Both the position numbers and the translations under genes were made by a program. Shown piece after piece: positions 1-64,000 of a stretch of 64,000 bases of DNA (position 1 is its first letter; each line of letters begins with the position of its first letter). The DNA comes from Bryobacterales bacterium KBS 96. Its GTDB lineage: Bacteria; Acidobacteriota; Terriglobia; Bryobacterales; Bryobacteraceae. The stretch is from contig KB906767.1 of assembly GCA_000381625.1 (NCBI GenBank), positions 1,032,629 through 1,096,628 on the forward strand, read 5' to 3'. The notes under the pieces are model-generated. The model was not told the DNA's origin and did not search any database. It saw nothing but the letters and a program-made list of their open reading frames with translations.

Positions 1-1626
1 ACCGAAGCGCACAAGCAATGCGTCTTCGAGGCTGAGGAAGAAACGAGATGCCCCAGGATCGCCCTGGCGGCCGGCGCGTCCGCGTAATTGATTGTCGATG
101 CGCCTCGCCTCGTGACGAGTCGTTCCGATGACATACAGGCCGCCAAGCTCAACTGCCTGCTGGCGATCTTTCGGCGGATTGCCGCCCAGCAGAATATCGG
201 TTCCCCGCCCTGCCATATTGGTCGAGATTGTGACTGCCCCGAGCGCGCCCGCCTGGGCGACGATCTCCGCTTCCGCTTCGTCGTTTCTCGCGTTCAACAC
301 CGAGTGCGGCACACCGGCAAGCTGCAAAAGACGGCTCAATGATTCCGAATCCTCCACGCTGGCGGTTCCCACCAAAATGGGGCGGCCCGTTTCGTGAACC
401 TTTCGAACTTCTTCCACGACTGCCCGATTCCGCGCGCGCTTATCCGCATACAGGATGTCCGGCAGGTCCTGGCGAATAACCGGACGATTTGTCGGGATCA
501 CGGTCACAGGTAAGTTATAGACTTTCCGGAACTCCTCCTTTTGCGTTGCAGCAGTACCGGTCATACCGCAGATCCGCTCGTACATACCGGCCAGGCTCTG
601 CACCGTTATGGAACCAAGAATGCGCCCTTGCGCCTTCAGCGCGACGCGTTCCTTTGCTTCGAGAGCGGATTGGAGGCCGGCGGGCCAGCGGCGATCCTGA
701 GCGATGCGGCCTTTGAATTCGTCCACCAGTTCGACAGAGCCGTTTTTGACCACATAATCGATATTGCGCCTCAGCAGAGCATGCGCATGCAGCGCATCCT
801 GCACTGCGGTCAAGATGCGAAGATTGCCTTCATCGAACAGACTCCCGCAGCCAAGCGCTCGTTCCACTCGGTTGATCCCGGAATCGGTCAACTGTACGTT
901 TCTGGCGAAGTCGTCAGGAAAGTAGTCGGCGTAGCGCCGCAGGCCCAGAATTACCGAATCGATGCGGTACGCAAGCGCCGGGTCATCCGATACGCCGCCC
1001 GCAATCACGAGCGGAATACGCGCCTCATCGATCAGAATTGAATCCGCTTCGTCGATGACGGCGAACGCAAACGGCCGCTGGACCAGTTCACCTGGACTCC
1101 GAACCAGCCCGTCACGAAGGTAGTCGAAGCCCACTTCATTCGCAGTCGCATACGTTACATCGCACAGGTAGGCGGCGCGGCGCTTCTCGGCGGGCATGTT
1201 CTGTGAGAGATCGGCGACCGATAGCCCGAACCAACGGTAGATCTCGCTCATCCACATGGCATCGCGCCGGGCAAGATAGTCATTCGCGGTCAGCACATGC
1301 ACTCCGCGACGATGAAGGGCGTACCAGATTACTGCGGGAACGGCGGCGAGCGTCTTGCCTTCACCTGTCTGCATTTCGGCGATGTGGCCGCGCTGCAATG
1401 CAAGCGCGCCTAAAATCTGCACGTCAAACATGCGTAAGCCGAGCACACGCTCCGCAATCACCGCAGCCAGAGCAAACACTTCAATGACCTCGGGATTGCC
1501 GTCGATAGCAGCCGCGGCGATTTTGAGCTGATCGTCGGAACGTAGGGACAATTCTTCGCACCGGCGCACGATGCCCGGCAACTCGGACTCGGGTTCACGA
1601 TTGATGAAGCCAAGAAATCGCTTCAT
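1..1626 (-). CDS. secA: SecA preprotein translocase ATPase, N-terminal part (cut by window edge)
   Basis: SecA is the cytosolic motor that pushes unfolded preproteins through SecYEG. I translated the reverse strand from the ATG at 1626; 542 residues are visible and the frame is still open at base 1. Seen: Walker A TGEGKT at about residues 87-92, the HVLTANDYLARRDA motif, a DEAD-type box DEADSILIDEA, the preprotein cross-linking region, VDEFKGR with RRWPAGLQSALEAKE, the motif III stretch CGMTGTA, and in the second helicase lobe STNMAGRGTD and QLRGRAGRQGDPG. The C-terminal scaffold, wing and any zinc tail lie outside the window. The N-terminus is some 15 residues shorter than in E. coli SecA, and several near-invariant positions differ (DEAD instead of the common DEVD, ARIPL instead of ARTPL), so this may be a second, divergent SecA rather than the main one. 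Product certain; paralogue status inferred. Confidence 0.93.
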   Translation of the reverse strand, partial: MKRFLGFINREPESELPGIVRRCEELSLRSDDQLKIAAAAIDGNPEVIEVFALAAVIAERVLGLRMFDVQILGALALQRGHIAEMQTGEGKTLAAVPAVIWYALHRRGVHVLTANDYLARRDAMWMSEIYRWFGLSVADLSQNMPAEKRRAAYLCDVTYATANEVGFDYLRDGLVRSPGELVQRPFAFAVIDEADSILIDEARIPLVIAGGVSDDPALAYRIDSVILGLRRYADYFPDDFARNVQLTDSGINRVERALGCGSLFDEGNLRILTAVQDALHAHALLRRNIDYVVKNGSVELVDEFKGRIAQDRRWPAGLQSALEAKERVALKAQGRILGSITVQSLAGMYERICGMTGTAATQKEEFRKVYNLPVTVIPTNRPVIRQDLPDILYADKRARNRAVVEEVRKVHETGRPILVGTASVEDSESLSRLLQLAGVPHSVLNARNDEAEAEIVAQAGALGAVTISTNMAGRGTDILLGGNPPKDRQQAVELGGLYVIGTTRHEARRIDNQLRGRAGRQGDPGASRFFLSLEDALLVRFG

Positions 1627-1698
1627 CCTGGCTAACCACACTGGCCCTCTCCCTTGTTTATCCGTCAACCCAGGATCGCTCAGTGAAGGCGCTCAAAA

Positions 1699-1718
1699 AG
1701 CGCGGAGTGTACCGCGCT
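1699..1718. other. GC-rich hairpin between secA and the divergent operon
   Basis: AGCGCGG and CCGCGCT form a perfect 7-bp stem around a 6-base loop. It lies in the 287-base gap between two divergent genes, so it is not an obvious terminator; it could sit in the secA leader or be a short repeat. No clear promoter pair was found in this gap. Confidence 0.3.
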
Positions 1719-1913
1719 GCGGTGCGCGTTTATCCGAACCCACTTCATTGACAATACTCATAGCGGTGTCTTGCAGTGGATGTGGTGAGATGAAACGGTG
1801 TCCCTCAGCATACGTTCCACCGGTCATCTGAGTCGCCTAACTAACAAGCGAACGCCTGGCGGCTCGTCGCGGATTGCGTGCTATTCTGAAGCCCAAGCGC
1901 ACCCGATCCCGCC

Positions 1914-2729
1914 ATGCGTTTCCGCAACGTAGTCCTCGCGGCCCTTCCGACAGTTCTGCTGTTCTTCTTCGCACTGCATGCCTCAGTCAAATCCCAGCAG
2001 CAGGAGCAGGCGCCGCGACCCTTCCGCGAATATCCCGGCGTCGAATACGAAAATTTTCCCATTCCGCCAGATGCCGGCCGGCAGGCGGAATGGGTGTTCG
2101 CGCGCTTCATGTATCGCGGCATCCGGTATAAGAACTGGACCATCGACTATCCGCGGTCGGATCGCCACTTCGCTGAGGCCGTGCGGAGATTGACCCGTGT
2201 TGACGCTCGTTCCGTGGAACAACCCGTGGCAGCCGAAGATGGCGACGATATCTACAACTGGCCGTGGCTTTATGCGGTTGAGGTGGGCCACTGGGATTTA
2301 ACGGACCTTGAAGCGGCTAAATTGCGTGATTATCTGCTCCGGGGCGGCTTTTTCATGTGCGATGACTTTCACGGCTCCTGGGAATGGGAGGTGTTCACGG
2401 CCAGCATGAAGCGCGTTTTTCCCGATCGTCCCATTGTCGATATCCCGGATAACGATCCTATCTTTCACACCGTCTATGACCTAGACGACCGGTACCAGGT
2501 GCCGGGAGCGCAGTACCTCTACACAGGCAGAACGTATGAGAAAGATGGATATGAAGCGCGCTGGCGGGGAATTTACGACGACAAGGGCCGCCTCATGGTG
2601 GCGATTTGCCACAACATGGACCTGGGCGATTCGTGGGAGCACGCCGATGAACCGGAATACCCGGAGAAATACTCGGCGCTTGGATTTCGAATTGGAGTGA
2701 ATTACCTCGTTTACGCAATGACTCACTGA
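1914..2729 (+). CDS. DUF4159-type exported protein, first gene of the MoxR/vWA operon
   Basis: A 271-residue protein with an N-terminal hydrophobic segment (residues 5-25) that fits a signal peptide or anchor. The body carries the DUF4159 signature: FARFMYRG then NW.IDYPRSDRHF near residue 80, the WPWLYAVEVGHWDLTD block, and a flavodoxin-like or amidotransferase-like core with LRDYLLRGGFFMCDDFHG. The C-terminus has SWEHADEPEYPEKYS and FRIGVNYLVYAMTH. DUF4159 domains usually sit at the end of BatA-type membrane proteins or beside MoxR/DUF58 genes; here the domain is a separate protein at the head of such an operon, 18 bases before the next gene. Biochemical role unknown. Family assignment is from remembered sequence character and was not searched. 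Confidence 0.8.
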   Translation: MRFRNVVLAALPTVLLFFFALHASVKSQQQEQAPRPFREYPGVEYENFPIPPDAGRQAEWVFARFMYRGIRYKNWTIDYPRSDRHFAEAVRRLTRVDARSVEQPVAAEDGDDIYNWPWLYAVEVGHWDLTDLEAAKLRDYLLRGGFFMCDDFHGSWEWEVFTASMKRVFPDRPIVDIPDNDPIFHTVYDLDDRYQVPGAQYLYTGRTYEKDGYEARWRGIYDDKGRLMVAICHNMDLGDSWEHADEPEYPEKYSALGFRIGVNYLVYAMTH

Positions 2730-2747
2730 CCTCCTGATAGGGCCGCG

Positions 2748-5006
2748 ATGTTTGAGCTTCTTTTCAAATACCCGCCTGATGTTTTCACCCGGGGCGCCTT
2801 TATGCTGCTGGGCTCCTGGCCGGTGTGGGTGCTCACCGCGCTGATCGTGGCGGCTGCGATTGGACTTGGTTGGCTGCTCTGGAGCCGTCGCCCCGGCCGG
2901 CCCGGGGCCTTACAGTTGGGACGCGCGTCGATCCTTTGGCTCCTCCAAACGGCCCTGGTCGCCTTACTGCTGTTGCTCCTATGGCAGCCGGCCATGAGCG
3001 TCTCCACACTGAAGCCCCAACAAAACGTGGTGGCGGTGGTGATCGACGACAGCAGCAGTATGGCCGTGGCCGATGCGAACGGCACTCGGAAGGACGCAGC
3101 GATTGCGTTATTGCGCGGCGGATTACTCGATTCTCTGCAAAAACGCTTCGTGGTGCGGCTTTACCGTGCGGGCGCGGAAGCCACCCGCATCGACAAACTC
3201 GACCAATTGACGGCCCGGCAGCCGGCGACGCATCTCGGGGAGAGCTTGAAAACGGTGGCCGCGGATTCCGCTACTCTACCGATCGGCGCGCTCATTCTAT
3301 TGAGCGATGGCGCGGACAATACCGGGGGCATCGACCGCGGCACGGTCGCGCAGCTGCGTGAGCACCGCCTCCCCGTGAACACCATCGGTTTCGGCCGGGA
3401 ACAGATGGACAAAGACATCGAGCTAGCTAACGCGGATCTGCCTGTAAGGACACTAGCTAACTCACGGATGGAAGCCCTGGTGACCATACGACAGCACGGC
3501 TTCGGCGGCAGCCACACGCGAATTACGGTGCGCGATGCCGGCAAAACGCTTGCCTCCCGCGACGTTGTGCTTCGGGACGCGCCGTCACAAACTGAAACGG
3601 TTCTGCTGGACGCTGGACACGAGGGGGTGCGCGATCTGCGGATCAGCATTGACACACTGAAAGGCGAAGAGAGTTCCGCGAATAACCAGGTTACGCGCGT
3701 GCTCTACGTCGATCCGGGTCCACGCCGGGTTTTATACGTGGAAGGCGAGCCCCGGTGGGAATTCAAATTCATTCGGAGAGCCGTGGAGGATGACAAGCAA
3801 CTGCAGCTTGTGTCCATGCTGCGGACAACACAAAATAAGATCTACCGGCAGGGCGTATCGAGTCCGGAAGAGTTGCAGGATGGGTTCCCCACAAAACCCG
3901 AGGACCTTTTTGCTTATCAAGGGCTGATTCTCGGCAGCGTGGAGGCAGCTTACTTTTCTCCCGCGCAACAAGAAATGATCCGGCAGTTCGTCGACCGGCG
4001 CGGAGGCGGCTTGCTCTTTCTCGGCGGGCGAGCTTCGCTCGCCGACGGCGGTTACAAGCAAGAGCCATTTGACGATCTGCTTCCGGTCATTCTGCCGTCC
4101 AGCAAAAGCACTTTCGTCCGCAATATGGTGGAGGCGGATCTCACCGCGTCCGGCAAGGACAGCCTGATTTGCCGCATTGAAGAAGACCCGGACGCCAACG
4201 CGGACCGGTGGAGCCGGTTTCCTCTGTTGGCCAATTATCAGGATGCGGGCAACGTGAAACCGGGCGCCGTTGAACTGGCGCAAATGGACGTACCCGGCCA
4301 CGGCAAACTGCCACTGCTGGTTACGCAAAATTATGGCCGGGGCAGAACCGCTGTGTTTGCGACGGGCGGAAGCTGGCGATGGAAGATGCAGCAGCCCGTG
4401 GGCGACACAAGCCAGCAGACGGTCTGGCGCCAGATGATCCGGTGGCTCTCGGCCGACACCCCAGCCCAGGTTGTGGCGTCTGTGTCGCAGCGGCTCTTGG
4501 AAGATGACGGCCATCTGCAGTTGCGCGCGGATGTCCGCGATGCGAATTATCTGCCGGCGTGCAACGTCGATGTTGAAGCGCGCATTGTCGCTCCGGATGG
4601 CTCTATTGAGACCGTGCCGTTGAAAGCCGACAATCAGCATTCCGGCATGTATTTGGCGGATTGGAATGCGCCGAAAGATGGCTCGTACATCGCCGAAATT
4701 ACGGCGACACGCCCCGATCAGAACCTCGGCAGAGACGTAATTACGTTTCGGCGCGAAGATGGAATTGCGGAAAACTTCGGGCGCACACAGAATCGCGAAC
4801 TTCTGGAGAAACTCGCGCAAGCAACTGGTGGAACTTACTACAAGCCGAGTGCTGCACGCCGCCTGGGAAACGACATTTCGTATTCCGAAGCGGGCATTAG
4901 CATGCGGGAAACGAAAGATCTCTGGAACATGCCCGTCGTGTTTCTGGCCATACTGCTTCTACGCGCCGCTGAATGGCTGTTGCGGCGCAAGTGGGGTTTC
5001 GTATGA
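2748..5006 (+). CDS. Membrane-anchored von Willebrand A / GATase-1-like protein
   Basis: 752 residues. Two transmembrane helices lie near the N-terminus (about 25-45 and 58-80) and one near the C-terminus (about 725-745), so the large middle part is probably outside the cytoplasmic membrane face of the anchors. A vWA domain begins at VVAVVID with a complete metal-ion site D100-x-S102-x-S104 and a later LLSDGADNTGG. It is followed by Ig-like strands and a glutamine-amidotransferase-like Rossmann fold (RRVLYVEGEPRWEFKF, then GLILGSV and GGGLLFLGG). Same architecture as the large membrane proteins of MoxR/BatA operons. The stop codon overlaps the next start by four bases (ATGA at 5003-5006). The alternative upstream ATG for the next gene is inside this gene and is less likely. 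Confidence 0.85.
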   Translation: MFELLFKYPPDVFTRGAFMLLGSWPVWVLTALIVAAAIGLGWLLWSRRPGRPGALQLGRASILWLLQTALVALLLLLLWQPAMSVSTLKPQQNVVAVVIDDSSSMAVADANGTRKDAAIALLRGGLLDSLQKRFVVRLYRAGAEATRIDKLDQLTARQPATHLGESLKTVAADSATLPIGALILLSDGADNTGGIDRGTVAQLREHRLPVNTIGFGREQMDKDIELANADLPVRTLANSRMEALVTIRQHGFGGSHTRITVRDAGKTLASRDVVLRDAPSQTETVLLDAGHEGVRDLRISIDTLKGEESSANNQVTRVLYVDPGPRRVLYVEGEPRWEFKFIRRAVEDDKQLQLVSMLRTTQNKIYRQGVSSPEELQDGFPTKPEDLFAYQGLILGSVEAAYFSPAQQEMIRQFVDRRGGGLLFLGGRASLADGGYKQEPFDDLLPVILPSSKSTFVRNMVEADLTASGKDSLICRIEEDPDANADRWSRFPLLANYQDAGNVKPGAVELAQMDVPGHGKLPLLVTQNYGRGRTAVFATGGSWRWKMQQPVGDTSQQTVWRQMIRWLSADTPAQVVASVSQRLLEDDGHLQLRADVRDANYLPACNVDVEARIVAPDGSIETVPLKADNQHSGMYLADWNAPKDGSYIAEITATRPDQNLGRDVITFRREDGIAENFGRTQNRELLEKLAQATGGTYYKPSAARRLGNDISYSEAGISMRETKDLWNMPVVFLAILLLRAAEWLLRRKWGFV

Positions 5007-5938
5007 GACCGCTGGCGCTATCGGTTCTTTATCTGTTTGCCGCCATGGGGCTGCATGCTGCAACGTTCTATATCACCGCGGCGGGACTGGGCGGCGAGCC
5101 GGATTACGATAAACGGTTCCAAATGTGGTCTGCGGATATCGACAAGACCTTGCGAAGCACGGAGCCTGGCGCGAACGTGACAACTCTGTCCGGCGCGGAA
5201 GCGACACGAGCGAAATTGGAGGCGGCTCTCGCGGACGTGGCCAAGCAGGCGAGACCGGAAGACGCGTTCGTGCTGATGCTGATCGGCCACGGCACGTTCG
5301 ACGGCGAAGAATATAAATTCAACATTCCGGGTCCGGATATCAGCGCCACCCAACTTGCGAACTGCCTGCGGGGAATTCGCGCGGAGCGGCAACTTGTTGT
5401 GGACATGAGCAGCGCTAGCGGAGCGGCTCAACAGGCGCTTGCCCAGAAAAATCGGATCGTGATTACCGCAACGCAATCGGGCAATGAACGAAACGCCACT
5501 CTTTTTGCCCGATTCTGGATTCAGGCCCTGCACGATCCGGGCGCGGATGCAGATAAGAGCGGCGGCGTGAGCGCGCTAGAAGCATTCCGGTACGCTTCAC
5601 AGAAGACGGCCGAATTTTACGAAACAGAGAAGAGGATTGCGACCGAGCATGCGGTGCTCGACGACACGGCACAAGGGAAAGGCGTCCGGAACCCATCTCC
5701 CGAGAATGGCGAAGGCATGCTGGCAGCCAGTTTCCCGCTGCTGCCGCTCGGAGCAGAAACAACCACCCAAGCAAACACGCCTGCGAAGCGCAAACTGCTG
5801 GCGCGCAAAGAGCAACTGGAATCCGCAATCGATCGCCTGAAATACCAGAAGTCGGCGATTCCGGAAGACGAATATAAGAAGCAGATTGGAGCATTGCTGC
5901 TTGAATTGGCGCGCACGCAAGCGGAGTTGGATAGATGA
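5003..5938 (+). CDS. Secreted C13/caspase-like protein lacking the catalytic cysteine
   Basis: 311 residues from the ATG at 5003, chosen because it gives a clean signal peptide (MRPLALSVLYLFAAMGLHAA) and the ATGA overlap typical of this operon; an in-frame ATG 30 bases upstream would bury the signal. The fold looks like caspase/legumain (clan CD): a hydrophobic strand FVLMLIGHG with His96, and a second strand LVVDMSSASG where the catalytic cysteine is expected. There the residues are Ser136-Ser137, so no cysteine nucleophile is present. The downstream RIVITATQSG, FARFWIQAL and DADKSGGVSALEAFRYA segments also match that family. A C-terminal coiled-coil-like tail (about 270-311) follows. It is either an inactive protein-binding relative or uses serine; I favour inactive. 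Confidence 0.75.
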   Translation: MRPLALSVLYLFAAMGLHAATFYITAAGLGGEPDYDKRFQMWSADIDKTLRSTEPGANVTTLSGAEATRAKLEAALADVAKQARPEDAFVLMLIGHGTFDGEEYKFNIPGPDISATQLANCLRGIRAERQLVVDMSSASGAAQQALAQKNRIVITATQSGNERNATLFARFWIQALHDPGADADKSGGVSALEAFRYASQKTAEFYETEKRIATEHAVLDDTAQGKGVRNPSPENGEGMLAASFPLLPLGAETTTQANTPAKRKLLARKEQLESAIDRLKYQKSAIPEDEYKKQIGALLLELARTQAELDR

Positions 5939-8118
5939 ATCAAACTTCCATGCTAGTCGCGACCGGTCTGCTCGCATCACTGGCGTCGTTCGCACAGACG
6001 CCGGACGACTGCCAGGCGTTCCGGCATCATGGCAAGCAGGATCAGGCGCGCCAATGTTTCACGGGGCTGTCGCGTAGCACAAATCCGGCCATTGCAGCGG
6101 AAGGCTATTGGGGCCTCGACGATTATCAGCAGGCGAACACGCTCTTTCGCACGGCGGCCGGCCGTGACAAGGCCTCGGCGGCGATCCGCGTGCGATGGGG
6201 CATGCTGTTTCTAGAGCGATTCAATCCGCAGGAAGCGGCGAACCTGTTCCAGGAGGCGCTGCTGATTGATCGGAACAACGCGGACGCTTATCTTGGACTG
6301 GCAAAGACAGCGGCAGAAGGTTTCGAGAACAAGGCGGAAGAATTCGCGAAGAAAGCTATCCAGTTGAATCCGAAGCTGGTCGCGGCGCAGGAGTTTCTCG
6401 CTTATCTGGCTTTAGAAGACAACAATGTGCCGCGGGCCTCTGAGCAGGCTGAAAAAGCGCTGCAAATTTCGCCGGAGGCGCTCGACGCCCTATCCGTCCT
6501 TGCCACGATCGATTGGATGGCGGACAAGACAAACTCGCCATGGGCGGACCGTATCTGGAAAATCAATCCATCTTACGGCCAGGCCTATTCGACCGCCGGA
6601 CATTTCTTCGTCATCAATCGCCGCTATCGCGAGGGAATCCAGTTCTATCGCAAGGCGCTTCAATTGGAGCCGAATCTATGGGAAGCACGGTCGCAGTTGG
6701 GAGCGAACCTCATGCGGCTCGGCGATTACACCGCAGCCCGGCAGGAATTGGAGAAGGCATATGCCGCCGGCTATCGCAACGCCCAGACGGTCAACTCGTT
6801 ACGACTGCTCGACAGCTACAAGAACTACGAGACTTTTCGCAGCGGTGATGCAGTTTTGCGCCTTCAAAAGAAAGAATCGGCTCTGTTGAAACTGTATTTC
6901 CAACCGGAACTGGAGCGGGATATCGCCTACTACGAACGCAAGTACCAGATGAAACTAAAAGAGCCTGTGCAACTCGAGGTCTATCCGGATCACGAGGACT
7001 TCGCCGTGCGCACGATGGGGCTACCCGGCTTAGGCGCGCTCGGCGCAACGTTCGATACGGTGGTCGCCATGGACAGCCCGTCCGCGAGACCTCCGGGCGA
7101 GTTTCACTGGGCCACTACGCTACGGCACGAGATGAGCCACGTATTTGTACTCACGGCGACGGACGATCGCGTGCCACGGTGGTTTGCCGAAGGGCTTGCC
7201 GTACACGAAGAGACGGTGGCCTCACCCGATTGGGGCGACCGCATGACGCCGGACGTGATCGCGGCGCTGCAGCAGAAGAAACTGCTGCCGCTGCTCGATC
7301 TCGATAAAGGATTCGTACGCCCGAGTTATCCCGACCAGGTCGTGGTGTCGTACTTTGAAGCAGGCAAGATCTGCGATTACATTTCGCACAAATGGGGCGA
7401 TGCCGCGCTGCTCGGCATGATTCATTCGTTCGCAAACCATAAGAACACGACGGAAGCGATTCAAGAGAATTTGCACCTGCAACCGGCGGCGTTCGACCAG
7501 ATGTTTTTAACGTGGATCGACGGCCAGACAAAGAATACGGTTCAGCATTTTGACGAATGGAAGAAGCGCGCAAAGGGTCTTCCGGCGCTGGCGAAGCAGC
7601 AACGGTATGACGATGTGATTCGCGAAGGCACGGCGATTCGCGACTGGTATCCGGACTACGTCGAGGAAAACAGCGTGTACGAAATGTTGGCCGATGCCTA
7701 TCTCGCGAAGGGCGATAAGAAGGACGCCATTTCGCAATTGGAACGCTACCGTGATATTGGCGGCCGAAATCCGGCCACTCTCAAGAAACTGGCGCAAGCC
7801 GAGCAGCAGGCCGGCAACGCCGTGGCCGCCATCGATACGCTCAGCCGGCTCAACTATATCTATCCGGAAGACGGGGACTTACATAAACGATTGGGAGACT
7901 TACTGATCGCCGCCGGCAAAACGGACACCTCCATTCGTGAATACAAAGCCGTGCTCGCCTGGCAGCCCGTGGATCCGGCAAATTCTCACTACGAACTCGC
8001 GCGGGCATTGAACACCGCGCACAGGGCCGGCGAAGCGCGCGACGAAGTATTGCAGGCGCTCGAACTAGCCCCCAATTACAAACCTGCACAGCAGCTTCTT
8101 TTACAACTTACAAAATAG
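5935..8118 (+). CDS. Secreted TPR protein with gluzincin (peptidase MA-like) domain
   Basis: 727 residues with a signal peptide (about 1-20, cleavage near SFA-QTP). Residues 30-310 are TPR-like helical repeats (for example EAANLFQEALLIDRNNADAY). A zinc-metallopeptidase domain follows with H398-E-x-x-H402 and the distal Glu419 in RWFAEGLAVHEE, the gluzincin pattern. More TPR-like repeats fill residues 530-725. TPR-flanked MA-type peptidases are common in this phylum and are presumed to act in the periplasm; the substrate is unknown. Start overlaps the upstream stop (ATGA, 5935-5938). Its active site is intact, in contrast to the upstream caspase-like protein. Confidence 0.85.
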   Translation: MNQTSMLVATGLLASLASFAQTPDDCQAFRHHGKQDQARQCFTGLSRSTNPAIAAEGYWGLDDYQQANTLFRTAAGRDKASAAIRVRWGMLFLERFNPQEAANLFQEALLIDRNNADAYLGLAKTAAEGFENKAEEFAKKAIQLNPKLVAAQEFLAYLALEDNNVPRASEQAEKALQISPEALDALSVLATIDWMADKTNSPWADRIWKINPSYGQAYSTAGHFFVINRRYREGIQFYRKALQLEPNLWEARSQLGANLMRLGDYTAARQELEKAYAAGYRNAQTVNSLRLLDSYKNYETFRSGDAVLRLQKKESALLKLYFQPELERDIAYYERKYQMKLKEPVQLEVYPDHEDFAVRTMGLPGLGALGATFDTVVAMDSPSARPPGEFHWATTLRHEMSHVFVLTATDDRVPRWFAEGLAVHEETVASPDWGDRMTPDVIAALQQKKLLPLLDLDKGFVRPSYPDQVVVSYFEAGKICDYISHKWGDAALLGMIHSFANHKNTTEAIQENLHLQPAAFDQMFLTWIDGQTKNTVQHFDEWKKRAKGLPALAKQQRYDDVIREGTAIRDWYPDYVEENSVYEMLADAYLAKGDKKDAISQLERYRDIGGRNPATLKKLAQAEQQAGNAVAAIDTLSRLNYIYPEDGDLHKRLGDLLIAAGKTDTSIREYKAVLAWQPVDPANSHYELARALNTAHRAGEARDEVLQALELAPNYKPAQQLLLQLTK

Positions 8119-8129
8119 GCGAATATTTC

Positions 8130-9155
<1,026 letters not shown>

Positions 9156-9167
9156 CGAGAGCCGCCT

Positions 9168-10070
9168 ATGCCTGCCGCTTCGCCCACAAGGTTCCTCGAT
9201 CCGCAGATCCTTTCCGCATTATCCGGACTGGATCTGGTGGCGAAAACTGTGGTCGATGGATTTATTGCGGGCCTGCATCGCTCGCCCGATTTCGGCTTCA
9301 GCCAGGAATTCGCGGAATATCGCGCTTACTCGCCCGGCGACGATTTGCGACATGTCGATTGGAACGTGTTCGCACGGACCGAACGAGCCTATTTGAAGCG
9401 CTACCGCGGCGAAACGAATTCTCTGCTAACCGTATTACTCGATGCCAGCGCGAGCATGGGGTTCAGCTCAGGGGCGTCCGTCACTAAGTTCGATTATGCC
9501 CGCTATCTTGCGGCTTCTCTGCTCTACATGGCGCACCTGCAGCGAGACGCGGCGGGATTGATTGTATTTCATGATGAGGTCGCGAACTACATTCGGCCTT
9601 CATCGCGGCAGGGCCAAATGGCGCGGCTTTTACATGCAGTCGATCAGGCGTCACTCGGCAAGCGAACGGATTTCGCGAAACCGTTCTTTCATTGCCAGGC
9701 TTTCCTGCGGCGCCGCGGCATTGTCGCTGCAATTTCGGATTTCTTCGAGCAGCCCGATGCAATTGTGAAGACGGTGGAACCGCTGCGCTTCGGCGGCAAC
9801 GAAGTGATTCTGTTCCACGTGCTCGATCCGGCGGAAGTATCGCCGAACCTGCCCGACTCTACGGTTCTGGTGGACATGGAGACAGGCGATGCGCTCGAGA
9901 CATCCCCGGAATACGCGAGGAGCGAATACAGTGTTCGGATACAGTCGCACATTCATAACCTGCGGGAGAAAGCCACGTCCGCGGGAATGGATTACGTCCT
10001 ATTGAGGACAGATGAACCTCTGGAACTGGGTTTGCGCCAGTATTTCACGGTGCGGGAAGGAAGGATGTAA
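9168..10070 (+). CDS. DUF58 protein (vWA-like MoxR partner)
   Basis: 300 residues. The DUF58 signature is clear: FSQEFAEYRAYSPGDDLRHVDW followed by FARTERAYLKRYRGE at 43-82, then a degenerate vWA fold with the metal site D92-x-S94-x-S96 in LLDASASMGF. No signal peptide or transmembrane helix is apparent, so it should be cytosolic. DUF58 genes follow moxR in nearly every such operon. The next gene's ATG follows the stop codon with no gap. Confidence 0.95.
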   Translation: MPAASPTRFLDPQILSALSGLDLVAKTVVDGFIAGLHRSPDFGFSQEFAEYRAYSPGDDLRHVDWNVFARTERAYLKRYRGETNSLLTVLLDASASMGFSSGASVTKFDYARYLAASLLYMAHLQRDAAGLIVFHDEVANYIRPSSRQGQMARLLHAVDQASLGKRTDFAKPFFHCQAFLRRRGIVAAISDFFEQPDAIVKTVEPLRFGGNEVILFHVLDPAEVSPNLPDSTVLVDMETGDALETSPEYARSEYSVRIQSHIHNLREKATSAGMDYVLLRTDEPLELGLRQYFTVREGRM

Positions 10071-12077
10071 ATGGGCTTCCTCGCGCCATGGTTTCTCGCA
10101 GGCATCGCGGCAGTGGGATTGCCGGTGTGGCTGCATTTATTGCGGCGGCATCGCACGACGCCGCTGCCTTTCAGCTCGCTCATGTTTTTTGAGAAGCGGA
10201 CCCAGAGTTCCGTGCGCCAAAGAAAGCTGCGATATCTGCTGCTCTTCTCGTTGCGCGCGGCGCTGCTCGTCCTGCTCGCCCTGGCGTTTGCGAACCCATT
10301 TTTCTCGACCTCCGTGCCCGTGGAAAATTCGCGCAAACTAGTAGTTGTGGCGGTGGATCGCTCGTTTAGCATGAGAACAACCGGCGCGCTCTCCGGAACA
10401 CGCCTGGATGAAGCGAAGGCCAAGGCGCGCGATTTCGTATCAGCCCTCGCCGGCGGCGCTCAGATGCAGGTGCTCGCTCTCGATTCGCAGGTTGCATATC
10501 TCACGCGCGCGATACGTGATAAATCCCAGGCGATTGAAGCGGTGAATAGCATCACGCCCGGCGATGGGCGGAGTTCGTTCGGCGAACTGGTGCGCGCCGC
10601 AAGGGTGCTGCAGCAAAGCGCCAAGGCTCAACTGGAAGTTCACTTCTTCAGCGACCTGCAGCAATCTTCGGCCCCTCCATCGTTTGCAGACCTCGATCCC
10701 GGTCCACACGCTTCCATACATCTGCATCCCATCCAAGCCGCGGCCACGCCCAATTGGACGGTGGAAGCCGCGAGTGCGCCGGCTCTGGTGTGGGATTCAA
10801 AACCAGTTACGGTTACGGCCACGATTGCAGGTTGGCACGCGTCTAACAGCGTGCAACGGACTGCGTCACTGTTCATCGACGGCAAGTCTATAGCGAGCAA
10901 GCAAGTCACAGTTCCGGCAAAGGGCCAGGCGCAAGTGCAGTTTCAATTTACTCCCGGTCATGGGCGACACCGCGGCGAGATACGGCTTGACGAACACGAC
11001 CGGCTGCCGCAGGACGATCGCTTTTTGTTTGCGGTGGAACGGGCCGAACCGGAGAGAATCCTTTTTCTCGACAGTACACGAACTGGACGAGGAAGCCTTT
11101 ACTATCGCGCGGCGATCGAATCGGTACACGCATCGCCTTTTGTAGTCGACACTGCCGCAATTGGAAACGCGGGCAGTCTGCAATTCGATAAGTATGCCGT
11201 GGTCGTGCTCTCCGATCCGGGAAAGCTCACTGGAGATACGGAGAAGGCGCTCCATAATTATGTGCAGAATGGCGGAGGCCTGCTGTTGCTGGCCGGACCG
11301 GAATCCGCGATGAACGGCAGTTTGCCCATCACGCAAACGAATGTCGCCGAAGTCAACGTCCGGCGCGGAGATCAGGCTGTGACGGCGGTGGATACCCAGC
11401 ACCCCGCTCTGCAGAACACGAATCAGTTCAGCGGCGTCACGTTCTCACCCGTCGTTCGGCTACAACCGTCGGATGCGCGGGTATTGCTGCGAACGGGCGA
11501 CGGAGCTCCGGTGTTGGTGGAACAGTCGGTTGGGGGTGGCCGGGTGCTCACAATGGCCGCGACACTCGACGGCGCAACAACCAATCTGCCGCTACAAGCC
11601 GCGTTTGTGCCCTTTGTACAGGAATCCGCGCTGTATCTGGCCGGCGAAGAAGCCGCGCAATCGAATATGGCAGTCGGTTCCGTAGTCGAATTGCGCCGGT
11701 CGCCGCAGCAGACCGGATCGGTTTCGGTAACCGGACCCGACGACAAAGCCGATATCCCGTTGAACGAGGCGGCGGCGTCGCAGAATTTTCGGCTGGATCG
11801 CGAGGGCTTCTATGACATCCGTCGCGCTGACGGCCGCCGCCGGCTGGTTGCCGCGAATGCCGACCGGCGCGAATCCGATCTGGCGCCGATGCCGCCCGAC
11901 GTCATGCAGTTATGGCAAAAATCGGGCGATACAACAAACGCGCCCGTGCAAACCACCGGCGCCACCACCCAGCGGCCGTATAGCTTATGGCGCTACGTTT
12001 TGCTGCTCGCGCTGCTGGCGGCAATTGTTGAATCCGTTATTGCCTCGCGTTATCTGTCGGCGAAGGAGGTTGCGTGA
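10071..12077 (+). CDS. BatA-like membrane protein with vWA domain
   Basis: 668 residues. The N-terminus matches the BatA/aerotolerance N-terminal domain: a short helix FLAPWFLAGIAAVGLPVWLHLL, the RRHRTTPLPFSSLMFFEKR loop, then a second helix at about 54-78. A vWA domain follows with the complete metal site D96-x-S98-x-S100 (VDRSFSMRT). Middle parts are Ig-like and GATase-like (KYAVVVLSDPGKL, GGGLLLLAGPESAM). A final transmembrane helix lies at about 640-662. It starts immediately after the DUF58 stop codon. Proteins of this class (BatA/BatB relatives) are thought to support envelope integrity with MoxR; no direct function is shown here. Confidence 0.9.
   Translation: MGFLAPWFLAGIAAVGLPVWLHLLRRHRTTPLPFSSLMFFEKRTQSSVRQRKLRYLLLFSLRAALLVLLALAFANPFFSTSVPVENSRKLVVVAVDRSFSMRTTGALSGTRLDEAKAKARDFVSALAGGAQMQVLALDSQVAYLTRAIRDKSQAIEAVNSITPGDGRSSFGELVRAARVLQQSAKAQLEVHFFSDLQQSSAPPSFADLDPGPHASIHLHPIQAAATPNWTVEAASAPALVWDSKPVTVTATIAGWHASNSVQRTASLFIDGKSIASKQVTVPAKGQAQVQFQFTPGHGRHRGEIRLDEHDRLPQDDRFLFAVERAEPERILFLDSTRTGRGSLYYRAAIESVHASPFVVDTAAIGNAGSLQFDKYAVVVLSDPGKLTGDTEKALHNYVQNGGGLLLLAGPESAMNGSLPITQTNVAEVNVRRGDQAVTAVDTQHPALQNTNQFSGVTFSPVVRLQPSDARVLLRTGDGAPVLVEQSVGGGRVLTMAATLDGATTNLPLQAAFVPFVQESALYLAGEEAAQSNMAVGSVVELRRSPQQTGSVSVTGPDDKADIPLNEAAASQNFRLDREGFYDIRRADGRRRLVAANADRRESDLAPMPPDVMQLWQKSGDTTNAPVQTTGATTQRPYSLWRYVLLLALLAAIVESVIASRYLSAKEVA
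12063..12069 (+). promoter_or_regulatory. Ribosome binding site deciding a GTG start
   Basis: AAGGAGG lies five bases before the GTG at 12074 and inside the end of the upstream BatA-like gene. It supports the GTGA overlap start for the DUF4175-like gene. Confidence 0.8.
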
Positions 12078-15000
12078 ATCCCGTTAATCAAGTCCGAACC
12101 TATCTTCAGCGTGTAGAAAGGCGGCTCCGCCTGTGGACGCTCTCACGCGGCGCGGCGATCACGGCCGCTATCGCGCTGCTGCTCACCGTCATCCTGGCTG
12201 CCGCCGGAAATTGGTTTCGATTTGCGGAACCGGCGCTGCCACCGTTGCGATTCATTCTGTTTCTCGCGGTTGCGGCCGCGCTGGCCTTCGGAATCCTGAT
12301 TCCTATCCTTCTCCTGAATCGAAAACGCGCGGCTCGCGAAATAGAGAAGCGTTTTCCGCAGTTACAGCAGCGCCTTCTTACGCTTACTGAACAACCCCCG
12401 GAACAGAATCCATTCGCGGATCTAGTTGCCGAGCAGACGCTTGAGGGGCTGCCGCGGGACGGCGCCGAAGCATTCGGCCGGATTGGCGCCATCGCCGCTC
12501 TGGCTGCTTCGGCGATCCTCAGTATCGGCGTTCTTCTTTGGCTAATCCTCGCCGCTCCGGGTTATCTCGGCTACGGGGCGTCGGCGTTGTGGGCGGGCAC
12601 GCCTCGCGAGATGGACGCGCTTTACGCGATCCATGTCCAACCAGGCAATGAGAGCATTCGTCGAAAATCGGAAGAATGGATTCGCGCTCGCCTAAAGGGC
12701 TTCAGCTCCGATCAGGTCTCTCTGTTCGTTCGCTATCAAGGAGCGTCGAAATGGGAGCAGACACGCATGCAGCCGCAAGCGAATGGCCCAGGCTATGAGT
12801 TCCTGATCGCGAGCGTGGGCGACACGCTCGATTACTATGTCGCGGCGGGCAAGGTTCGTTCGCATGACTACAAGTTACGCGTAATCGATTTGCCGGGTGT
12901 AAAGCGCATTCGCGTTCAATATCATTATCCGCCCTGGCTGGGCTTGCACGACACCGTGGAAGACCCTGGAGGCGACCTGCGCGCCGTGCAAGGCACACAG
13001 GCGCAAGTGTCAATCGAAACCGATCATAAACTAGCAGCCGGCGCTCTGGTTTTGAACGATAACTCAAAACTGGCATTGCAACCGGCTCAGGGTAACTGGC
13101 TCACTACCAGCGTTCCCCTGCAGAAGGACGGTTCCTACCATGTCGCCGCAATCCTGAAGGGGCAACCTGTCCGCATCAGCGAAGACTATTTCATCGAAGC
13201 GAGAAAGGACGAGCCGCCTTCGGTGAAGGTGGTTCATCCCGGCCGCGACCCGCGTGTTAGTTCAATCGAAGAACTGGCAATTCGCGTTCGAGGCTCCGAT
13301 GATTTCGGCTTGAAGAACATGGATTTGCATTATTCCGTTAACGGTGGTCCGGAGAAGTCGGTTTCGTTATTGAAATCACCGGGTCCAAAGGAATCAGAAG
13401 GCAAGAGCGTTCTCGCCCTTGAAAAGGATAATCTCACACCCGGCGACTTGATCAGCTTCTACGCAAGCGCCAGCGATGCACGCCAGACTTCGAAATCCGA
13501 TATCTTCTTTGCCGAAGTGCAACCATTCGAGAGGAACTATACGCAGTCCCAACAGATGGGCGGCGGTGGCGCAAATGGCGACACGCAAGAGCAGATCTCC
13601 CAACGCCAAAAGGAAATTGTTGCCGCGACATGGAATGAAATAAGAGATACCAGCAAGAGCGCGGCGGACGTATCGGAAGAGGCGCGATTCCTGGCCGAAA
13701 CACAGCGCAAACTGAGCGAGCAGGCAAAGACTCTCGCCGAACGCATGCAATCGCGCGATTTGGCGGGAAATTCCTCGTTCGCCGAATACATGAAGAACAT
13801 GAACGAGGCTTCGTCCGAGATGTCGAGCGCTGTCGGTCAACTAAAAGGAAAACGCTGGCGCGACGCGCTCACTCCGGAGCAGAAAGCACTCCAGGGATTG
13901 CTTCGAGCCGAGGCGCAATTCCGCGACATTCAGATCGCGTTCGGCAACCAGAACGGCGGATTCGGCGGAGGCGCGGGCCGCGACCTCGCAAGCATGCTCG
14001 ATCTTGAATTGGACACGAGCAAGAACCAGTACGAGACAGGACAGCAGGCCGCCTCACCCAACAAGAAGGCGCAGGAATTGCAGCAGGCGATGGACCGATT
14101 GAAAGCGCTGGCGGAACGGCAGCAGGAACTTGCGGCGCAACGGCAGCAGCAAGAAGCCTTCCGGCAGCGCTGGGAGCAGGAGATGCTGCGCCGCGAGGCG
14201 GAACAATTGCAGCAGCAGATCCAGCAGATGATGCGGAACCAGTCCTCGTCCAGCCAGGATTCGCAGCAGGCTTCCTCTTCATCCTCATCGAGTGGCGCTT
14301 CGAGTTCGGGCGGCCAATCTGCCCGCAATAGCCGGCTCGATCAAATGGCGCGGCAGAGAGAAACGGCTTCGAACCGCGAGACTGCGCAGGCTATGGCGCA
14401 AGCGCTCGATCAATTGAGGAAAGCGGAGGACGCAATGCGGCAAGCGCAGCGCGATCCGAATGGCGGAGGCCAGCAACGCGCGGCCGACCAGTTGAACCAG
14501 GCCAGCACGCAACTTGGCAATTCCGCACGGCAGCAGACCGGAGAACAGGTCGCCCAGATGACGCGGCAGGCCGGTGAACTGGCGCAGCAACAACGCCAAT
14601 TCGCCAATCGTCTGCGAAAGCAGATCGGAGCACGTTCCTTATCCAACTCCGGTGATCTCGGGCCCCAGGAATTGCCCTATCAACGCCGGCCCTGGTGGTT
14701 TGGGGGCGCGCGCGACGAGGAACAAGCGCCGAAGCCAACGGCCGAAGAGCAACGCCTTGCCCGCGAAAAAATACAGATGGCTCAAAAGCTGAAGGACCTG
14801 GAGAAACAGATGCAGTCGAGCGCACAGGCGCTCAATGATTCGAAGCCAGGCGCCGCGAACCAGCTTCGCCAGGCTCTTTCCGATGCGCAGGGCGATGAAC
14901 TCGAGATGAGAATGCGCAAGCACGCGGAGTGGATCGAAAAGGGCCGCGCCGCATCGGTATGGATGAGCGAAAACGTAGTGACAAACGGCCTTGATCGTCT

Positions 15001-15511
15001 TCATGAGCAATTGCAATCGGCACAACAGGCGATGGGCAGCCCCAGCCAGCAAGCGAAGCAAGGCAGTCAACAAGGGGGCGAGCAAGGCGCCGATCAACTC
15101 CGCCGTGAATTAGGTCAACTCCAGCGGTTGCGCGCGGCTCTACAAGCGCAAACCGGCGGTGGCGCGGCCGGAGGCAGACGCGCCGACCCATGGACGGAAG
15201 GCGGAAATACGGCCATGACCGCGCAAGAACTGGCGCGGCTAGGGCAGACGCTTGGGCGCAATGGCGACTTCCGGCAGTCGGCGGACGATCTGCTGCAAAG
15301 TATCGCTCCACTGAACCTGCGCCAGGATCCGGCCGAGTTGAGCGGCCGAATCGACCGCGAAATATTGCCGAATATCGCGCGCCTCGAAGTGCAAATGAAA
15401 CAAAAGCTGGGCATCAGCGATGCGGCTCACGGCAGCGAGTCGCAAACCGTGCCGGAGGCGTATCGCGATTCCGTTGCGGAATACTTCCGTCGCTTGAGCA
15501 AGGCAAAGTAG
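12074..15511 (+). CDS. DUF4175-like large membrane protein with glutamine-rich coiled coils
   Basis: 1145 residues from a GTG start overlapping the upstream stop. Two transmembrane segments at about 28-47 and 60-80 and a third at about 138-160; residues 180-480 are beta-rich Ig-like domains; residues 500-1110 are long coiled coils rich in Gln, Ala, Arg and Glu. A serine-rich low-complexity tract occupies about residues 715-750. The layout matches the DUF4175/ATPase-associated proteins that close MoxR-BatA operons. The final 30 residues (SVAEYFRRLSKA) match the terminal motif of many such proteins, which ends in a YF..LS.. consensus. Probably a periplasmic scaffold; function inferred only from position. 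Confidence 0.82.
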   Translation: MNPVNQVRTYLQRVERRLRLWTLSRGAAITAAIALLLTVILAAAGNWFRFAEPALPPLRFILFLAVAAALAFGILIPILLLNRKRAAREIEKRFPQLQQRLLTLTEQPPEQNPFADLVAEQTLEGLPRDGAEAFGRIGAIAALAASAILSIGVLLWLILAAPGYLGYGASALWAGTPREMDALYAIHVQPGNESIRRKSEEWIRARLKGFSSDQVSLFVRYQGASKWEQTRMQPQANGPGYEFLIASVGDTLDYYVAAGKVRSHDYKLRVIDLPGVKRIRVQYHYPPWLGLHDTVEDPGGDLRAVQGTQAQVSIETDHKLAAGALVLNDNSKLALQPAQGNWLTTSVPLQKDGSYHVAAILKGQPVRISEDYFIEARKDEPPSVKVVHPGRDPRVSSIEELAIRVRGSDDFGLKNMDLHYSVNGGPEKSVSLLKSPGPKESEGKSVLALEKDNLTPGDLISFYASASDARQTSKSDIFFAEVQPFERNYTQSQQMGGGGANGDTQEQISQRQKEIVAATWNEIRDTSKSAADVSEEARFLAETQRKLSEQAKTLAERMQSRDLAGNSSFAEYMKNMNEASSEMSSAVGQLKGKRWRDALTPEQKALQGLLRAEAQFRDIQIAFGNQNGGFGGGAGRDLASMLDLELDTSKNQYETGQQAASPNKKAQELQQAMDRLKALAERQQELAAQRQQQEAFRQRWEQEMLRREAEQLQQQIQQMMRNQSSSSQDSQQASSSSSSSGASSSGGQSARNSRLDQMARQRETASNRETAQAMAQALDQLRKAEDAMRQAQRDPNGGGQQRAADQLNQASTQLGNSARQQTGEQVAQMTRQAGELAQQQRQFANRLRKQIGARSLSNSGDLGPQELPYQRRPWWFGGARDEEQAPKPTAEEQRLAREKIQMAQKLKDLEKQMQSSAQALNDSKPGAANQLRQALSDAQGDELEMRMRKHAEWIEKGRAASVWMSENVVTNGLDRLHEQLQSAQQAMGSPSQQAKQGSQQGGEQGADQLRRELGQLQRLRAALQAQTGGGAAGGRRADPWTEGGNTAMTAQELARLGQTLGRNGDFRQSADDLLQSIAPLNLRQDPAELSGRIDREILPNIARLEVQMKQKLGISDAAHGSESQTVPEAYRDSVAEYFRRLSKAK

Positions 15512-16012
15512 ACGGCATTCCATTCCCGCGCGAATTCCGTAGTCACTGCAGCGGGCGAGGCGTGGCGCAGGGCTTTCCAAATTAGCCGGACAGAGGAAGT
15601 AAGGAAATAAGCATATTGGGCCGGTCTCAGGCGTTTTGAAGAACCAGGTTGGGGGCGCGCCGATTACGGCGGCCGATGAACTGCTGTCAATTGCGGGGCA
15701 GCCCAAATCAAGGTTCAATTGCGCGTCGTGCACGCCGGTCAGAACGTGCGGGGCGCGGAACGGAACAGCATCGCCACATACTGCCCGACACGTGAAGCCA
15801 CGGGCATGCCGCTCGGCTTTCGTCTCATGTACCGCGAGAACATCTGCAAAACCTGAGCGAAAATGCTGCACACTCGATTCAAAGGCGGTTCTCGACCCGT
15901 TGTTTTGGTTCTTTTCAGGGAACCCAACTCAACCTATCAGAGATCCACCTTTTCCCAAAAGCTAATTGGGACAAGCCTGGGGCGTGGCGCGCCCCTACAG
16001 ACGCAAACGCAG
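15512..16012. other. 501-base gap between convergent genes, mostly decayed mobile DNA
   Basis: No intact gene was found. The centre holds the remnant of an IS4-type transposase (see 15670-15879); the flanks show no clear hairpin terminator or promoter. Short open frames on the forward strand here are antisense to the remnant and have no recognisable product. Confidence 0.6.
15670..15879 (-). pseudogene. Decayed IS4-family transposase N-terminus (frameshifted)
   Basis: Read on the reverse strand, one frame from about 15879 gives LNRVCSIFAQVLQMFSR, the next frame continues with VHETKAERHARGFTC, and the first frame resumes with VGQYVAMLF. Joined, these match the N-terminal (DUF4372-like) domain of IS4-type transposases of Acidobacteria, whose usual text is close to NRVCSIFSQ..QLFPR then TKAERHARGF..W.QFVAMLF (recalled, not searched). 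The catalytic DDE region is absent and at least two frame changes are needed, so this is a dead 5' fragment. Confidence 0.55.
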
Positions 16013-16645
16013 CTACCGTACGCCGCTGGGAGGAGTCGCCATGGCCGATCCGCCTGGCTTGGGAGCCGTAGTTCCCGGGGCGCCTGGAGCATGCGGCGTC
16101 GCTGCCGGACCGCCGTTCGCGCTCGTCTTGTCGTATAGCGAGATGATGTCCTGCGTGATATCGATTGCGCTCGAAGCGTACATCACTGGAGTATTCGGAC
16201 TACTGACGTCCAGCACCATTGTGTAGCTGTTGTCCTTGGCATACTTCGTGACCACCGCCATCAACCGCTGGCCCAGGCCTTGCAGAAGACGCTGCTGCTC
16301 ACTATTGAGTTCATCCTGCGCATCCTGCTCGTCGCGGTTCAGGCGCTTGGTTTGCTCATCGATCTGGCGCTCCAACTCGGCCCGCTTATCCTGGCTCATG
16401 GTGTTGCTGCCCTTGCGGAGCTGATCCTGGAGCGAACCAATCTCAGCCTTGCGTTGATCGAAATCCTTACGCTTCGGAGTGAACTTGGCTTCGAGTTCCT
16501 GCGCGGCCTTCTGCCCGTCCTTGGTTCCCACCAGGGCGCCCTGGAGGCTGATAACCGCTACTTTCATATTCGGCGTCTGCGCGTAGAGACCGCCGGCCAA
16601 ACAGACGGTGGCAAGCACCGCCAATAAACTGCTTCTGATTCCCAT
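16013..16645 (-). CDS. skp: Skp/OmpH-family periplasmic chaperone
   Basis: 210 residues from the ATG at 16645, preferred over an upstream in-frame ATG because it gives the signal peptide MGIRSSLLAVLATVCLAGG with cleavage after LYA. The mature part has the OmpH pattern: a short beta strand KVAVISLQGAL, a long charged coiled coil (about residues 45-130) and a closing strand YTMVLDVSS...VMYAS.AIDIT. The last 30 residues are Pro/Gly/Ala-rich and disordered. Skp holds unfolded outer-membrane proteins on their way to BamA, whose gene lies 123 bases upstream in the same direction, so the two are probably co-transcribed. Confidence 0.9.
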   Translation of the reverse strand: MGIRSSLLAVLATVCLAGGLYAQTPNMKVAVISLQGALVGTKDGQKAAQELEAKFTPKRKDFDQRKAEIGSLQDQLRKGSNTMSQDKRAELERQIDEQTKRLNRDEQDAQDELNSEQQRLLQGLGQRLMAVVTKYAKDNSYTMVLDVSSPNTPVMYASSAIDITQDIISLYDKTSANGGPAATPHAPGAPGTTAPKPGGSAMATPPSGVR

Positions 16646-16768
16646 GTACTTCTGAATCCTTCCCTCTATATTACAGTTCCCATGTAACAATTGCTTCCCC
16701 AAAATGCCCAGAAAACCCGGACGTCGCTTCCTGGCGGTCGCAGCCCCGTCAAGACCTCACGGCAACCC

Positions 16769-19711
16769 CTAGAACGTGCGGCCGATCGTGAACCGGAACG
16801 TCGACCGGCGGTCCTGCAGCGGGTACGCCTGCCCGAACACGCTGACGGCTTGATTGTACGTGGTCGCATTCGGGAAATAGGAGCGATCCGCGACGATAGG
16901 CGGCTGCAGTATCGTGTCCACCCGATTCGGGTTGTAGGCCCAGTAAACCCGGAACGGAGCATTCACGACCGGCATGATCACATCGAGCTCGAGTCCTACC
17001 GAACTACGGATGGCCTGCGTGGCCCCCGCGATAATTGCCCGCGCTTTGAAGTCCGATTGCGGGAATACCGCGTTCAAGGTGTTCACACGGTCCTGGCTTA
17101 ACCCAAGCTGGCTAGCTTGTACGATCCGGTTAATGCCGGCATCGAAGAACGGCGTGAGTGTCACCGGTCCGAAAATCGGAATCCGGTATTCGAGGTTCAA
17201 AACACCCGAGGTATCGCCGCCGGGAAAAATCGTCTGATAAGCCGGAATTTGCATCTGGACCGGCACTGTGGTGGTCACGCCGCTTTGGATAACCTGCTGT
17301 ACACGCGCTGTTCCGTCATTGTTGTAGACAGGTACGGTTTGCGTGGTCGGGATGTAAGCCGCGGGGCTGATGGACCAGATATCAAAGCCGCGCACATCGT
17401 TCTCACCACCCATGTAATACCGGCTATACGGAGGCGGCACGTGGTTGTTATACCCGCCAATATAGCGCCCGAACAAGTGCATGGCGATTACGTTATTGCG
17501 CCAGTAGCCATTGTGAAAGTAGGCGAGATCGAAGTTTGGCTCTAAAGTTTGGACGTTTCCGCCTAAGCCGGCGACGCCAAGAGAAGAGCTGAAGCGCACG
17601 CCGCGCGTCGGCGCCATCGCGCTGTTGGTGGAGTTGTAGGAGAACGTGGGCGTAATCTTGCTGGTCTTGATGCCATCCAGAGAATTTGGTCCGCTGACGC
17701 CTTCAAAATTCAGATATTGGAAATAGGTTTCCGCCGCCGAACTGATCGGCTTTACATTCTGGATATCGTAGCCGTATGTCAGGCCCACGCGGGCAAAGCT
17801 GCGGCGCAATTGATAGGACAGGAATGTCGTGAAACCGCGGCCGTTTGAGATGTAATTCAGCAGGTTGTTAGTCCCCAGCGATTGGTAATACGGAATCAGG
17901 TCCTGCCCGCTGAAAATGGACGCCTCGCGAGCCTGATCGTAGCTGAACCGCTGCAGGTACACGGTGAACCCGGCCTGAATCGGTTTGTCGAACAGATAAG
18001 GCTGCGTGAAACCAAAGGTGACCGAATCCAGGCGGTCGCCGATCTGGCTATCGAGACTAAGCGTTTCGCCGAGGCCGAGGAAATTGTTGGTCGAGTACGA
18101 AAAGCCAATGAAGCTGCCGGCGATGCCTGAAACGCCGCCGTTCAACTGGATCGAGTTCTTGCCGCGTTCTTTCACCTTCAGCAACAGATCGACCGTGTCG
18201 GTCTTCGTATCGCGCTTGATGTCGGTGGCGTCGTCCGGTTTCAACTGATCGAAATATCCGAGCTGATTCAAACGCAAAACGCTGGCGTCCCAAAGACGTT
18301 TGCTAAAGAGGTCGCCCTCGTCGATCAGCAACTCACGGCGAATCACCTTATCGCGTGTGGTCGTGTTGCCCTGGAAATCGATACGGCGGACGAAAAACTG
18401 GTGGCCCTCGTCGATATTGATGGTCAAATCGATTTTGTTGCTTCCGGGCACCGGTTCCGGATCCGGCTCAGGCACGAAGTCGATGTAGCCGAAATCGCCA
18501 TAGAGCTTGCGAAGGTTTTCGATGCCTTTCTGTAATTTCTCGGTAGAGAACACGTCGCCCGATTGCATGCCGAAGATCTGTTTGGCGATCAGATCGGGAG
18601 TGCGGAACAGCTTCATGCCGGCAAAGTTAAAATTCCGCAGATAATACTTCTGCCCTTCGTCGACCGTGACCATGACATCGGCGCGCTTGCCGGGCTTGTT
18701 CGGATACAGAAGAGGAATTTTGAACCCGTGACCGCCCACATCGTGAATATTGACGCTATGGTCGACAACGTGAGCCGTGTAGTATCCCTTGGATTGATAG
18801 GCCATCCGGATGCGCTCGAAATCTTCGTCGAGCTTGGTGGAGTCGTACGTGCGCGAGAAGATATCTTCAAAAAAGATCGACTGGGGGATGCCGATCGGCT
18901 TCGTGTTCTTCATCGCGCGAATGACAGTCCGGTCGTTGAACGCTTTGTTGCCTTCGATATCGATTTTGCCGACCTTTACCTTGGGGCCTTCATCGATTTT
19001 GAAGTTGATCTCGACCGAGGCAGGCGGCACCTGACGGATTTCCGGCGTCACCGTGGCGTACTGGCGTCCACGCTCCGCTTCATATTCCAGCAACACGTTC
19101 TTGGCGCGCTGCACTTTGCCAGGATCGAACTGCGATTCGGGCGAGAGGCCGACCTTACGGTCCTTGAAACGGTCCAAAATTTCAGATTTGGTGATGGACT
19201 TGTTGCCGGTATAGTCGATGCTGCGAACCAGGCGGCGCTCAGTCACCACGAATCGCACAATGACGCCGCCGTCGGGAGCCGTTTCTTTTTCGACGGTCAG
19301 ATCGTCGAACCGGCTGGTGTTCCACAACGCCATGAAGTCGCGGTGAATCGCCTCTTCACTAAACACATCGCCCTTGCGGCTGAAGATCAGCGCCCGAAGC
19401 GTATCTTGCGGAATCCGGCGCTGACCTCGAAATTCGATGGAATCGATGATGCCGGCGTTGTTCTTCGCCCCCGGCGGTTGCGCCTGCTGCTGTTCCGGAG
19501 CCTGCGGCACATTTTCAAACGGATTTTGCGATTTGGGAGCCGGAGCGGGCTGTTGCTGACGCGGAGGCGGCGATTGCTGTTGCTGAGCCGGCGGGTTCTG
19601 AGAAGACTGCTGAAAGGCGGAAGCGCCCAGCGCGGCACTGAGGCAACAGCCGCATGCGGTGAGAACGGGCAATATTCGCACACACAGGCCATGAAGCCTG
19701 GGACCAATCAT
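16769..19711 (-). CDS. bamA: BamA outer-membrane protein assembly factor
   Basis: 980 residues, longer than the about 810 of E. coli BamA. Signal peptide at 1-30, then a Pro/Gln-rich disordered stretch (about 35-80) not present in the classic protein. Five POTRA-like repeats follow (beginning near IDSIEFRGQRRIPQDTLRALI and ending near residue 500), then the 16-strand barrel. The L6 loop motif VRGF is present (GGENDVRGFDIWS), and the last residue is Phe (FTIGRTF), the usual barrel signal. BamA inserts beta-barrel proteins into the outer membrane; likely clients here are the TonB receptor and possibly the secretin. The skp gene follows downstream. Confidence 0.96.
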   Translation of the reverse strand: MIGPRLHGLCVRILPVLTACGCCLSAALGASAFQQSSQNPPAQQQQSPPPRQQQPAPAPKSQNPFENVPQAPEQQQAQPPGAKNNAGIIDSIEFRGQRRIPQDTLRALIFSRKGDVFSEEAIHRDFMALWNTSRFDDLTVEKETAPDGGVIVRFVVTERRLVRSIDYTGNKSITKSEILDRFKDRKVGLSPESQFDPGKVQRAKNVLLEYEAERGRQYATVTPEIRQVPPASVEINFKIDEGPKVKVGKIDIEGNKAFNDRTVIRAMKNTKPIGIPQSIFFEDIFSRTYDSTKLDEDFERIRMAYQSKGYYTAHVVDHSVNIHDVGGHGFKIPLLYPNKPGKRADVMVTVDEGQKYYLRNFNFAGMKLFRTPDLIAKQIFGMQSGDVFSTEKLQKGIENLRKLYGDFGYIDFVPEPDPEPVPGSNKIDLTINIDEGHQFFVRRIDFQGNTTTRDKVIRRELLIDEGDLFSKRLWDASVLRLNQLGYFDQLKPDDATDIKRDTKTDTVDLLLKVKERGKNSIQLNGGVSGIAGSFIGFSYSTNNFLGLGETLSLDSQIGDRLDSVTFGFTQPYLFDKPIQAGFTVYLQRFSYDQAREASIFSGQDLIPYYQSLGTNNLLNYISNGRGFTTFLSYQLRRSFARVGLTYGYDIQNVKPISSAAETYFQYLNFEGVSGPNSLDGIKTSKITPTFSYNSTNSAMAPTRGVRFSSSLGVAGLGGNVQTLEPNFDLAYFHNGYWRNNVIAMHLFGRYIGGYNNHVPPPYSRYYMGGENDVRGFDIWSISPAAYIPTTQTVPVYNNDGTARVQQVIQSGVTTTVPVQMQIPAYQTIFPGGDTSGVLNLEYRIPIFGPVTLTPFFDAGINRIVQASQLGLSQDRVNTLNAVFPQSDFKARAIIAGATQAIRSSVGLELDVIMPVVNAPFRVYWAYNPNRVDTILQPPIVADRSYFPNATTYNQAVSVFGQAYPLQDRRSTFRFTIGRTF

Positions 19712-20213
19712 CTACTGGCGATTCCTTTCCATGTTGCGCGAAACACCCCTGACGTTCCGGGACCACAATGGGTTTCAAAACACCAGATGCGGGGGTGGTT
19801 CAGAAGCGCAATGCTCAAACACCATAGTGTAGCGGATGCCCTTTGCGCACACAATGGCAAGTCGTTGTTCCGATGCGCGCCCCGCCCCACCAAGCAAGCT
19901 TGCGAAAAAAGAACGACGCTTTGAACCGGAAAGCGGCGTCACTCAGGTAGTGCGCGGCGAGCCCGCACGGGAGTGGACGGCGCGACGTTTTCCGGGATCT
20001 GAAATCGGAATGTCTATACTAGCGGGTTGCTCCGAAGACATGAGGCGTAAAGCACCGCCACACTCCGCTCTGTTGAAGACGTCCGCTCCCTCACGGTCGC
20101 GGTTCGGTGCAGATACTGGGCGTCTCCGCAAAACACGGGTACTCCATGGCGGTCGAGGTTCCGTGCAGACCAATTGACCGTTTCATTAATTATGGGGGTG
20201 AGCGCAAGCGCTC
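19712..20213. other. 502-base divergent intergenic region with promoter and repeat
   Basis: Lies between bamA (reverse) and the ketoacyl synthase gene (forward). It holds a plausible bamA promoter (19826-19854), an AT-type palindrome GCAAGCTTGC near 19890-19900, and from about 20042 a dispersed repeat that continues past the start of the next gene. No small gene was recognised. Confidence 0.6.
19826..19854 (-). promoter_or_regulatory. Candidate sigma-70 promoter for bamA-skp
   Basis: On the reverse strand TTGTGT (-35, bases 19854-19849) and TACACT (-10, bases 19831-19826) are separated by exactly 17 bases. It lies 115 bases before the bamA start. Match is four of six at each element, so moderate support only. 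Confidence 0.35.
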
Positions 20214-20226
20214 ATGATCAGCTCGG
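20042..20226 (+). repeat. Dispersed intergenic repeat, copy 1
   Basis: Shares GAGGCGTAA, a CCCTCACGGTC segment, GGTTCCGTGC, CCAATTG.CCGTTT, GGGGTGAGCGC and GATCAG.TCGG, in the same order, with 41065-41171. This copy runs over the apparent ATG (20214) of the ketoacyl synthase gene. Confidence 0.7.
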
Positions 20227-21494
20227 TAAACGACGTGCATGTTAACGATCGGGTGGTTGTCACGGGCATCGGTGCCGTCAGTCCCAACGGAGTTGGCCGG
20301 GAGGCGTTCTGGGAAGCAACGAGGGCGGGCCGCAGCGGCGTGCGCCGCATAACGCGCTTCGATCCAACCGGCTATGCCGCGCAGGTTGCCGGCGAGGTGG
20401 ACGGTCTCGACGAGTCGTCTTATGTAAAGCTGAAGGACCGCCCTCACGTATCGCGGGCAGTGCCGCTTGCCGCCGCCGCCGTCGATGAAGCGGTCCGGGA
20501 CGCCGCGCTCGATGCGAAGCACATGAGCCGGGAGGAACTGCGGGAAATTTCCGTGCTGGTGGGTTCCGGCGGCGCGAGTCAGGAATTCACGGAGCAGCAG
20601 TATCGCTTCTACTATGAGGGCAAGCAGAAGCAGTGCAGCGTCTATGTCATTCCAACGTCCACCCCAGGCACTCTCGCGAGCGAGGTTTCGATGAGGTTCG
20701 GGTTCCGGGGCTTCAGCCACCTGATCTCAACCGGCTGCACGTCCTCCACGGACGCCTTGGGATACGCGCTGCGGATGATCCGCTACGGCCATGCGACCCG
20801 GGTTATTGCGGGCGGCGTGGATGCGCCGATTGCGCCGCTCATCGTGCGCGGCTTTCAACTCATGCGCATCATGTCGACGCGCTGGAATCACGAGCCGGAG
20901 CGCGCCTCGCGGCCGTTCTCACGCGACCGCGACGGTTTCGTCATTGCGGAGGGCGCCTGGTTTTTTGTGTTGGAGACGGCCCGGAGCGCCATGGAACGCG
21001 GCGCGAGAATCTACGGCGAGATCTGCGGCTTCGGTTCCACATGCGATGCCTATCATCGCGTGCGGCTGGAAGAGTGCGGCGAGGAACCCGCTCGCGCGAT
21101 TCAACTGGCGATGAAAGAGGCAGGCGTCGCGGCGGAGCAGATCGATTATGTGAATTATCACGGCACTTCAACGGAATTGAACGACCGTATTGAGACGAGG
21201 GCCGTCAAACTCGCCTTGGGCAAGCACGCGGCCAAACTTCCAGGCTCGTCCTTAAAAAGCTTAATCGGCCATCCGCAAGGCGCTTGCGGGGCCGCGGGTG
21301 TGGCCGCAACGCTCCTGGCGATGCGAGATGGCGTAGCGCCTCCCACCATTAATGTCGAGTATCCCGATCCCGAGTGCGATCTGGACTATATCGCCGAAGG
21401 AGCCCGTCCGCTCGCGGTGGATTACGCCGTGGCAAACTGCATTGCGTTCGGCAGCAAGAACAGCGCGCTGGTGCTGCGGCGCTGGCATGGGTGA
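20214..21494 (+). CDS. Beta-ketoacyl-ACP synthase II-like enzyme (FabF family)
   Basis: 426 residues of a condensing-enzyme (thiolase-fold) protein. The Cys-His-His triad is present: Cys175 in STGCTSSTDAL, His316 in NYHGTSTELND and His353 in LKSLIGHPQGACGAAG. The text around the cysteine differs from typical FabF (TACATG), and the acyl-tunnel region is unusual, so it may serve polyketide, aryl-polyene-like or specialised lipid synthesis rather than housekeeping fatty acid synthesis. No acyl-carrier protein, reductase or other fab gene is adjacent. The ATG at 20214 lies inside a dispersed repeat; a GTG at 20235 giving VHVNDRVVVTGIG is a reasonable alternative start. Confidence 0.85.
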   Translation: MISSVNDVHVNDRVVVTGIGAVSPNGVGREAFWEATRAGRSGVRRITRFDPTGYAAQVAGEVDGLDESSYVKLKDRPHVSRAVPLAAAAVDEAVRDAALDAKHMSREELREISVLVGSGGASQEFTEQQYRFYYEGKQKQCSVYVIPTSTPGTLASEVSMRFGFRGFSHLISTGCTSSTDALGYALRMIRYGHATRVIAGGVDAPIAPLIVRGFQLMRIMSTRWNHEPERASRPFSRDRDGFVIAEGAWFFVLETARSAMERGARIYGEICGFGSTCDAYHRVRLEECGEEPARAIQLAMKEAGVAAEQIDYVNYHGTSTELNDRIETRAVKLALGKHAAKLPGSSLKSLIGHPQGACGAAGVAATLLAMRDGVAPPTINVEYPDPECDLDYIAEGARPLAVDYAVANCIAFGSKNSALVLRRWHG

Positions 21495-21507
21495 AGACTG
21501 CTGCCGT

Positions 21508-21535
21508 TGGCACCCGGACACTCGTGTCTGTGCCA
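21508..21535 (+). terminator. Hairpin downstream of the ketoacyl synthase gene
   Basis: TGGCAC pairs with GTGCCA and the inner GACAC with GTGTC around a two-base loop, starting 13 bases after the stop codon and followed by ATTTAC. It fits a terminator although the T run is short. Confidence 0.5.
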
Positions 21536-21586
21536 TTTACTTAGGATCACTGGGGGCTTGCACGTGGCGCGCGCTTCAGCGTGCCG

Positions 21587-21648
21587 CCGTGGGCTTCAGC
21601 CCACGGTTCAACGGGCCGTGAACTGCCTGCCAGCACGATAAATCGTGC
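21587..21648. repeat. Two perfect extragenic palindromes (REP-like)
   Basis: CCGTGGGC-TTCA-GCCCACGG (21587-21606, 8-bp stem) and GCACGAT-AA-ATCGTGC (21633-21648, 7-bp stem). Together with the hairpin at 21508 they fill the space between two convergent genes and could stop transcription from both sides. The first is of the kind often seen scattered in Acidobacteria and Planctomycetes genomes (recalled). Confidence 0.65.
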
Positions 21649-21669
21649 ACCACCAAAGCAGACGCGGTT

Positions 21670-24600
21670 CTATTGCGGCAACTGGATCAGATTGACAGTT
21701 GCGGTCGCAATCGTGTTGGCTGCCGACGCCGGCTGGCCGTTGCTGACATCCTGCAAGTAGAATTTACCTCCATCAGTGACCCATTGACCGGTCGTCGCGG
21801 AACCGGTGGAAGTTCCGAAGGCAAACAGCGGTCCGGTGGGCGATCCCACGTGGATTTCGACAAGCATTGAATTCGGAGCATTCCACGAAAGTGTTGTGGC
21901 CCCAAAAAGATCGCCGGCCGGGACGACGATCGGCCCCGGACTTGCCGTGAGAGACGGCGTATTCATCGAATTGGCCAAGTGTACGGTGATGGTCGAAAGC
22001 GTGCTGCGGAGTGTCAGAGGCTGGTTATAACTGACGTCCTGCAGATAGAAGATCATGCCGTCGGTGACCCATTTGTCCGTTGTCGCCGATCCCACGGAAG
22101 GCCCCTCGGCAAATAGTGGCCCGCTGGGCGAACCCAGATGGACCTGCACAACAGTTGAGTTCGGAGCGCTCCATGTCAGAGTAGTAGCGCCCAGCAATCC
22201 GCCGGAAGGGATCGGGTTAGGCGTGGCGGTGAAGACATTCACGGTTTCCGAGACTTGCAAATGCAAGGTGGCGGTCGCCAGCATCTGCCCGTTGCTCGCA
22301 TCGACAAGATAGAAGCTCATGCCGTCGGTGACCCAGGGTCCAGTGGTGGCGCTGCCCGAAGGCCGTCCCATGGCAAACAGCGGCCCGGTCGGCGACCCAA
22401 GATGCACTTCCACCACCGATACGAACGGCGACGCCACGTTCCACTTCAATGTGGTGATGCCGAAGCTCGAGCCTGGAGAAACGAGAATCGGATCGGGAGA
22501 TGCGCTCAGAGTCGCTAGCTGCGCCGGCGTCCCGAGATGCACAACAACCTTCCCAAGTGTGCTGCTGGGGGACGTGGGACTGCCATTGCTCGCATCCTGC
22601 AAATAAAAGACAGACCCATCGACGACCCACGGCCCGGTGGCGGCGCTGCCTTGCGAGGGACCCGCCGCAAATAAAGCGCCATCAGGGGAGCCGAGACGCA
22701 CTTGCACCATCTTCGCTGTCGGCGCATCCCAATGAAGCGTGGTCGCCCCAACGCTCTGGCCAAACTGAACGGGAATCGGATTGGGATCGGCCGTGAAGGT
22801 CGTAACCTGTTGCGCAGTGCCGACACGAACTGTGACTGTCGAAATTGTGTTTTGGGTCGTCAGCGCCTTGCCGTTGCTGACGTCCTGCAGGAAGAACTGG
22901 CTTCCATCGGTGACCCAGGCGCCGGTCGTCGCGGAGCCGGTCGGCCCTCCCGCCGCAAATATCGGACCAGCCGGCGAACCGAGATGAATCTCGACAGTCG
23001 AAGCCGCGGGTACATCCCAACTCAGCGTGGTCTGGCCGGTGGTGGTTCCCGCAGACACCAGGATCGGATTCGGACTAGCCGCGAATGTAGCGCCGGACTG
23101 CGTTCCGAGCACGGGAAACGTGACGATGTTACTGACGAAAGCGTCTTGCGCAATATATAGCTGAGTGGCATCGTTGGCGGGCAGATTTGAAGGCAATAGA
23201 ATAGTGACCGCATACACGCCGGTAGCCCCGGTCGGAAGCCCGGCGCTGATCACTTGGCCGGTGATTCCATTTACGGTTGAGCTAACCGTCTCTGTCGGAG
23301 AGTTCGGCTGCCCGCCGTTGTAAGGCTGGCCGGCTACGGCAGTCTGGCCGTTGAGCAGGCCCAGACCGGTTGCGTATGCAATGATCGTCTCGCCCGGCAC
23401 AGCGGGATTGCCCGCGGTCACAGGGGCCCCGGCCGTATTCGCGCAGCATGTCGCGCTGTTATACGCCGTCAAAATGACTTGAGCGCCTGAACTCACGGTT
23501 GCGGATACCTGAATGCCGTTCCCGGCGGGGCCCGACACTTTCGCCGTGAGCACGACTCTCGCAAACTGGCCTCCAGCACTTGCAATCACATTCGGATCGC
23601 CACCATTCGCGTTGATCAGGTTGATCAACCCGTCACGAATTTGCGCCAATGTCGTATCGGTGCTTTGGACGGTGTAGGTGTATGCTTTACCGGCAATCGT
23701 GATGGTAGCAGTGTCTGCCGCTTTCACCGTTCCGTCAACGGAAACGACCGTGCTAGCGGTGCTGCCGCCATGGAAGACAAGGCCCGGACGCGGTTCCGTT
23801 CCCGCTCCGCCGAATAACCCAGGGTTCGCGGCGGCAATGATAATGCTAGTGGCATTTGTGATGGTGATGCTGCCGTCCTTGTGCACGGTTCGAACGTAAA
23901 TGCTGGCGCTGGTGGAATCGCTGAAGGCATATGAGACCTGGGCTCGGATCTCAGTCGGCGATGCATAAATCAATGGCGCGGGATTGCCGTCCATGAAAAC
24001 CTGAGCGCCGGCCAGCGAAGTCGGCAATGCGGCGCCGCTGGTCGGTTCACCTGTATCGCCGGCGCTATCACCGTTGGTCAAGTTCTTGCCGGTGATGGAG
24101 ACGATGGTTCCGGGCGCGATTACCGCCGCGTTCCCGCCTGTCAGATAACTTCCGGATGCCGTCGCGCTGATCTGCGCGCCGGCGCTTGTGCTTGCGGAGA
24201 GCGAGATCGCGTCGTTCGGAAGCTGCGACTGGCGCGAGTTCAACAATACAGTGCCATTCCCGACGTTAACGGCGACCACGTTCGGATCTCCGCCATTCGC
24301 GTTGATTAGCGCGACCAGGCCGCCGGCCACCGAATTAAGAGTGTCGCTCTTTTGCACGGTGTAGGTGTACGCCGGGTTTGAGGCGCCCCCGTTCGCATTA
24401 CTGATGGTGATGGATACCGTGTCGTTTGCGTTGATGCTGCCGCCGAGGCCGACAACGCCCTCCTGGTAGATCGCGAGACTCGCGTCGTTCAGAACCGAAT
24501 TGGAGGCCAGAACGTTCTCGCCGGGCGTGAAAAGCAACACACGCTGATCGTACGGATCGGCTACATATAGGTTTGTGCCATCCCAGGCAAGTGAAGTAGG

Positions 24601-25842
24601 CGTTCGGATGGTGTTGGTGCTGGCGCGATTCGGAATCACGGTCGAAGCAAAGCTTATGCTCGGATCGCTAGCGGTATCGCTAAAGAAATCCGTCTGTCCC
24701 AGAACGCTGTCGGCGGAAGCGCCATTCGTCATCGGAATGCTGTTGAAGATCAGGACACGGTCGTTTCCACTGTCGGCAACGAACAGGCGGCCCTGACCAT
24801 CGGGCAGTACAAAACGGGGGAAGTTGAGGCTTGCGGCGCACATCGCCGGATAAATGGGATTGCCACTACTATCCGTGCCCGCCTGCGCGCAAACCTTGGG
24901 GGTGTTATTCGGTAGGGCGCCCGTCATATCGGGCTGTCCGATCACCACGTTGGCGGGCGGATCGTTGCTCGTTGGAATGCCGTTCCAGATGAGTACCCGG
25001 TTGTAGCCAAGATCGGCGACAACGAGATGTGTGCCATCCGTTGTCACGGACGTGGGGCTTAGCAATAAATTGGCAGCGGCGTTAACAAAAACGCCCGCGG
25101 GCGGCGCATAGGCGGTATTAAAATCCTTTTGCCCGACGACGACGTCAGCCGCCTGATTATTCTGAGTCGGAATACTATTCCAGATAAGAACACGATGATT
25201 CTGCGTATCCGCGACAAACAGTTTGCCGTTCTGTATCCACACGCCCTGGGGCCCGCGGAGCGTTTTGTTCGTGACGCCGGCGAATGTCTGAACCGTATTA
25301 AAGTCGGGCTGGCCGAGAACGATATTTGCCGGCTGGTTGTTGCTTGTCGGAAAGCTGGTCCAGATGAGAACGCGGTTATTGTCGGTGTCCGCAACGGCGA
25401 CAACCGTGCCGTCGGTGGCGACAGCCGTCGGATTGCGCATGCCGTTGGCTCCGACGTTGACGTTGGTCGTCGTGAAATCGGGCTGCCCCAGCACCTGACT
25501 TGCCAGAACTCCGCAGACCGGGCAGCGCGTGTTCAGGTAATTTCCCGTTTTCGAAACGTCCGTGTGAGGGTCTGGAATTCTCGCGGGCGTGTCGAAGATC
25601 AGAACCCGGTTATTCAGCGGCGCCGACGAAACACGGTTCGAATCCGCAACCAGCAGTTTCCCGTTCGCCCACGCAACTCCGCCGGCGCCGCCCAGCACTG
25701 CCTGCGTGGCGGGGGAGTTCTGTGAGCCATTAGAAAAGGGCGACTGGCCGATGACGAACCAGGCAGCCTGGCCGTCCTGAAAAGGAAGATCCCCTGCGTG
25801 GAGCAGGGCGGCAGACAGAAGAAGAGCGGCGAAATACCTCAT
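21670..25842 (-). CDS. Secreted NHL-repeat protein with Solibacter-type Ig-like domain and five C-terminal repeats
   Basis: 1390 residues with a signal peptide (MRYFAALLLSAALLHA). Residues 20-440 are NHL beta-propeller repeats; the unit NRVLIW(N)..PT.NNQPA..VLGQPDF recurs about six times. Next are two related modules of about 100 residues containing AYTYTVQ.SDT and LINANGGDPNV, each followed by an Ig-like domain of the type often labelled the Solibacter C-terminal or TIGR03437 domain (VIAPGTIVSITGKNLT...PLIYASPTEIRAQVSYAF). The C-terminal about 460 residues are five tandem repeats of about 90 residues with HLGSP.GPLFA.G...GSATTG.WVTDG..FYLQD.SNG. No enzyme motif was seen. Likely a surface or extracellular binding protein. 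Confidence 0.85.
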   Translation of the reverse strand: MRYFAALLLSAALLHAGDLPFQDGQAAWFVIGQSPFSNGSQNSPATQAVLGGAGGVAWANGKLLVADSNRVSSAPLNNRVLIFDTPARIPDPHTDVSKTGNYLNTRCPVCGVLASQVLGQPDFTTTNVNVGANGMRNPTAVATDGTVVAVADTDNNRVLIWTSFPTSNNQPANIVLGQPDFNTVQTFAGVTNKTLRGPQGVWIQNGKLFVADTQNHRVLIWNSIPTQNNQAADVVVGQKDFNTAYAPPAGVFVNAAANLLLSPTSVTTDGTHLVVADLGYNRVLIWNGIPTSNDPPANVVIGQPDMTGALPNNTPKVCAQAGTDSSGNPIYPAMCAASLNFPRFVLPDGQGRLFVADSGNDRVLIFNSIPMTNGASADSVLGQTDFFSDTASDPSISFASTVIPNRASTNTIRTPTSLAWDGTNLYVADPYDQRVLLFTPGENVLASNSVLNDASLAIYQEGVVGLGGSINANDTVSITISNANGGASNPAYTYTVQKSDTLNSVAGGLVALINANGGDPNVVAVNVGNGTVLLNSRQSQLPNDAISLSASTSAGAQISATASGSYLTGGNAAVIAPGTIVSITGKNLTNGDSAGDTGEPTSGAALPTSLAGAQVFMDGNPAPLIYASPTEIRAQVSYAFSDSTSASIYVRTVHKDGSITITNATSIIIAAANPGLFGGAGTEPRPGLVFHGGSTASTVVSVDGTVKAADTATITIAGKAYTYTVQSTDTTLAQIRDGLINLINANGGDPNVIASAGGQFARVVLTAKVSGPAGNGIQVSATVSSGAQVILTAYNSATCCANTAGAPVTAGNPAVPGETIIAYATGLGLLNGQTAVAGQPYNGGQPNSPTETVSSTVNGITGQVISAGLPTGATGVYAVTILLPSNLPANDATQLYIAQDAFVSNIVTFPVLGTQSGATFAASPNPILVSAGTTTGQTTLSWDVPAASTVEIHLGSPAGPIFAAGGPTGSATTGAWVTDGSQFFLQDVSNGKALTTQNTISTVTVRVGTAQQVTTFTADPNPIPVQFGQSVGATTLHWDAPTAKMVQVRLGSPDGALFAAGPSQGSAATGPWVVDGSVFYLQDASNGSPTSPSSTLGKVVVHLGTPAQLATLSASPDPILVSPGSSFGITTLKWNVASPFVSVVEVHLGSPTGPLFAMGRPSGSATTGPWVTDGMSFYLVDASNGQMLATATLHLQVSETVNVFTATPNPIPSGGLLGATTLTWSAPNSTVVQVHLGSPSGPLFAEGPSVGSATTDKWVTDGMIFYLQDVSYNQPLTLRSTLSTITVHLANSMNTPSLTASPGPIVVPAGDLFGATTLSWNAPNSMLVEIHVGSPTGPLFAFGTSTGSATTGQWVTDGGKFYLQDVSNGQPASAANTIATATVNLIQLPQ

Positions 25843-26000
25843 AGATAAGGGGGTGTAGGGGTTAATAAGAAAGAGACCAGTATAGCAACGCCTTCAGACG
25901 CGCCAGCCCCCTTTCGGGTTCCGATGAATTGTCCGGTAACAATGGACCGCGGAAGGCCCCTCTCAAAATGGCGGTGAGCGCAGCAACGAGCCTTGGGCGG

Positions 26001-26417
26001 CTACGGGCGGCGGCGATAGGAGGCCGTGATCTTGGTGGAAATGCCGCCCCTGGGCGTAAAATCCCCCACCACCGTCGCGGACGCCGGGTTGCACGCCTTC
26101 ACCACGTCCTGTAAAAACCGGTTCACGATATTTTCCTGGAAGATACCAAGGTTCCGGTACGCCAGCGTATACATCTTCAGGCTTTTCAGTTCCAAGCAGG
26201 TTTTGTCCGGCGTGTAGATCAGCCGGACGATGCCATGATCCGGCAAGCCGGTCTTGGGGCAGACCGATGTAAACTCCGGCATGACAATTTCGATTTCGTA
26301 ATGAGGGCCGTATTGGTTGGGCCAGGTCTCAATTCCGGGAAGCACGGCGTCCACGCCCGAATGAGCATGTTCATCCGTGTACGGCTTCTGCTTCTCGCGT
26401 TTTTTTGCGTGCTTCAT
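26001..26417 (-). CDS. queF: NADPH-dependent 7-cyano-7-deazaguanine reductase
   Basis: 138 residues, the short unimodular (YkvM) type of QueF, which reduces preQ0 to preQ1 in queuosine synthesis. The nucleophile Cys53 and Asp60 are in FTSVCPKTGLPD, and the substrate/NADPH motif is ELKSLKMY at 77-84. Its ATG directly follows the TAA stop of the upstream LOR/SDH-family gene with no spacer, so the two are translated together. No queC, queD or queE gene is in the window. Confidence 0.95.
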   Translation of the reverse strand: MKHAKKREKQKPYTDEHAHSGVDAVLPGIETWPNQYGPHYEIEIVMPEFTSVCPKTGLPDHGIVRLIYTPDKTCLELKSLKMYTLAYRNLGIFQENIVNRFLQDVVKACNPASATVVGDFTPRGGISTKITASYRRRP

Positions 26418-27638
26418 TTAGAGGTCCAAATCCCGAGTAATCAGGTTTAGAAAAAGTCCCACATCGGTCACGACTCCGACGGCATGTCCGGTGCCGCGGT
26501 CGCTCACTTTCGTCGGCACGGCGGGGTTGATATCGACGCAGACAATTTTCACCCAGGCGGGAAGCATGTTGCCCGTGGCGATGGAGTGGAGCATCGAACT
26601 GAGGCACAGAACGAGACCGGCGCCCTCGAGTTGCCGGGCATAGGCGTCCTGGGCTTCGTTCATGTCCGTGATGCAGTCGGGTAGAGGGCCGTCGTCGCGG
26701 AGACTGCCCGCGAGCACGAACGGCACATTCGCCTTCACACATTCATACATAACGCCTCGCGTCAGCCGGCCGGATTCAACCGCCCCAGCGATGCTGCCGG
26801 CGCGAAACACGGCGTTGATCGCCCGCATGTGGTTGCGATGGCCATGTTCTTCCTGACGGCCATCCGCCACCCGCACGCCGAGCGATGTGCCGAACAGTGC
26901 CGATTCGATGTCGTGGACGGCAAGGGCATTTCCGGCAAGCAAGGCATTCACCCATCCGCCACGAATCAATTTCGAGAGAGCCTCAACTCCGCCGGTGTGC
27001 ACGACAACAGGCCCGGCGACCGCTACGATCTTCTTACCTTCGGCGCGCGCCTGCCGCATCATGGCAACCGTCTGCGCGACCGCCGTCTCCACTTTACGTT
27101 CGGAAGAAATTTCGTTGCTCATGAACGCGAAGGACTGCCGGTCGCGTTCCTTGGCTTCCGGGACGACGCGGATGCCCTTCATCCCAACCACAACGTCATC
27201 CCCTGCTTTGATATCCCGCAAGCGGCGGCAATACGCCGCGCCGCCGGAAACCACAATCATCGCGTCCATCCGCTGGTTTTGCACTTCCAGCCACTGGCCT
27301 CCGCGCCGCACAAGCGTGCGCTGGTTGGTGGTGGAATAGAAATCCTCGGGCGCGCAGCGGTCGCACTCGGCGCGCCTGGTGTCCGCGTCGCCCGCGTCAA
27401 CGGGCGAACAGCCCAGTCCGAGCAGTTGCGAGAGCATCTTTTCCATCTGCTCACCGGAAGGCGCTTCGACGCGCAGACGTAGCTTCGACGGTTCGCCGTT
27501 CGTACGGCCGATGGAGAAATCCTCCACTTCGAAACGGCCGCCGAACTCGACAACCGCATCGAAAATCCGCTCCATGATATGCGAATCGATTAAATGGCCC
27601 TGTGCTTCAACTAACTCCGAGATAGGTAATTTCGACAT
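26418..27638 (-). CDS. LOR/SDH (TIGR00300-type) family protein, putative ornithine/arginine-linked enzyme
   Basis: 406 residues from the ATG at 27638; an in-frame ATG 57 bases upstream adds a segment without family character. The N-terminal part (VEAQGHLIDSHIMERIFDAVVEFGGRFEVEDFSIGRTN) is the LOR/SDH domain shared with bifunctional lysine-ketoglutarate reductase/saccharopine dehydrogenase and with arginine dihydrolase/ornithine cyclodeaminase proteins. A CDRCAPEDFYSTTN segment with two cysteines follows, then a Rossmann-like C-terminal half (KKIVAVAGPVVVHTGG, GNALAVHDIESALFGTSLG, VCVDINPAVPTKVSDRGT). Archaeal members are reported ornithine cyclodeaminases. Substrate not proven here. Coupled to queF. 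Confidence 0.8.
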   Translation of the reverse strand: MSKLPISELVEAQGHLIDSHIMERIFDAVVEFGGRFEVEDFSIGRTNGEPSKLRLRVEAPSGEQMEKMLSQLLGLGCSPVDAGDADTRRAECDRCAPEDFYSTTNQRTLVRRGGQWLEVQNQRMDAMIVVSGGAAYCRRLRDIKAGDDVVVGMKGIRVVPEAKERDRQSFAFMSNEISSERKVETAVAQTVAMMRQARAEGKKIVAVAGPVVVHTGGVEALSKLIRGGWVNALLAGNALAVHDIESALFGTSLGVRVADGRQEEHGHRNHMRAINAVFRAGSIAGAVESGRLTRGVMYECVKANVPFVLAGSLRDDGPLPDCITDMNEAQDAYARQLEGAGLVLCLSSMLHSIATGNMLPAWVKIVCVDINPAVPTKVSDRGTGHAVGVVTDVGLFLNLITRDLDL

Positions 27639-27752
27639 GCTTGCATTGTGGAGAGAGCGAGGCTTCCCCGCCCTTTTTTCAACGGACACTGGCAACGACA
27701 GATGTGTCCTTGGTCATTCCTAAACCGGGCCGGGAATGCCCTGTCCGGCAAA

Positions 27753-28937
27753 CTACGGGCGCGTGAGAAACAGCGGCATGCCGTCTTTGTGTGAATAACT
27801 CGGCCGGTAACGGTCTACGTTGAACATGCTCGCGACGTCCACATGGCGCGGGCCCAGCTTAGGATCCGGAATCTGCACCATCGCATATTTCCCCTCGACG
27901 ATGGCGGTCATCAGCCCTTTCTTATGAAGTTGAATAGCATCGTAAGCCATCGTTCCGAACGTGGTGGCGATCAACTTGTCGGCAAAGTCGGGGGCGCCGC
28001 TGCGGAGATCGTAAGTCAAATCGCTGACGACCGTCTCGTCCCCGCTACGTTTCTTAATTTCATCGCTGAAATCCTCGGCGACATTGCTCTTCTTGCGATG
28101 CCCAAAAGCGTCGGCCTCACCGTATTCGCGAATCGTGTAACCTTCCCACTCGGCCCCCTCCGACAACACAACCAAAGCATAGTTGCTTGGGTTGTTTCGC
28201 TTATCGGTCAGAAGCAGGTCGATCATCTTATCGAGATTGAATTTATACTCGGGGATTGCGCAGCGGAGCGAGGTAACGTAAGCGGTGTAGAGCGCGGTGT
28301 AGCCGGCATCGCGCCCGAATACGCGAAAGACACCGATCCGCTCGTGCGATCCGACAGTTGTGCGCTGCCGCTGAATTGCGTCGTTGGCGCGGGAAATCGC
28401 GGTGGAGAAGCCGATGCAGTACTCGGTGTTCCGGACGTCGTTGTCCATCGTTTTGGGAATGCCAATCACGTTGAACCCGAGCTGATCCAGGCGCGCGGCG
28501 TAACTCAACGTGTCGTCGCCACCGATGGCAACCAGGTAATCGATCCCCAACCGGCCGAGATTATCGAGCACCTGCGAACTCAGATCGAATGTCGTGGATG
28601 TTTCACCCTTCTTTGTCGTCTGCGCCGAGGGAAAATCCCGTCCCTTCAAAAATTCGGGGATTTGCTTCATCTTCGAGGGATTTGTCCGCGAAGTATGCAA
28701 GAAAGTTCCACCCGTCCGGTCGATGGTTCTCGTGTTCTCTTTATTCAACGGAAGGACATACTTGCTCCGGCTGGCAACATCATCAAAGTTCAGATGAGTT
28801 AGTCCCTCCCAGCCGCGCCGTATGCCGATAACCTCATGGCCATCGGTTGCGCCGCGATACACCACGTTCTTGATGACAGAGTTGAGACCGGGCACATCGC
28901 CGCCGCCGGTCAGGATTCCAATTCGTTTTCCTGGCAT
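27753..28937 (-). CDS. 6-phosphofructokinase, residues of the pyrophosphate-dependent type
   Basis: 394 residues of the PfkA superfamily: GGGDVPGLNS at 11-20, GGDDT at 139-143 and PKTMDND at 161-167, and the fructose-6-phosphate site around FRVFGRDAGYTA. Asp142 and Lys162 stand where ATP-using E. coli PfkA has Gly104 and Gly124. This Asp/Lys pair is the established mark of PPi-dependent enzymes, so reversible PPi-linked phosphorylation of fructose-6-phosphate is predicted. It is longer than E. coli PfkA (320 residues) through an insertion near 60-120. It is transcribed alone or with the upstream sugar isomerase gene; tandem repeats fill the 240-base gap between them. Confidence 0.92.
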   Translation of the reverse strand: MPGKRIGILTGGGDVPGLNSVIKNVVYRGATDGHEVIGIRRGWEGLTHLNFDDVASRSKYVLPLNKENTRTIDRTGGTFLHTSRTNPSKMKQIPEFLKGRDFPSAQTTKKGETSTTFDLSSQVLDNLGRLGIDYLVAIGGDDTLSYAARLDQLGFNVIGIPKTMDNDVRNTEYCIGFSTAISRANDAIQRQRTTVGSHERIGVFRVFGRDAGYTALYTAYVTSLRCAIPEYKFNLDKMIDLLLTDKRNNPSNYALVVLSEGAEWEGYTIREYGEADAFGHRKKSNVAEDFSDEIKKRSGDETVVSDLTYDLRSGAPDFADKLIATTFGTMAYDAIQLHKKGLMTAIVEGKYAMVQIPDPKLGPRHVDVASMFNVDRYRPSYSHKDGMPLFLTRP

Positions 28938-29030
28938 TTTTCCTCAGTCGCCGATACAGCACTCGAGCTTGTTGAGTTCAATTAATTGTAACTGCTGGCT
29001 CGCTGAACACTGCCGCAACCGCGCGAAAAG

Positions 29031-29175
29031 CCCGTTTGCTGATGCAAATGCGGCTCCGTGTCAAGGCAAACTTCAAACGGAGCCGCCGCACAAGTGCGCG
29101 GGTTGTACGAATATCCGAACCCGTTTGCTTACGCAAGGCGGTTCCGTGCCAAAGCAATCTCGAAACGGCGCCGCC
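29031..29175. repeat. Tandem pair of dispersed palindromic repeats
   Basis: Two units (29031-29087 and 29120-29175, period 89) share CCCGTTTGCT, GCAA.GCGG, TCCGTG.CAA.GCAA and AAACGG.GCCGCC. GGAGCCGCC in the first unit is the inverse of GGCGGTTCC in the second. The second unit ends two bases from the stop codon of the sugar isomerase gene. A third related copy is at 59460-59540. Confidence 0.75.
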
Positions 29176-29177
29176 CC

Positions 29178-30137
29178 CTACACCCACCAAGCTGCTTCGG
29201 CCGGTTGGCGGATCACGATCTGATTCAAGAATGCGGACGCTTTCGTCAATCCCTCGTCAGGCGACATCAGCGAATCTTCATGTTCAATCGAGAGGACGTA
29301 ATCGTAGCCGAACATGCGCAGCGTGGAAATAAACTCGGTCCACCACTGGTAGGCGTGTCCGTAGCCGACAGTGCGGAAAATCCATCCGCGGTTGCGTTCG
29401 TCAGTGTACTTCTTAGTGTCGAGCACGCCGGTTTTAGGCAGGTTGAAATCGTAAATTTGCGTATCTTTGGCGTGAACGTGGAAGATGGAGTCTCCCAGAA
29501 TGCGGATGGCTTTTATCGGATCGATGCTCTGCCAGAACATATGGCTTGGATCGTAGTTGCAGCCGACAGCGTCGCCGGCGATCGATCGCAGTTTCAGCAT
29601 TGTCTCCGGGCTGTAAACGACGAACCCGGGATGCATCTCGATCGCGATCTTTACGCCATGGTCTTTCGCCCACTTACCGTGTTCGGTCCAGTAAGGCGTA
29701 ACCTTCTTCTCCCATTGCCAGTCGAGCAAATCCAGGTAATCCGGCGGCCACGGACACGTCACCCAGTTCGGGTATTTCGCGTTATCGCTGTCGCCGGGGC
29801 AACCCGAAAAATCGATCACGACGGGCACGCTCAATTTTGCGGCGAGCTCCACTGTCCGCCGGCTGATGTCTCGAGACTTCTTGGCAATGGCAGCGTCGGG
29901 ATGCAACGCGTTTCCATGGCAGCTCAAAGCGCTGATGCTGAAGCCCTGGTCGTCCAGCTTCTTTTTGAATTCCTTCAATTCCTTTTCGTTATCGAGCATC
30001 GACAATTTACAATGCGGATCACCGGGATAATTCCCGGTGCCTAATTCGACCGTATTGATGCCGAGGCCCTTCAGCTTTTCGAGCACTTTGTCGAGCGGAA
30101 ATTGCGACAGTAACGGTGTAAAACATCCAACTCTCAT
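29178..30137 (-). CDS. Sugar phosphate isomerase/epimerase-like TIM-barrel protein
   Basis: 319 residues from the ATG at 30137, supported by AAGGAGA about 10 bases upstream; a longer reading frame lacks family character. It belongs to the AP-endonuclease-2/xylose-isomerase-like superfamily. Likely divalent metal ligands are seen in order: AIEMHPGF (Glu), NYDPSHMFW (Asp and His), FHVHAKD (His) and SIEHED (Glu) near the C-terminus. Such enzymes isomerise or epimerise sugars, sugar phosphates or inositols; no exact substrate can be read. It diverges from the ppa gene across a 140-base shared promoter region. Confidence 0.85.
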   Translation of the reverse strand: MRVGCFTPLLSQFPLDKVLEKLKGLGINTVELGTGNYPGDPHCKLSMLDNEKELKEFKKKLDDQGFSISALSCHGNALHPDAAIAKKSRDISRRTVELAAKLSVPVVIDFSGCPGDSDNAKYPNWVTCPWPPDYLDLLDWQWEKKVTPYWTEHGKWAKDHGVKIAIEMHPGFVVYSPETMLKLRSIAGDAVGCNYDPSHMFWQSIDPIKAIRILGDSIFHVHAKDTQIYDFNLPKTGVLDTKKYTDERNRGWIFRTVGYGHAYQWWTEFISTLRMFGYDYVLSIEHEDSLMSPDEGLTKASAFLNQIVIRQPAEAAWWV

Positions 30138-30277
30138 GATTGCGGGGATCTCCTTTGCCTTTGTTCGTAGGTTTCGCTTCCGGCAGAATATCACGCCAAA
30201 CCCATCCGGCAGCGCAATCCGGTTCGCCGCTGCAACGGGCCGCGGCGGCAACATGCGTTCTGCTAGTCTCGGAATGG

Positions 30278-30814
30278 ATGTTCTACGAGATTGAACCCGA
30301 TCCCGGCCCTGAGATCCCGCAAATCGTCAGAATGGTGGTCGAAATCCCGAGGGATTCGAGCAACAAATACGAATACGACCATTCCTTGAAACTCTTCAAG
30401 CTGAGCCGTACCTTATATTCGCCGCTGCACTACCCCGGCGATTACGGGTTCATTCCGGGCACTATCGCCGAGGACCAGGAGCCGCTCGACATTCTCTGTC
30501 TAGTTACTTCGCCCAGCTTCACTGGATGCCTCACGTATGTGCGGCCAGTCGCTGTGCTGGACATGCTGGATGGCGGTGAACTCGACAATAAGGTTCTGGC
30601 GGTGCCCAACCGCGATCCGCGCCACGACGAAATCCGCGATCTCAACAATGTTTCCGAACATGTACAGCGTGAAATCGAATATTTCTTCAGCATGTACAAA
30701 GAGCTCGAAGGCAAAACAATGAAGATGCGCGGTTGGCGAGGTATTGACGAAGCATACAATGTGATCAACGCAAGCCGCGAACGCTATTTAGAGAGAAACG
30801 CCGTCAAGGCGTAG
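30278..30814 (+). CDS. ppa: Soluble family I inorganic pyrophosphatase
   Basis: 178 residues from the ATG at 30278, matching the family length; the open frame extends further upstream without family residues. Family I landmarks: EIPRDSSNKYEYD (22-34), HYPGDYGFIPGT (51-62), DQEPLDIL (66-73), LDNKVLAVP (102-110) with Asp103, and FFSMYKELEGK (136-146). One of the conserved metal aspartates is replaced by Glu68 (EPLD instead of DPLD), a conservative change. The enzyme hydrolyses PPi to phosphate. The gene lies 1.3 kb from a PPi-type phosphofructokinase gene, which would compete for the same substrate. Confidence 0.93.
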   Translation: MFYEIEPDPGPEIPQIVRMVVEIPRDSSNKYEYDHSLKLFKLSRTLYSPLHYPGDYGFIPGTIAEDQEPLDILCLVTSPSFTGCLTYVRPVAVLDMLDGGELDNKVLAVPNRDPRHDEIRDLNNVSEHVQREIEYFFSMYKELEGKTMKMRGWRGIDEAYNVINASRERYLERNAVKA

Positions 30815-30817
30815 CTA

Positions 30818-30845
30818 GCCGGCATCCCTGCTCCGCTGTGCCGGC
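30818..30845. terminator. Hairpin between convergent ppa and tssK-like genes
   Basis: GCCGGCA and TGCCGGC form a perfect 7-bp stem with a 14-base loop, in the 44-base gap between two converging genes. It could terminate either transcript; no T run follows on the forward strand. Confidence 0.4.
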
Positions 30846-30858
30846 GGTTCTCAAAAGA

Positions 30859-32205
30859 TCAGGGCAGAATTATAATCAGTTCCAATTGCGGATTGTGAAA
30901 TTCCGCGGGAACGTAGGCGGCAAAATTCCGCGCGCGCAGCACCGCTTCCCATGCCGGTCCGGTCTGGTTGATCGAAAAATACTGATAGTTCAGCTTGATC
31001 GGGATAGAGCTCGGGGGAATGGGCACGTGACGCAGCGGCAATCCGGGCAGAGCCTGCCGGACGAGATGCTCCAGATGATTCGCGGAGCAGGCCTTAATTA
31101 GCTGCGGCGCTTTCAGAATCAGCTCGCCTTCCGGCATTTCCGCATTTACCGCAAGATACAACTTGGTGTTGAGCAGATACTTATCGTCCTCGATAGCGGC
31201 CGCGTGAATCGACGCCTGCGTCAGCTTCAACGGGAGCGAAACGAAATTACTCGGGATAACGGTCTCCAGCAGGAAACGGAGCTTCTCATCAAGATCCCGA
31301 AAGCAGGCCCCGAGGTCGCGATGGTTATACAAAGGGATGTCGCGCGGGAAAGTCTTGGTCGAAAAGGTAGTGAGGGAACCGGCGAGGGACGACAGCGACG
31401 CATATAGCAGTTCCGGGTGCCCCCGGCGCGTTTCGAAGATATGCCGCAGCGGCGGCAGAAACGTATTGACCGTATACAGAAGCCAAAAATTCGCGATATC
31501 GGAGGCGGTAAAGTCCGCGAGCCCTTGATTCCTTTGGCGCCTCATGCCGGCAAGCGCCGTGCTTTTCGCCGTCAGGATCTCAAGCAGCCGCCGCAAAATG
31601 GACATCAGATATTCGCTTGCCGCGATGTCCAGCAGCGGCGCCATAAAATCAGTGGCCAGTTTCAGCAAACCGCTGTCGGTGCGCTCCACACGGGCGATTT
31701 TGATTGCAGGCGTGCCTTCCCTGGCTTCGGCATCGACGAGCAAACGGAAATTCTTGCGCGCAAGCTGCACCGGACGTTCAATTTGCGCGGCGTTCTCGTC
31801 GTGCAACATGTGCACTTCGGCCGAGTAGCGCGTGTCGGCATCCCGGCCATCCGTCGCCACGTTCACATAGCCATATCGCCAGGCCGGCACCGCCAGAAAA
31901 ACCTCGATCGTATTCTTTCCCTGCTCGAAATAGGAAGCAAGCGGCTTAGAAGCCGGGGCCGGATCGGCGCGGGGAATATCGAAGACCAAGCCGTCGGGAA
32001 AAATGCCGGAAGCGGCATCGATCGCGAGATCACCGCCGGCCAGAGCTTCCCGATTGATCTCTAGCGCCTTGAATCCCCACGGATGGAAATTAAGAGAATC
32101 GACTCGAAACTGGAGCAGATCCTCGTGAAAAATGTCCTGGGACTGGAGATATTGCGGAGAAAGGAACGTCCCTTTTGCCCAGATTACCGGCTGGAGTCGT
32201 CGCAT
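30859..32205 (-). CDS. tssK: TssK-like type VI secretion baseplate protein, without other T6SS genes nearby
   Basis: 448 residues, the normal TssK (ImpJ/VasE) length. It starts with VIWAKGTFLSPQYLQSQDIFHEDLL, close to the family opening (V.W.EGMFL.PQHFQQ), followed by the phage-RBP-like shoulder domain and the C-terminal helical part; the segment RHIFETRRGHPELLYASLSSLAGSLTTF matches the typical HP..LY..L..LAG.L..F block. TssK links the T6SS baseplate to the membrane complex. No tssB, tssC, tssE, tssF, tssG, tssJ, tssL, tssM, hcp, vgrG or clpV is in this window, so it is either an orphan or part of a dispersed system. Confidence 0.85.
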   Translation of the reverse strand: MRRLQPVIWAKGTFLSPQYLQSQDIFHEDLLQFRVDSLNFHPWGFKALEINREALAGGDLAIDAASGIFPDGLVFDIPRADPAPASKPLASYFEQGKNTIEVFLAVPAWRYGYVNVATDGRDADTRYSAEVHMLHDENAAQIERPVQLARKNFRLLVDAEAREGTPAIKIARVERTDSGLLKLATDFMAPLLDIAASEYLMSILRRLLEILTAKSTALAGMRRQRNQGLADFTASDIANFWLLYTVNTFLPPLRHIFETRRGHPELLYASLSSLAGSLTTFSTKTFPRDIPLYNHRDLGACFRDLDEKLRFLLETVIPSNFVSLPLKLTQASIHAAAIEDDKYLLNTKLYLAVNAEMPEGELILKAPQLIKACSANHLEHLVRQALPGLPLRHVPIPPSSIPIKLNYQYFSINQTGPAWEAVLRARNFAAYVPAEFHNPQLELIIILP

Positions 32206-32337
32206 ACGAACTGGTAGAGAACTCTCCTGTGATCCGGCGGCGGATCAAAGAACAGCATACAGTGTTCGCATAACCAAGAAACAGCAGGCCAATTCGGAGG
32301 CGGCGGGAATCTTGCCGTTTTACGGATGGCGAACTCG

Positions 32338-33657
32338 TCACTTTGAGTTAAGCAAAACAGTGGGCACCACCGACATGCCCGGACGGAGAATGTGGTCCTG
32401 GTTTTGTCCCGGATCGAGCACAATCTTTACGGGTACGCGCTGGACTACTTTGACATAATTCCCTGTCGCGTTTTCCGGAGGCAGCAAACTGAACTTGGCG
32501 CCCGAAGCGGCGGCGATGCTATCCACATGGCCACGATAACTGCGGCCTCCGTAGGCATCCACATCGATTTCAACCTGCTGGCCCACGCGCATCCGGTTCA
32601 GTTGCGTCTCTTTGAAATTGGCCGTCACCCAGATGTCGTCGAGCGGCACGATTGCCATCAATTGCTGGCCGGGCGCTATAATCATGCCCGGTTCCGCGTT
32701 CTTCTTACTCACCAGCCCGCTGACGGGCGCTCGCAAAACCGTGTAGCCCAGATTCAGCTTGGCCTGCTCAATGGCGGTTTGCTTCTGCTGAACGGCGGCC
32801 TGAGCTGCTTTATAACGGGCTTCAATGGCGGCTTGTTGTTTCGGAGCGCTCTGCTGACTTTGCCGCTGGTCCACCTGCGCCGAGTTCAAACGGGCCCGGG
32901 CCTGACCGAGCATCGCTTGCGCCACATCCACATTGTGCTGAGCTTCCGTTACGCCAGCCTGCGCGGTATCGACCTGGGCCGCCATGGATTGCGACGCAGC
33001 CACCGCCGAATCGTACTGCTGTTTGGAAATCTCATCTTTATCGACCAGAGTCTTGTACCGGACCAGGTCCTTCTGAGCTTTCTCGCTGTTGGCCTGCGCT
33101 TCCGCTACTTTCGCTTTGGCCGACGCCAGACGCGCATTCGCCGCATTCACTTGCTGCTGCGCGGATGTGACTCCAGCGCGCGCCTCGATTACCGCCGCGC
33201 TGCTGGTTTTGATCTGGCTCAATGTGTTGATACTGGTGATCGGAACATTGCTTTCAGCCGCGATCGTCTGTGCCTCCGCGTCCGCAAGATCGGCCTGCGC
33301 CTTGTCGAGGGCCACTTTGTAATCGGCCGGATCTAGCCTCACCAACTCCGTACCCGCCGTTACATACTGGTTGTCGTTCACCAGGACGGCGATCACGGTG
33401 CCGCTGATACGGGGACTGATAGGAACGATGTGCCCGTTTATTTGTGCGTCGTCGGTCGACTCACGCGACGTGTAGTAGTTGTAAATCGGAATGGCCGCAA
33501 TCGCAGCAAGAATCAGCACGGCGAAAACGATGAGGCGAACCCGTTTCTTCTTCTGCGGTTGACCGCTCTGATCTTCGTCGTCCCGTTCCGCCTTCCGATC
33601 CTCTCTGGTATCGTCCGCCACCGGGGTTTTATCGTCCTCTCGCTCTAAAGTCGCCAT
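32338..33657 (-). CDS. EmrA/HlyD-type membrane fusion protein
   Basis: 439 residues. A charged cytosolic head (residues 1-42) precedes one transmembrane helix (about 43-62). Then comes the lipoyl/barrel-sandwich half (GTVIAVLVNDNQYVTAGTELVRLDPADY), a very long Ala/Gln-rich coiled-coil hairpin (about 115-290), the second lipoyl half (LNLGYTVLRAPVSGLVSKKNAEPG) and the beta-barrel domain (DDIWVTANFKETQLNRMRVGQQVEIDVDA). This is the periplasmic adaptor of EmrAB-type efflux pumps. It follows the marR gene by nine bases. No EmrB-type MFS partner or TolC gene is next to it; the following gene is the tssK homologue. Confidence 0.9.
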   Translation of the reverse strand: MATLEREDDKTPVADDTREDRKAERDDEDQSGQPQKKKRVRLIVFAVLILAAIAAIPIYNYYTSRESTDDAQINGHIVPISPRISGTVIAVLVNDNQYVTAGTELVRLDPADYKVALDKAQADLADAEAQTIAAESNVPITSINTLSQIKTSSAAVIEARAGVTSAQQQVNAANARLASAKAKVAEAQANSEKAQKDLVRYKTLVDKDEISKQQYDSAVAASQSMAAQVDTAQAGVTEAQHNVDVAQAMLGQARARLNSAQVDQRQSQQSAPKQQAAIEARYKAAQAAVQQKQTAIEQAKLNLGYTVLRAPVSGLVSKKNAEPGMIIAPGQQLMAIVPLDDIWVTANFKETQLNRMRVGQQVEIDVDAYGGRSYRGHVDSIAAASGAKFSLLPPENATGNYVKVVQRVPVKIVLDPGQNQDHILRPGMSVVPTVLLNSK

Positions 33658-33666
33658 ATCCTTTAT

Positions 33667-34215
33667 TCAGTCCTCGTTCACGCCCACGGGAGCCAATTCC
33701 GGATCTTCGGCTTCCATCAGCGCGGGACTCCGCCGAACCTTTTTCAGAAGCCCCAGCAACGTCCGCCTCTCGGCCGGAGTTAAGTGCCCCATCAGAAGCG
33801 AGCACTGCTTGCTGTGAAGGGGAATAGCTTTCTCGATCAACGCCTCACCGCTTTTCGTAAGACGAGCAAGGCGGGCCCGGCGGTCGCGGCTGTCCACCAC
33901 ACGCTTTACGTGGCCCTTCTCCTCCAGGTGATCGATAATCCCGGTAACATTCGCTCTGCTGGTGATCAGCAATTCCCCAATTTCGCTGAGTTGCATCCCC
34001 TCTTCCGGACCGTGGCGCAGCAGCATCAGCACATTGAAGCTCGACTTTGCCAACCCCAAGCGGCACATGCTCTTCCATAAAAATGAATGTTGCACGTCAT
34101 AGGTGAGCGCCAGGTTCAAAGAGAGATCGGCGAATTCGGCCTCGAACCGCGGCATGGTCCGGGCAAGCTCTCGGACGCTCTCCTCATAGAAGCCTTCGCG
34201 CCGGTCCATTCGCAC
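33667..34215 (-). CDS. MarR-family transcriptional regulator
   Basis: 182 residues. Winged-helix MarR features: SSFNVLMLLRHGPEEGMQLSEIGELLITSRANVTGIIDHLEEKGHVKRVVDSRDRR shortened here to the recognition helix SRANVTGIIDHLE and the wing DSRDRRARLARLT. The N-terminal helices supply the dimer interface. MarR proteins sense small aromatic compounds and usually repress the linked efflux genes, so control of the adjacent emrA-like gene is likely. Its own promoter and operator should lie at 34216-34362; an AT-rich stretch at 34240-34260 is the best candidate but no clean palindrome was found. Confidence 0.92.
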   Translation of the reverse strand: MRMDRREGFYEESVRELARTMPRFEAEFADLSLNLALTYDVQHSFLWKSMCRLGLAKSSFNVLMLLRHGPEEGMQLSEIGELLITSRANVTGIIDHLEEKGHVKRVVDSRDRRARLARLTKSGEALIEKAIPLHSKQCSLLMGHLTPAERRTLLGLLKKVRRSPALMEAEDPELAPVGVNED

Positions 34216-34362
34216 ATCCGTTTCGATTCAGAACCAGATAGTAAAGTTCCTAATTATTTGCCTGGGGACGCAAAGCGGAGCTTAAGCGCCTGGATGGATT
34301 ACACTTATGCCATTATCGCAGAGAACCCGGGCTCTACGATGCTAACGCCCGCGTCGATGAGG

Positions 34363-35634
34363 TTATAGCAGGCGCCTCGATTTCGACTTGCTTAACTTCG
34401 CTTGCAGGCGGCTCGCTCGCCGCCGCAAATCGTCTGAAGGCTTGCAGGCCAGCGCCTGTTCCGTAAACTCCAGCGCAATCCCGAAATTCCGCTCCTGGTG
34501 TTCGAAATGCTTCGCAAGCGCCGAAAGCGCATCCACACGATGTGGATTGGGGCAGCCGGCAAGTTCGGTAAAAATTTGCAGCGCGGGTTCCGGCCGGTCG
34601 AGCTTTTTCTCGATCCGGCCAATATCCCATAACGTGCGGAACAAAAGCGAGTCCGGCAATCCGGCATCGACGGCGCGTTTTAATAAATCGAGACCTCGTT
34701 CGGTCTGTTCCGCAGCCAGCAACCAGCGGGCAACGCCCAGATATTCCTCTCCTCGCCGCAGCCCGATCGCTGCCAACGACTCTGCATCGGTCGCTCGAAA
34801 GGCGGCCGGCACTAGCGCGGTCAGACAACCCAGCGTTAATATATCGATCGCGTTGTGATGGAAGATCGGAACCAGCCGGTGCGCCTCGTTGGACCGCAAA
34901 TATTCGAAATATACGTAGGGGATCATCTCGCTTGGCAAATCGCCCTCGCGCTCGACGCCTAGCACCTGATTTTCGAGATGAGTCAGCCGGCAATTCTCGA
35001 AGCGCAACTTCCAAAGCCGCCGGGCCCCATGCAGCAGATCCAGATGTTGCATGCGTCCGAATGGCGGCTTCTGGCGGGTCATCCGGTACCGCGTCTCCAG
35101 TAACGGTTGATCGTAGGTCTTGCCATTGTAGGTGATGAGGACATCGAACCGCTCCAGATATTGGGTAAGCGCCCTGAGCAGACTTCGTTCTTCCGCGTAC
35201 TCCCGCATAAAAAACTGCCGGACGCGAAAACCCTCGGTCGTGATGCTCCCGACGCCGATCAGGAACGCATATGTTCCAGATCCACCCGCAAGCCCGGTGG
35301 TCTCGGTGTCGAGAAACGCCCAGCGGCCAGGCGCCACGGACGGAATTGTTCCATCGCCTAATGTGTCCAAAAGATCGTGCGGCAGTTCACGTAACGCGCC
35401 AATATCCGCTGAGCCGTGCCGCCGGTGCGACTCATAGAGCTTCTCCATTTGGAAGTGGGGGCCGTGCTCGTTATTTACAACTTCGCCCTGGGCCCATTCT
35501 TCGATGAAAAAACGGGAGCGGTCTTTGGGCGCAGGTAACTCCGGACCCGTGAGGCCGTTACGCAATTCATATTTTTCGTCGATGCGGGCAATTCGCTGCC
35601 GAAGTTGCGCAAGCTGTTGATCGATATCGAGCAC
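34363..35634 (-). CDS. YprB-like RNase H-fold exonuclease with C-terminal TPR-like region
   Basis: 423 residues from a GTG start. The nuclease part has the DEDD-type motifs: WAFLDTETTGLAGGSGTYAF (Asp-x-Glu), ITYNGKTYDQPLLETRY, and a final HHNAIDILTLGCL. This is the ribonuclease_H_2/YprB family, predicted to degrade single-stranded nucleic acid ends. Residues 290-410 are helical repeats similar to TPRs. YprB genes often neighbour a DinG-like or YprA helicase, which is absent here; the downstream gene is marR. Substrate not known. Confidence 0.85.
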   Translation of the reverse strand: MLDIDQQLAQLRQRIARIDEKYELRNGLTGPELPAPKDRSRFFIEEWAQGEVVNNEHGPHFQMEKLYESHRRHGSADIGALRELPHDLLDTLGDGTIPSVAPGRWAFLDTETTGLAGGSGTYAFLIGVGSITTEGFRVRQFFMREYAEERSLLRALTQYLERFDVLITYNGKTYDQPLLETRYRMTRQKPPFGRMQHLDLLHGARRLWKLRFENCRLTHLENQVLGVEREGDLPSEMIPYVYFEYLRSNEAHRLVPIFHHNAIDILTLGCLTALVPAAFRATDAESLAAIGLRRGEEYLGVARWLLAAEQTERGLDLLKRAVDAGLPDSLLFRTLWDIGRIEKKLDRPEPALQIFTELAGCPNPHRVDALSALAKHFEHQERNFGIALEFTEQALACKPSDDLRRRASRLQAKLSKSKSRRLL

Positions 35635-35713
35635 GGGCTTGGTTTTATTCGCCTTTTATTCGGAGTATAGCGAACCGTATCGTCCGTTGGAGGAAGTTCC
35701 TTAAGATGAGGAG

Positions 35714-37570
35714 ATGCGTCTTTTGTTGCTCGTTGCCGCGTTGCTTAGCGGTATGGCGCCCTTGCGCGCGGCCGAGGCCCGTTTCGATCTGAGGGCGCAT
35801 TACACAAAATACGAATTCCGCGTCCCGATGCGCGACGGTAAGCACTTGTTCACAGCGGTGTATGTTCCGAAGGACGCCTCGAAAACATATCCGATTCTCA
35901 TGACGCGGACGCCCTATAGTGTCGCGCCGTATGGGACCGATAACTATCCGAAAACACTGTTTCCCGGCGAAGAGTTCGAGCGCGACGGTTTTATTTTCGT
36001 TGCTCAGGACGTCCGCGGCCGCTGGATGTCGGAGGGCGTCTGGCTGGAAATGACCCCGGAGAAGGATGCTACAAGCGGGCCGAACGACGTGGACGAAAGT
36101 ACGGACACGTACGACACCATCGATTGGCTGATTCACCATGTGCCGGATAACAACGGGAAGGTGGGGCTAGTCGGAGTGTCATACCCCGGCTTCTATACCT
36201 CCGCCGGGCTGATCAATGCGCATCCCGCGCTGGTCGCGGCGTCTCCGCAAGCGCCAATCGCCGATCTCTATATGGGAGACGACGCCTATCACAACGGCGC
36301 CTTTTTCCTGGCCGCCAACTTCGGGTTTTACACCAACTTCTATCCCCTCGATCACCCGCAGCGTCCCAAGGATAAACCCGATTTCGATTACGGCACGGAA
36401 GACGGCTACAAATTCTATCGCGAAATGGGACCTCTTGAAAACTCCGAGGAGAAATACTTCAACTACGCGAATTCATATTGGAGCGACCAGGTCGCACACC
36501 CGAATTACGACGAGTACTGGAAGAAGCGAGATATACTTCCGCATCTGAGAAACGTCAAGCCTGCGGTGCTCGTGGTCGGTGGTTGGCTCGATGCCGAAGA
36601 TCTGTCGGGCACGTTGAAGGCATACCGGGCAATTCAAGCGAGCAGCCCCGGCGCCGGCAACACAATTGTGATGGGACCGTGGTATCACGGCGGCTGGTCG
36701 TACACCGCCGGCAACCATCTCGGCGATATCAATTTCGCATCGAATACGGGCGAGTTCTTCCGCGAGAAGATCGAACTTCCGTTCTTCAAGCGATACCTGA
36801 AAGGAGAAGGCGACCCGCATCTGCCCGCTGCCTACATGTTCGAGACGGGCAAGAATCAGTGGAAGCGATACGAGCAGTGGCCGCCCCGGCAGGCAAAGAC
36901 GGAACGTATTTACCTTCGTGGCGGCGGTAAATTGAGCTTCGCTGCGCCCACCACAAACGAAGGCTTCGATGAATACATCAGCGACCCGAATAAGCCGGTC
37001 CCGTATTACAACAAAATCACTCTTGGCATGGCCCGGGCTTATATGGACGGAGATCAGCGCTTCGCTTCACGCAGGACAGACGTGTTGACCTACGAAAGCG
37101 AGCCGCTCGACTCCGATGTGACAATTGCGGGGCCGGTGGCGCCCACTCTACACGTTTCGACGAGCGGGACGGATTCGGACTTCGTCGTGAAGCTGATCGA
37201 CGTCTATCCGGACGGCTATCCCAATCCCGATCCGAATCCGAGCGGCGTCAAAATGGGGGGCTATGAGCAACTGGTTCGCGGCGAACCGTTTCGCGGAAAA
37301 TTCCGGCACAGCTTTGAACATCCGGAACCATTCACGCCGGGCCAATCCGATGCAATCCACTTCGCCATGCCCGATATCAATCACTGCTTTCGCCGCGGGC
37401 ACCGAATCATGGTGCAGGTACAGAGCTCCTGGTTCCCGCTGGTCGATCGAAATCCCCAGACGTTCACAAATATTCCGACCGCCAAGCCCTCGGACTTCAA
37501 AAAAGCGACCGAACGCGTGTACCACTCGCGGGAAGAACCGAGTTTTTTGGAAGTGAATGTTATTCAATGA
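35714..37570 (+). CDS. CocE/NonD-family secreted alpha/beta hydrolase
   Basis: 618 residues with a signal peptide (MRLLLLVAALLSGMAPLRAA). Clan SC alpha/beta hydrolase: the nucleophile Ser156 in GVSYPGFYT (G-x-S-Y-x-G), the acid Asp in VVGGWLDAED, and the histidine in GPWYHGGWS. The C-terminal third is the jelly-roll domain of Xaa-Pro dipeptidyl-peptidases (DVTIAGPVAPTLHVSTSGTDSDFVVKLIDVYPDG). Members cleave cocaine-type esters, glutaryl-7-ACA or proline peptides; the natural substrate here is probably a peptide or amide in the periplasm. Monocistronic. Confidence 0.92.
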   Translation: MRLLLLVAALLSGMAPLRAAEARFDLRAHYTKYEFRVPMRDGKHLFTAVYVPKDASKTYPILMTRTPYSVAPYGTDNYPKTLFPGEEFERDGFIFVAQDVRGRWMSEGVWLEMTPEKDATSGPNDVDESTDTYDTIDWLIHHVPDNNGKVGLVGVSYPGFYTSAGLINAHPALVAASPQAPIADLYMGDDAYHNGAFFLAANFGFYTNFYPLDHPQRPKDKPDFDYGTEDGYKFYREMGPLENSEEKYFNYANSYWSDQVAHPNYDEYWKKRDILPHLRNVKPAVLVVGGWLDAEDLSGTLKAYRAIQASSPGAGNTIVMGPWYHGGWSYTAGNHLGDINFASNTGEFFREKIELPFFKRYLKGEGDPHLPAAYMFETGKNQWKRYEQWPPRQAKTERIYLRGGGKLSFAAPTTNEGFDEYISDPNKPVPYYNKITLGMARAYMDGDQRFASRRTDVLTYESEPLDSDVTIAGPVAPTLHVSTSGTDSDFVVKLIDVYPDGYPNPDPNPSGVKMGGYEQLVRGEPFRGKFRHSFEHPEPFTPGQSDAIHFAMPDINHCFRRGHRIMVQVQSSWFPLVDRNPQTFTNIPTAKPSDFKKATERVYHSREEPSFLEVNVIQ

Positions 37571-37680
37571 CGAGGCCATTCTGCAAGGCTTCTCCCTACA
37601 ACTTCCGCAAATGTTCCGGGAATCACAAAAGGCGCAGCAAGATCACCGTTGAAACTTGCAATCAGGACTGGAGGCAGCGA

Positions 37681-38190
37681 TCAGTTTGAAGTCTTCTGAA
37701 GCTTGGCAGCAATCGCCACATCGAAGTTTGGGTCGCCGGCCGTAACGATTCCTTTTGGGTATGGAATCGGGTATACATCCGGCTCTGCGGTACCACCACT
37801 TGCACGCACTCTAACTTCCAGGGAATGATGCGGATTGCCACGTGGATCGTTCGGATTCGGAACCCAATATAAAGCAAACCCGACGACCTGGCCCGTTCCT
37901 GCGAAAGCCTTGAGCTGGTTCAATTCGTTTCTAGCCGACTGTTCGTTCCCAGAAGGAATTCGGAAATAGAGGTAGCCTCGTTGAGGCGTCTTGTATTCGC
38001 CACTGGACATCCACTCCGGAATCATGAATATACCGGATATCCGAACTGTGGTCGTCAAACGGTCGTCTTGATCCAAAGCGATCTGATCTATAAGCGCGTA
38101 TACTCCGACCCCGGTGCCCTTCGCGATTACAGTCTTAGAGGTGAGCCAAAGAAGTAAGATCGTGATAACCCAAAAAAATGTGGACTTCAC
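37681..38190 (-). CDS. Small secreted protein of unknown function
   Basis: 169 residues from a GTG start preceded by AAGGAGGA at five bases, a strong ribosome site that fixes the start. Signal peptide or anchor at 1-23 (FFWVITILLLWLTSKTVIA). The mature part has a mixed beta character (RGYLYFRIPSGNEQSARNELNQLKAFAGTGQVVGFALYWVPNP) and ends with PIPYPKGIVTAGDPNFDVAI. No cysteine pair, enzyme motif or known domain was recognised. Its neighbour on the same strand is another small secreted protein, 138 bases upstream. Confidence 0.75.
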   Translation of the reverse strand: MKSTFFWVITILLLWLTSKTVIAKGTGVGVYALIDQIALDQDDRLTTTVRISGIFMIPEWMSSGEYKTPQRGYLYFRIPSGNEQSARNELNQLKAFAGTGQVVGFALYWVPNPNDPRGNPHHSLEVRVRASGGTAEPDVYPIPYPKGIVTAGDPNFDVAIAAKLQKTSN

Positions 38191-38328
38191 AATTCCTCCT
38201 TGGATTTAAGATTCGCTCAGACCGCCCGAGCGCGGTCGATAAGATCCTCGTCCGCACTGAGAGGGACATTCTTCATTCGAAACCAGCGTAGACTATTTTT
38301 TTCATGTGGCTTTTGTCCAGGCGCGCAT

Positions 38329-39135
38329 TCACGCGCGCCGCTCGAACCGAATGCCGCCGTTTACCGTTGAGGCCTGGATTGGCGCGCCGCCGCTCCCCAA
38401 CTGGAACGACATATGCTTGCCGAGTTTGCCCTGCACAGTGACGGGAAAATCACAGTGTATTCCGCCGTTCACGGTTGATGTCTCGACGGCGGCCGAGTAA
38501 CTAGCGGGCAGGCCCACGACAATCCCGCCATTCGTGGTCGACAGATGCAGTCCGGCGCCATTCCAGCGGTCACCGGTAAGTTCCACCCGCAAACCTCCGT
38601 TTACCGTCGAGCCTTTCACGTCACCCGCGAGGCGGTCGAGGTCCACGCCGCCATTCACGGTCTGTGCCCGAATTTCGCCTTGCACCTGCTGGACGACAAC
38701 GCCGCCGTTGACTGTGCTGACATCGAGATTGGACTGCTGAGGCAGCCAGACTTCGTACGAAACGTCCCAATGCCGCTGCCGGTCCGATTTGGGCCCATCG
38801 GGCTCAATATCCCCTGCCCCTCGCACTGCCGTAATCTGTGACGCGAGCGATCGCGCATCGCTCTCACTGCTTCCGGTGGCGTGGATACAGGAGCGAACCA
38901 GCACCGTGTTCTTCTGCCAGCCGTGGACAACGGCTCCGCCGTTTGGACTCGGCTGAATTTTCTCGAGCGATGCCGGACTGAGCGTCTGATCGCGGGACTC
39001 GGCATAGGTAAACCGATTGTCCTGATTATTCTCGCGCGCCTCGCAACCATGGGCATCCCCGGCCTGCGCCGAGAGCCGCGCCGGAATCAACCCGAAAAGA
39101 AGGGCGCCCGCCATCAACAGTGTTGGTCGATACAT
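38329..39135 (-). CDS. DUF4097-like secreted protein with TVNGG repeats
   Basis: 268 residues from the ATG at 39135, preferred for its signal peptide (MYRPTLLMAGALLFGLIPARLSA) and CAGGAGA upstream. After a Cys-containing N-terminal part, residues 150-265 consist of beta strands of about 18-25 residues each carrying STVNGGV, AQTVNGGV, STVNGGL, STTNGGI, STVNGGI and STVNGGI. Such strands stack as a right-handed beta-solenoid in DUF4097/DUF4098 putative adhesins. Often found beside anti-sigma or RNA polymerase sigma genes, but none is here. Function unknown. Confidence 0.8.
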   Translation of the reverse strand: MYRPTLLMAGALLFGLIPARLSAQAGDAHGCEARENNQDNRFTYAESRDQTLSPASLEKIQPSPNGGAVVHGWQKNTVLVRSCIHATGSSESDARSLASQITAVRGAGDIEPDGPKSDRQRHWDVSYEVWLPQQSNLDVSTVNGGVVVQQVQGEIRAQTVNGGVDLDRLAGDVKGSTVNGGLRVELTGDRWNGAGLHLSTTNGGIVVGLPASYSAAVETSTVNGGIHCDFPVTVQGKLGKHMSFQLGSGGAPIQASTVNGGIRFERRA

Positions 39136-39212
39136 TAGATTTCTCCTGTTCGGGGCTTTAGACGTTTCAAAATGCCCGTCCGTTGGCAACGAGATCTTTT
39201 TCGAGTTGGGCG

Positions 39213-40967
39213 TCACTTCACAGCGGGTGCATCCAGCCCCTTCCGTGGTATCCGCGCGATCCTCTCGGACACACTCGGATTTCGCGCGCCGGACCTGATT
39301 ACCCCCACGATCCAATTGACCGAATATGCCAGTAAGCCTGCAGTAGCGCACAAGTACCCGATCCACACCAAGGTCAAGGCTGCTGGATTTATGATCGACG
39401 ATTCATTGAGGGTTAACCGGGCGCCAATCTCTGGGAACCCGATCCCTCTCAGGTCGGTGACGTGAAAGGCCATCAGCGATCCGGATGGCCCATGGTGGAT
39501 CAAGCCGGTATAGTACGGCGTCAAAACAAAGTGCACCGTATATAGATCGAAAGCGAGCGCGATCAGCGTAATTGCGGCGAGGCACGATGCAGATCTACGC
39601 AATCCGACTAAACCTGTAAATCCAGATGCCAGCAGGACGATCTCGGCGGCGATTACGGAATAGAGATACCAACCGAGCGCCAGTGAGACTCCCTTCACCA
39701 GAAAGACAACTAGCGCATAATAGGCCAGCCCGAGGCAGGCGAGCAGGTAGGCGCTCGCAACCACGGCCAATCGCGCGGACGTATCTCCCACAGTGCGGCG
39801 CCGCGCCATCTTTACCAACATCCTGGCAGCCAATATCGCCAACCCAATCGCCGCCGCAACCGCGAGCAATTCGAATACACGGTACATCCAACTGCGCACA
39901 ACCAAAAAGCTCCAGCCTCCCGTCCAAATGTGAGACATCGCTGCTGAATCGAGGACTCTCAACCATTGAACGTTCGTAATAGCGTGAAGTTTGCCCCCAA
40001 AACCAAACTGTTTGGCAGCCGCGTCAATCTGCTCGCCCGACAGCGTGCCGGTTGCGGCCCATGAACGCCAGTACCACCAACCTGCCGTCGATGCCGCAAT
40101 CAGGAATGCCGTAAAGGAGCCTAAAACAATTTCGCGGGCTGAGCCCCTTCGTCTCGCTACTTGAATGGCGGCCAGAACTAATAGCAGTGGAACGAACGCC
40201 AGTGTATATGCTTTCGTGAGCAACGCGGCGGCAAGCACTGCTCCCAAGACAACCCAGTCGACGAATCCGGAATCGCGCTTCAGAATACGCAATGAACAGA
40301 GAATGACCGCGGAAGAAAGAGTGATTGCCAGGCTGTCATTTCCGACGCGGCACACGTCGATTAGTACACCGGAAAAGGAGGCGAGCATAATAGCGACCCA
40401 AATGGCAACACTCCTGGTGACCGCCACTTGCCGAGCGATCGCATACCCCAGCAGCAGAGCGATTCCCGCGATCATCAGGCTAATCACCCGCAGCGTGAGC
40501 ACCTGTGCCGGCAGAGACCAGTGCTTAACGGCGAGATAGGGAATTGTCAGAAGCAAATAGTACAGCGGCGGCTGCTGCGCTTCATATTGAGTTACCCGCT
40601 TTTCCGAGGCATCCGCGAGTTTGTAAGCGGGCGTCAATTGCCGCAGTTCGACTTCCCTGCGAAGCCGATCGCTTTCGGGTAACCGCCAATACGCATCGTG
40701 AGTGACGCCGCTGGGCACAACTTCGGCCGCGGAGTGCGATAGCGGCGCCAGTTCCAACGATCGTTGAATCTCGTCCGGCACGTTGCCGGACCTAGCCGGC
40801 AATTGCCCCCGCTTGGCAATCTGCTGAATATACGCAAAGTGCGCCCACTCGTCGTAGCCTTCCCACATGGGTTGTTCGATGCAATAGAATAGCCCTCGCA
40901 GCAGAAACGCCACGTAGATACAGGTGAGTACTGCACGACGGCAACTCCCCCCGTTGCGAACGAGCAC
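39213..40967 (-). CDS. Polytopic GT-C/PMT-like membrane glycosyltransferase
   Basis: 584 residues with about 11 to 12 predicted transmembrane helices. Between helix 1 and helix 2 lies PMWEGYDEWAHFAYIQQ; the acidic residues of this first outer loop are the catalytic mark of GT-C enzymes (GT39/ArnT/DUF2142 types), and QYEAQQPPLYYLLLTIPYL is the usual second conserved loop. A polyprenyl-phosphate-sugar donor is expected. No other glycan genes flank it directly; the exosortase region lies 10 kb away. Acceptor unknown. Confidence 0.78.
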   Translation of the reverse strand: MLVRNGGSCRRAVLTCIYVAFLLRGLFYCIEQPMWEGYDEWAHFAYIQQIAKRGQLPARSGNVPDEIQRSLELAPLSHSAAEVVPSGVTHDAYWRLPESDRLRREVELRQLTPAYKLADASEKRVTQYEAQQPPLYYLLLTIPYLAVKHWSLPAQVLTLRVISLMIAGIALLLGYAIARQVAVTRSVAIWVAIMLASFSGVLIDVCRVGNDSLAITLSSAVILCSLRILKRDSGFVDWVVLGAVLAAALLTKAYTLAFVPLLLVLAAIQVARRRGSAREIVLGSFTAFLIAASTAGWWYWRSWAATGTLSGEQIDAAAKQFGFGGKLHAITNVQWLRVLDSAAMSHIWTGGWSFLVVRSWMYRVFELLAVAAAIGLAILAARMLVKMARRRTVGDTSARLAVVASAYLLACLGLAYYALVVFLVKGVSLALGWYLYSVIAAEIVLLASGFTGLVGLRRSASCLAAITLIALAFDLYTVHFVLTPYYTGLIHHGPSGSLMAFHVTDLRGIGFPEIGARLTLNESSIINPAALTLVWIGYLCATAGLLAYSVNWIVGVIRSGARNPSVSERIARIPRKGLDAPAVK

Positions 40968-41064
40968 TTTGTCTATGCTGCCATAGCGAGGAACGTCCGC
41001 GTGCGATTTCCGCGTGGATCAGCCCCGTAGCCGCCCGCTAGAGGCGGCGTTGCTCAGAAAGCAC

Positions 41065-41171
41065 GAGGCGTAAGGCGCAGCTTTGGGCCCCTCCCTGACG
41101 GTCAGGGTTCCGTGCGAGCCAATTGGCCGTTTGAACATTGGGGTGAGCGCTTTCGTTCACGATCAGTTCGG
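41065..41171. repeat. Dispersed intergenic repeat, copy 2
   Basis: Same order of blocks as 20042-20226: GAGGCGTAAGGC, CCCTGACGGTC, GGTTCCGTGC, CCAATTGGCCGTTTG, GGGGTGAGCGC and GATCAGTTCGG. Lies in the 218-base gap between the ABC-F stop codon and the GT-C-like gene. It is shorter than copy 1 in the middle. Confidence 0.7.
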
Positions 41172-41185
41172 CTGGCTCGCAAGCG

Positions 41186-43120
41186 CTACGCGATCGCTTC
41201 AATCTGTTCGCTCACCTGTTCCCATTCCGCCATGGTGGCGTCCAGATGGGAGCGTTGTTCGCCGAGTTGCCCCGACAGCCGGGATGATTCGTCGGCGCTG
41301 ACGAAATTCGCGAGGGAGTCCTCGGTCCGGCGGATCGCAGTTTCCAATTCGGCGATGCGGCCTTCCAGTTCTCGCGCGCGGTCCTGCATCTGCTTCAGCT
41401 TCATCGGATTGATGCGTTTAGCCGGCTGCGAGGCGGGCTCCGGCGCGCTTATGGCGACCGGCTCCGCGGGAGGGGTCCCGATCAACGCGTCGTCCAGCGT
41501 CGGCGACTGCTCCGCCCCGCCCTGCTTGCGCCATAGGTAGTCTTCATAATTTCCCGGAAACACGCGCACTTCGCCTTCGCCGATTTCGAAGATGCGCGTC
41601 GCGAGCTTATCGAGAAAGTAGCGATCGTGCGACACGAAAACCACCGTGCCGTTGAAATCCTTCAGAGAATCGAGAAGCACGTCTTTCGCGCGCATATCGA
41701 GGTGGTTGGTCGGCTCATCGAGCAGCAGGAAATTCGACGGGCGCAGGAGCATCCGGGCCAGCGCATAGCGATTGCGTTCGCCTCCCGAAAGCACGCCGAT
41801 TTTCTTGAATACGTCATCCTCGCTGAAGAGAAAACAGCCCAGCAGACTTCGCAACTCGACTTGCGTACTGCGGGGCGCCGCTTCACTCAGGTCGTCGAGC
41901 AGTCGGGATTCCGGATCCAAAACTTTGTATTGGTCCTGCGCGAAGTAGTCGACGCCGACGTTGTGCCCAAGCGTATATTCGCCCGACGTCAGTGGTTCGG
42001 CCCCTGCCAGCAGTTTGATCAAAGTCGACTTACCGGCTCCATTCACGCCGACCAGGGCGATGCGGTCGCCGCGCTCGATTACGAAACTGGCATCCTGAAA
42101 GACTAGCTTCTCGCCATATCGCTTGGAAACGCCCTTGCATTCCGCGACAATGCGCCCGCTCGGCTTCGGCTGCGGGAAGGTGAAGTGAATTGTCTTCTCT
42201 TCAGCGGGCAACTCGATGCGCTCGATTTTGTCGAGTTCCTTGATGCGGCTCTGGACCTGTTTGGCCTTAGTGGCCTGATAGCGGAAGCGGTTGATAAACG
42301 CCTCAAGCTGTTGGATTTTGTCGTGCTGATTTTTATATGCGGCTTCGAGTTGAGTCCGGCGTTCCGCCTTCTGCTGCAGGTACTTCTCATAATTACCGTG
42401 ATAGAAGTACACTTGCTTGTTCCACACCTCGACGATTTTCCGGACGGTGACATCCAGAAAATAGCGGTCGTGCGAGATCAGAACGTAGGCGTTCTCGTAG
42501 CTTGTCAGATATTGCTCAAGCCAGTTCCGGGCTTCGAGATCCAGGTGATTCGTAGGCTCGTCGAGCAGCAGCAGATTCGGCCGCTGCAACAGCAGCTTGG
42601 CAAGCGCAATTCGCATTTGCCAGCCGCCCGAAAACTCCTCAGTCAGCCGGTTCCAGTCGTCTTTAGGAAAGCCGAGGCCACCCAGCACGGTCCCCACTTG
42701 CGCCTCGAGCGCATATCCGTCGCGGGTCCGGAACTCGTGATCGAGATGCGCGAACCGGTCCGCAATCTGTTGGTATTCGGCGCCGGACGGATCCACCTCG
42801 CCCATTTTGACAGTGAGATCTTCCAGTTCCCGCTCCATCTGTTTCAGCGACTCGAAGACGCTGAGGCATTCGGCAAAAACCGTTCGACCGCTGACGTGCA
42901 AGCCATCCTGAGGAAGATAGCCAACCTCGAGGCCCTTCATTGCCGTAAGGGAGCCGTAATCGAGAGATTCCATGCCGGCAATTGTTTTCAGCAGTGTGGT
43001 CTTGCCAGTGCCGTTGCCGCCGACAATGCCGGCGCGTTCCTTTGCCGTAATCAGCCAGTCAAGATTCTCAAACAGGAGTTTCGGGCCGAACCGTTTACCG
43101 GCCCCAGTCAGTTGCAACAT
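41186..43120 (-). CDS. ABC-F family ATP-binding protein
   Basis: 644 residues from the ATG at 43120 (MLQLTGAGKRFG); a 13-residue upstream extension is unlikely. Two ABC cassettes with Walker A GGNGTGKTTLL and GVNGAGKSTLI, signatures FSGGWQMRIALAKLL and LSGGERNRYALARML, Walker B LLLLDEPTNHLD twice, and the linker between them (P-site interacting motif) rich in Lys/Arg/Gln (LQQKAERRTQLEAAYKNQHDK). A C-terminal coiled coil (about 555-644) is like that of Uup. No transmembrane part. ABC-F proteins act on the ribosome or DNA; the Uup-like tail favours a housekeeping role over antibiotic resistance. Confidence 0.93.
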   Translation of the reverse strand: MLQLTGAGKRFGPKLLFENLDWLITAKERAGIVGGNGTGKTTLLKTIAGMESLDYGSLTAMKGLEVGYLPQDGLHVSGRTVFAECLSVFESLKQMERELEDLTVKMGEVDPSGAEYQQIADRFAHLDHEFRTRDGYALEAQVGTVLGGLGFPKDDWNRLTEEFSGGWQMRIALAKLLLQRPNLLLLDEPTNHLDLEARNWLEQYLTSYENAYVLISHDRYFLDVTVRKIVEVWNKQVYFYHGNYEKYLQQKAERRTQLEAAYKNQHDKIQQLEAFINRFRYQATKAKQVQSRIKELDKIERIELPAEEKTIHFTFPQPKPSGRIVAECKGVSKRYGEKLVFQDASFVIERGDRIALVGVNGAGKSTLIKLLAGAEPLTSGEYTLGHNVGVDYFAQDQYKVLDPESRLLDDLSEAAPRSTQVELRSLLGCFLFSEDDVFKKIGVLSGGERNRYALARMLLRPSNFLLLDEPTNHLDMRAKDVLLDSLKDFNGTVVFVSHDRYFLDKLATRIFEIGEGEVRVFPGNYEDYLWRKQGGAEQSPTLDDALIGTPPAEPVAISAPEPASQPAKRINPMKLKQMQDRARELEGRIAELETAIRRTEDSLANFVSADESSRLSGQLGEQRSHLDATMAEWEQVSEQIEAIA

Positions 43121-43134
43121 GAAAAGGTGTGAGT

Positions 43135-43149
43135 GCGCTCCAGGAGCGC
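43135..43149. other. Perfect GCGCTCC-A-GGAGCGC palindrome before the ABC-F gene
   Basis: A 7-bp perfect stem with a one-base centre, 15 bases upstream of the ABC-F start codon, between that gene and the upstream secretin gene. It could be the secretin terminator, as both run on the reverse strand, or a hairpin in the ABC-F leader. Confidence 0.4.
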
Positions 43150-43241
43150 CTGTTTCCATTCTCGCAATCGCCGAAAACCGGGGGTTCGCGAGTGCGATTT
43201 TAACCTGCCTCGACGCGAATCCGCTCGACGCCAGCGCGGGT

Positions 43242-44849
43242 TCAGAGCAGGACTTTGCGGCCGAAATCGCTGCCGTAATAGTATTCAGGGCCGTCGATCA
43301 GGGGATTATCCCGCAGCACGTGTGGTTTCAACAACACCAGCGTCTGCGAGTTCAGGTGGCTGCGGTTCACTTCGCTCAGCACTTCGCGCAGGCCGGGGAC
43401 CTCCGTCAGGCCGGGTAGCCCGGTGTGCGATTCCGTCGAGGTCTGCGTGTCCAGGCCGGCAAGAACGGCCCACTGGCCGACATGAAGGCGGACCGAACCC
43501 TTGAACTCACGGTCCAAAATTTCAGGCACCGTGTTGAACGTCAGAGTTCCCAGCGCCTGATACTGGGCTTCCACATCCAGCGATACGTCGCCACCGGCAT
43601 GCAACTGCGGCTTCACCTTCAGCACCACTCCCAAATCCACTTGCTGGATTTCGGGCGCCGGCGCATAGAGCGGGCTGGCAAGTTGAGACGCGCCAGTGTA
43701 GAGCGATGTTGCGATGGGGTATTTGTCGCCGATATGGAGATTGGCTGTCTCCCCGCTCGAAACAACCACCGTCGCGTCGTAGATGTTTCGTGTCCATGAC
43801 TTCGACGCCATTGCAAAGGCCTGGGCATTGGTAAGGCCAATACCAAATAAAGAGGCGCCGCCGCCAAAGGTGAGGAAGTTTACAAAGCCTTGCGGAATCG
43901 ACGTAAGGATCTGTCTCGAGTTGAGTCCGCCCAGACTCACGATGGGGAAACTGGTTGGCAAAGAGAGCCCGTAGTGAAGCGTGGACTGATGGTCGAGCGT
44001 TAGAATTTGGACCTCCAGCGCTACCTGCGCCCGAGGATGAATCAGCGATTCAAGCAGCGCTTGGGCGGAACGCGCCCGCGAGAGCCGGTCGCGAATGATA
44101 ACGGAGCGGCTACTTGCATCATATGAGACATGCCGGAGATTGAAGATCAGGCGAACGGCATTAGCGGCCTCGGTCACTTCCTTCGGGTCGCTGGTATTCG
44201 GCAGCGGAACCGAAGCGGAAACTTGCGGCTCGTATTCCTCCCGCTTTTGCAATGTGTCGCTCGCCACAAAGATCGCGTGGTTTGAAATCGGGAAAATAAA
44301 CGTGTTCGTGGCCGCGGTGAGGGCCGTCATGGCCATTTTGAAATCGGCATCTTGCAGGTCGAACTGGACGTTCGGCTGCGGCTGAAACTGGGGATCGAAA
44401 ACCAAACCCACGCCGTAAGCCTGCGTCACCGTATCGAAAATCTTCTTTTCCTCGCCGCGAATGTGAAAGCTATGCCGCCCCGTCGCCGCGTTCAATTTGG
44501 GCGGCGGCTGCAATTCACTCTGTTTCTGCCGTTCTTCCTCTGTCAAGCGGTCAAGCGGCTGCTGTTGGCCTTCCGGCGTAACGCTCGCCAGCAGTTCCGC
44601 CCGGTTTGGCACGCTCTGCACTCCGGCTTTGCTGAGCAGGTCGGCCAAGGGCTTCAGCGCATTCCGGCTCTCGCGGTAACTCTCGCTGTGAGGATCGCGG
44701 GCGGCCGCTTCGGCGTAAAGCAAATACGCGCGGACTACCTGGCCCGAATTTTGCGCCTTGCTTGCCGCGCGCGCCAAGGCCGCGGCGCCTGGGTCGGCGG
44801 CAATACAAAAGCCTGTCGCCAGTAAAAAAAGTGCAAAGTACTTCAACAC
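43242..44849 (-). CDS. Stand-alone secretin (GspD/PilQ-like)
   Basis: 535 residues from a GTG at 44849, which leads straight into a signal peptide (KYFALFLLATGFCIA); the frame extends 40 codons further up without clear purpose, and no strong ribosome site was found. N-terminal TPR-like helices (25-90), then an STN/N0-like domain (IRGEEKKIFDTVTQAYGVGLVFD) and an N1-like repeat (AANAVRLIFNLRHVSYDASSRSVIIRD). The secretin core has VALEVQILTLDHQST and ends with GLPGLTEVPGLREVLSEVN and LVLLKPHVLR. It would form an outer-membrane pore, yet no gspC, E, F, pilus or T3SS gene is nearby. Confidence 0.85.
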   Translation of the reverse strand: MLKYFALFLLATGFCIAADPGAAALARAASKAQNSGQVVRAYLLYAEAAARDPHSESYRESRNALKPLADLLSKAGVQSVPNRAELLASVTPEGQQQPLDRLTEEERQKQSELQPPPKLNAATGRHSFHIRGEEKKIFDTVTQAYGVGLVFDPQFQPQPNVQFDLQDADFKMAMTALTAATNTFIFPISNHAIFVASDTLQKREEYEPQVSASVPLPNTSDPKEVTEAANAVRLIFNLRHVSYDASSRSVIIRDRLSRARSAQALLESLIHPRAQVALEVQILTLDHQSTLHYGLSLPTSFPIVSLGGLNSRQILTSIPQGFVNFLTFGGGASLFGIGLTNAQAFAMASKSWTRNIYDATVVVSSGETANLHIGDKYPIATSLYTGASQLASPLYAPAPEIQQVDLGVVLKVKPQLHAGGDVSLDVEAQYQALGTLTFNTVPEILDREFKGSVRLHVGQWAVLAGLDTQTSTESHTGLPGLTEVPGLREVLSEVNRSHLNSQTLVLLKPHVLRDNPLIDGPEYYYGSDFGRKVLL

Positions 44850-44907
44850 CGATTTGGACGCAGCCCCGAGCGTTCTCGTGCAGGTGAGAACGCGAAACGG
44901 AAAAGAA

Positions 44908-45198
44908 CTAGTGTGTGGGATCGACGTAACCCGGAGGATGCACGGCTCCCTCGCCGAAGAAATACGCATCCATCTGCTGCAGGAGAAATTCCTGGGCTTC
45001 GGGGGTGCCCAGATTCAGACGATACTCATTCATAATCATCTTCATCTGATCCACCCACATCGTCCAGGCTTCCTTTGAAACATTCTCATAGATGCGCTGC
45101 CCTAGCGGATGGCCATCGAACGGCGCCTCGTCCAGCCCCGGTAATTCTTTTTTCAGCTTCGCGCAAAAGACCGTGCGCACTGGTTTGGCGTCTGCCAT
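44908..45198 (-). CDS. yggX: YggX-family Fe(II) trafficking / oxidative damage protection protein
   Basis: 96 residues from the ATG at 45198 with GGGAGA upstream; the longer frame is not needed. It matches E. coli YggX closely: RTVFCAKLKKELPGLD with the conserved Cys12, LGQRIYENVSKEAW..W, and INEYRLN-like KMIMNEYRLNLGTPEAQEFLLQQMDAYFFGEG. YggX protects iron-sulfur enzymes from oxidants. The last ten residues (VHPPGYVDPTH) extend past the usual end. Genomic neighbours give no further clue. Confidence 0.93.
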   Translation of the reverse strand: MADAKPVRTVFCAKLKKELPGLDEAPFDGHPLGQRIYENVSKEAWTMWVDQMKMIMNEYRLNLGTPEAQEFLLQQMDAYFFGEGAVHPPGYVDPTH

Positions 45199-45268
45199 GA
45201 ACGTCTCCCCGTTTCTTCTATTGAGGATAACGTAGCGGGAAATCGGGACAGCGTCCGCGTGGCCGTGT

Positions 45269-45550
45269 TTAGTGCAATTCCCGCCGAAACCGCCGCGACC
45301 GCTCCACCGCGACGAAAGCGGAAAGCGTGGGAATGGCTCCGCTGGAGGCACAGCTTCTTTGAACGGCGCGCTGGTAGCGCCGCAGGAGGTTCTCGCGGGA
45401 CGTCTTGCGAATCCGGCATGTCTCCATGTCGAGCAGAAAATCCATCTCCCAAACGGTAAAAATACTTCGGCGGGGTCCGCCCCGAAGCAGTTCCTGAACC
45501 AACCGGTTCAGATCGCTGAGGTGCACGTTGTCAATTTGCTCGTTGGTCAC
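45269..45550 (-). CDS. Small conserved-looking protein of unknown function
   Basis: 93 residues from a GTG at 45550. An in-frame ATG at 45655 lies inside a repeat and would add a segment without coding character, so I prefer the internal start, though no strong ribosome site supports it. Segments such as RRSIFTVWEMDFLLDMETC and SRENLLRRYQRAVQR look like a real helical, basic protein; similar small proteins are recalled from Acidobacteria, often next to unrelated genes. Codon use agrees with coding. No domain named. Confidence 0.55.
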   Translation of the reverse strand: MTNEQIDNVHLSDLNRLVQELLRGGPRRSIFTVWEMDFLLDMETCRIRKTSRENLLRRYQRAVQRSCASSGAIPTLSAFVAVERSRRFRRELH

Positions 45551-45644
45551 CAACAGAGTAGTGGCCGCGAGAGGAAGAAATTCTTCGGAATGTTTCGGGC
45601 AAGCAAGTCTGAATTGGATGGCAGCCTTGCCGCGGCATATCGAA

Positions 45645-45709
45645 GAGCCGCTCAAAACCGCTTTGCTGGCGGCTCAGTTCCGAGCCACGACCGTCGGGAA
45701 GTGGTCCTG
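45645..45709. repeat. Palindromic repeat with GAGCCGC/GCGGCTC arms
   Basis: GAGCCGC (45645-45651) and GCGGCTC (45669-45675) flank TCAAAACCGCTTTGCTG. The adjoining GAGCCACGACCGTCGGGAAG, read in reverse, contains CCCGACGGTCGTGGCTC, close to the CCCTGACGGTC/CCCTCACGGTC segments of the repeats at 41065 and 20042, so the three belong to overlapping repeat families. Confidence 0.6.
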
Positions 45710-45757
45710 CTGCGATAGGTTTACGAACAGCCGTAACTAAGCAAACTGCCACACAGG

Positions 45758-47239
45758 CTACGACGCTTCCGCAAACAGCCCGAATTCAGATAATGCCGGG
45801 CAGACGGGCGACTCGGTGATGCGCAGGCGTAGTCTGCCGGTATTGACACTGCTATCCAGGCGGATGAGGCGGCGCGCTCCAACGCTTGTGCCCTGGGTGA
45901 GAACGCTCCAGGCCCCGTCCTTCCATGAATCAATAGCGAATGCGCCGATCCGCTGGCCCAGGCGAATGTCTTCGCGCAGCCGAATGACGTTAAACGTGGC
46001 TGGCTGGACAAAGTCGACGGTCAGTTCCGGGTTTTTGACTGAATCGTCCGTCGCCCAGTACGTGTCTCGCCGGCCGTCTACGAGATTCCGCGGTCCGTAG
46101 CCGCTGTTTCCGCCACGCACATTCGAGGCTTTCAGCTTCGCTCCGGTCGCCAGATTCTTCGCGAACGTATTTGCCGCCAGTTCGCCGAACTGCTTCAGCG
46201 AGGCCACGTCCGTGTCGTACAAAACGCCCCTACGGTCGGGAGGCATATTCAGCAGAAAGCTCGCGCCGCGGCCGACAGACTCGTAATAGAGATCCATCAA
46301 CTCGCGCGGACTCTTCACCTTGCCGTTCTCATTTTCGTGCCAGAACCAGCCCGGACGAATGGAGACATCGCATTCAGGAGGAATCCAGTGCGATCCGTTG
46401 CGAGTGCCTACCATCGAATCTTTTGCACGTACATTGCCGGGCGATGCAGGACCGCCGTTTTCTCCCACCGGGTCGTAGGTTTCCCAGCAGGTCTCTCCGG
46501 CGCGGCCCTTCTCGTTACCCACCCAGCGCACATCAGGACCGACATCGCTGAAGATCACGGCCTCCGGCTGCAGCTTTCTGACAAGCGCCCACGTGTTTGG
46601 CCAATCGTAATAAGTTTGTTTGTCGATGGTCCGTTTTTCGCGCGCTCCGCCGTAATAGCCGTCCCCACCGTTCGCGCCGTCGAACCATACTTCGAAAACG
46701 GGCCCATAGCGGCTCAGCAGCTCGGTCAATTGCTGCCAGTAGAGTTTAATGTATTCCGGTTTACCGTAATAGGCACTGTTGCGGTCCCATGGCGAGAGAT
46801 AGACGCCGAATTTCAATCCGTGCCGGTGCGCTGCCCGCGAGAGGTCCCGCACCACATCGCCTTTGCCATTTCTCCAATGGCTGTTCCGGATGCAGTGTTC
46901 GGTCGTTTGGGTAGGCCAAAGACAAAAGCCGTCGTGATGCTTGCACGTGAGAATGACGCCTTTCATGCCTCCGGCCTTCAAAGACGTCACAATCTGATCC
47001 GGATCGAATGCGGTCGGGTTGAATAGCGACGGATCTTCATCGCCATAACCCCATTCTTTATCGGTGAACGTGTTCATCGAAAAATGGACGAAGCTATAGG
47101 TCTCCATTTGATGCCACCGGAGTTGACGCGTCGACGGAAGCGCGCCGTAAGGCAACGGACCACCGGCGGAATCTCGCTTCGCCGCGAACGCAACGCCGGG
47201 CGCAGCCAGCAATAGCGATCGTCTTGTCATCGTGTTCAT
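45758..47239 (-). CDS. Secreted GH29 alpha-L-fucosidase with C-terminal discoidin-like domain
   Basis: 493 residues. The N-terminus TRRSLLLAAPGVAFAA resembles a short Tat-type signal. The GH29 barrel has SFVHFSMNTFTDKEWGYGDE, LTCKHHDGFCLWPT, HGLKFGVYLSPWDRN and the nucleophile Asp187 in VFEVWFDGANG. A C-terminal F5/8-type (discoidin) domain covers about 370-490 (NLVDGRRDTYWATDD). The enzyme removes alpha-L-fucose from glycans. Its start overlaps the stop of the beta-propeller gene (ATGA, 47236-47239), so expression is coupled with the two genes upstream. Confidence 0.93.
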   Translation of the reverse strand: MNTMTRRSLLLAAPGVAFAAKRDSAGGPLPYGALPSTRQLRWHQMETYSFVHFSMNTFTDKEWGYGDEDPSLFNPTAFDPDQIVTSLKAGGMKGVILTCKHHDGFCLWPTQTTEHCIRNSHWRNGKGDVVRDLSRAAHRHGLKFGVYLSPWDRNSAYYGKPEYIKLYWQQLTELLSRYGPVFEVWFDGANGGDGYYGGAREKRTIDKQTYYDWPNTWALVRKLQPEAVIFSDVGPDVRWVGNEKGRAGETCWETYDPVGENGGPASPGNVRAKDSMVGTRNGSHWIPPECDVSIRPGWFWHENENGKVKSPRELMDLYYESVGRGASFLLNMPPDRRGVLYDTDVASLKQFGELAANTFAKNLATGAKLKASNVRGGNSGYGPRNLVDGRRDTYWATDDSVKNPELTVDFVQPATFNVIRLREDIRLGQRIGAFAIDSWKDGAWSVLTQGTSVGARRLIRLDSSVNTGRLRLRITESPVCPALSEFGLFAEAS

Positions 47240-49488
47240 TGCTCGCTCACCACCTTAGCCAACCCGGCATTTCCGGCTGAATCATACACGCGCACGACAA
47301 TGACGTGCTCGCCGGGTTTCAGATTCTCCAGGTGTAGATGAAACTGTTCACGCTGCGAATCGGTGATGCCGTCGGCGGCTTCCACCGGCTGCCATGGCCC
47401 TGCATCGATGGAGTATTCGCATTTACGCAGTGGGCTAGTGCTGTCGTTTGCCGATACGGTTACATCGACGGCATTGCCGTTGCGCGCGGGCGCCTCCGCA
47501 ACGACGGTGGGCGGCGTATTGTCAATCAGGACCGGAGTGCTGACGAAGTCCGATTGCTGGGCATAGCGAAGATCATTTGAAGGCCGGTCCGAAGCAACAA
47601 CCCGGAAATAATAACGCCCGTCGGCAAACACATCGGGATCGAGCGTCAACGTGTTGTCGGAGATATCTTTTCGAAGCAGCTTCCATTCCCTCTCGCCGTC
47701 ACCGCGAAAATACAACGAGTAAATCAGCTTGTCGCCGTCCGGATCGTCGGCCTGCCATGTGATCTGCACCTGCATCGGCGATTGCTGGGTGAGCGTTTGC
47801 GTACCCGTGCTGGACGTACTCGCGGGAGAGGGATCGGCCGAATCGGTCACCGTCACGGTGTAAGCCGATGATGTTGAACCGCTGGAAGCGCTCGCTTTGG
47901 CCGTGTTGGAGACAGCTGTGGAGGTTACGCTCACGCTCCTCACTACTGGGGGCGTATTCTGTGGCAGGAACGGAACGACTACATTCTGCAGCTCGGACGT
48001 GCTGCCCGGAGCCCACTCGGCGCGCCACTGAATATAGCGGCCTCGCGGGCTCTGGATGCCGGCATGAGTTTGATCGCGGATGGGCGCCGACCACGAACTC
48101 CAGGTATCGTCCGGCCTGGCCGAGTTGCCCGTTCGCGTCGAAAACGTAACGCCTGGACCGATCGCTTCCCATTGCAACTGGCCCCATCGGGCAAGCGTCG
48201 TCGTGTCATGCACAGGCGATTCATAGACCGGCTTTACCGCCGTCGAATTCCCGAGCAATACCACTTTCGCTGGATTACTCAATCCGACCCACACGCCGGC
48301 GGCAGTCTTCACCAACTGGTTCGCGTCGCTATCGCCAGTTTCCGCCAACATGACCTGTTTCCGATTTTCCGTGATGGAGAAAATGCGCCCTCTTACGTCC
48401 GTGGAAAACAGCAGCCGGTCGGCATCAAGGACGAGATCGTAAACGTTGTCCTCTTTGGAAGTGCGCAGGGTTTCCACCATCCCGTTCGGATGAATGTCGT
48501 AGATCGCGGATTTCTCAACGCCACTGACATTCACGAACTGCGGGGAACTCGCTGTCACGGGCGTTACTGTCGATGTAACCGAGCTCTTGGCCGGCTCTTT
48601 CGGCTTGACATCGCCTGTTTGCTCCGGCGCGCCGGGTTCGCCATTCTCTTTTGCTTCGCTGACAGAGATCACCGTTGGCGTGGTGGCGACCACCGTCGAT
48701 CCTGTGCCGCTGCTGGAAACCACCGGGGTCTTTGTGCGGCTTGTCAGCGACCCTCCCAAAGCAGCGGCAAACACCGTGCCGTCGGCGCGGATCGCCATCG
48801 CGTGAATTTCCGGCAAGCTCGAATCGTAAACAACCGTTCCGTGCCGTGCATCCGTAATCCGGTACAGCAAACCGTTGGGTTCGCTGCCGGCGTAAAGCTG
48901 GCCTCCCGGCCCGATCGCCAGCGCCGTCACGTTCGACTGGCCAGTCTCGAAATAGATCTCCGCCTTGCCGGAAGGATCGATGCGATAAATTCGGCCCTCG
49001 TCGCCTGTTCCGGCGTAAATAGACCCGTCCGCCGCAACAGCAAGCGCCCAAATATACTTCACGTCGAGCTTCGCTACTTCCGACGCTTTGCCGTTTTCGA
49101 TGCGGTAAACGCCGCCGTTGGGAGATGTTCCGGCAAATAACCGCCCTTTGCCGTCGACGCACAATGCGAAAACTTCGGGCTGATCGGCGGTCCAGATCAG
49201 CTTCGCCGTTCCGCCGCGGTCGACATGGAACACCTTGCCGCCATGTCCGGTCGCCGCGTACACTCCGCCGTCCGGAGCGAGGGCCATCTTCCACAGCACT
49301 GGTTGATTCAGACCCTTGTTCCAGTCCTGCGCGGGGCCGGGCCGCAACCCGCCTTCGGCAGTCAACGACAGCGATTGCAGCCGCCCCTTCAACAATTCGC
49401 TCGACGAGCCGGTTTCCCACGTGGTGCTGGTCGCCGCATATGCGACAAAGACGCCGGCCATCGCCGCTGCTGACAGTTTCTTGATCAC
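47236..49488 (-). CDS. Secreted beta-propeller protein with Ig/fibronectin-like C-terminus
   Basis: 750 residues, signal peptide (MIKKLSAAAMAGVFVAYA). Residues 60-260 are propeller blades with the repeating form G..YAGTG..G.IYRID..GKAE (for example KVFHVDRGG, GGVYRIENGK, GRIYRIDPSG, GLLYRITDA). A Ser/Thr-rich insert (260-320) separates further blades up to 420. The rest is Ig/fibronectin-like strands (ADDPDGDKLIYSLYFRGDGEREWKLL, LRKCEYSIDAGPWQPVEA). It is translationally coupled to both neighbours. It could bind or sense a glycan or peptide; no enzyme site seen. Confidence 0.82.
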   Translation of the reverse strand: MIKKLSAAAMAGVFVAYAATSTTWETGSSSELLKGRLQSLSLTAEGGLRPGPAQDWNKGLNQPVLWKMALAPDGGVYAATGHGGKVFHVDRGGTAKLIWTADQPEVFALCVDGKGRLFAGTSPNGGVYRIENGKASEVAKLDVKYIWALAVAADGSIYAGTGDEGRIYRIDPSGKAEIYFETGQSNVTALAIGPGGQLYAGSEPNGLLYRITDARHGTVVYDSSLPEIHAMAIRADGTVFAAALGGSLTSRTKTPVVSSSGTGSTVVATTPTVISVSEAKENGEPGAPEQTGDVKPKEPAKSSVTSTVTPVTASSPQFVNVSGVEKSAIYDIHPNGMVETLRTSKEDNVYDLVLDADRLLFSTDVRGRIFSITENRKQVMLAETGDSDANQLVKTAAGVWVGLSNPAKVVLLGNSTAVKPVYESPVHDTTTLARWGQLQWEAIGPGVTFSTRTGNSARPDDTWSSWSAPIRDQTHAGIQSPRGRYIQWRAEWAPGSTSELQNVVVPFLPQNTPPVVRSVSVTSTAVSNTAKASASSGSTSSAYTVTVTDSADPSPASTSSTGTQTLTQQSPMQVQITWQADDPDGDKLIYSLYFRGDGEREWKLLRKDISDNTLTLDPDVFADGRYYFRVVASDRPSNDLRYAQQSDFVSTPVLIDNTPPTVVAEAPARNGNAVDVTVSANDSTSPLRKCEYSIDAGPWQPVEAADGITDSQREQFHLHLENLKPGEHVIVVRVYDSAGNAGLAKVVSEQ

Positions 49489-51290
49489 TCTTTGATTTCC
49501 AATTGAACAGTCTTCGAACCGCTGACTACGTAATTTCCCGCGGAGATCGACATTTCAGCAACCTGCGCGCCGCGCGCGACAAACAGGCTTCCGCCGCCTC
49601 CCACTGAACTGGACGACTTCGAGAGCACGATGGCGGCTGAGGGCGGGGGGTCCGTCAGATCAACCCCGGGCAATTGAAACGAGGGCTCCTGACGCCAGAT
49701 GCGAACATACGCCTTGTCGTTCGGCCTGATTCCATTCAGAATGCCGACGAGCTGCCGTCCGGAGCGGGCCGACTCGGGCGTCAAGCCGGCGAGCTCGCTG
49801 AAATTGAGAAGATTGCCGTCGCTCACAGTGAAAAACAGCCGCCCGACCGGAGCGCCGACGGGAACGCGATAGCGCACCGCTTTCTGGATCTGTTGTCCGT
49901 GTTCGCCTGAGAGCACACAGGTGATGTCGATCGTGTCGCCCGGACGAGCCTCGCGCTGCGAGAGCCAGACCTCGTCGATCTGCAATTGGTGCTTCTGTTC
50001 CGACGGCTCGACGACAAATGAGATTTGCTTTGGTTTGAGCTCGTTGAAACCGGACTGCATCGCAAACGAAAGCGGCGTCACCAGGCTGATGGCGGCCTGC
50101 AACGCCACGGCTGAATCGGCGGTGAACACGTTGCTCACATCGAGCGGCGGTTCATTTCCTTCAAACTCGATGTGCCCGTCCACCCGCAGACTGCCCGCGC
50201 CGGTGCTGCGCTCCGTCGCGTCGATGGTCGAAAACAGCGCCATTTGCGTTAGAACCGGAGTCAACAGCCGGTCGTCCGCCACGTTGATGTTGTAGTCGTG
50301 AACGCCGGTCGCGCCTTTCACGACAACATGCATGGGAACCAGGTGCGCTGGGCGGCCGATCTCGCCGGCGATGGAGGTGCTGAAATCGCTGGTAATGCTG
50401 CCGACCAGTTCGCGCGGAGCGGAGATCTTGAACGAAGCGTTCAAGCTCGGCAGAAGCGTCAGCACTTCCGCTCGCGCAAACGGAAGGTCGGTGAGACCGG
50501 TATCCAGAAAGCGATGGCCGAAGGCATAGATTTTCTTGCCATCCACGTATGTCACCGTCCCGTCGGCGCCCACATTCAGATCGCCGTTCATCAATTGCAC
50601 GCTGATCATGTCGCCGGGTTGCACGGCTCCCGTGTATTGTTTTGTCGTCGGCGCTCCACCGCCGATTCCGGCTTCCGGTTCAAATCCGAGAGCACGGAGC
50701 CTTGGGCCGAACGCTCGTACTGTCGCCTCGGTAAACCCGCTGAACGCAACGGGCGTCGAAATGTCGTGCAATTCCGGTTGCGAGCGCGGCGCCAGCGCCG
50801 CAAGCGTAGGCTTGAACTGGTCCAACATGTTCGAGGCGAATTGCTTGTAGTTCGTCCGGGAAAGCGATTGCACCGCAGCGCGCGACGGCGTGCTTTCGAT
50901 CATTTGTTCAATCGGCTGGATGCCCGCAATCGGCTCTTTCGAAAACGGAAATCCCAGCGCGACTGCGCCTAGCAGCTTGCCGTCGATGTAAACGGGACTG
51001 CCGCTCATGCCCTGAATCACCCCTGTTTCGGCGAGCGGCCCTCCGCTGAGCCTTGCGAGCACAATCGCCTGTTTCGGGCTGGTGTTTTCGATCACGCCCA
51101 GAATGTCTACTTGAAAGTCAACGACGCGGCCGCCTGCAAATACCGTTTTGCCGACGCCCTTCATTCCAGGCTTTACATCCTTTAGCGGAAAGAACGGAGT
51201 GGCTCCGAAACTTGGGAGCCAAAGGATGAGCATGCAAATCAGAGGTAAAAAGCGTTTCAATGTTCGAATCTCGAGCGCCGTAGGGCGCAC
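49485..51290 (-). CDS. SpoIVB/S55-like serine protease-type protein
   Basis: 601 residues. A hydrophobic segment (about 13-28) forms a signal or anchor. Residues 32-110 contain FPLKDVKPGMKGVGKTVFAGG and the S55 nucleophile motif VIQGMSGSPVYIDGKLLGA with Ser98. A GHRF motif with the likely catalytic His259 (KKIYAFGHRFLDTG) comes about 160 residues later, followed by IGxI-like SITSDFSTSIAGEIG. In B. subtilis SpoIVB the histidine precedes the serine, so the order is reversed here (from memory). The remaining 280 residues are beta-rich. First gene of a three-gene coupled unit with the propeller and fucosidase. Substrate unknown. Confidence 0.8.
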   Translation of the reverse strand: MRPTALEIRTLKRFLPLICMLILWLPSFGATPFFPLKDVKPGMKGVGKTVFAGGRVVDFQVDILGVIENTSPKQAIVLARLSGGPLAETGVIQGMSGSPVYIDGKLLGAVALGFPFSKEPIAGIQPIEQMIESTPSRAAVQSLSRTNYKQFASNMLDQFKPTLAALAPRSQPELHDISTPVAFSGFTEATVRAFGPRLRALGFEPEAGIGGGAPTTKQYTGAVQPGDMISVQLMNGDLNVGADGTVTYVDGKKIYAFGHRFLDTGLTDLPFARAEVLTLLPSLNASFKISAPRELVGSITSDFSTSIAGEIGRPAHLVPMHVVVKGATGVHDYNINVADDRLLTPVLTQMALFSTIDATERSTGAGSLRVDGHIEFEGNEPPLDVSNVFTADSAVALQAAISLVTPLSFAMQSGFNELKPKQISFVVEPSEQKHQLQIDEVWLSQREARPGDTIDITCVLSGEHGQQIQKAVRYRVPVGAPVGRLFFTVSDGNLLNFSELAGLTPESARSGRQLVGILNGIRPNDKAYVRIWRQEPSFQLPGVDLTDPPPSAAIVLSKSSSSVGGGGSLFVARGAQVAEMSISAGNYVVSGSKTVQLEIKE

Positions 51291-51426
51291 AACCGTATTT
51301 TAGGTGGATCGCCTTAAGGTGTTCTTAAGAAGAGACGCTCCAGCCCCGATTTTGGGGCACACGAATGTCGCCAACAGAGGCCTCCACCTGGAGTTGCATG
51401 CTGTGTTCTACTGGAATGGTCGCCAC

Positions 51427-52317
51427 ATGGTCAGCGGTCCTTTTGCGCCGCCTCAGGCCGAAGTCCATTCGAAGACGCGCCCGCCGTGGATTCCGCTCGT
51501 TTGGTTCGGCATTCTGCTTTTATTTTGCTACGCGCCCATTCTGAGCAGACTGGTTCTCAACTGGTCTTCGGATCAGGATATGGGACATGGCTTTTTTGTG
51601 CCCCTCGTCGCCGGCTATATAGTCTGGCAGCGGCGTGGAAGACTAGCCTCTATTCCACATCAATCATCTATATGGGGATTGGCCCTGGTGGTTTATGCGG
51701 CTGTTCAGGCCCTTGCCGGAACGGTTGGCGCTGAACTGTTCACCGCTCGCATCGCGTTCGTGCTTTCACTGACCGGTATCCTTCTTTATCTGGGCGGCAA
51801 AGCTTGGGTAAAGGAACTCGCCTTCCCTCTGCTGCTGCTGCTCTTCATGATCCCCATTCCGCAAATCGTCTATGCGCGATTGACCATGCATCTGCAATTT
51901 CTCGCGAGCGGACTGGCGGAGACACTCATCGGCCTGATGGGCATTCCGGTCATACGAACCGGCAATGTTCTGGAACTGCCCCACCAAACGCTGAATATCG
52001 TTGAAGCATGCAGCGGTATCCGTTCCCTGATTTCTCTGAGTTTTCTCTCGCTCGTCTATGCGTACTTCGCGGATAAACGCGTCTGGATGAGGTGGGCGCT
52101 GCTGATTGCGACCGTTCCAATCGCGATCGCCGCAAACGCAATCCGGGTCGCGCTCACCGGCCTCCTGAGCCAGTTCGATACGAACCTGGCCAAAGGTCTT
52201 TATCACGAGATTGAAGGCTATTTCGTGTTCATGGTCGCTTTGATCTGCCTGCTGGCTGTTCACCGCGGGATGTCCACCGCCGCCCGCCGCTGGAGCAAAG
52301 CTCACGGAAGCGCATAA
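51427..52317 (+). CDS. Exosortase (EpsH-type transpeptidase-like membrane protein)
   Basis: 296 residues from the ATG at 51427; the frame extends 41 codons upstream to 51304 but that part lacks family character. Eight or so transmembrane helices. The catalytic residues of exosortases are all present: Cys195 in VEACSGIRSL, Arg240 in ANAIRVALTG and His260 in LYHEIEGYFVFMVAL. Exosortases cut PEP-CTERM-type tails and attach proteins to the surface, often with exopolysaccharide production. The following epsI gene starts within its stop codon. It diverges from the S55-like gene. Confidence 0.94.
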   Translation: MVSGPFAPPQAEVHSKTRPPWIPLVWFGILLLFCYAPILSRLVLNWSSDQDMGHGFFVPLVAGYIVWQRRGRLASIPHQSSIWGLALVVYAAVQALAGTVGAELFTARIAFVLSLTGILLYLGGKAWVKELAFPLLLLLFMIPIPQIVYARLTMHLQFLASGLAETLIGLMGIPVIRTGNVLELPHQTLNIVEACSGIRSLISLSFLSLVYAYFADKRVWMRWALLIATVPIAIAANAIRVALTGLLSQFDTNLAKGLYHEIEGYFVFMVALICLLAVHRGMSTAARRWSKAHGSA

Positions 52318-52973
52318 TGGCGGGAATTTTCAAAAGGCAAGCGCCCAAGATCCTCACAATCGTGCTGCTGGCCCAGGCGGCTGTGTTCTACAGCTTCTCG
52401 CGCGGCGAACACATTCCTTCCGCAAAGCCTCTGTCAAATTTCGAAATTCCTTCAACACTGTGGGCGCCCGTCCGCGAACTGACGATTGATGAAGAGACGC
52501 GGCAAGTATTGAACGCCGACGATACGCTTTGGCGCGCGTACCAGAATCGGGAAACGGGTGATGTTCTTAGCCTTTTCGTGGCGTACTTCGCCTCCCAGCG
52601 AACCGGCAAAACTCCACACTCTCCGAAGAACTGCCTGCCGGGCGCCGGCTGGGCGCCCAGTGAAGCCGGAATCATTAAAATTTCGCAACCTAACGAGCCA
52701 GTGCCGATTACCGTAAATCGCTACGTCGTGAGTCGAGACGAAAATCAAAGCGTTGTCCTTTATTGGTATCAGGGGCACGGACGCGTCATTGCTAGCGAAT
52801 ACGAGGCTAAGATTTATACGGTCCTCGATTCGCTCCGCTACAAACGAAGCGATACATCGCTGATTCGGGTGGTTCAGGGCGTTAGGGACGGAAACACACA
52901 GCGCGCAACCGATGACGCAGTCTCGTTCGTGAAAGCTTTCTTTCAACCGCTGCGAGAGTACCTGCCTGGTTGA
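52317..52973 (+). CDS. epsI: EpsI (DUF3485) exosortase-associated protein
   Basis: 218 residues with one N-terminal membrane segment (about 10-28). DUF3485/EpsI pattern: PLSNFEIPSTLWAPVRELTIDEETRQVLNADDTLWRAYQN, FVAYFASQRTGKTPHSPKNCLPGAGWAP with a central Cys, and SVVLYWYQGHGRVIASEY. In many genomes the same sequence is fused to the exosortase C-terminus; here it is a separate gene overlapping by one base (TAATG). It is presumed to work outside the membrane with exosortase. No PEP-CTERM tail was found in any protein of the window. Confidence 0.93.
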   Translation: MAGIFKRQAPKILTIVLLAQAAVFYSFSRGEHIPSAKPLSNFEIPSTLWAPVRELTIDEETRQVLNADDTLWRAYQNRETGDVLSLFVAYFASQRTGKTPHSPKNCLPGAGWAPSEAGIIKISQPNEPVPITVNRYVVSRDENQSVVLYWYQGHGRVIASEYEAKIYTVLDSLRYKRSDTSLIRVVQGVRDGNTQRATDDAVSFVKAFFQPLREYLPG

Positions 52974-53216
52974 CGCGCCGCCGGCACAAGCGGAAACACG
53001 TAGAAAACTCAGTAAAAGTAGGTCTAAAAAACTTCGGGAGCCGTACCGTCTCTCGCGCGGTCGGCTCCCCGGGTGGGTGCAAGCTCGGAGGTTGCCTGCA
53101 CTATATGCGATTGGACTACAAGTTTGTTTGAATGTTTCGAAATAATTTTTGCCGTCTTCAGATACGCGATTCTTTGATTTAACGCTGGTAGAATCAGAGT
53201 ATTAGCAGTCTCCCCC
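52974..53216 (+). promoter_or_regulatory. 240-base nadA leader with strong hairpins (possible regulatory RNA)
   Basis: The gap before nadA holds GGGAGCCG (53036-53043) pairing with CGGCTCCC (53062-53069), continued by ACCG/CGGT (53045-53048 with 53058-53061) over a single bulge, and a second hairpin around GTGCAAG...TTGCCTGCAC (about 53077-53101). NAD-sensing riboswitches of the nadA motif are known upstream of nadA in Acidobacteria. I could not match its consensus by eye, so the first hairpin may equally be the terminator of epsI. Confidence 0.35.
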
Positions 53217-54146
53217 ATGTTGACTACCCGCACGATTGCCGACGACATTCTGGAGTTGAAAGAGCAACGGAAAGCCATCGTCCTCGCCCATCACTATCAG
53301 GATTCGGAAATACAAGAGTTGGCCGATTCTGTCGGCGATAGCCTCGAACTGGCAAGAAGGGCCAAACAGTTCGATGGCGATGTAATCGCGTTTTGCGGCG
53401 TATGGTTTATGGCTGAAACCGCTAAAGTATTGAATCCGAGCAAAAAGGTTATCGTCCCGGATCGCGAAGCAGGATGCAGCTTGGTCGATAGTTGTCCGGT
53501 CGAGCAAGTTCGTGAGTTCAAGAAACGTAATCCGGAATACGCCATCGTCAGTTACATCAACACCTCGGTCGAGGTGAAGGCTGAAAGCGACATTCTCTGT
53601 ACATCTCGGAATGCCGTAGCTGTGGTCAATTCCATTCCAGCGGAGCAGCCAATCCTCTTTCTGCCGGACATCAATCTCGGCAACTATGTGAAAAAGCAGA
53701 CTGGCCGCGAAAACATGAAGATCTGGCAGGGAGCCTGCATCGTACACGCAACCTTCCCCGCCCGGCGCGTCGTTGCCGCCCGTACGGAACACCCGGACGC
53801 TCTCGTGGCGGCACATCCGGAATGCCCGCCGGATGTGCTCCGCATGGCGGACTTCATCGGGTCGACTTCAGCCATTATCGATTGGTGCGTTCATCAGTCG
53901 TCGCAAGAGTTCATAGTGATGACCGAGAGCGGCGTCTCGCATTCGCTCCACAGGCTCGCGCCGGAGAAGAAGTTTTACTTCGTCGCAAACGAGAACTGCA
54001 ATTGCAGCGAGTGCCCGTACATGCGGAAAAACACGCTGCCAAAACTATTAGCGTGTTTGGAAAACCTGGAGCCGACAGTGGAACTGGCGCCCGGCATCAT
54101 TGAACGCGCTCGCGTGCCGATTGAGCGCATGCTTCAAGTCAAGTAG
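53217..54146 (+). CDS. nadA: Quinolinate synthase
   Basis: 309 residues. NadA condenses iminoaspartate with dihydroxyacetone phosphate to quinolinate using a [4Fe-4S] cluster. Likely cluster cysteines: Cys87 (PDREAGCSLVDSC), Cys174 (GACIVHATF) and Cys266 (CNCSECPYMRKNTL). Other motifs: LAHHYQD at 23-29, ELADSVGDSLELA at 34-46, and GVWFMAETAK. Length is typical of the compact form. It heads nadA-moaA-nadE; the moaA GTG lies 15 bases after its stop. nadB and nadC are not in the window. Confidence 0.97.
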   Translation: MLTTRTIADDILELKEQRKAIVLAHHYQDSEIQELADSVGDSLELARRAKQFDGDVIAFCGVWFMAETAKVLNPSKKVIVPDREAGCSLVDSCPVEQVREFKKRNPEYAIVSYINTSVEVKAESDILCTSRNAVAVVNSIPAEQPILFLPDINLGNYVKKQTGRENMKIWQGACIVHATFPARRVVAARTEHPDALVAAHPECPPDVLRMADFIGSTSAIIDWCVHQSSQEFIVMTESGVSHSLHRLAPEKKFYFVANENCNCSECPYMRKNTLPKLLACLENLEPTVELAPGIIERARVPIERMLQVK

Positions 54147-54161
54147 ACTTCCCTTTTACCA

Positions 54162-55211
54162 GTGCAGGACCTTGTTCAGCTTGCGCCGCCTCTATCAAAC
54201 GGCCAGGTTGCGCCCGAATCCGGGCCGCTCGTCGATACGCTCGATCGCATACACGACAATTTGCGGATCAGCGTGACAGATCGCTGCAACATCCGCTGTT
54301 TCTACTGCATGCCGGAACAGGGTGGCGAGTTCACGCCCGTTTCGAAGATCCTCACTTTTGGGGAGATCATGCGGTTCCTGTCGGTTGCGATTTCGCTTGG
54401 CATCCGAAAGGTCCGCCTGACAGGGGGCGAACCACTTCTCCGCCCTGCCCTGCCCGATCTGATTACACAGATCTCGGAAACGCCGGGACTCACCGACGTT
54501 GCGCTGACGACGAATGCCGTGCTGCTTGCACGAATGGCGAAGCCGCTATACGCCGCGGGACTTCGCCGGTTAAACATCCATTTGGACACTCTGGATCGTG
54601 AACGATTCCGCCAGATCACGCGGCGCGACGACCTCGCCAGGGTTCTTACCGGGATCGAAGCAGCGCTGGACGCTGGATTTCGATCGATCAAGCTGAATGC
54701 CGTCGCCATCCGAGGCGTTACGGAGGCCGATGTGGTTCCGCTAGCCCGATTTGCTCGCGACCGGAATATCGAAATCCGCTACATCGAATTCATGCCTCTA
54801 GATGCTCAGCATCTCTGGTCGCGCGAGCGCGTCCTGCTTGCGGATGAGATGATCGAGACGCTCTCGGCTGAATTTGGACCTTTGAAGGCGGTTCCCGATC
54901 CGGACCCTCGCGCGCCGGCTACGGAATATGATTACGCAGACGGGCGCGGACGCGTGGGCTTCATCGCCTCAGTGAGCCGCCCATTTTGTCTGAATTGCAA
55001 CCGGCTGCGCCTCACGGCTGACGGAAAGCTGCGCTATTGCCTGTTTGCGCGCGAAGAAACCGACTTACGGGCGCTTCTCGCTTCAGAAGCTTCCGAGACA
55101 GAACTGGAGCGGGCGATTCGCTCAACAGTTTGGAAAAAATGGGCCGGCCACCAAATCAATTCGCCGTCATTTGCCGCTCCGAACCGCCCCATGTATTCCA
55201 TTGGCGGTTAA
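54162..55211 (+). CDS. moaA: GTP 3',8-cyclase (molybdenum cofactor synthesis)
   Basis: 349 residues from a GTG. Radical-SAM cluster Cys42-x3-Cys46-x2-Cys49 in RCNIRCFYC, the LTGGEPLLR motif at 87-94, a second-cluster set Cys276, Cys279 and Cys293 (FCLNCNRLRLTADGKLRYC), and a C-terminal double glycine (YSIGG) that takes part in catalysis. It makes the first intermediate of molybdopterin from GTP. Apart from nadA and nadE no molybdenum-cofactor gene is near; the grouping with NAD genes is likely simple co-regulation. Confidence 0.97.
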   Translation: MQDLVQLAPPLSNGQVAPESGPLVDTLDRIHDNLRISVTDRCNIRCFYCMPEQGGEFTPVSKILTFGEIMRFLSVAISLGIRKVRLTGGEPLLRPALPDLITQISETPGLTDVALTTNAVLLARMAKPLYAAGLRRLNIHLDTLDRERFRQITRRDDLARVLTGIEAALDAGFRSIKLNAVAIRGVTEADVVPLARFARDRNIEIRYIEFMPLDAQHLWSRERVLLADEMIETLSAEFGPLKAVPDPDPRAPATEYDYADGRGRVGFIASVSRPFCLNCNRLRLTADGKLRYCLFAREETDLRALLASEASETELERAIRSTVWKKWAGHQINSPSFAAPNRPMYSIGG

Positions 55212-55255
55212 CGTAGAACGGCGTCGCAGCCTTCGCCCGGTACAATAACAGCTTC

Positions 55256-56920
55256 ATGCGCATAGCCCTCGCGCAAATCGATACTACCGTCGGAGATCTC
55301 GACGGAAACGCGGCAAAAATTCTCGACTTCGCCACTCGCGCCCAGCAGGATGGCGCACAACTCGCCGTTTTTCCGGAGCTGGCTCTTACCGGGTATCCAC
55401 CTCGCGATTTCGTGGAGAAGGATTCGTTCCTCGATCGGACAGCTTGCGCGCTTGAATCGATCGTGAAGCAATCGGCTACGCTCGAAATCGCCATAGTCGT
55501 CGGCTACGTGGCGCGCACGGACCACCCGTCCGCGATTAAGGCTCAGAACGCCGCGGCCGTTGTCCACAAGGGGCAAATCGCCTTTCAGCAACGCAAAGTT
55601 CTGCTGCCGAATTACGACGTATTCGATGAAGCCCGCTATTTCGAACCGGCGCTCTCGCAATCCATCTGGGAATTTGCGGGCCGCCGGATCGCGCTGGTGA
55701 TCTGCGAGGATGCGTGGAACGACAAGCAGTACTGGCTACGCCAGCGCTACAGGCGCGACCCCGTGGAAGATTTGATTCGACAGCATGCCGATCTTGTCAT
55801 CACCATTAACGCGTCGCCTTTTAATCTCGGCAAGCGGCGGCAGCGTCACGAGATGTTCGAATCCACGGCAACGCGCTTTCACGCTCCGGTGGTTTATGTA
55901 AACCAAGTCGGTGGAAACGACCAACTCGTCTTTGACGGCAGTAGCTTTGCCGTGACCGGCGATGGCCGTATCGCGGCCACCGCCACTTCCTTTTCCGAGG
56001 ACATTACTTACTTTGATGTGGATTCCGGTTCCGGCCAGCGGCACGCAAACCTGGCGGACGAAGATGAGGCGGCATTCGAGGCGCTTGTCCTCGGCACGCG
56101 AGACTACATTCAAAAGTGCGGATTTCTAAGTGTACTGATGGGACTCAGCGGCGGCATCGATTCGGCGCTGGTCGCAACAATCGCCGTCGAGGCCATCGGC
56201 AAGGAAAACGTAATTGGCGTTGGCCTGCCTGGCCCTTATTCTTCCGAACACAGCCTGACGGATGCACGCGCCCTGGCGGAGAATCTCGGCATCCGGTTCG
56301 AGGTTATTTCAATTAACGACGGTTATAAGGCTATGAAAGAAACCTTGCAACCGTTGTTCGCGGGGCTGCTCGCCGACACGACCGAAGAGAATCTGCAAGC
56401 TCGTTTGCGCGGCATGACGCTCATGGCCCTCTCGAATAAATTCGGATCGCTCGTGCTCACCACCGGCAACAAGAGCGAACTTGCCGTCGGCTACTGCACA
56501 CTGTATGGCGACATGTGCGGAGGGCTCGCCGCGATTAGCGACGTACCGAAAACGATGGTGTACCGCCTCGCTCGCATCGGCAATGCACGGCGTGTTCGCA
56601 ACGGATTGAAGGCCGCCATTCCCGAGAATACCTTCACAAAACCTCCTTCCGCGGAACTTCGGCCCGACCAGAAAGACAGCGACAGCCTGCCTGAATACGA
56701 CGCTCTCGATGCGATCCTCGCGGGATATGTCGAGCGCTATGAATCGGCCACGGAAATTGCGAAGAACGCCAATCTGCCGTTGGATCTTGTCCGTGACATT
56801 ATCCGCAAAGTGGATAGAAACGAATATAAGCGTCAGCAGGCGGCCCCGGGCCTGCGGATTACGACGAAAGCATTCGGCATCGGACGCCGCTTTCCCATTG
56901 CTCACAGGTTCACTGAATGA
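55256..56920 (+). CDS. nadE: Glutamine-dependent NAD+ synthetase
   Basis: 554 residues. N-terminal nitrilase-type glutaminase (Glu in FPELALTGYPP, Lys in QQRKVLLPNY, Cys in LVICEDAWND) and C-terminal ATP-pyrophosphatase NAD synthase with the PP-loop LSGGIDSALVAT at about 299-310, then TTGNKSELAVGY and DMCGGLAAISDVPKT. It amidates nicotinate adenine dinucleotide, the last step of NAD synthesis. Start 44 bases after moaA; its stop overlaps the next start (ATGA). Confidence 0.97.
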   Translation: MRIALAQIDTTVGDLDGNAAKILDFATRAQQDGAQLAVFPELALTGYPPRDFVEKDSFLDRTACALESIVKQSATLEIAIVVGYVARTDHPSAIKAQNAAAVVHKGQIAFQQRKVLLPNYDVFDEARYFEPALSQSIWEFAGRRIALVICEDAWNDKQYWLRQRYRRDPVEDLIRQHADLVITINASPFNLGKRRQRHEMFESTATRFHAPVVYVNQVGGNDQLVFDGSSFAVTGDGRIAATATSFSEDITYFDVDSGSGQRHANLADEDEAAFEALVLGTRDYIQKCGFLSVLMGLSGGIDSALVATIAVEAIGKENVIGVGLPGPYSSEHSLTDARALAENLGIRFEVISINDGYKAMKETLQPLFAGLLADTTEENLQARLRGMTLMALSNKFGSLVLTTGNKSELAVGYCTLYGDMCGGLAAISDVPKTMVYRLARIGNARRVRNGLKAAIPENTFTKPPSAELRPDQKDSDSLPEYDALDAILAGYVERYESATEIAKNANLPLDLVRDIIRKVDRNEYKRQQAAPGLRITTKAFGIGRRFPIAHRFTE

Positions 56921-59421
56921 AGCTGAAACTCGCGATTGCGTTCGGCATAATCGCCCTCGCCACCCTTCTTGTCTCGCAGAACGCTCCTATTGAACGCGTC
57001 GGCCCCCTGCCGGATGGAGGTTTTCTTCTCAACAACGGGTGGATTCTACGCCCGGCCGGGCAGCAGGTTGACGTCGATACTTTCCCGATGCGGGCGGCGC
57101 TCTCGCGCGATGGCAAATATCTGCTGGTATTAAACGGCGGCTACAATCCTCCTTCTATCAGCGTGATCGACACCGCTGCGCGGCACGAGATTCGCCGCAT
57201 ACTTATCGCTGACGCGTGGCTTGGATTGGTCTTTTCGCCGGACGGCGGCAAGGTATATGTTGGCGGCGGATCGAAAGCGCAGGTTTATGAGTTCAGCTTC
57301 AACGAATCGACGGGCGACCTTTCTCCGGCGCGCGTATTCAACGCGGTCGCGGATCCCACACGTCCCGGCAAAGCCTTCATTGGCGACGTAGCCGTATCTC
57401 CCGACGCGCACATCCTGTACGCCGCCGATCTTCTCGAAAACCGCATTGCCGTTATTAATCTGCAGTCCGGCCGCTTAATCGATCAATGGAAATGCGGGCG
57501 GCGTCCTTATCGCATTTTGATTCTTCCCGGTGGCAAAAGCTTCCTGGTTTCGAGCTGGGCAGACGCGGCCGTTTACCATTACGATGCAACTTCCGGGGGC
57601 CAAATCGGCATGATGCGAGTGGCGCCTCATCCGACGGATTTGCTCTGGCTGAACAAGCCCGCTCCAACCGAGGAGACGGAATCGAGCAACCAATCGCCGT
57701 ATGTCGCGCGGCTGCTGGTCGCGGCTGCAAACACAAATAACGTCTATTCGTACGGCGTAACCTCTAACGGGACATTCCGCCAGCTTGAAGCCATCAACAC
57801 ATCCATCACGCCCCTTCAGCCTTTGGGGATGACGCCATCCGCCCTCGCGGTAGATAAGTCGGGCAAGCTGCTGTATATCGCCTGTTCCGACACGAACGCC
57901 ATTGCGGTGGTGGATATCTCGAATGTCCCCACACGCATCGTCGGCTATATTCCTACCGGCTGGTATCCGACATCAGTTACGTCGCTTGATGATGGAAGCA
58001 TCGCGATCCTGAACGGCAAGGGCCGCGGCAGCAAACCGAACCCGCGCGGCCCGAATCCTACCATTCGTCCGGAGCCGTTGCATCGCGGTGTTTCATCCGT
58101 CGAATATGTTGGGCGCATCCAGACGGGAACGGTCCAGTTTGTTCCGCGTTTCGATGCAGGCCAGCTCGACGTTTTTACGAATACCGTCTATAGAGGCACG
58201 CCGTACAATTCGGATCGCTTGCGCACCGGCTTTATTGGAGCAAACGCGGATCAGTTCGCCAAAAAGCCGAATCGCCCGTCGCCGATTCAGCACGTCATCT
58301 ACATCATTAAAGAGAACCGCACTTACGACCAGGTGCTGGGCGACATGCCGAAGGGCAATGGAGACAAGTCGCTGACACTGTTCGGAGAGAACATCACTCC
58401 GAACCTTCATAAACTGGCCGGAGAATATATCCTTTACGACAATTTTTACGTGAACGCGGACGTCAGCGCGGAGGGACACAACTGGAGTTCCGCCGCGATC
58501 GCGCCGGATTACACAGTCAAGATGTGGCCGAACAGTTATGCCGGGCGCCGCAAGACTTACGACTACGAGGGTGGCGAGCCGGCAAATTTGCCGCCCGCCG
58601 GCTATATCTGGACAAACGCTCTCGCCGCGGGAATCAGCCTGCGCATGTATGGCGTCTGGGATACGAATCTGCCGGCAGACCAGGTGCATGGATCGCGGCA
58701 AATCGCCAAGGTGAAAGACCCCGCGCTCCAGCCCTACGAAGACATGGATTTTCGCGCGTTCGACCTGGACTACCCCGACATGGACCGCGCCAAAGAATTT
58801 CTACGGGAGTGGAAAGGCTTTGAAGAAAAAGGAGACGCGCCGCAATTTATCGTGATGCGCCTTCCGAACGACCATACAGCGGGCGTGGCGCCCGGAAAAC
58901 TGACTCCGCTATCGTTAGCAGCCGATAACGATTATGCTGTCGGAACCGTCGTGGATGCCGTGTCGCGCAGCAAATTCTGGCCCTCGACGGCGATCTTCAT
59001 CGTAGAGGACGACGCCCAAAACGGGCCGGATCATGTTGACTCGCACCGCTCGCCGGCATGGGTTATCTCACCCTACACACGCCGTGGGATTGTCGATTCG
59101 ACGATGTACAACCAGACCGGCATTCTTCGCACAATCGAAGCAATTCTGGGATTGAATCCGATGACGCAATTCGACGCCTCGTCGCGAACGATGTTCGGAG
59201 GCTTTTCAACGCAACCGGACGCAACGCCTTATCGCGTCGAAAAGCCTCACGTCTCGCTGACGGACCGCAACCCGGCGAACGGACCAGACGCGAAGGATTC
59301 AGCGAAGATGGATTTTTCCGTCGCGGACGATATCGACGACGACAAGCTGAACGATATCCTTTGGCGCGCCATTCGCAAGACCGATCCGCCGGTTCCGGTG
59401 CGAAGCGCGTTCGGACAGTAA
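56917..59421 (+). CDS. Secreted YVTN beta-propeller plus phosphoesterase protein
   Basis: 834 residues with a signal peptide (MKLKLAIAFGIIALATLLVS). Residues 35-380 form a YVTN/lactonase-like seven-blade propeller (SRDGKYLLVLNGG, FSPDGGKVYVGGG, SPDAHILYAAD). A short linker leads to a phosphoesterase domain of the phospholipase C/acid phosphatase family: HVIYIIKENRTYDQVLGDM, DNFYVNADVSAEGHNWS, LPNDHTAG and a late EDDAQNGPDHVDSHRSP metal site. It probably releases phosphate from organic phosphates in the periplasm. Its ATGA overlap with nadE suggests it shares that transcript. Confidence 0.9.
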   Translation: MKLKLAIAFGIIALATLLVSQNAPIERVGPLPDGGFLLNNGWILRPAGQQVDVDTFPMRAALSRDGKYLLVLNGGYNPPSISVIDTAARHEIRRILIADAWLGLVFSPDGGKVYVGGGSKAQVYEFSFNESTGDLSPARVFNAVADPTRPGKAFIGDVAVSPDAHILYAADLLENRIAVINLQSGRLIDQWKCGRRPYRILILPGGKSFLVSSWADAAVYHYDATSGGQIGMMRVAPHPTDLLWLNKPAPTEETESSNQSPYVARLLVAAANTNNVYSYGVTSNGTFRQLEAINTSITPLQPLGMTPSALAVDKSGKLLYIACSDTNAIAVVDISNVPTRIVGYIPTGWYPTSVTSLDDGSIAILNGKGRGSKPNPRGPNPTIRPEPLHRGVSSVEYVGRIQTGTVQFVPRFDAGQLDVFTNTVYRGTPYNSDRLRTGFIGANADQFAKKPNRPSPIQHVIYIIKENRTYDQVLGDMPKGNGDKSLTLFGENITPNLHKLAGEYILYDNFYVNADVSAEGHNWSSAAIAPDYTVKMWPNSYAGRRKTYDYEGGEPANLPPAGYIWTNALAAGISLRMYGVWDTNLPADQVHGSRQIAKVKDPALQPYEDMDFRAFDLDYPDMDRAKEFLREWKGFEEKGDAPQFIVMRLPNDHTAGVAPGKLTPLSLAADNDYAVGTVVDAVSRSKFWPSTAIFIVEDDAQNGPDHVDSHRSPAWVISPYTRRGIVDSTMYNQTGILRTIEAILGLNPMTQFDASSRTMFGGFSTQPDATPYRVEKPHVSLTDRNPANGPDAKDSAKMDFSVADDIDDDKLNDILWRAIRKTDPPVPVRSAFGQ

Positions 59422-59459
59422 GGCGTGTGATACGACGCGGATTTGAGTGGAGCAAACGC

Positions 59460-59540
59460 GAAACGCAGCCGCCGCACGTGCGCCGGCCGCGCGGTTGTCC
59501 AAACCCGCTGGCTTGCGCAACGCGGCTCCGTCCCGTGTAA
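59460..59540. repeat. Dispersed palindromic repeat, third copy
   Basis: Contains AACGCAGCCGCCGCAC, GGTTGTCC, AACCCGCTGGCTTGCGCAA and GCGGCTCCGT, aligning with the second half of unit one plus the first half of unit two at 29071-29145. GCAGCCGC and GCGGCTCC form the ends of an inverted repeat. It lies between two convergent genes. Confidence 0.65.
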
Positions 59541-59576
59541 CGCACGCTTATAACGCCGTGACAAACCGGTTCTTCC

Positions 59577-62500
59577 TCAGAACTGGAACCGAAGCCCCAT
59601 CTGCAACTGCCGGGGGTTTCCGACCGTACTTGTGATGGAACCCGCCTGAGGATTGCCGATGTTTGCGTTCGGCAATCCAAACTGCGGATGGTTAAAGATA
59701 TTGAACGCCTCCGCCCGGAGTTCGAAGCGTGTCTGTTCGTGAATGACGAAATTCTTGAACAGCGACATATCCCAGTTTGTGCGGCCGGGTCCGAACAACG
59801 TGTTCCGACCCAGGTTGCCATAGGTATAGGGCGCTGGAACGGAAAAGGCGCTGGTATCGAACCAATGCTGCAGCGTGCGTGGATAAGTGACTTCTCCGGC
59901 GGCGTTGGGCCTGCTTCCCGTGCCGGTATTCGTTGTTGAAGTCTGCAGCACCGCCGTGAATGGGAGGCCGCTTTGAACCGTCAGGATACCGTTCGTCTGC
60001 CATCCTCCGAGAATCCAGTTCACCGGGCCGCCATAGTTCAACAGCGCCTTATTTTTCCCCACAGGCAATTCCCACGTGTAACTCAACGTAAGCCGGTGAC
60101 GCATGTCGATGATCGAATTACCGCGCTCGGCCGCGATATTTCGCGGGTCCTGCGGTTGAGGTCCGGCTGCGCCGCCGCCGAATTCGAGAGGCACATCGTC
60201 AATGGCATGCGACCAGGCGTACCCCAAGATGGCGCTTAGCCCATGGCTGAATCGCTTATCAACAGTCAATTGAAACGCGTAGTATTCGCTCAATCCATCA
60301 GTAGTGAAATAACTAGCGTCGCTAAGGCTCGGATCGAGCGTATAGAGCGGCCGCCGGGTATTGAGCGATGTCGAACCCGGAACGGCCTGATTAGCGTTGT
60401 ATGTGTTGTACAGATGCCGGCCAAGGTTTCCGACGGCTGCTGTCTTGATCACCATCTCCCACGGCGCAATCTCGTGCTCCACCGTCACGTTGAACTGCTC
60501 GGCATACGACGGGCGGAATCCGTGGTCCACGGCAAACATGGCCCCGAACGGATTGTTGGCGAAATCATAATTAACAGGCGAGAGCGGCGGAAATCCGTCG
60601 CTGACGCGCTGGCCTACATTGATGTCACCCGGAGAAATGCTCAGGGTCGATCCGAACGGCAGTTGCCGGAACAACCGCATGCTTCCTCCTTCGCTGCCGG
60701 TGGGGTTGTAGAACAGGCCGAATCCGCCGCGGATAACGGTATGCGACAGCAACTGGTAGGCGAATCCGAAGCGCGGCCCAAAGTTTTTATAGAACGGCTC
60801 GACTCCCGCGTATTTATCCACTCCGTTGCGGCCCGCTATATCAATCTTTCCGTTGGCAAGATTGAAGTTCGCCCAACGGTTCGAGACTTCGCTAAACGGA
60901 CTGAAATAATCCCACCGCAGGCCCAGATTGAGCGTCAACTTCTTCGAGACTCGCCAGTCATCGGCAACGTATAGTCCAAATTCGCTGCCGCGCTCACCAG
61001 GCCAGTTTTGCGTATAATCGTGCGCAATCAGCGTCGGGTAACCCAATAGGAAACTCGCCATGCTGTCGCCGCCCGTTCCAGCGGGTTGCCGCGAGTCGGT
61101 TAGCGCCGGCGAGAAATTAAAGCGGCCGTTCCCCTGGTTGGTTTGGTAGATGGTGAGTTGGCGGCGGCGGAAATCGACTCCCCATTTCAACGTGTGAGTG
61201 CCGTGCGTATACGACATGTTATCCACGTACTCGAAAGTGTTCTCACGGCGGAAAATCGGCAGCGAGCGCGTCTGCCCGATTCCGATGTAACTCGAAGGCG
61301 AGAAGATCGGCAGGTTTTGCTCGTTCGGCGTTACGTTTGCATTCGGCACTCCCAGTTGGTTGCCAAGCTGGCCGTTGGGTTTGAATTGATCGGCCGTGTA
61401 GTCGAGACGATAACGGTTGAAGCCCACTCGGAATTCGTTCACCAGGCTCGGATTAATAATCCGAATATAGCTGGCCACCGCATGTTGGGCTGGTTGGAAA
61501 GAAGTGCCGGCAAATGAGCCCTCATCCCCGAGATCCACAGGTTCGGATATGCCGGGGATAGTTGTCGTTGGGAAACTGCTGGGGACTGTTGTTTCCGTAT
61601 TCTGAATGGACCAGCGCGCAAAGAAGCTGTCTTTCGGCGAGATCTGATGATCGACGCGAACATCGCCCTGGTTCCATTTTTGGTTCTGCACGAGGTTGGC
61701 GAGGTAATTATTGAAGCGCCCCGGACCCGTAGGCAGCGGATAGGCGTTGATCATTTTGGCGGAGATTGGGTCCCAACGGTTGGCCGGAATTTGGTTGTTC
61801 AGGAACCGGTCGCGTATAAATCCCGAGCCGTTCGGATTTGCGCGCGTCGTTAGCGGATCGTATATCGCCGCAGCCTCGCTGAAGTCCCCTGCCCGCATTT
61901 TGGCCGTCGGAACATTGCCAAGCAACAACTGCTGCGAGTCCCGGCGATAGCCTTCGTAATCGACAAAGAAAAACGTGCGGTCCTTTCCGTTATAGAGTTT
62001 CGGCAGCACAACCGGACCTCCGAACGAGCCGCCGAACTGGTTCAGCCGAAAGGTCGGGAAAGCGGTCCCCTTAGGGCTGAAGAAACTGCGCGAGTCCATG
62101 GCCGAGTTGCGCAGAAATTCGAATAGGCTGCCGTGAAGCTGGTTCGTGCCGGACTTCGTAATCACGTCGACGACTGCGCCCGAGTTCCGGCCGATATCAG
62201 CGCTATACAGGTTAGTTTGAATCTTGAATTCGCGGACAGCTTCGACGGCGGGCCGCAGAACAATCGAAAGCGTAAGGCGCTCATTGTCGTCGATGCCGTC
62301 GTAGAGGAAATTGTTCGACCCCTCGCGATTTCCATTCGAGAAGATTTCGGTTCCCGGGCGGCGATCGTCCGGACGCGTTCCACTCATGATAGTGCCCGAC
62401 GCGGAATATCCAACTCCGTTGACACCCGGACTGAGAGTCGCCAATTGAATGAAATTGCGGCCATTCAATGGCAACTGGTTCACCAGTTTTTGGCTCACGA

Positions 62501-62936
62501 CCGTTCCCAATGACGAGGATTCCGATTCAAGAAGCGGAGCCTGCCCCGTCACCTCAACGGTTTCGGAGGCGTGGCCGAGTTCCAGAGTCAAATCGAGGCG
62601 CGCTTGCTGGTTGATTTGTAAAACGAGACCGCTTTGGACAAGTTTTCGAAAGCCCGGCGCTTCGGCCGAAACTGAGTAATCACCTGCGGGAAGCAAAGTG
62701 ATGAAATAACGGCCGGAGCCGTCGCTGACTCCGTCGCGCGCCACGTTTGTCGCGAGATTGGTGGCCGTTACCTTTGCATTCGCAACCGCCGCCCCGGACG
62801 AATCTAAAACCGTGCCGCTCAGTTCAGCCGAAGCAACCTGAGCCCAACCGGGCGCGCACAGCACGCACAACAACCCGCACAATACCACCGACAGCTTTAG
62901 AGTTGACATCTTCCCCATCCTTAACCCATTCCCCAA
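59577..62936 (-). CDS. Large TonB-dependent receptor with carboxypeptidase-regulatory-like domain
   Basis: 1119 residues. A signal peptide covers the first 30 (cut near GWA-QVASA). Residues 33-115 are the carboxypeptidase-regulatory-like/CNA-B fold (LSGTVLDSSGAAVANAKVTATNLAT). A plug-like domain follows (LVNQLPLNGRNFIQLATLSPGV), then a barrel of over 800 residues ending in Phe (QLQMGLRFQF). This architecture is a hallmark of Acidobacteria, where many copies import large oligosaccharides or siderophores. Three close start candidates exist (62936, 62918, 62909). It stands alone; the ligand is unknown. Confidence 0.93.
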   Translation of the reverse strand: MGNGLRMGKMSTLKLSVVLCGLLCVLCAPGWAQVASAELSGTVLDSSGAAVANAKVTATNLATNVARDGVSDGSGRYFITLLPAGDYSVSAEAPGFRKLVQSGLVLQINQQARLDLTLELGHASETVEVTGQAPLLESESSSLGTVVSQKLVNQLPLNGRNFIQLATLSPGVNGVGYSASGTIMSGTRPDDRRPGTEIFSNGNREGSNNFLYDGIDDNERLTLSIVLRPAVEAVREFKIQTNLYSADIGRNSGAVVDVITKSGTNQLHGSLFEFLRNSAMDSRSFFSPKGTAFPTFRLNQFGGSFGGPVVLPKLYNGKDRTFFFVDYEGYRRDSQQLLLGNVPTAKMRAGDFSEAAAIYDPLTTRANPNGSGFIRDRFLNNQIPANRWDPISAKMINAYPLPTGPGRFNNYLANLVQNQKWNQGDVRVDHQISPKDSFFARWSIQNTETTVPSSFPTTTIPGISEPVDLGDEGSFAGTSFQPAQHAVASYIRIINPSLVNEFRVGFNRYRLDYTADQFKPNGQLGNQLGVPNANVTPNEQNLPIFSPSSYIGIGQTRSLPIFRRENTFEYVDNMSYTHGTHTLKWGVDFRRRQLTIYQTNQGNGRFNFSPALTDSRQPAGTGGDSMASFLLGYPTLIAHDYTQNWPGERGSEFGLYVADDWRVSKKLTLNLGLRWDYFSPFSEVSNRWANFNLANGKIDIAGRNGVDKYAGVEPFYKNFGPRFGFAYQLLSHTVIRGGFGLFYNPTGSEGGSMRLFRQLPFGSTLSISPGDINVGQRVSDGFPPLSPVNYDFANNPFGAMFAVDHGFRPSYAEQFNVTVEHEIAPWEMVIKTAAVGNLGRHLYNTYNANQAVPGSTSLNTRRPLYTLDPSLSDASYFTTDGLSEYYAFQLTVDKRFSHGLSAILGYAWSHAIDDVPLEFGGGAAGPQPQDPRNIAAERGNSIIDMRHRLTLSYTWELPVGKNKALLNYGGPVNWILGGWQTNGILTVQSGLPFTAVLQTSTTNTGTGSRPNAAGEVTYPRTLQHWFDTSAFSVPAPYTYGNLGRNTLFGPGRTNWDMSLFKNFVIHEQTRFELRAEAFNIFNHPQFGLPNANIGNPQAGSITSTVGNPRQLQMGLRFQF

Positions 62937-62966
62937 AGATCGCCCGATACAATGCTGGCGCGTCCG

Positions 62967-64000
62967 CTACCAATCGACTACGGAATTGTCGTCGGCATCG
63001 TACGATTCCGGATTGCGCCAATCGTGGCCAATCTTATCGGCGAGCGCGTTTTCATCCAACTCGATTCCCAAACCGGGCCCCTTCGGCAAATCCAGGTAAC
63101 CATCGCGCACCTGAAAGGGTTGTTTCAAATAGCCTTCCCCGAGGGACACTTGTTCCTGGCAGAGGAAATTCGGGATGCTGGCGGAAAGCTGAACACCCGC
63201 CGCGAGAGAAATGGGGCCAAGCGGATTATGAGGCGCCACATCCGCGTAATAGGCTTCGGCCATTCCCGCAATCAGACGCACTTCCGTGATGCCGCCTGCA
63301 TGGCACATGTCCGGTTGCAGCACCGTCGCCGATTTCTTCTCAAGCACTTCGCGGAAACCCCACTTTGTGAACAGCCGCTCGCCCGTCGCAATCGGAAGAT
63401 AGGTGCCACGTGCGATTTCCGCCATGGTGTCGACATTTTGCGCTTGGCAGGGCTCTTCGATAAACATCGGCTGATAGGGCTCGTAGGCGTGGATCAGCAG
63501 TTTAGCCGTCGCCGGGCTGATAGCGCCGTGGAAGTCGATTGCAATATCAACATCCTTGCCCATCGCCTGACGAAGCTCGGCAAACGTTTCTCTCGCGTAT
63601 TCAATTTCCGCTGGGGTTTCGATATACCGCGCTGGCCGCCTCTTTGCCACCCCTGTCTTGAATGCGGTGAATCCCTTTGCCTTGAGGCTCTTCATTTGCT
63701 CCGGCTTGCCGGCATGCGCGTAGACCCGCACACGATCGCGAGTCGGACCGCCGAGCAATTCATACACCGGTACGCCGAGGGCTTTCCCCTTGATATCCCA
63801 CAGCGCCTGGTCGATGCCACTAAGCGCGCTGGTAAGAATCGGCCCCCCGCGATAGAAGGCATGCCGGTAAATCGCCTGCCAGTGTTTCGCCACCGGACGC
63901 GGGTCCTTCCCAACCAGGTAAGGCTCGACTTCTTTGACCGCTTCAGCGCAGGTTAAGGCGCGTCCTTCCGTGATCGGCTCGCCCAAGCCAACGATTCCGG
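62967..64000 (-). CDS. Enolase-superfamily sugar-acid dehydratase (galactonate dehydratase-like), 5' end cut by window
   Basis: 344 codons are visible and the frame remains open at base 64000 (GIVGLGEPITEG), so the N-terminal strand of the capping domain is missing. Mandelate racemase subgroup residues: Asp and His in AIDFHGAISP, Glu in MFIEEPC, Glu in IATGERLF, Asp in LQPDMCHAGG and His in APHNPLGP, as in D-galactonate dehydratase. FYRGGPILTSALSGIDQALWDIKGKALGVPVYELLGG also fits that enzyme group. It would dehydrate an aldonate to a 2-keto-3-deoxy acid. Exact sugar uncertain. Adjacent TonB receptor is on the same strand, 30 bases downstream. Confidence 0.9.
   Translation of the reverse strand, partial: GIVGLGEPITEGRALTCAEAVKEVEPYLVGKDPRPVAKHWQAIYRHAFYRGGPILTSALSGIDQALWDIKGKALGVPVYELLGGPTRDRVRVYAHAGKPEQMKSLKAKGFTAFKTGVAKRRPARYIETPAEIEYARETFAELRQAMGKDVDIAIDFHGAISPATAKLLIHAYEPYQPMFIEEPCQAQNVDTMAEIARGTYLPIATGERLFTKWGFREVLEKKSATVLQPDMCHAGGITEVRLIAGMAEAYYADVAPHNPLGPISLAAGVQLSASIPNFLCQEQVSLGEGYLKQPFQVRDGYLDLPKGPGLGIELDENALADKIGHDWRNPESYDADDNSVVDW

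Follow-up and report, generated by a model that had tools for sequence, protein, structure and literature searches.

A SpoIVB-related protease with apparently reversed barrels is paired with a beta-propeller protein in nearly all sampled Acidobacteriota

SpoIVB is tied to endospores, and to our knowledge endospore formation is not known from the phylum Acidobacteriota. What is the product of an acidobacterial gene that database models name after SpoIVB, how is it built, and which of its neighbours belong with it? The gene lies in a stretch of 64,000 nt from Bryobacterales bacterium KBS 96 (contig KB906767.1, positions 1,032,629 to 1,096,628, forward strand), to which we refer as the window. 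The list of open reading frames bears out the arrangement described in the initial annotation, with three co-directional genes at the positions in Table 1, all on the minus strand. The same annotation had all three genes joined by ATGA overlaps; this is true of the propeller/fucosidase junction, but the protease/propeller junction reads GTGA in the sequence. In Pfam searches the protease protein scores 36 bits against Peptidase_S55 (PF05580; cut-off 25, E 9.7e-9) and the propeller protein 27.2 bits against Reg_prop (PF07494; cut-off 20.4), with matches to other propeller models. The third protein scores 133.6 bits against GH29 (PF01120; cut-off 25.2) and also matches F5/8C, and by its Pfam score is a member of GH29. 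An in-frame TTG codon lies downstream of the GTG start of the protease gene. The full-chain model of the protease contains an N-terminal hydrophobic helix (residues 12-23) and, judged by eye, both the protease and the propeller protein likely start with an export signal.

Table 1. Features of the protease locus, in positions of the window
Feature	Position	Strand	Basis and remarks
S55-like serine protease	49485..51290	-	601 aa from GTG; Pfam match
Protease Ser half (residues 30-140)	50871..51203	-	PF05580 and fold match; corresponds to C-terminal barrel of chymotrypsin-fold proteases
Codon of Ser96, the predicted nucleophile (the earlier of the two Ser in GMSGSP)	51003..51005	-	Alignment with SpoIVB Ser378
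Protease His half (residues 172-348)	50247..50777	-	Fold rows; probably corresponds to N-terminal barrel
Codon of His259, predicted catalytic base	50514..50516	-	Invariance; aligned with SpoIVB His236
Codon of Asp302, proposed catalytic acid	50385..50387	-	Invariance; putative role
Protease C-terminal region (residues 349-601), strands and helices mixed	49488..50246	-	Full-chain model
Beta-propeller protein; Ig/FN3-like domains at its C-terminus; likely signal peptide, judged by eye	47236..49488	-	Conserved partner
GH29 alpha-L-fucosidase with F5/8C domain	45758..47239	-	Pfam; local addition outside conserved module
Divergent exosortase and DUF3485 genes	51304..52973	+	Probably outside module

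To find out which neighbours accompany the protease elsewhere, we used the best 80 of at least 591 relatives from a genome scan as related loci, with flanks of varying length of up to 10 kb a side. The propeller gene lies 0-902 bases downstream of the protease gene, on the same strand, in 67 of the 80. Where no propeller was matched, five loci end 0.5 kb or less from the protease, three end at 1.1-1.7 kb, and five have more than 3.9 kb of sequence but no propeller; nine of these 13 loci were also searched with a profile, which recovered no propeller either. Clustering of 1058 open reading frames yielded no family besides the protease and the propeller in more than 10 of the 80 loci; this clustering was strict (the protease itself was joined in only 59), so diverged neighbours may be missed.

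The fucosidase does not share this conservation. The initial annotation had treated protease, propeller and fucosidase as one unit, possibly a surface system for fucosylated glycans, and the ATGA overlap between propeller and fucosidase, together with the GH29 and F5/8C domains, would fit such a system. However, against 67 loci with the propeller just downstream, GH29 had no match at E <= 1e-5 in any of the 80 related loci, and none was found in the 18 kb around a second protease-propeller pair of the same genome. We therefore rejected the trio as a conserved unit, an outcome that the initial annotation had itself named as refuting its proposal; the glycan system is not supported, and we regard it as very improbable. 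The fucosidase was probably recruited to the operon within the lineage of the window. We also considered the exosortase as a system component and rejected it: with DUF3485 it occurs near the pair in just 11 of the 80 loci, head-to-head in ten and on the same strand in one (L048), so these two genes probably lie outside the module.

Across 199 Acidobacteriota genomes, among them that of the window, the protease was found in 187 (E <= 1e-10), and in 174 of the 179 better genomes; the propeller likewise turned up in 187 of these 199. The two genes occur together in 186 genomes, are both missing from 11 and occur singly in two, namely the protease alone in G159 and the propeller alone in G136. The propeller match in G136 is marginal, at 9e-11. 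The corresponding figures for the 179 better genomes are 173 with both, five with neither and one with the protease alone. Fisher tests of co-occurrence give 4e-16 for the 199 genomes and 4e-9 for the 179, in both cases with related genomes treated as independent. Seven of the 12 genomes without the protease are less than 90% complete.

The two genes are also generally adjacent: taking the best match of each, in 81 of 103 genomes the propeller lies downstream of the protease, on its strand and no more than 6 kb away. In the other 22 the best matches are apart, five on the same contig and 17 on another contig. Part of these cases are broken assemblies or multiple copies (in G092 the best members come from different pairs), and the remainder suggest co-occurrence without linkage. 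The second pair in the window's genome is 29% and 28% identical to the first (tblastn), and G092, G128 and G169 hold two adjacent pairs each among the matches listed. No relative of the protease was found on plasmids, and viral contigs scanned with SpoIVB as query gave no relative. According to the available part of one study, S55 was found widely across acidobacteria but was missing from two animal-associated strains (PMC8841776), and the available part of another lists no PDZ-bearing SpoIVB in Acidobacteria (PMC6411480). From these counts, the protease and the propeller are a near-universal two-gene module in the sampled Acidobacteriota.

We aligned 80 protease sequences, comprising that of the window and 79 of 80 fetched relatives (the partial L066 was dropped). 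The alignment contains 33 invariant columns, among them Ser96, Ser98, Thr247 and Ser551. His259 is the sole invariant histidine and Asp302 the sole invariant acidic residue, each, like Ser96 and Ser98, present in all 80 sequences; the triad-like residues are also invariant in 30 of 30 sequences of a second sample, which possibly overlaps the first. In every one of the 80 sequences GMSGSP precedes the conserved GH (FGH) motif, so the Ser-before-His order pointed out in the initial annotation holds throughout the alignment. Its choice of Ser98 needs amending: the GMSGSP motif is real and Ser98 is invariant, but the alignment with Ser378 of SpoIVB puts the predicted nucleophile two residues earlier, at Ser96. 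With this replacement, the reading of the protein as a protease appears largely right. None of our results favours the self-processing character that the annotation gave it.

The part of the protein around Ser96 is readily placed. The PF05580 match is confined to it, covering residues 49-112 and profile positions 127-192 of 210. Using hhalign with four SpoIVB sequences, residues 51-140 align to the SpoIVB C-terminal region at a probability of 97%, and none of 200 column shuffles gave an equally good alignment of the Ser half. A second structure aligner (VIA) places residues ~30-135 on the C-terminal part of proteases of the Deg/HtrA, viral 3C-like and Spl types. The top rows are Deg2, DegQ and DegP (Z 9.7-10.2), and the SpoIVB structure 9lnf, from Bacillus subtilis, follows at Z 8.9 over 104 aligned residues (2.5 Å, 23% identity). 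The predicted structure is thus strong evidence that the nucleophile-bearing barrel of the chymotrypsin fold (clan PA) is present at residues ~30-135. The likeness to SpoIVB extends from the GMSGSP motif to the surrounding barrel. HtrA/Deg proteins (DegP, DegQ, DegS) are envelope proteases; their C-terminal barrel is matched by the Ser half at Z up to 10.2, but they differ from the window protease in barrel order and in sequence (9-18% identity in the VIA rows), and no PDZ domain was found in the latter.

The half that carries His259 (residues 172-348, folded alone, pLDDT 85) was harder to place. VIA listed 50 rows for it, with Z from 6.9 to 4.7, and in 49 of them the target is a serine protease of the chymotrypsin fold; the best row covers 88 residues at 3.2 Å, and its Z of 6.9 is within a range that may reflect merely a common arrangement. 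The target in the fiftieth row, a chain of the Umb1 toxin particle, is not titled as a protease but presumably holds a trypsin-like domain. Nearly all of these alignments start at the mature N-terminus of the target, which indicates the N-terminal barrel, yet they end near its C-terminus, so that the ranges run past that barrel. The best rows (Z 5-7, again from the mature N-terminus) are V8/Spl glutamyl-endopeptidase-like proteases, which are single-domain secreted enzymes with the usual barrel order. Foldseek likewise gives the His half a probability of 1.00 to SplE and SplA, but with E of 0.02 and above. SpoIVB is absent from the 50 VIA rows, which proves nothing either way. We consider the His half to match chymotrypsin-fold proteases modestly in fold, and to be probably equivalent to their N-terminal barrel.

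Sequence comparison gave a similar picture. A stretch resembling GT[VM]T...GH surrounds the histidine in both the window protease and SpoIVB, and hhalign places residues 187-321 on the SpoIVB PDZ-His region with His259 on His236, at a probability of 2%, or 7% when the His half is used alone, against 0.1% for the C-terminal control region. Column shuffles were equally good in none of 200 cases against the SpoIVB His region and in five of 200 against full-length SpoIVB. Searched by sequence against the PDB, the His half had no SpoIVB match at E <= 10; among 80 His-half fragments searched against Pfam, just one touched PF05580, at E 0.1, and three of the 80 whole sequences had a weak Trypsin_2 match (best E 0.038). 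The modest evidence for this half, by sequence and by fold score, and the restriction of PF05580 to the Ser part would also fit a protein of two unrelated domains, of which the first alone is related to SpoIVB and the FGH motif is conserved for some other reason. We find this improbable: at least 49 of the 50 rows listed for the His half on its own are proteases of the chymotrypsin fold, and this half carries both the sole invariant histidine and the sole invariant acid.

If both halves are those of one chymotrypsin fold, their order is the reverse of that in SpoIVB, where the His part comes before the Ser part. The full-chain model, built from the 80 aligned sequences, has a pLDDT of 88.7 and a pTM of 0.87. 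Neither this model nor that of the His half had a Foldseek match in the PDB at E <= 0.001; the top rows for the full chain are unrelated proteins, and the protease Rv3671c appears at E 0.076 with a probability of 1.00. When the halves were swapped, the two hhalign alignments merged into one that spans 234 columns, with only a small gain in score (85.9 before, 89.8 after). PF05580 matched in 71 of 80 Acidobacteriota genomes sampled, giving 72 matches in total, and was above the cut-off in 66. None of the 72 matches starts before profile position 104, the part of the profile in which we infer the His part to sit. Absence of the usual order would give this result, as might a His part too weak to be reported. 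As far as these sequences tell, the reversed order extends beyond a single genome. We also considered whether the first strand of the chain stays at the N-terminus in both families, as hinted by the VIA ranges (29-135 against 103-416), and rejected it, the sequence match being at chance level (138 and 146 of 200 shuffles matched equally well).

The initial annotation had offered circular permutation or a separate family as explanations, with a structure prediction compared with SpoIVB as the check. Fold and profile both favour a swapped barrel order relative to SpoIVB and the Ser half matches 9lnf, while the His-half evidence is modest and SpoIVB is absent from the His-half rows listed. The reversed order of the halves is therefore, in our assessment of the models, supported, not proven. 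Fold and conserved residues suggest a chymotrypsin-fold protease, but not SpoIVB in the strict sense. Its score exceeds the S55 gathering score (36 against 25), but the His-before-Ser order of S55 is not found in it. It reaches 29.6 bits against TIGR02860, the SpoIVB equivalog (cut-off 305.25), by its Ser part only; all 80 members of set A2 match this model at E <= 0.001. PDZ, the domain that stands ahead of the protease domain in SpoIVB, is absent from the 11 Pfam families matched by the 80 sequences at E <= 0.1, though a degenerate remnant may exist at residues 172-224. The window protease also has an extra C-terminal region relative to SpoIVB. The Pfam and NCBIfam models thus catch the Ser part alone, and name the protein after SpoIVB.

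Asp302 stands 43 residues after His259, which we take to be close to the spacing of His57 and Asp102 in chymotrypsin, and would complete the predicted catalytic triad. The corresponding position in the four SpoIVB sequences is Asn, Asn, Ser and Asn (Asn290 in B. subtilis). Asp237, present in 78 of the 80 sequences and aligned by eye with an Asp of all four SpoIVB sequences (Asp213), is a second candidate for the catalytic acid. In the available part of their report, the authors of the SpoIVB structure describe no Asp near its active His, with Asp363 ~24 Å from His236, and propose Thr393 instead (PMC12502668). Our alignment bears on SpoIVB in that its Asn290 occupies the position of an Asp that is invariant in the Acidobacteriota family.

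The partner protein is less easily compared with a known system. Reg_prop matches 41 of the 43 partner proteins scanned, as in Reg_prop-type propellers, and PDB propellers, designed ones among those it resembles, match positions ~60-270 of the partner profile. Unlike these, the family has a conserved W-rich middle stretch and an Ig/FN3-like C-terminal part, and its gene adjoins that of a protease.

From these observations, the reading we favour, with somewhat better than even confidence, is that a serine protease of the cell envelope, related to SpoIVB but with its barrels swapped, works with a propeller protein dedicated to it. The enzyme would be a serine endopeptidase of the chymotrypsin fold and a relative of SpoIVB (S55), with the barrel that bears Ser placed ahead of the one that bears His, and the two halves would fold back into one active site formed by Ser96, His259 and probably Asp302. 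It would act outside the cytoplasm together with the propeller encoded directly downstream, which may recruit or gate its substrate or be the substrate itself.

Two narrower accounts of its function deserve consideration. The protease may serve surface maturation or quality control, trimming the propeller or other exported proteins, with the propeller as substrate or scaffold. The likely export signals of both proteins (by eye), the near-universal co-occurrence in our sample and the second pair in the window's genome agree with this; co-occurrence, however, cannot separate a partner from a substrate, and we hold this account to be a serious contender that falls short of an even chance. Alternatively, a regulatory protease would make a SpoIVB-like first cut in a cascade that frees an ECF sigma factor from a membrane anti-sigma factor, with the propeller as sensor. 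Among the 56 loci that have the propeller plus at least 2.5 kb of sequence beyond it, nine continue on the same strand with relatives of an ECF sigma factor, zf-HC2 and DUF4097; their proteases form three groups that are 34-43% identical to each other. SpoIVB itself is described as part of a proteolytic signalling cascade in the available part of its structural report (PMC12502668). Sigma genes are nevertheless absent after the propeller in 47 of the 56 loci and in the window, and a shikimate kinase gene also follows in seven of the 80 loci, so such neighbours may be incidental; we consider this account unlikely.

Returning to the favoured reading of a barrel-swapped envelope protease with a propeller partner, we found no title or opening of an abstract that describes an S55 or chymotrypsin-fold protease with swapped barrels in the literature searched, a body from which subscription papers are mostly excluded. 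If the reading is true, a well-studied enzyme fold has a natural variant with its halves swapped. We suggest, tentatively and with less than even confidence, that a natural reversal of barrel order gave rise to a protease family that is a core envelope component throughout the phylum, in a previously undescribed propeller-partnered complex possibly involved in signalling. Since the pair occurs in 173 of 179 better genomes and we found no stated function for it, it is a good target for the cell biology of Acidobacteriota.

The genome of the window, Bryobacterales bacterium KBS 96, carries a second, diverged pair of S55-like protease and beta-propeller genes (locus L115), and no match to the GH29 alpha-L-fucosidase family was found in the 18 kb fetched around it. 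Among the 80 loci fetched with relatives of the window protease, genes of one sequence cluster are present in six (L041, L047, L053, L056, L057 and L081); Pfam assigns the member in L041 to the rhomboid proteases, and in L047, L053, L056 and L057 the gene of this cluster lies immediately past the propeller gene on the opposite strand. We also observed, at L072, L073, L079, L080, L092, L099, L103, L106 and L107, genes for proteins related to an ECF sigma factor, to a zf-HC2 protein and to a DUF4097 protein, all three downstream of the propeller gene and in the same direction as the pair; the proteases of these loci fall into three sequence groups.

A head-to-head arrangement of exosortase and protease genes is found in 10 of the 80 loci. 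In the window, only 13 bases separate the two starts, as set by the longest ORFs.

Chain A of SpoIVB, the Bacillus subtilis S55 peptidase (PDB 9lnf), reads GMAGAP, so that Ser378 and Ser380 are both alanine; the substitution named in the structure paper (PMC12502668) is S378A. A stretch of the window protease ahead of its His-bearing half aligns weakly to the SpoIVB PDZ region, with 4 of 200 shuffles scoring as well; it is possibly a PDZ remnant.

Coordinates of the features discussed
Feature	Position	Further location
Second protease-propeller pair	L115:6823-10972	G000:C1:1108000-1126000 (fetched locus; G000, genome of the window)
Protease-exosortase start interval	window 51291-51303	
Possible PDZ remnant	window 50619-50777	protease residues 172-224
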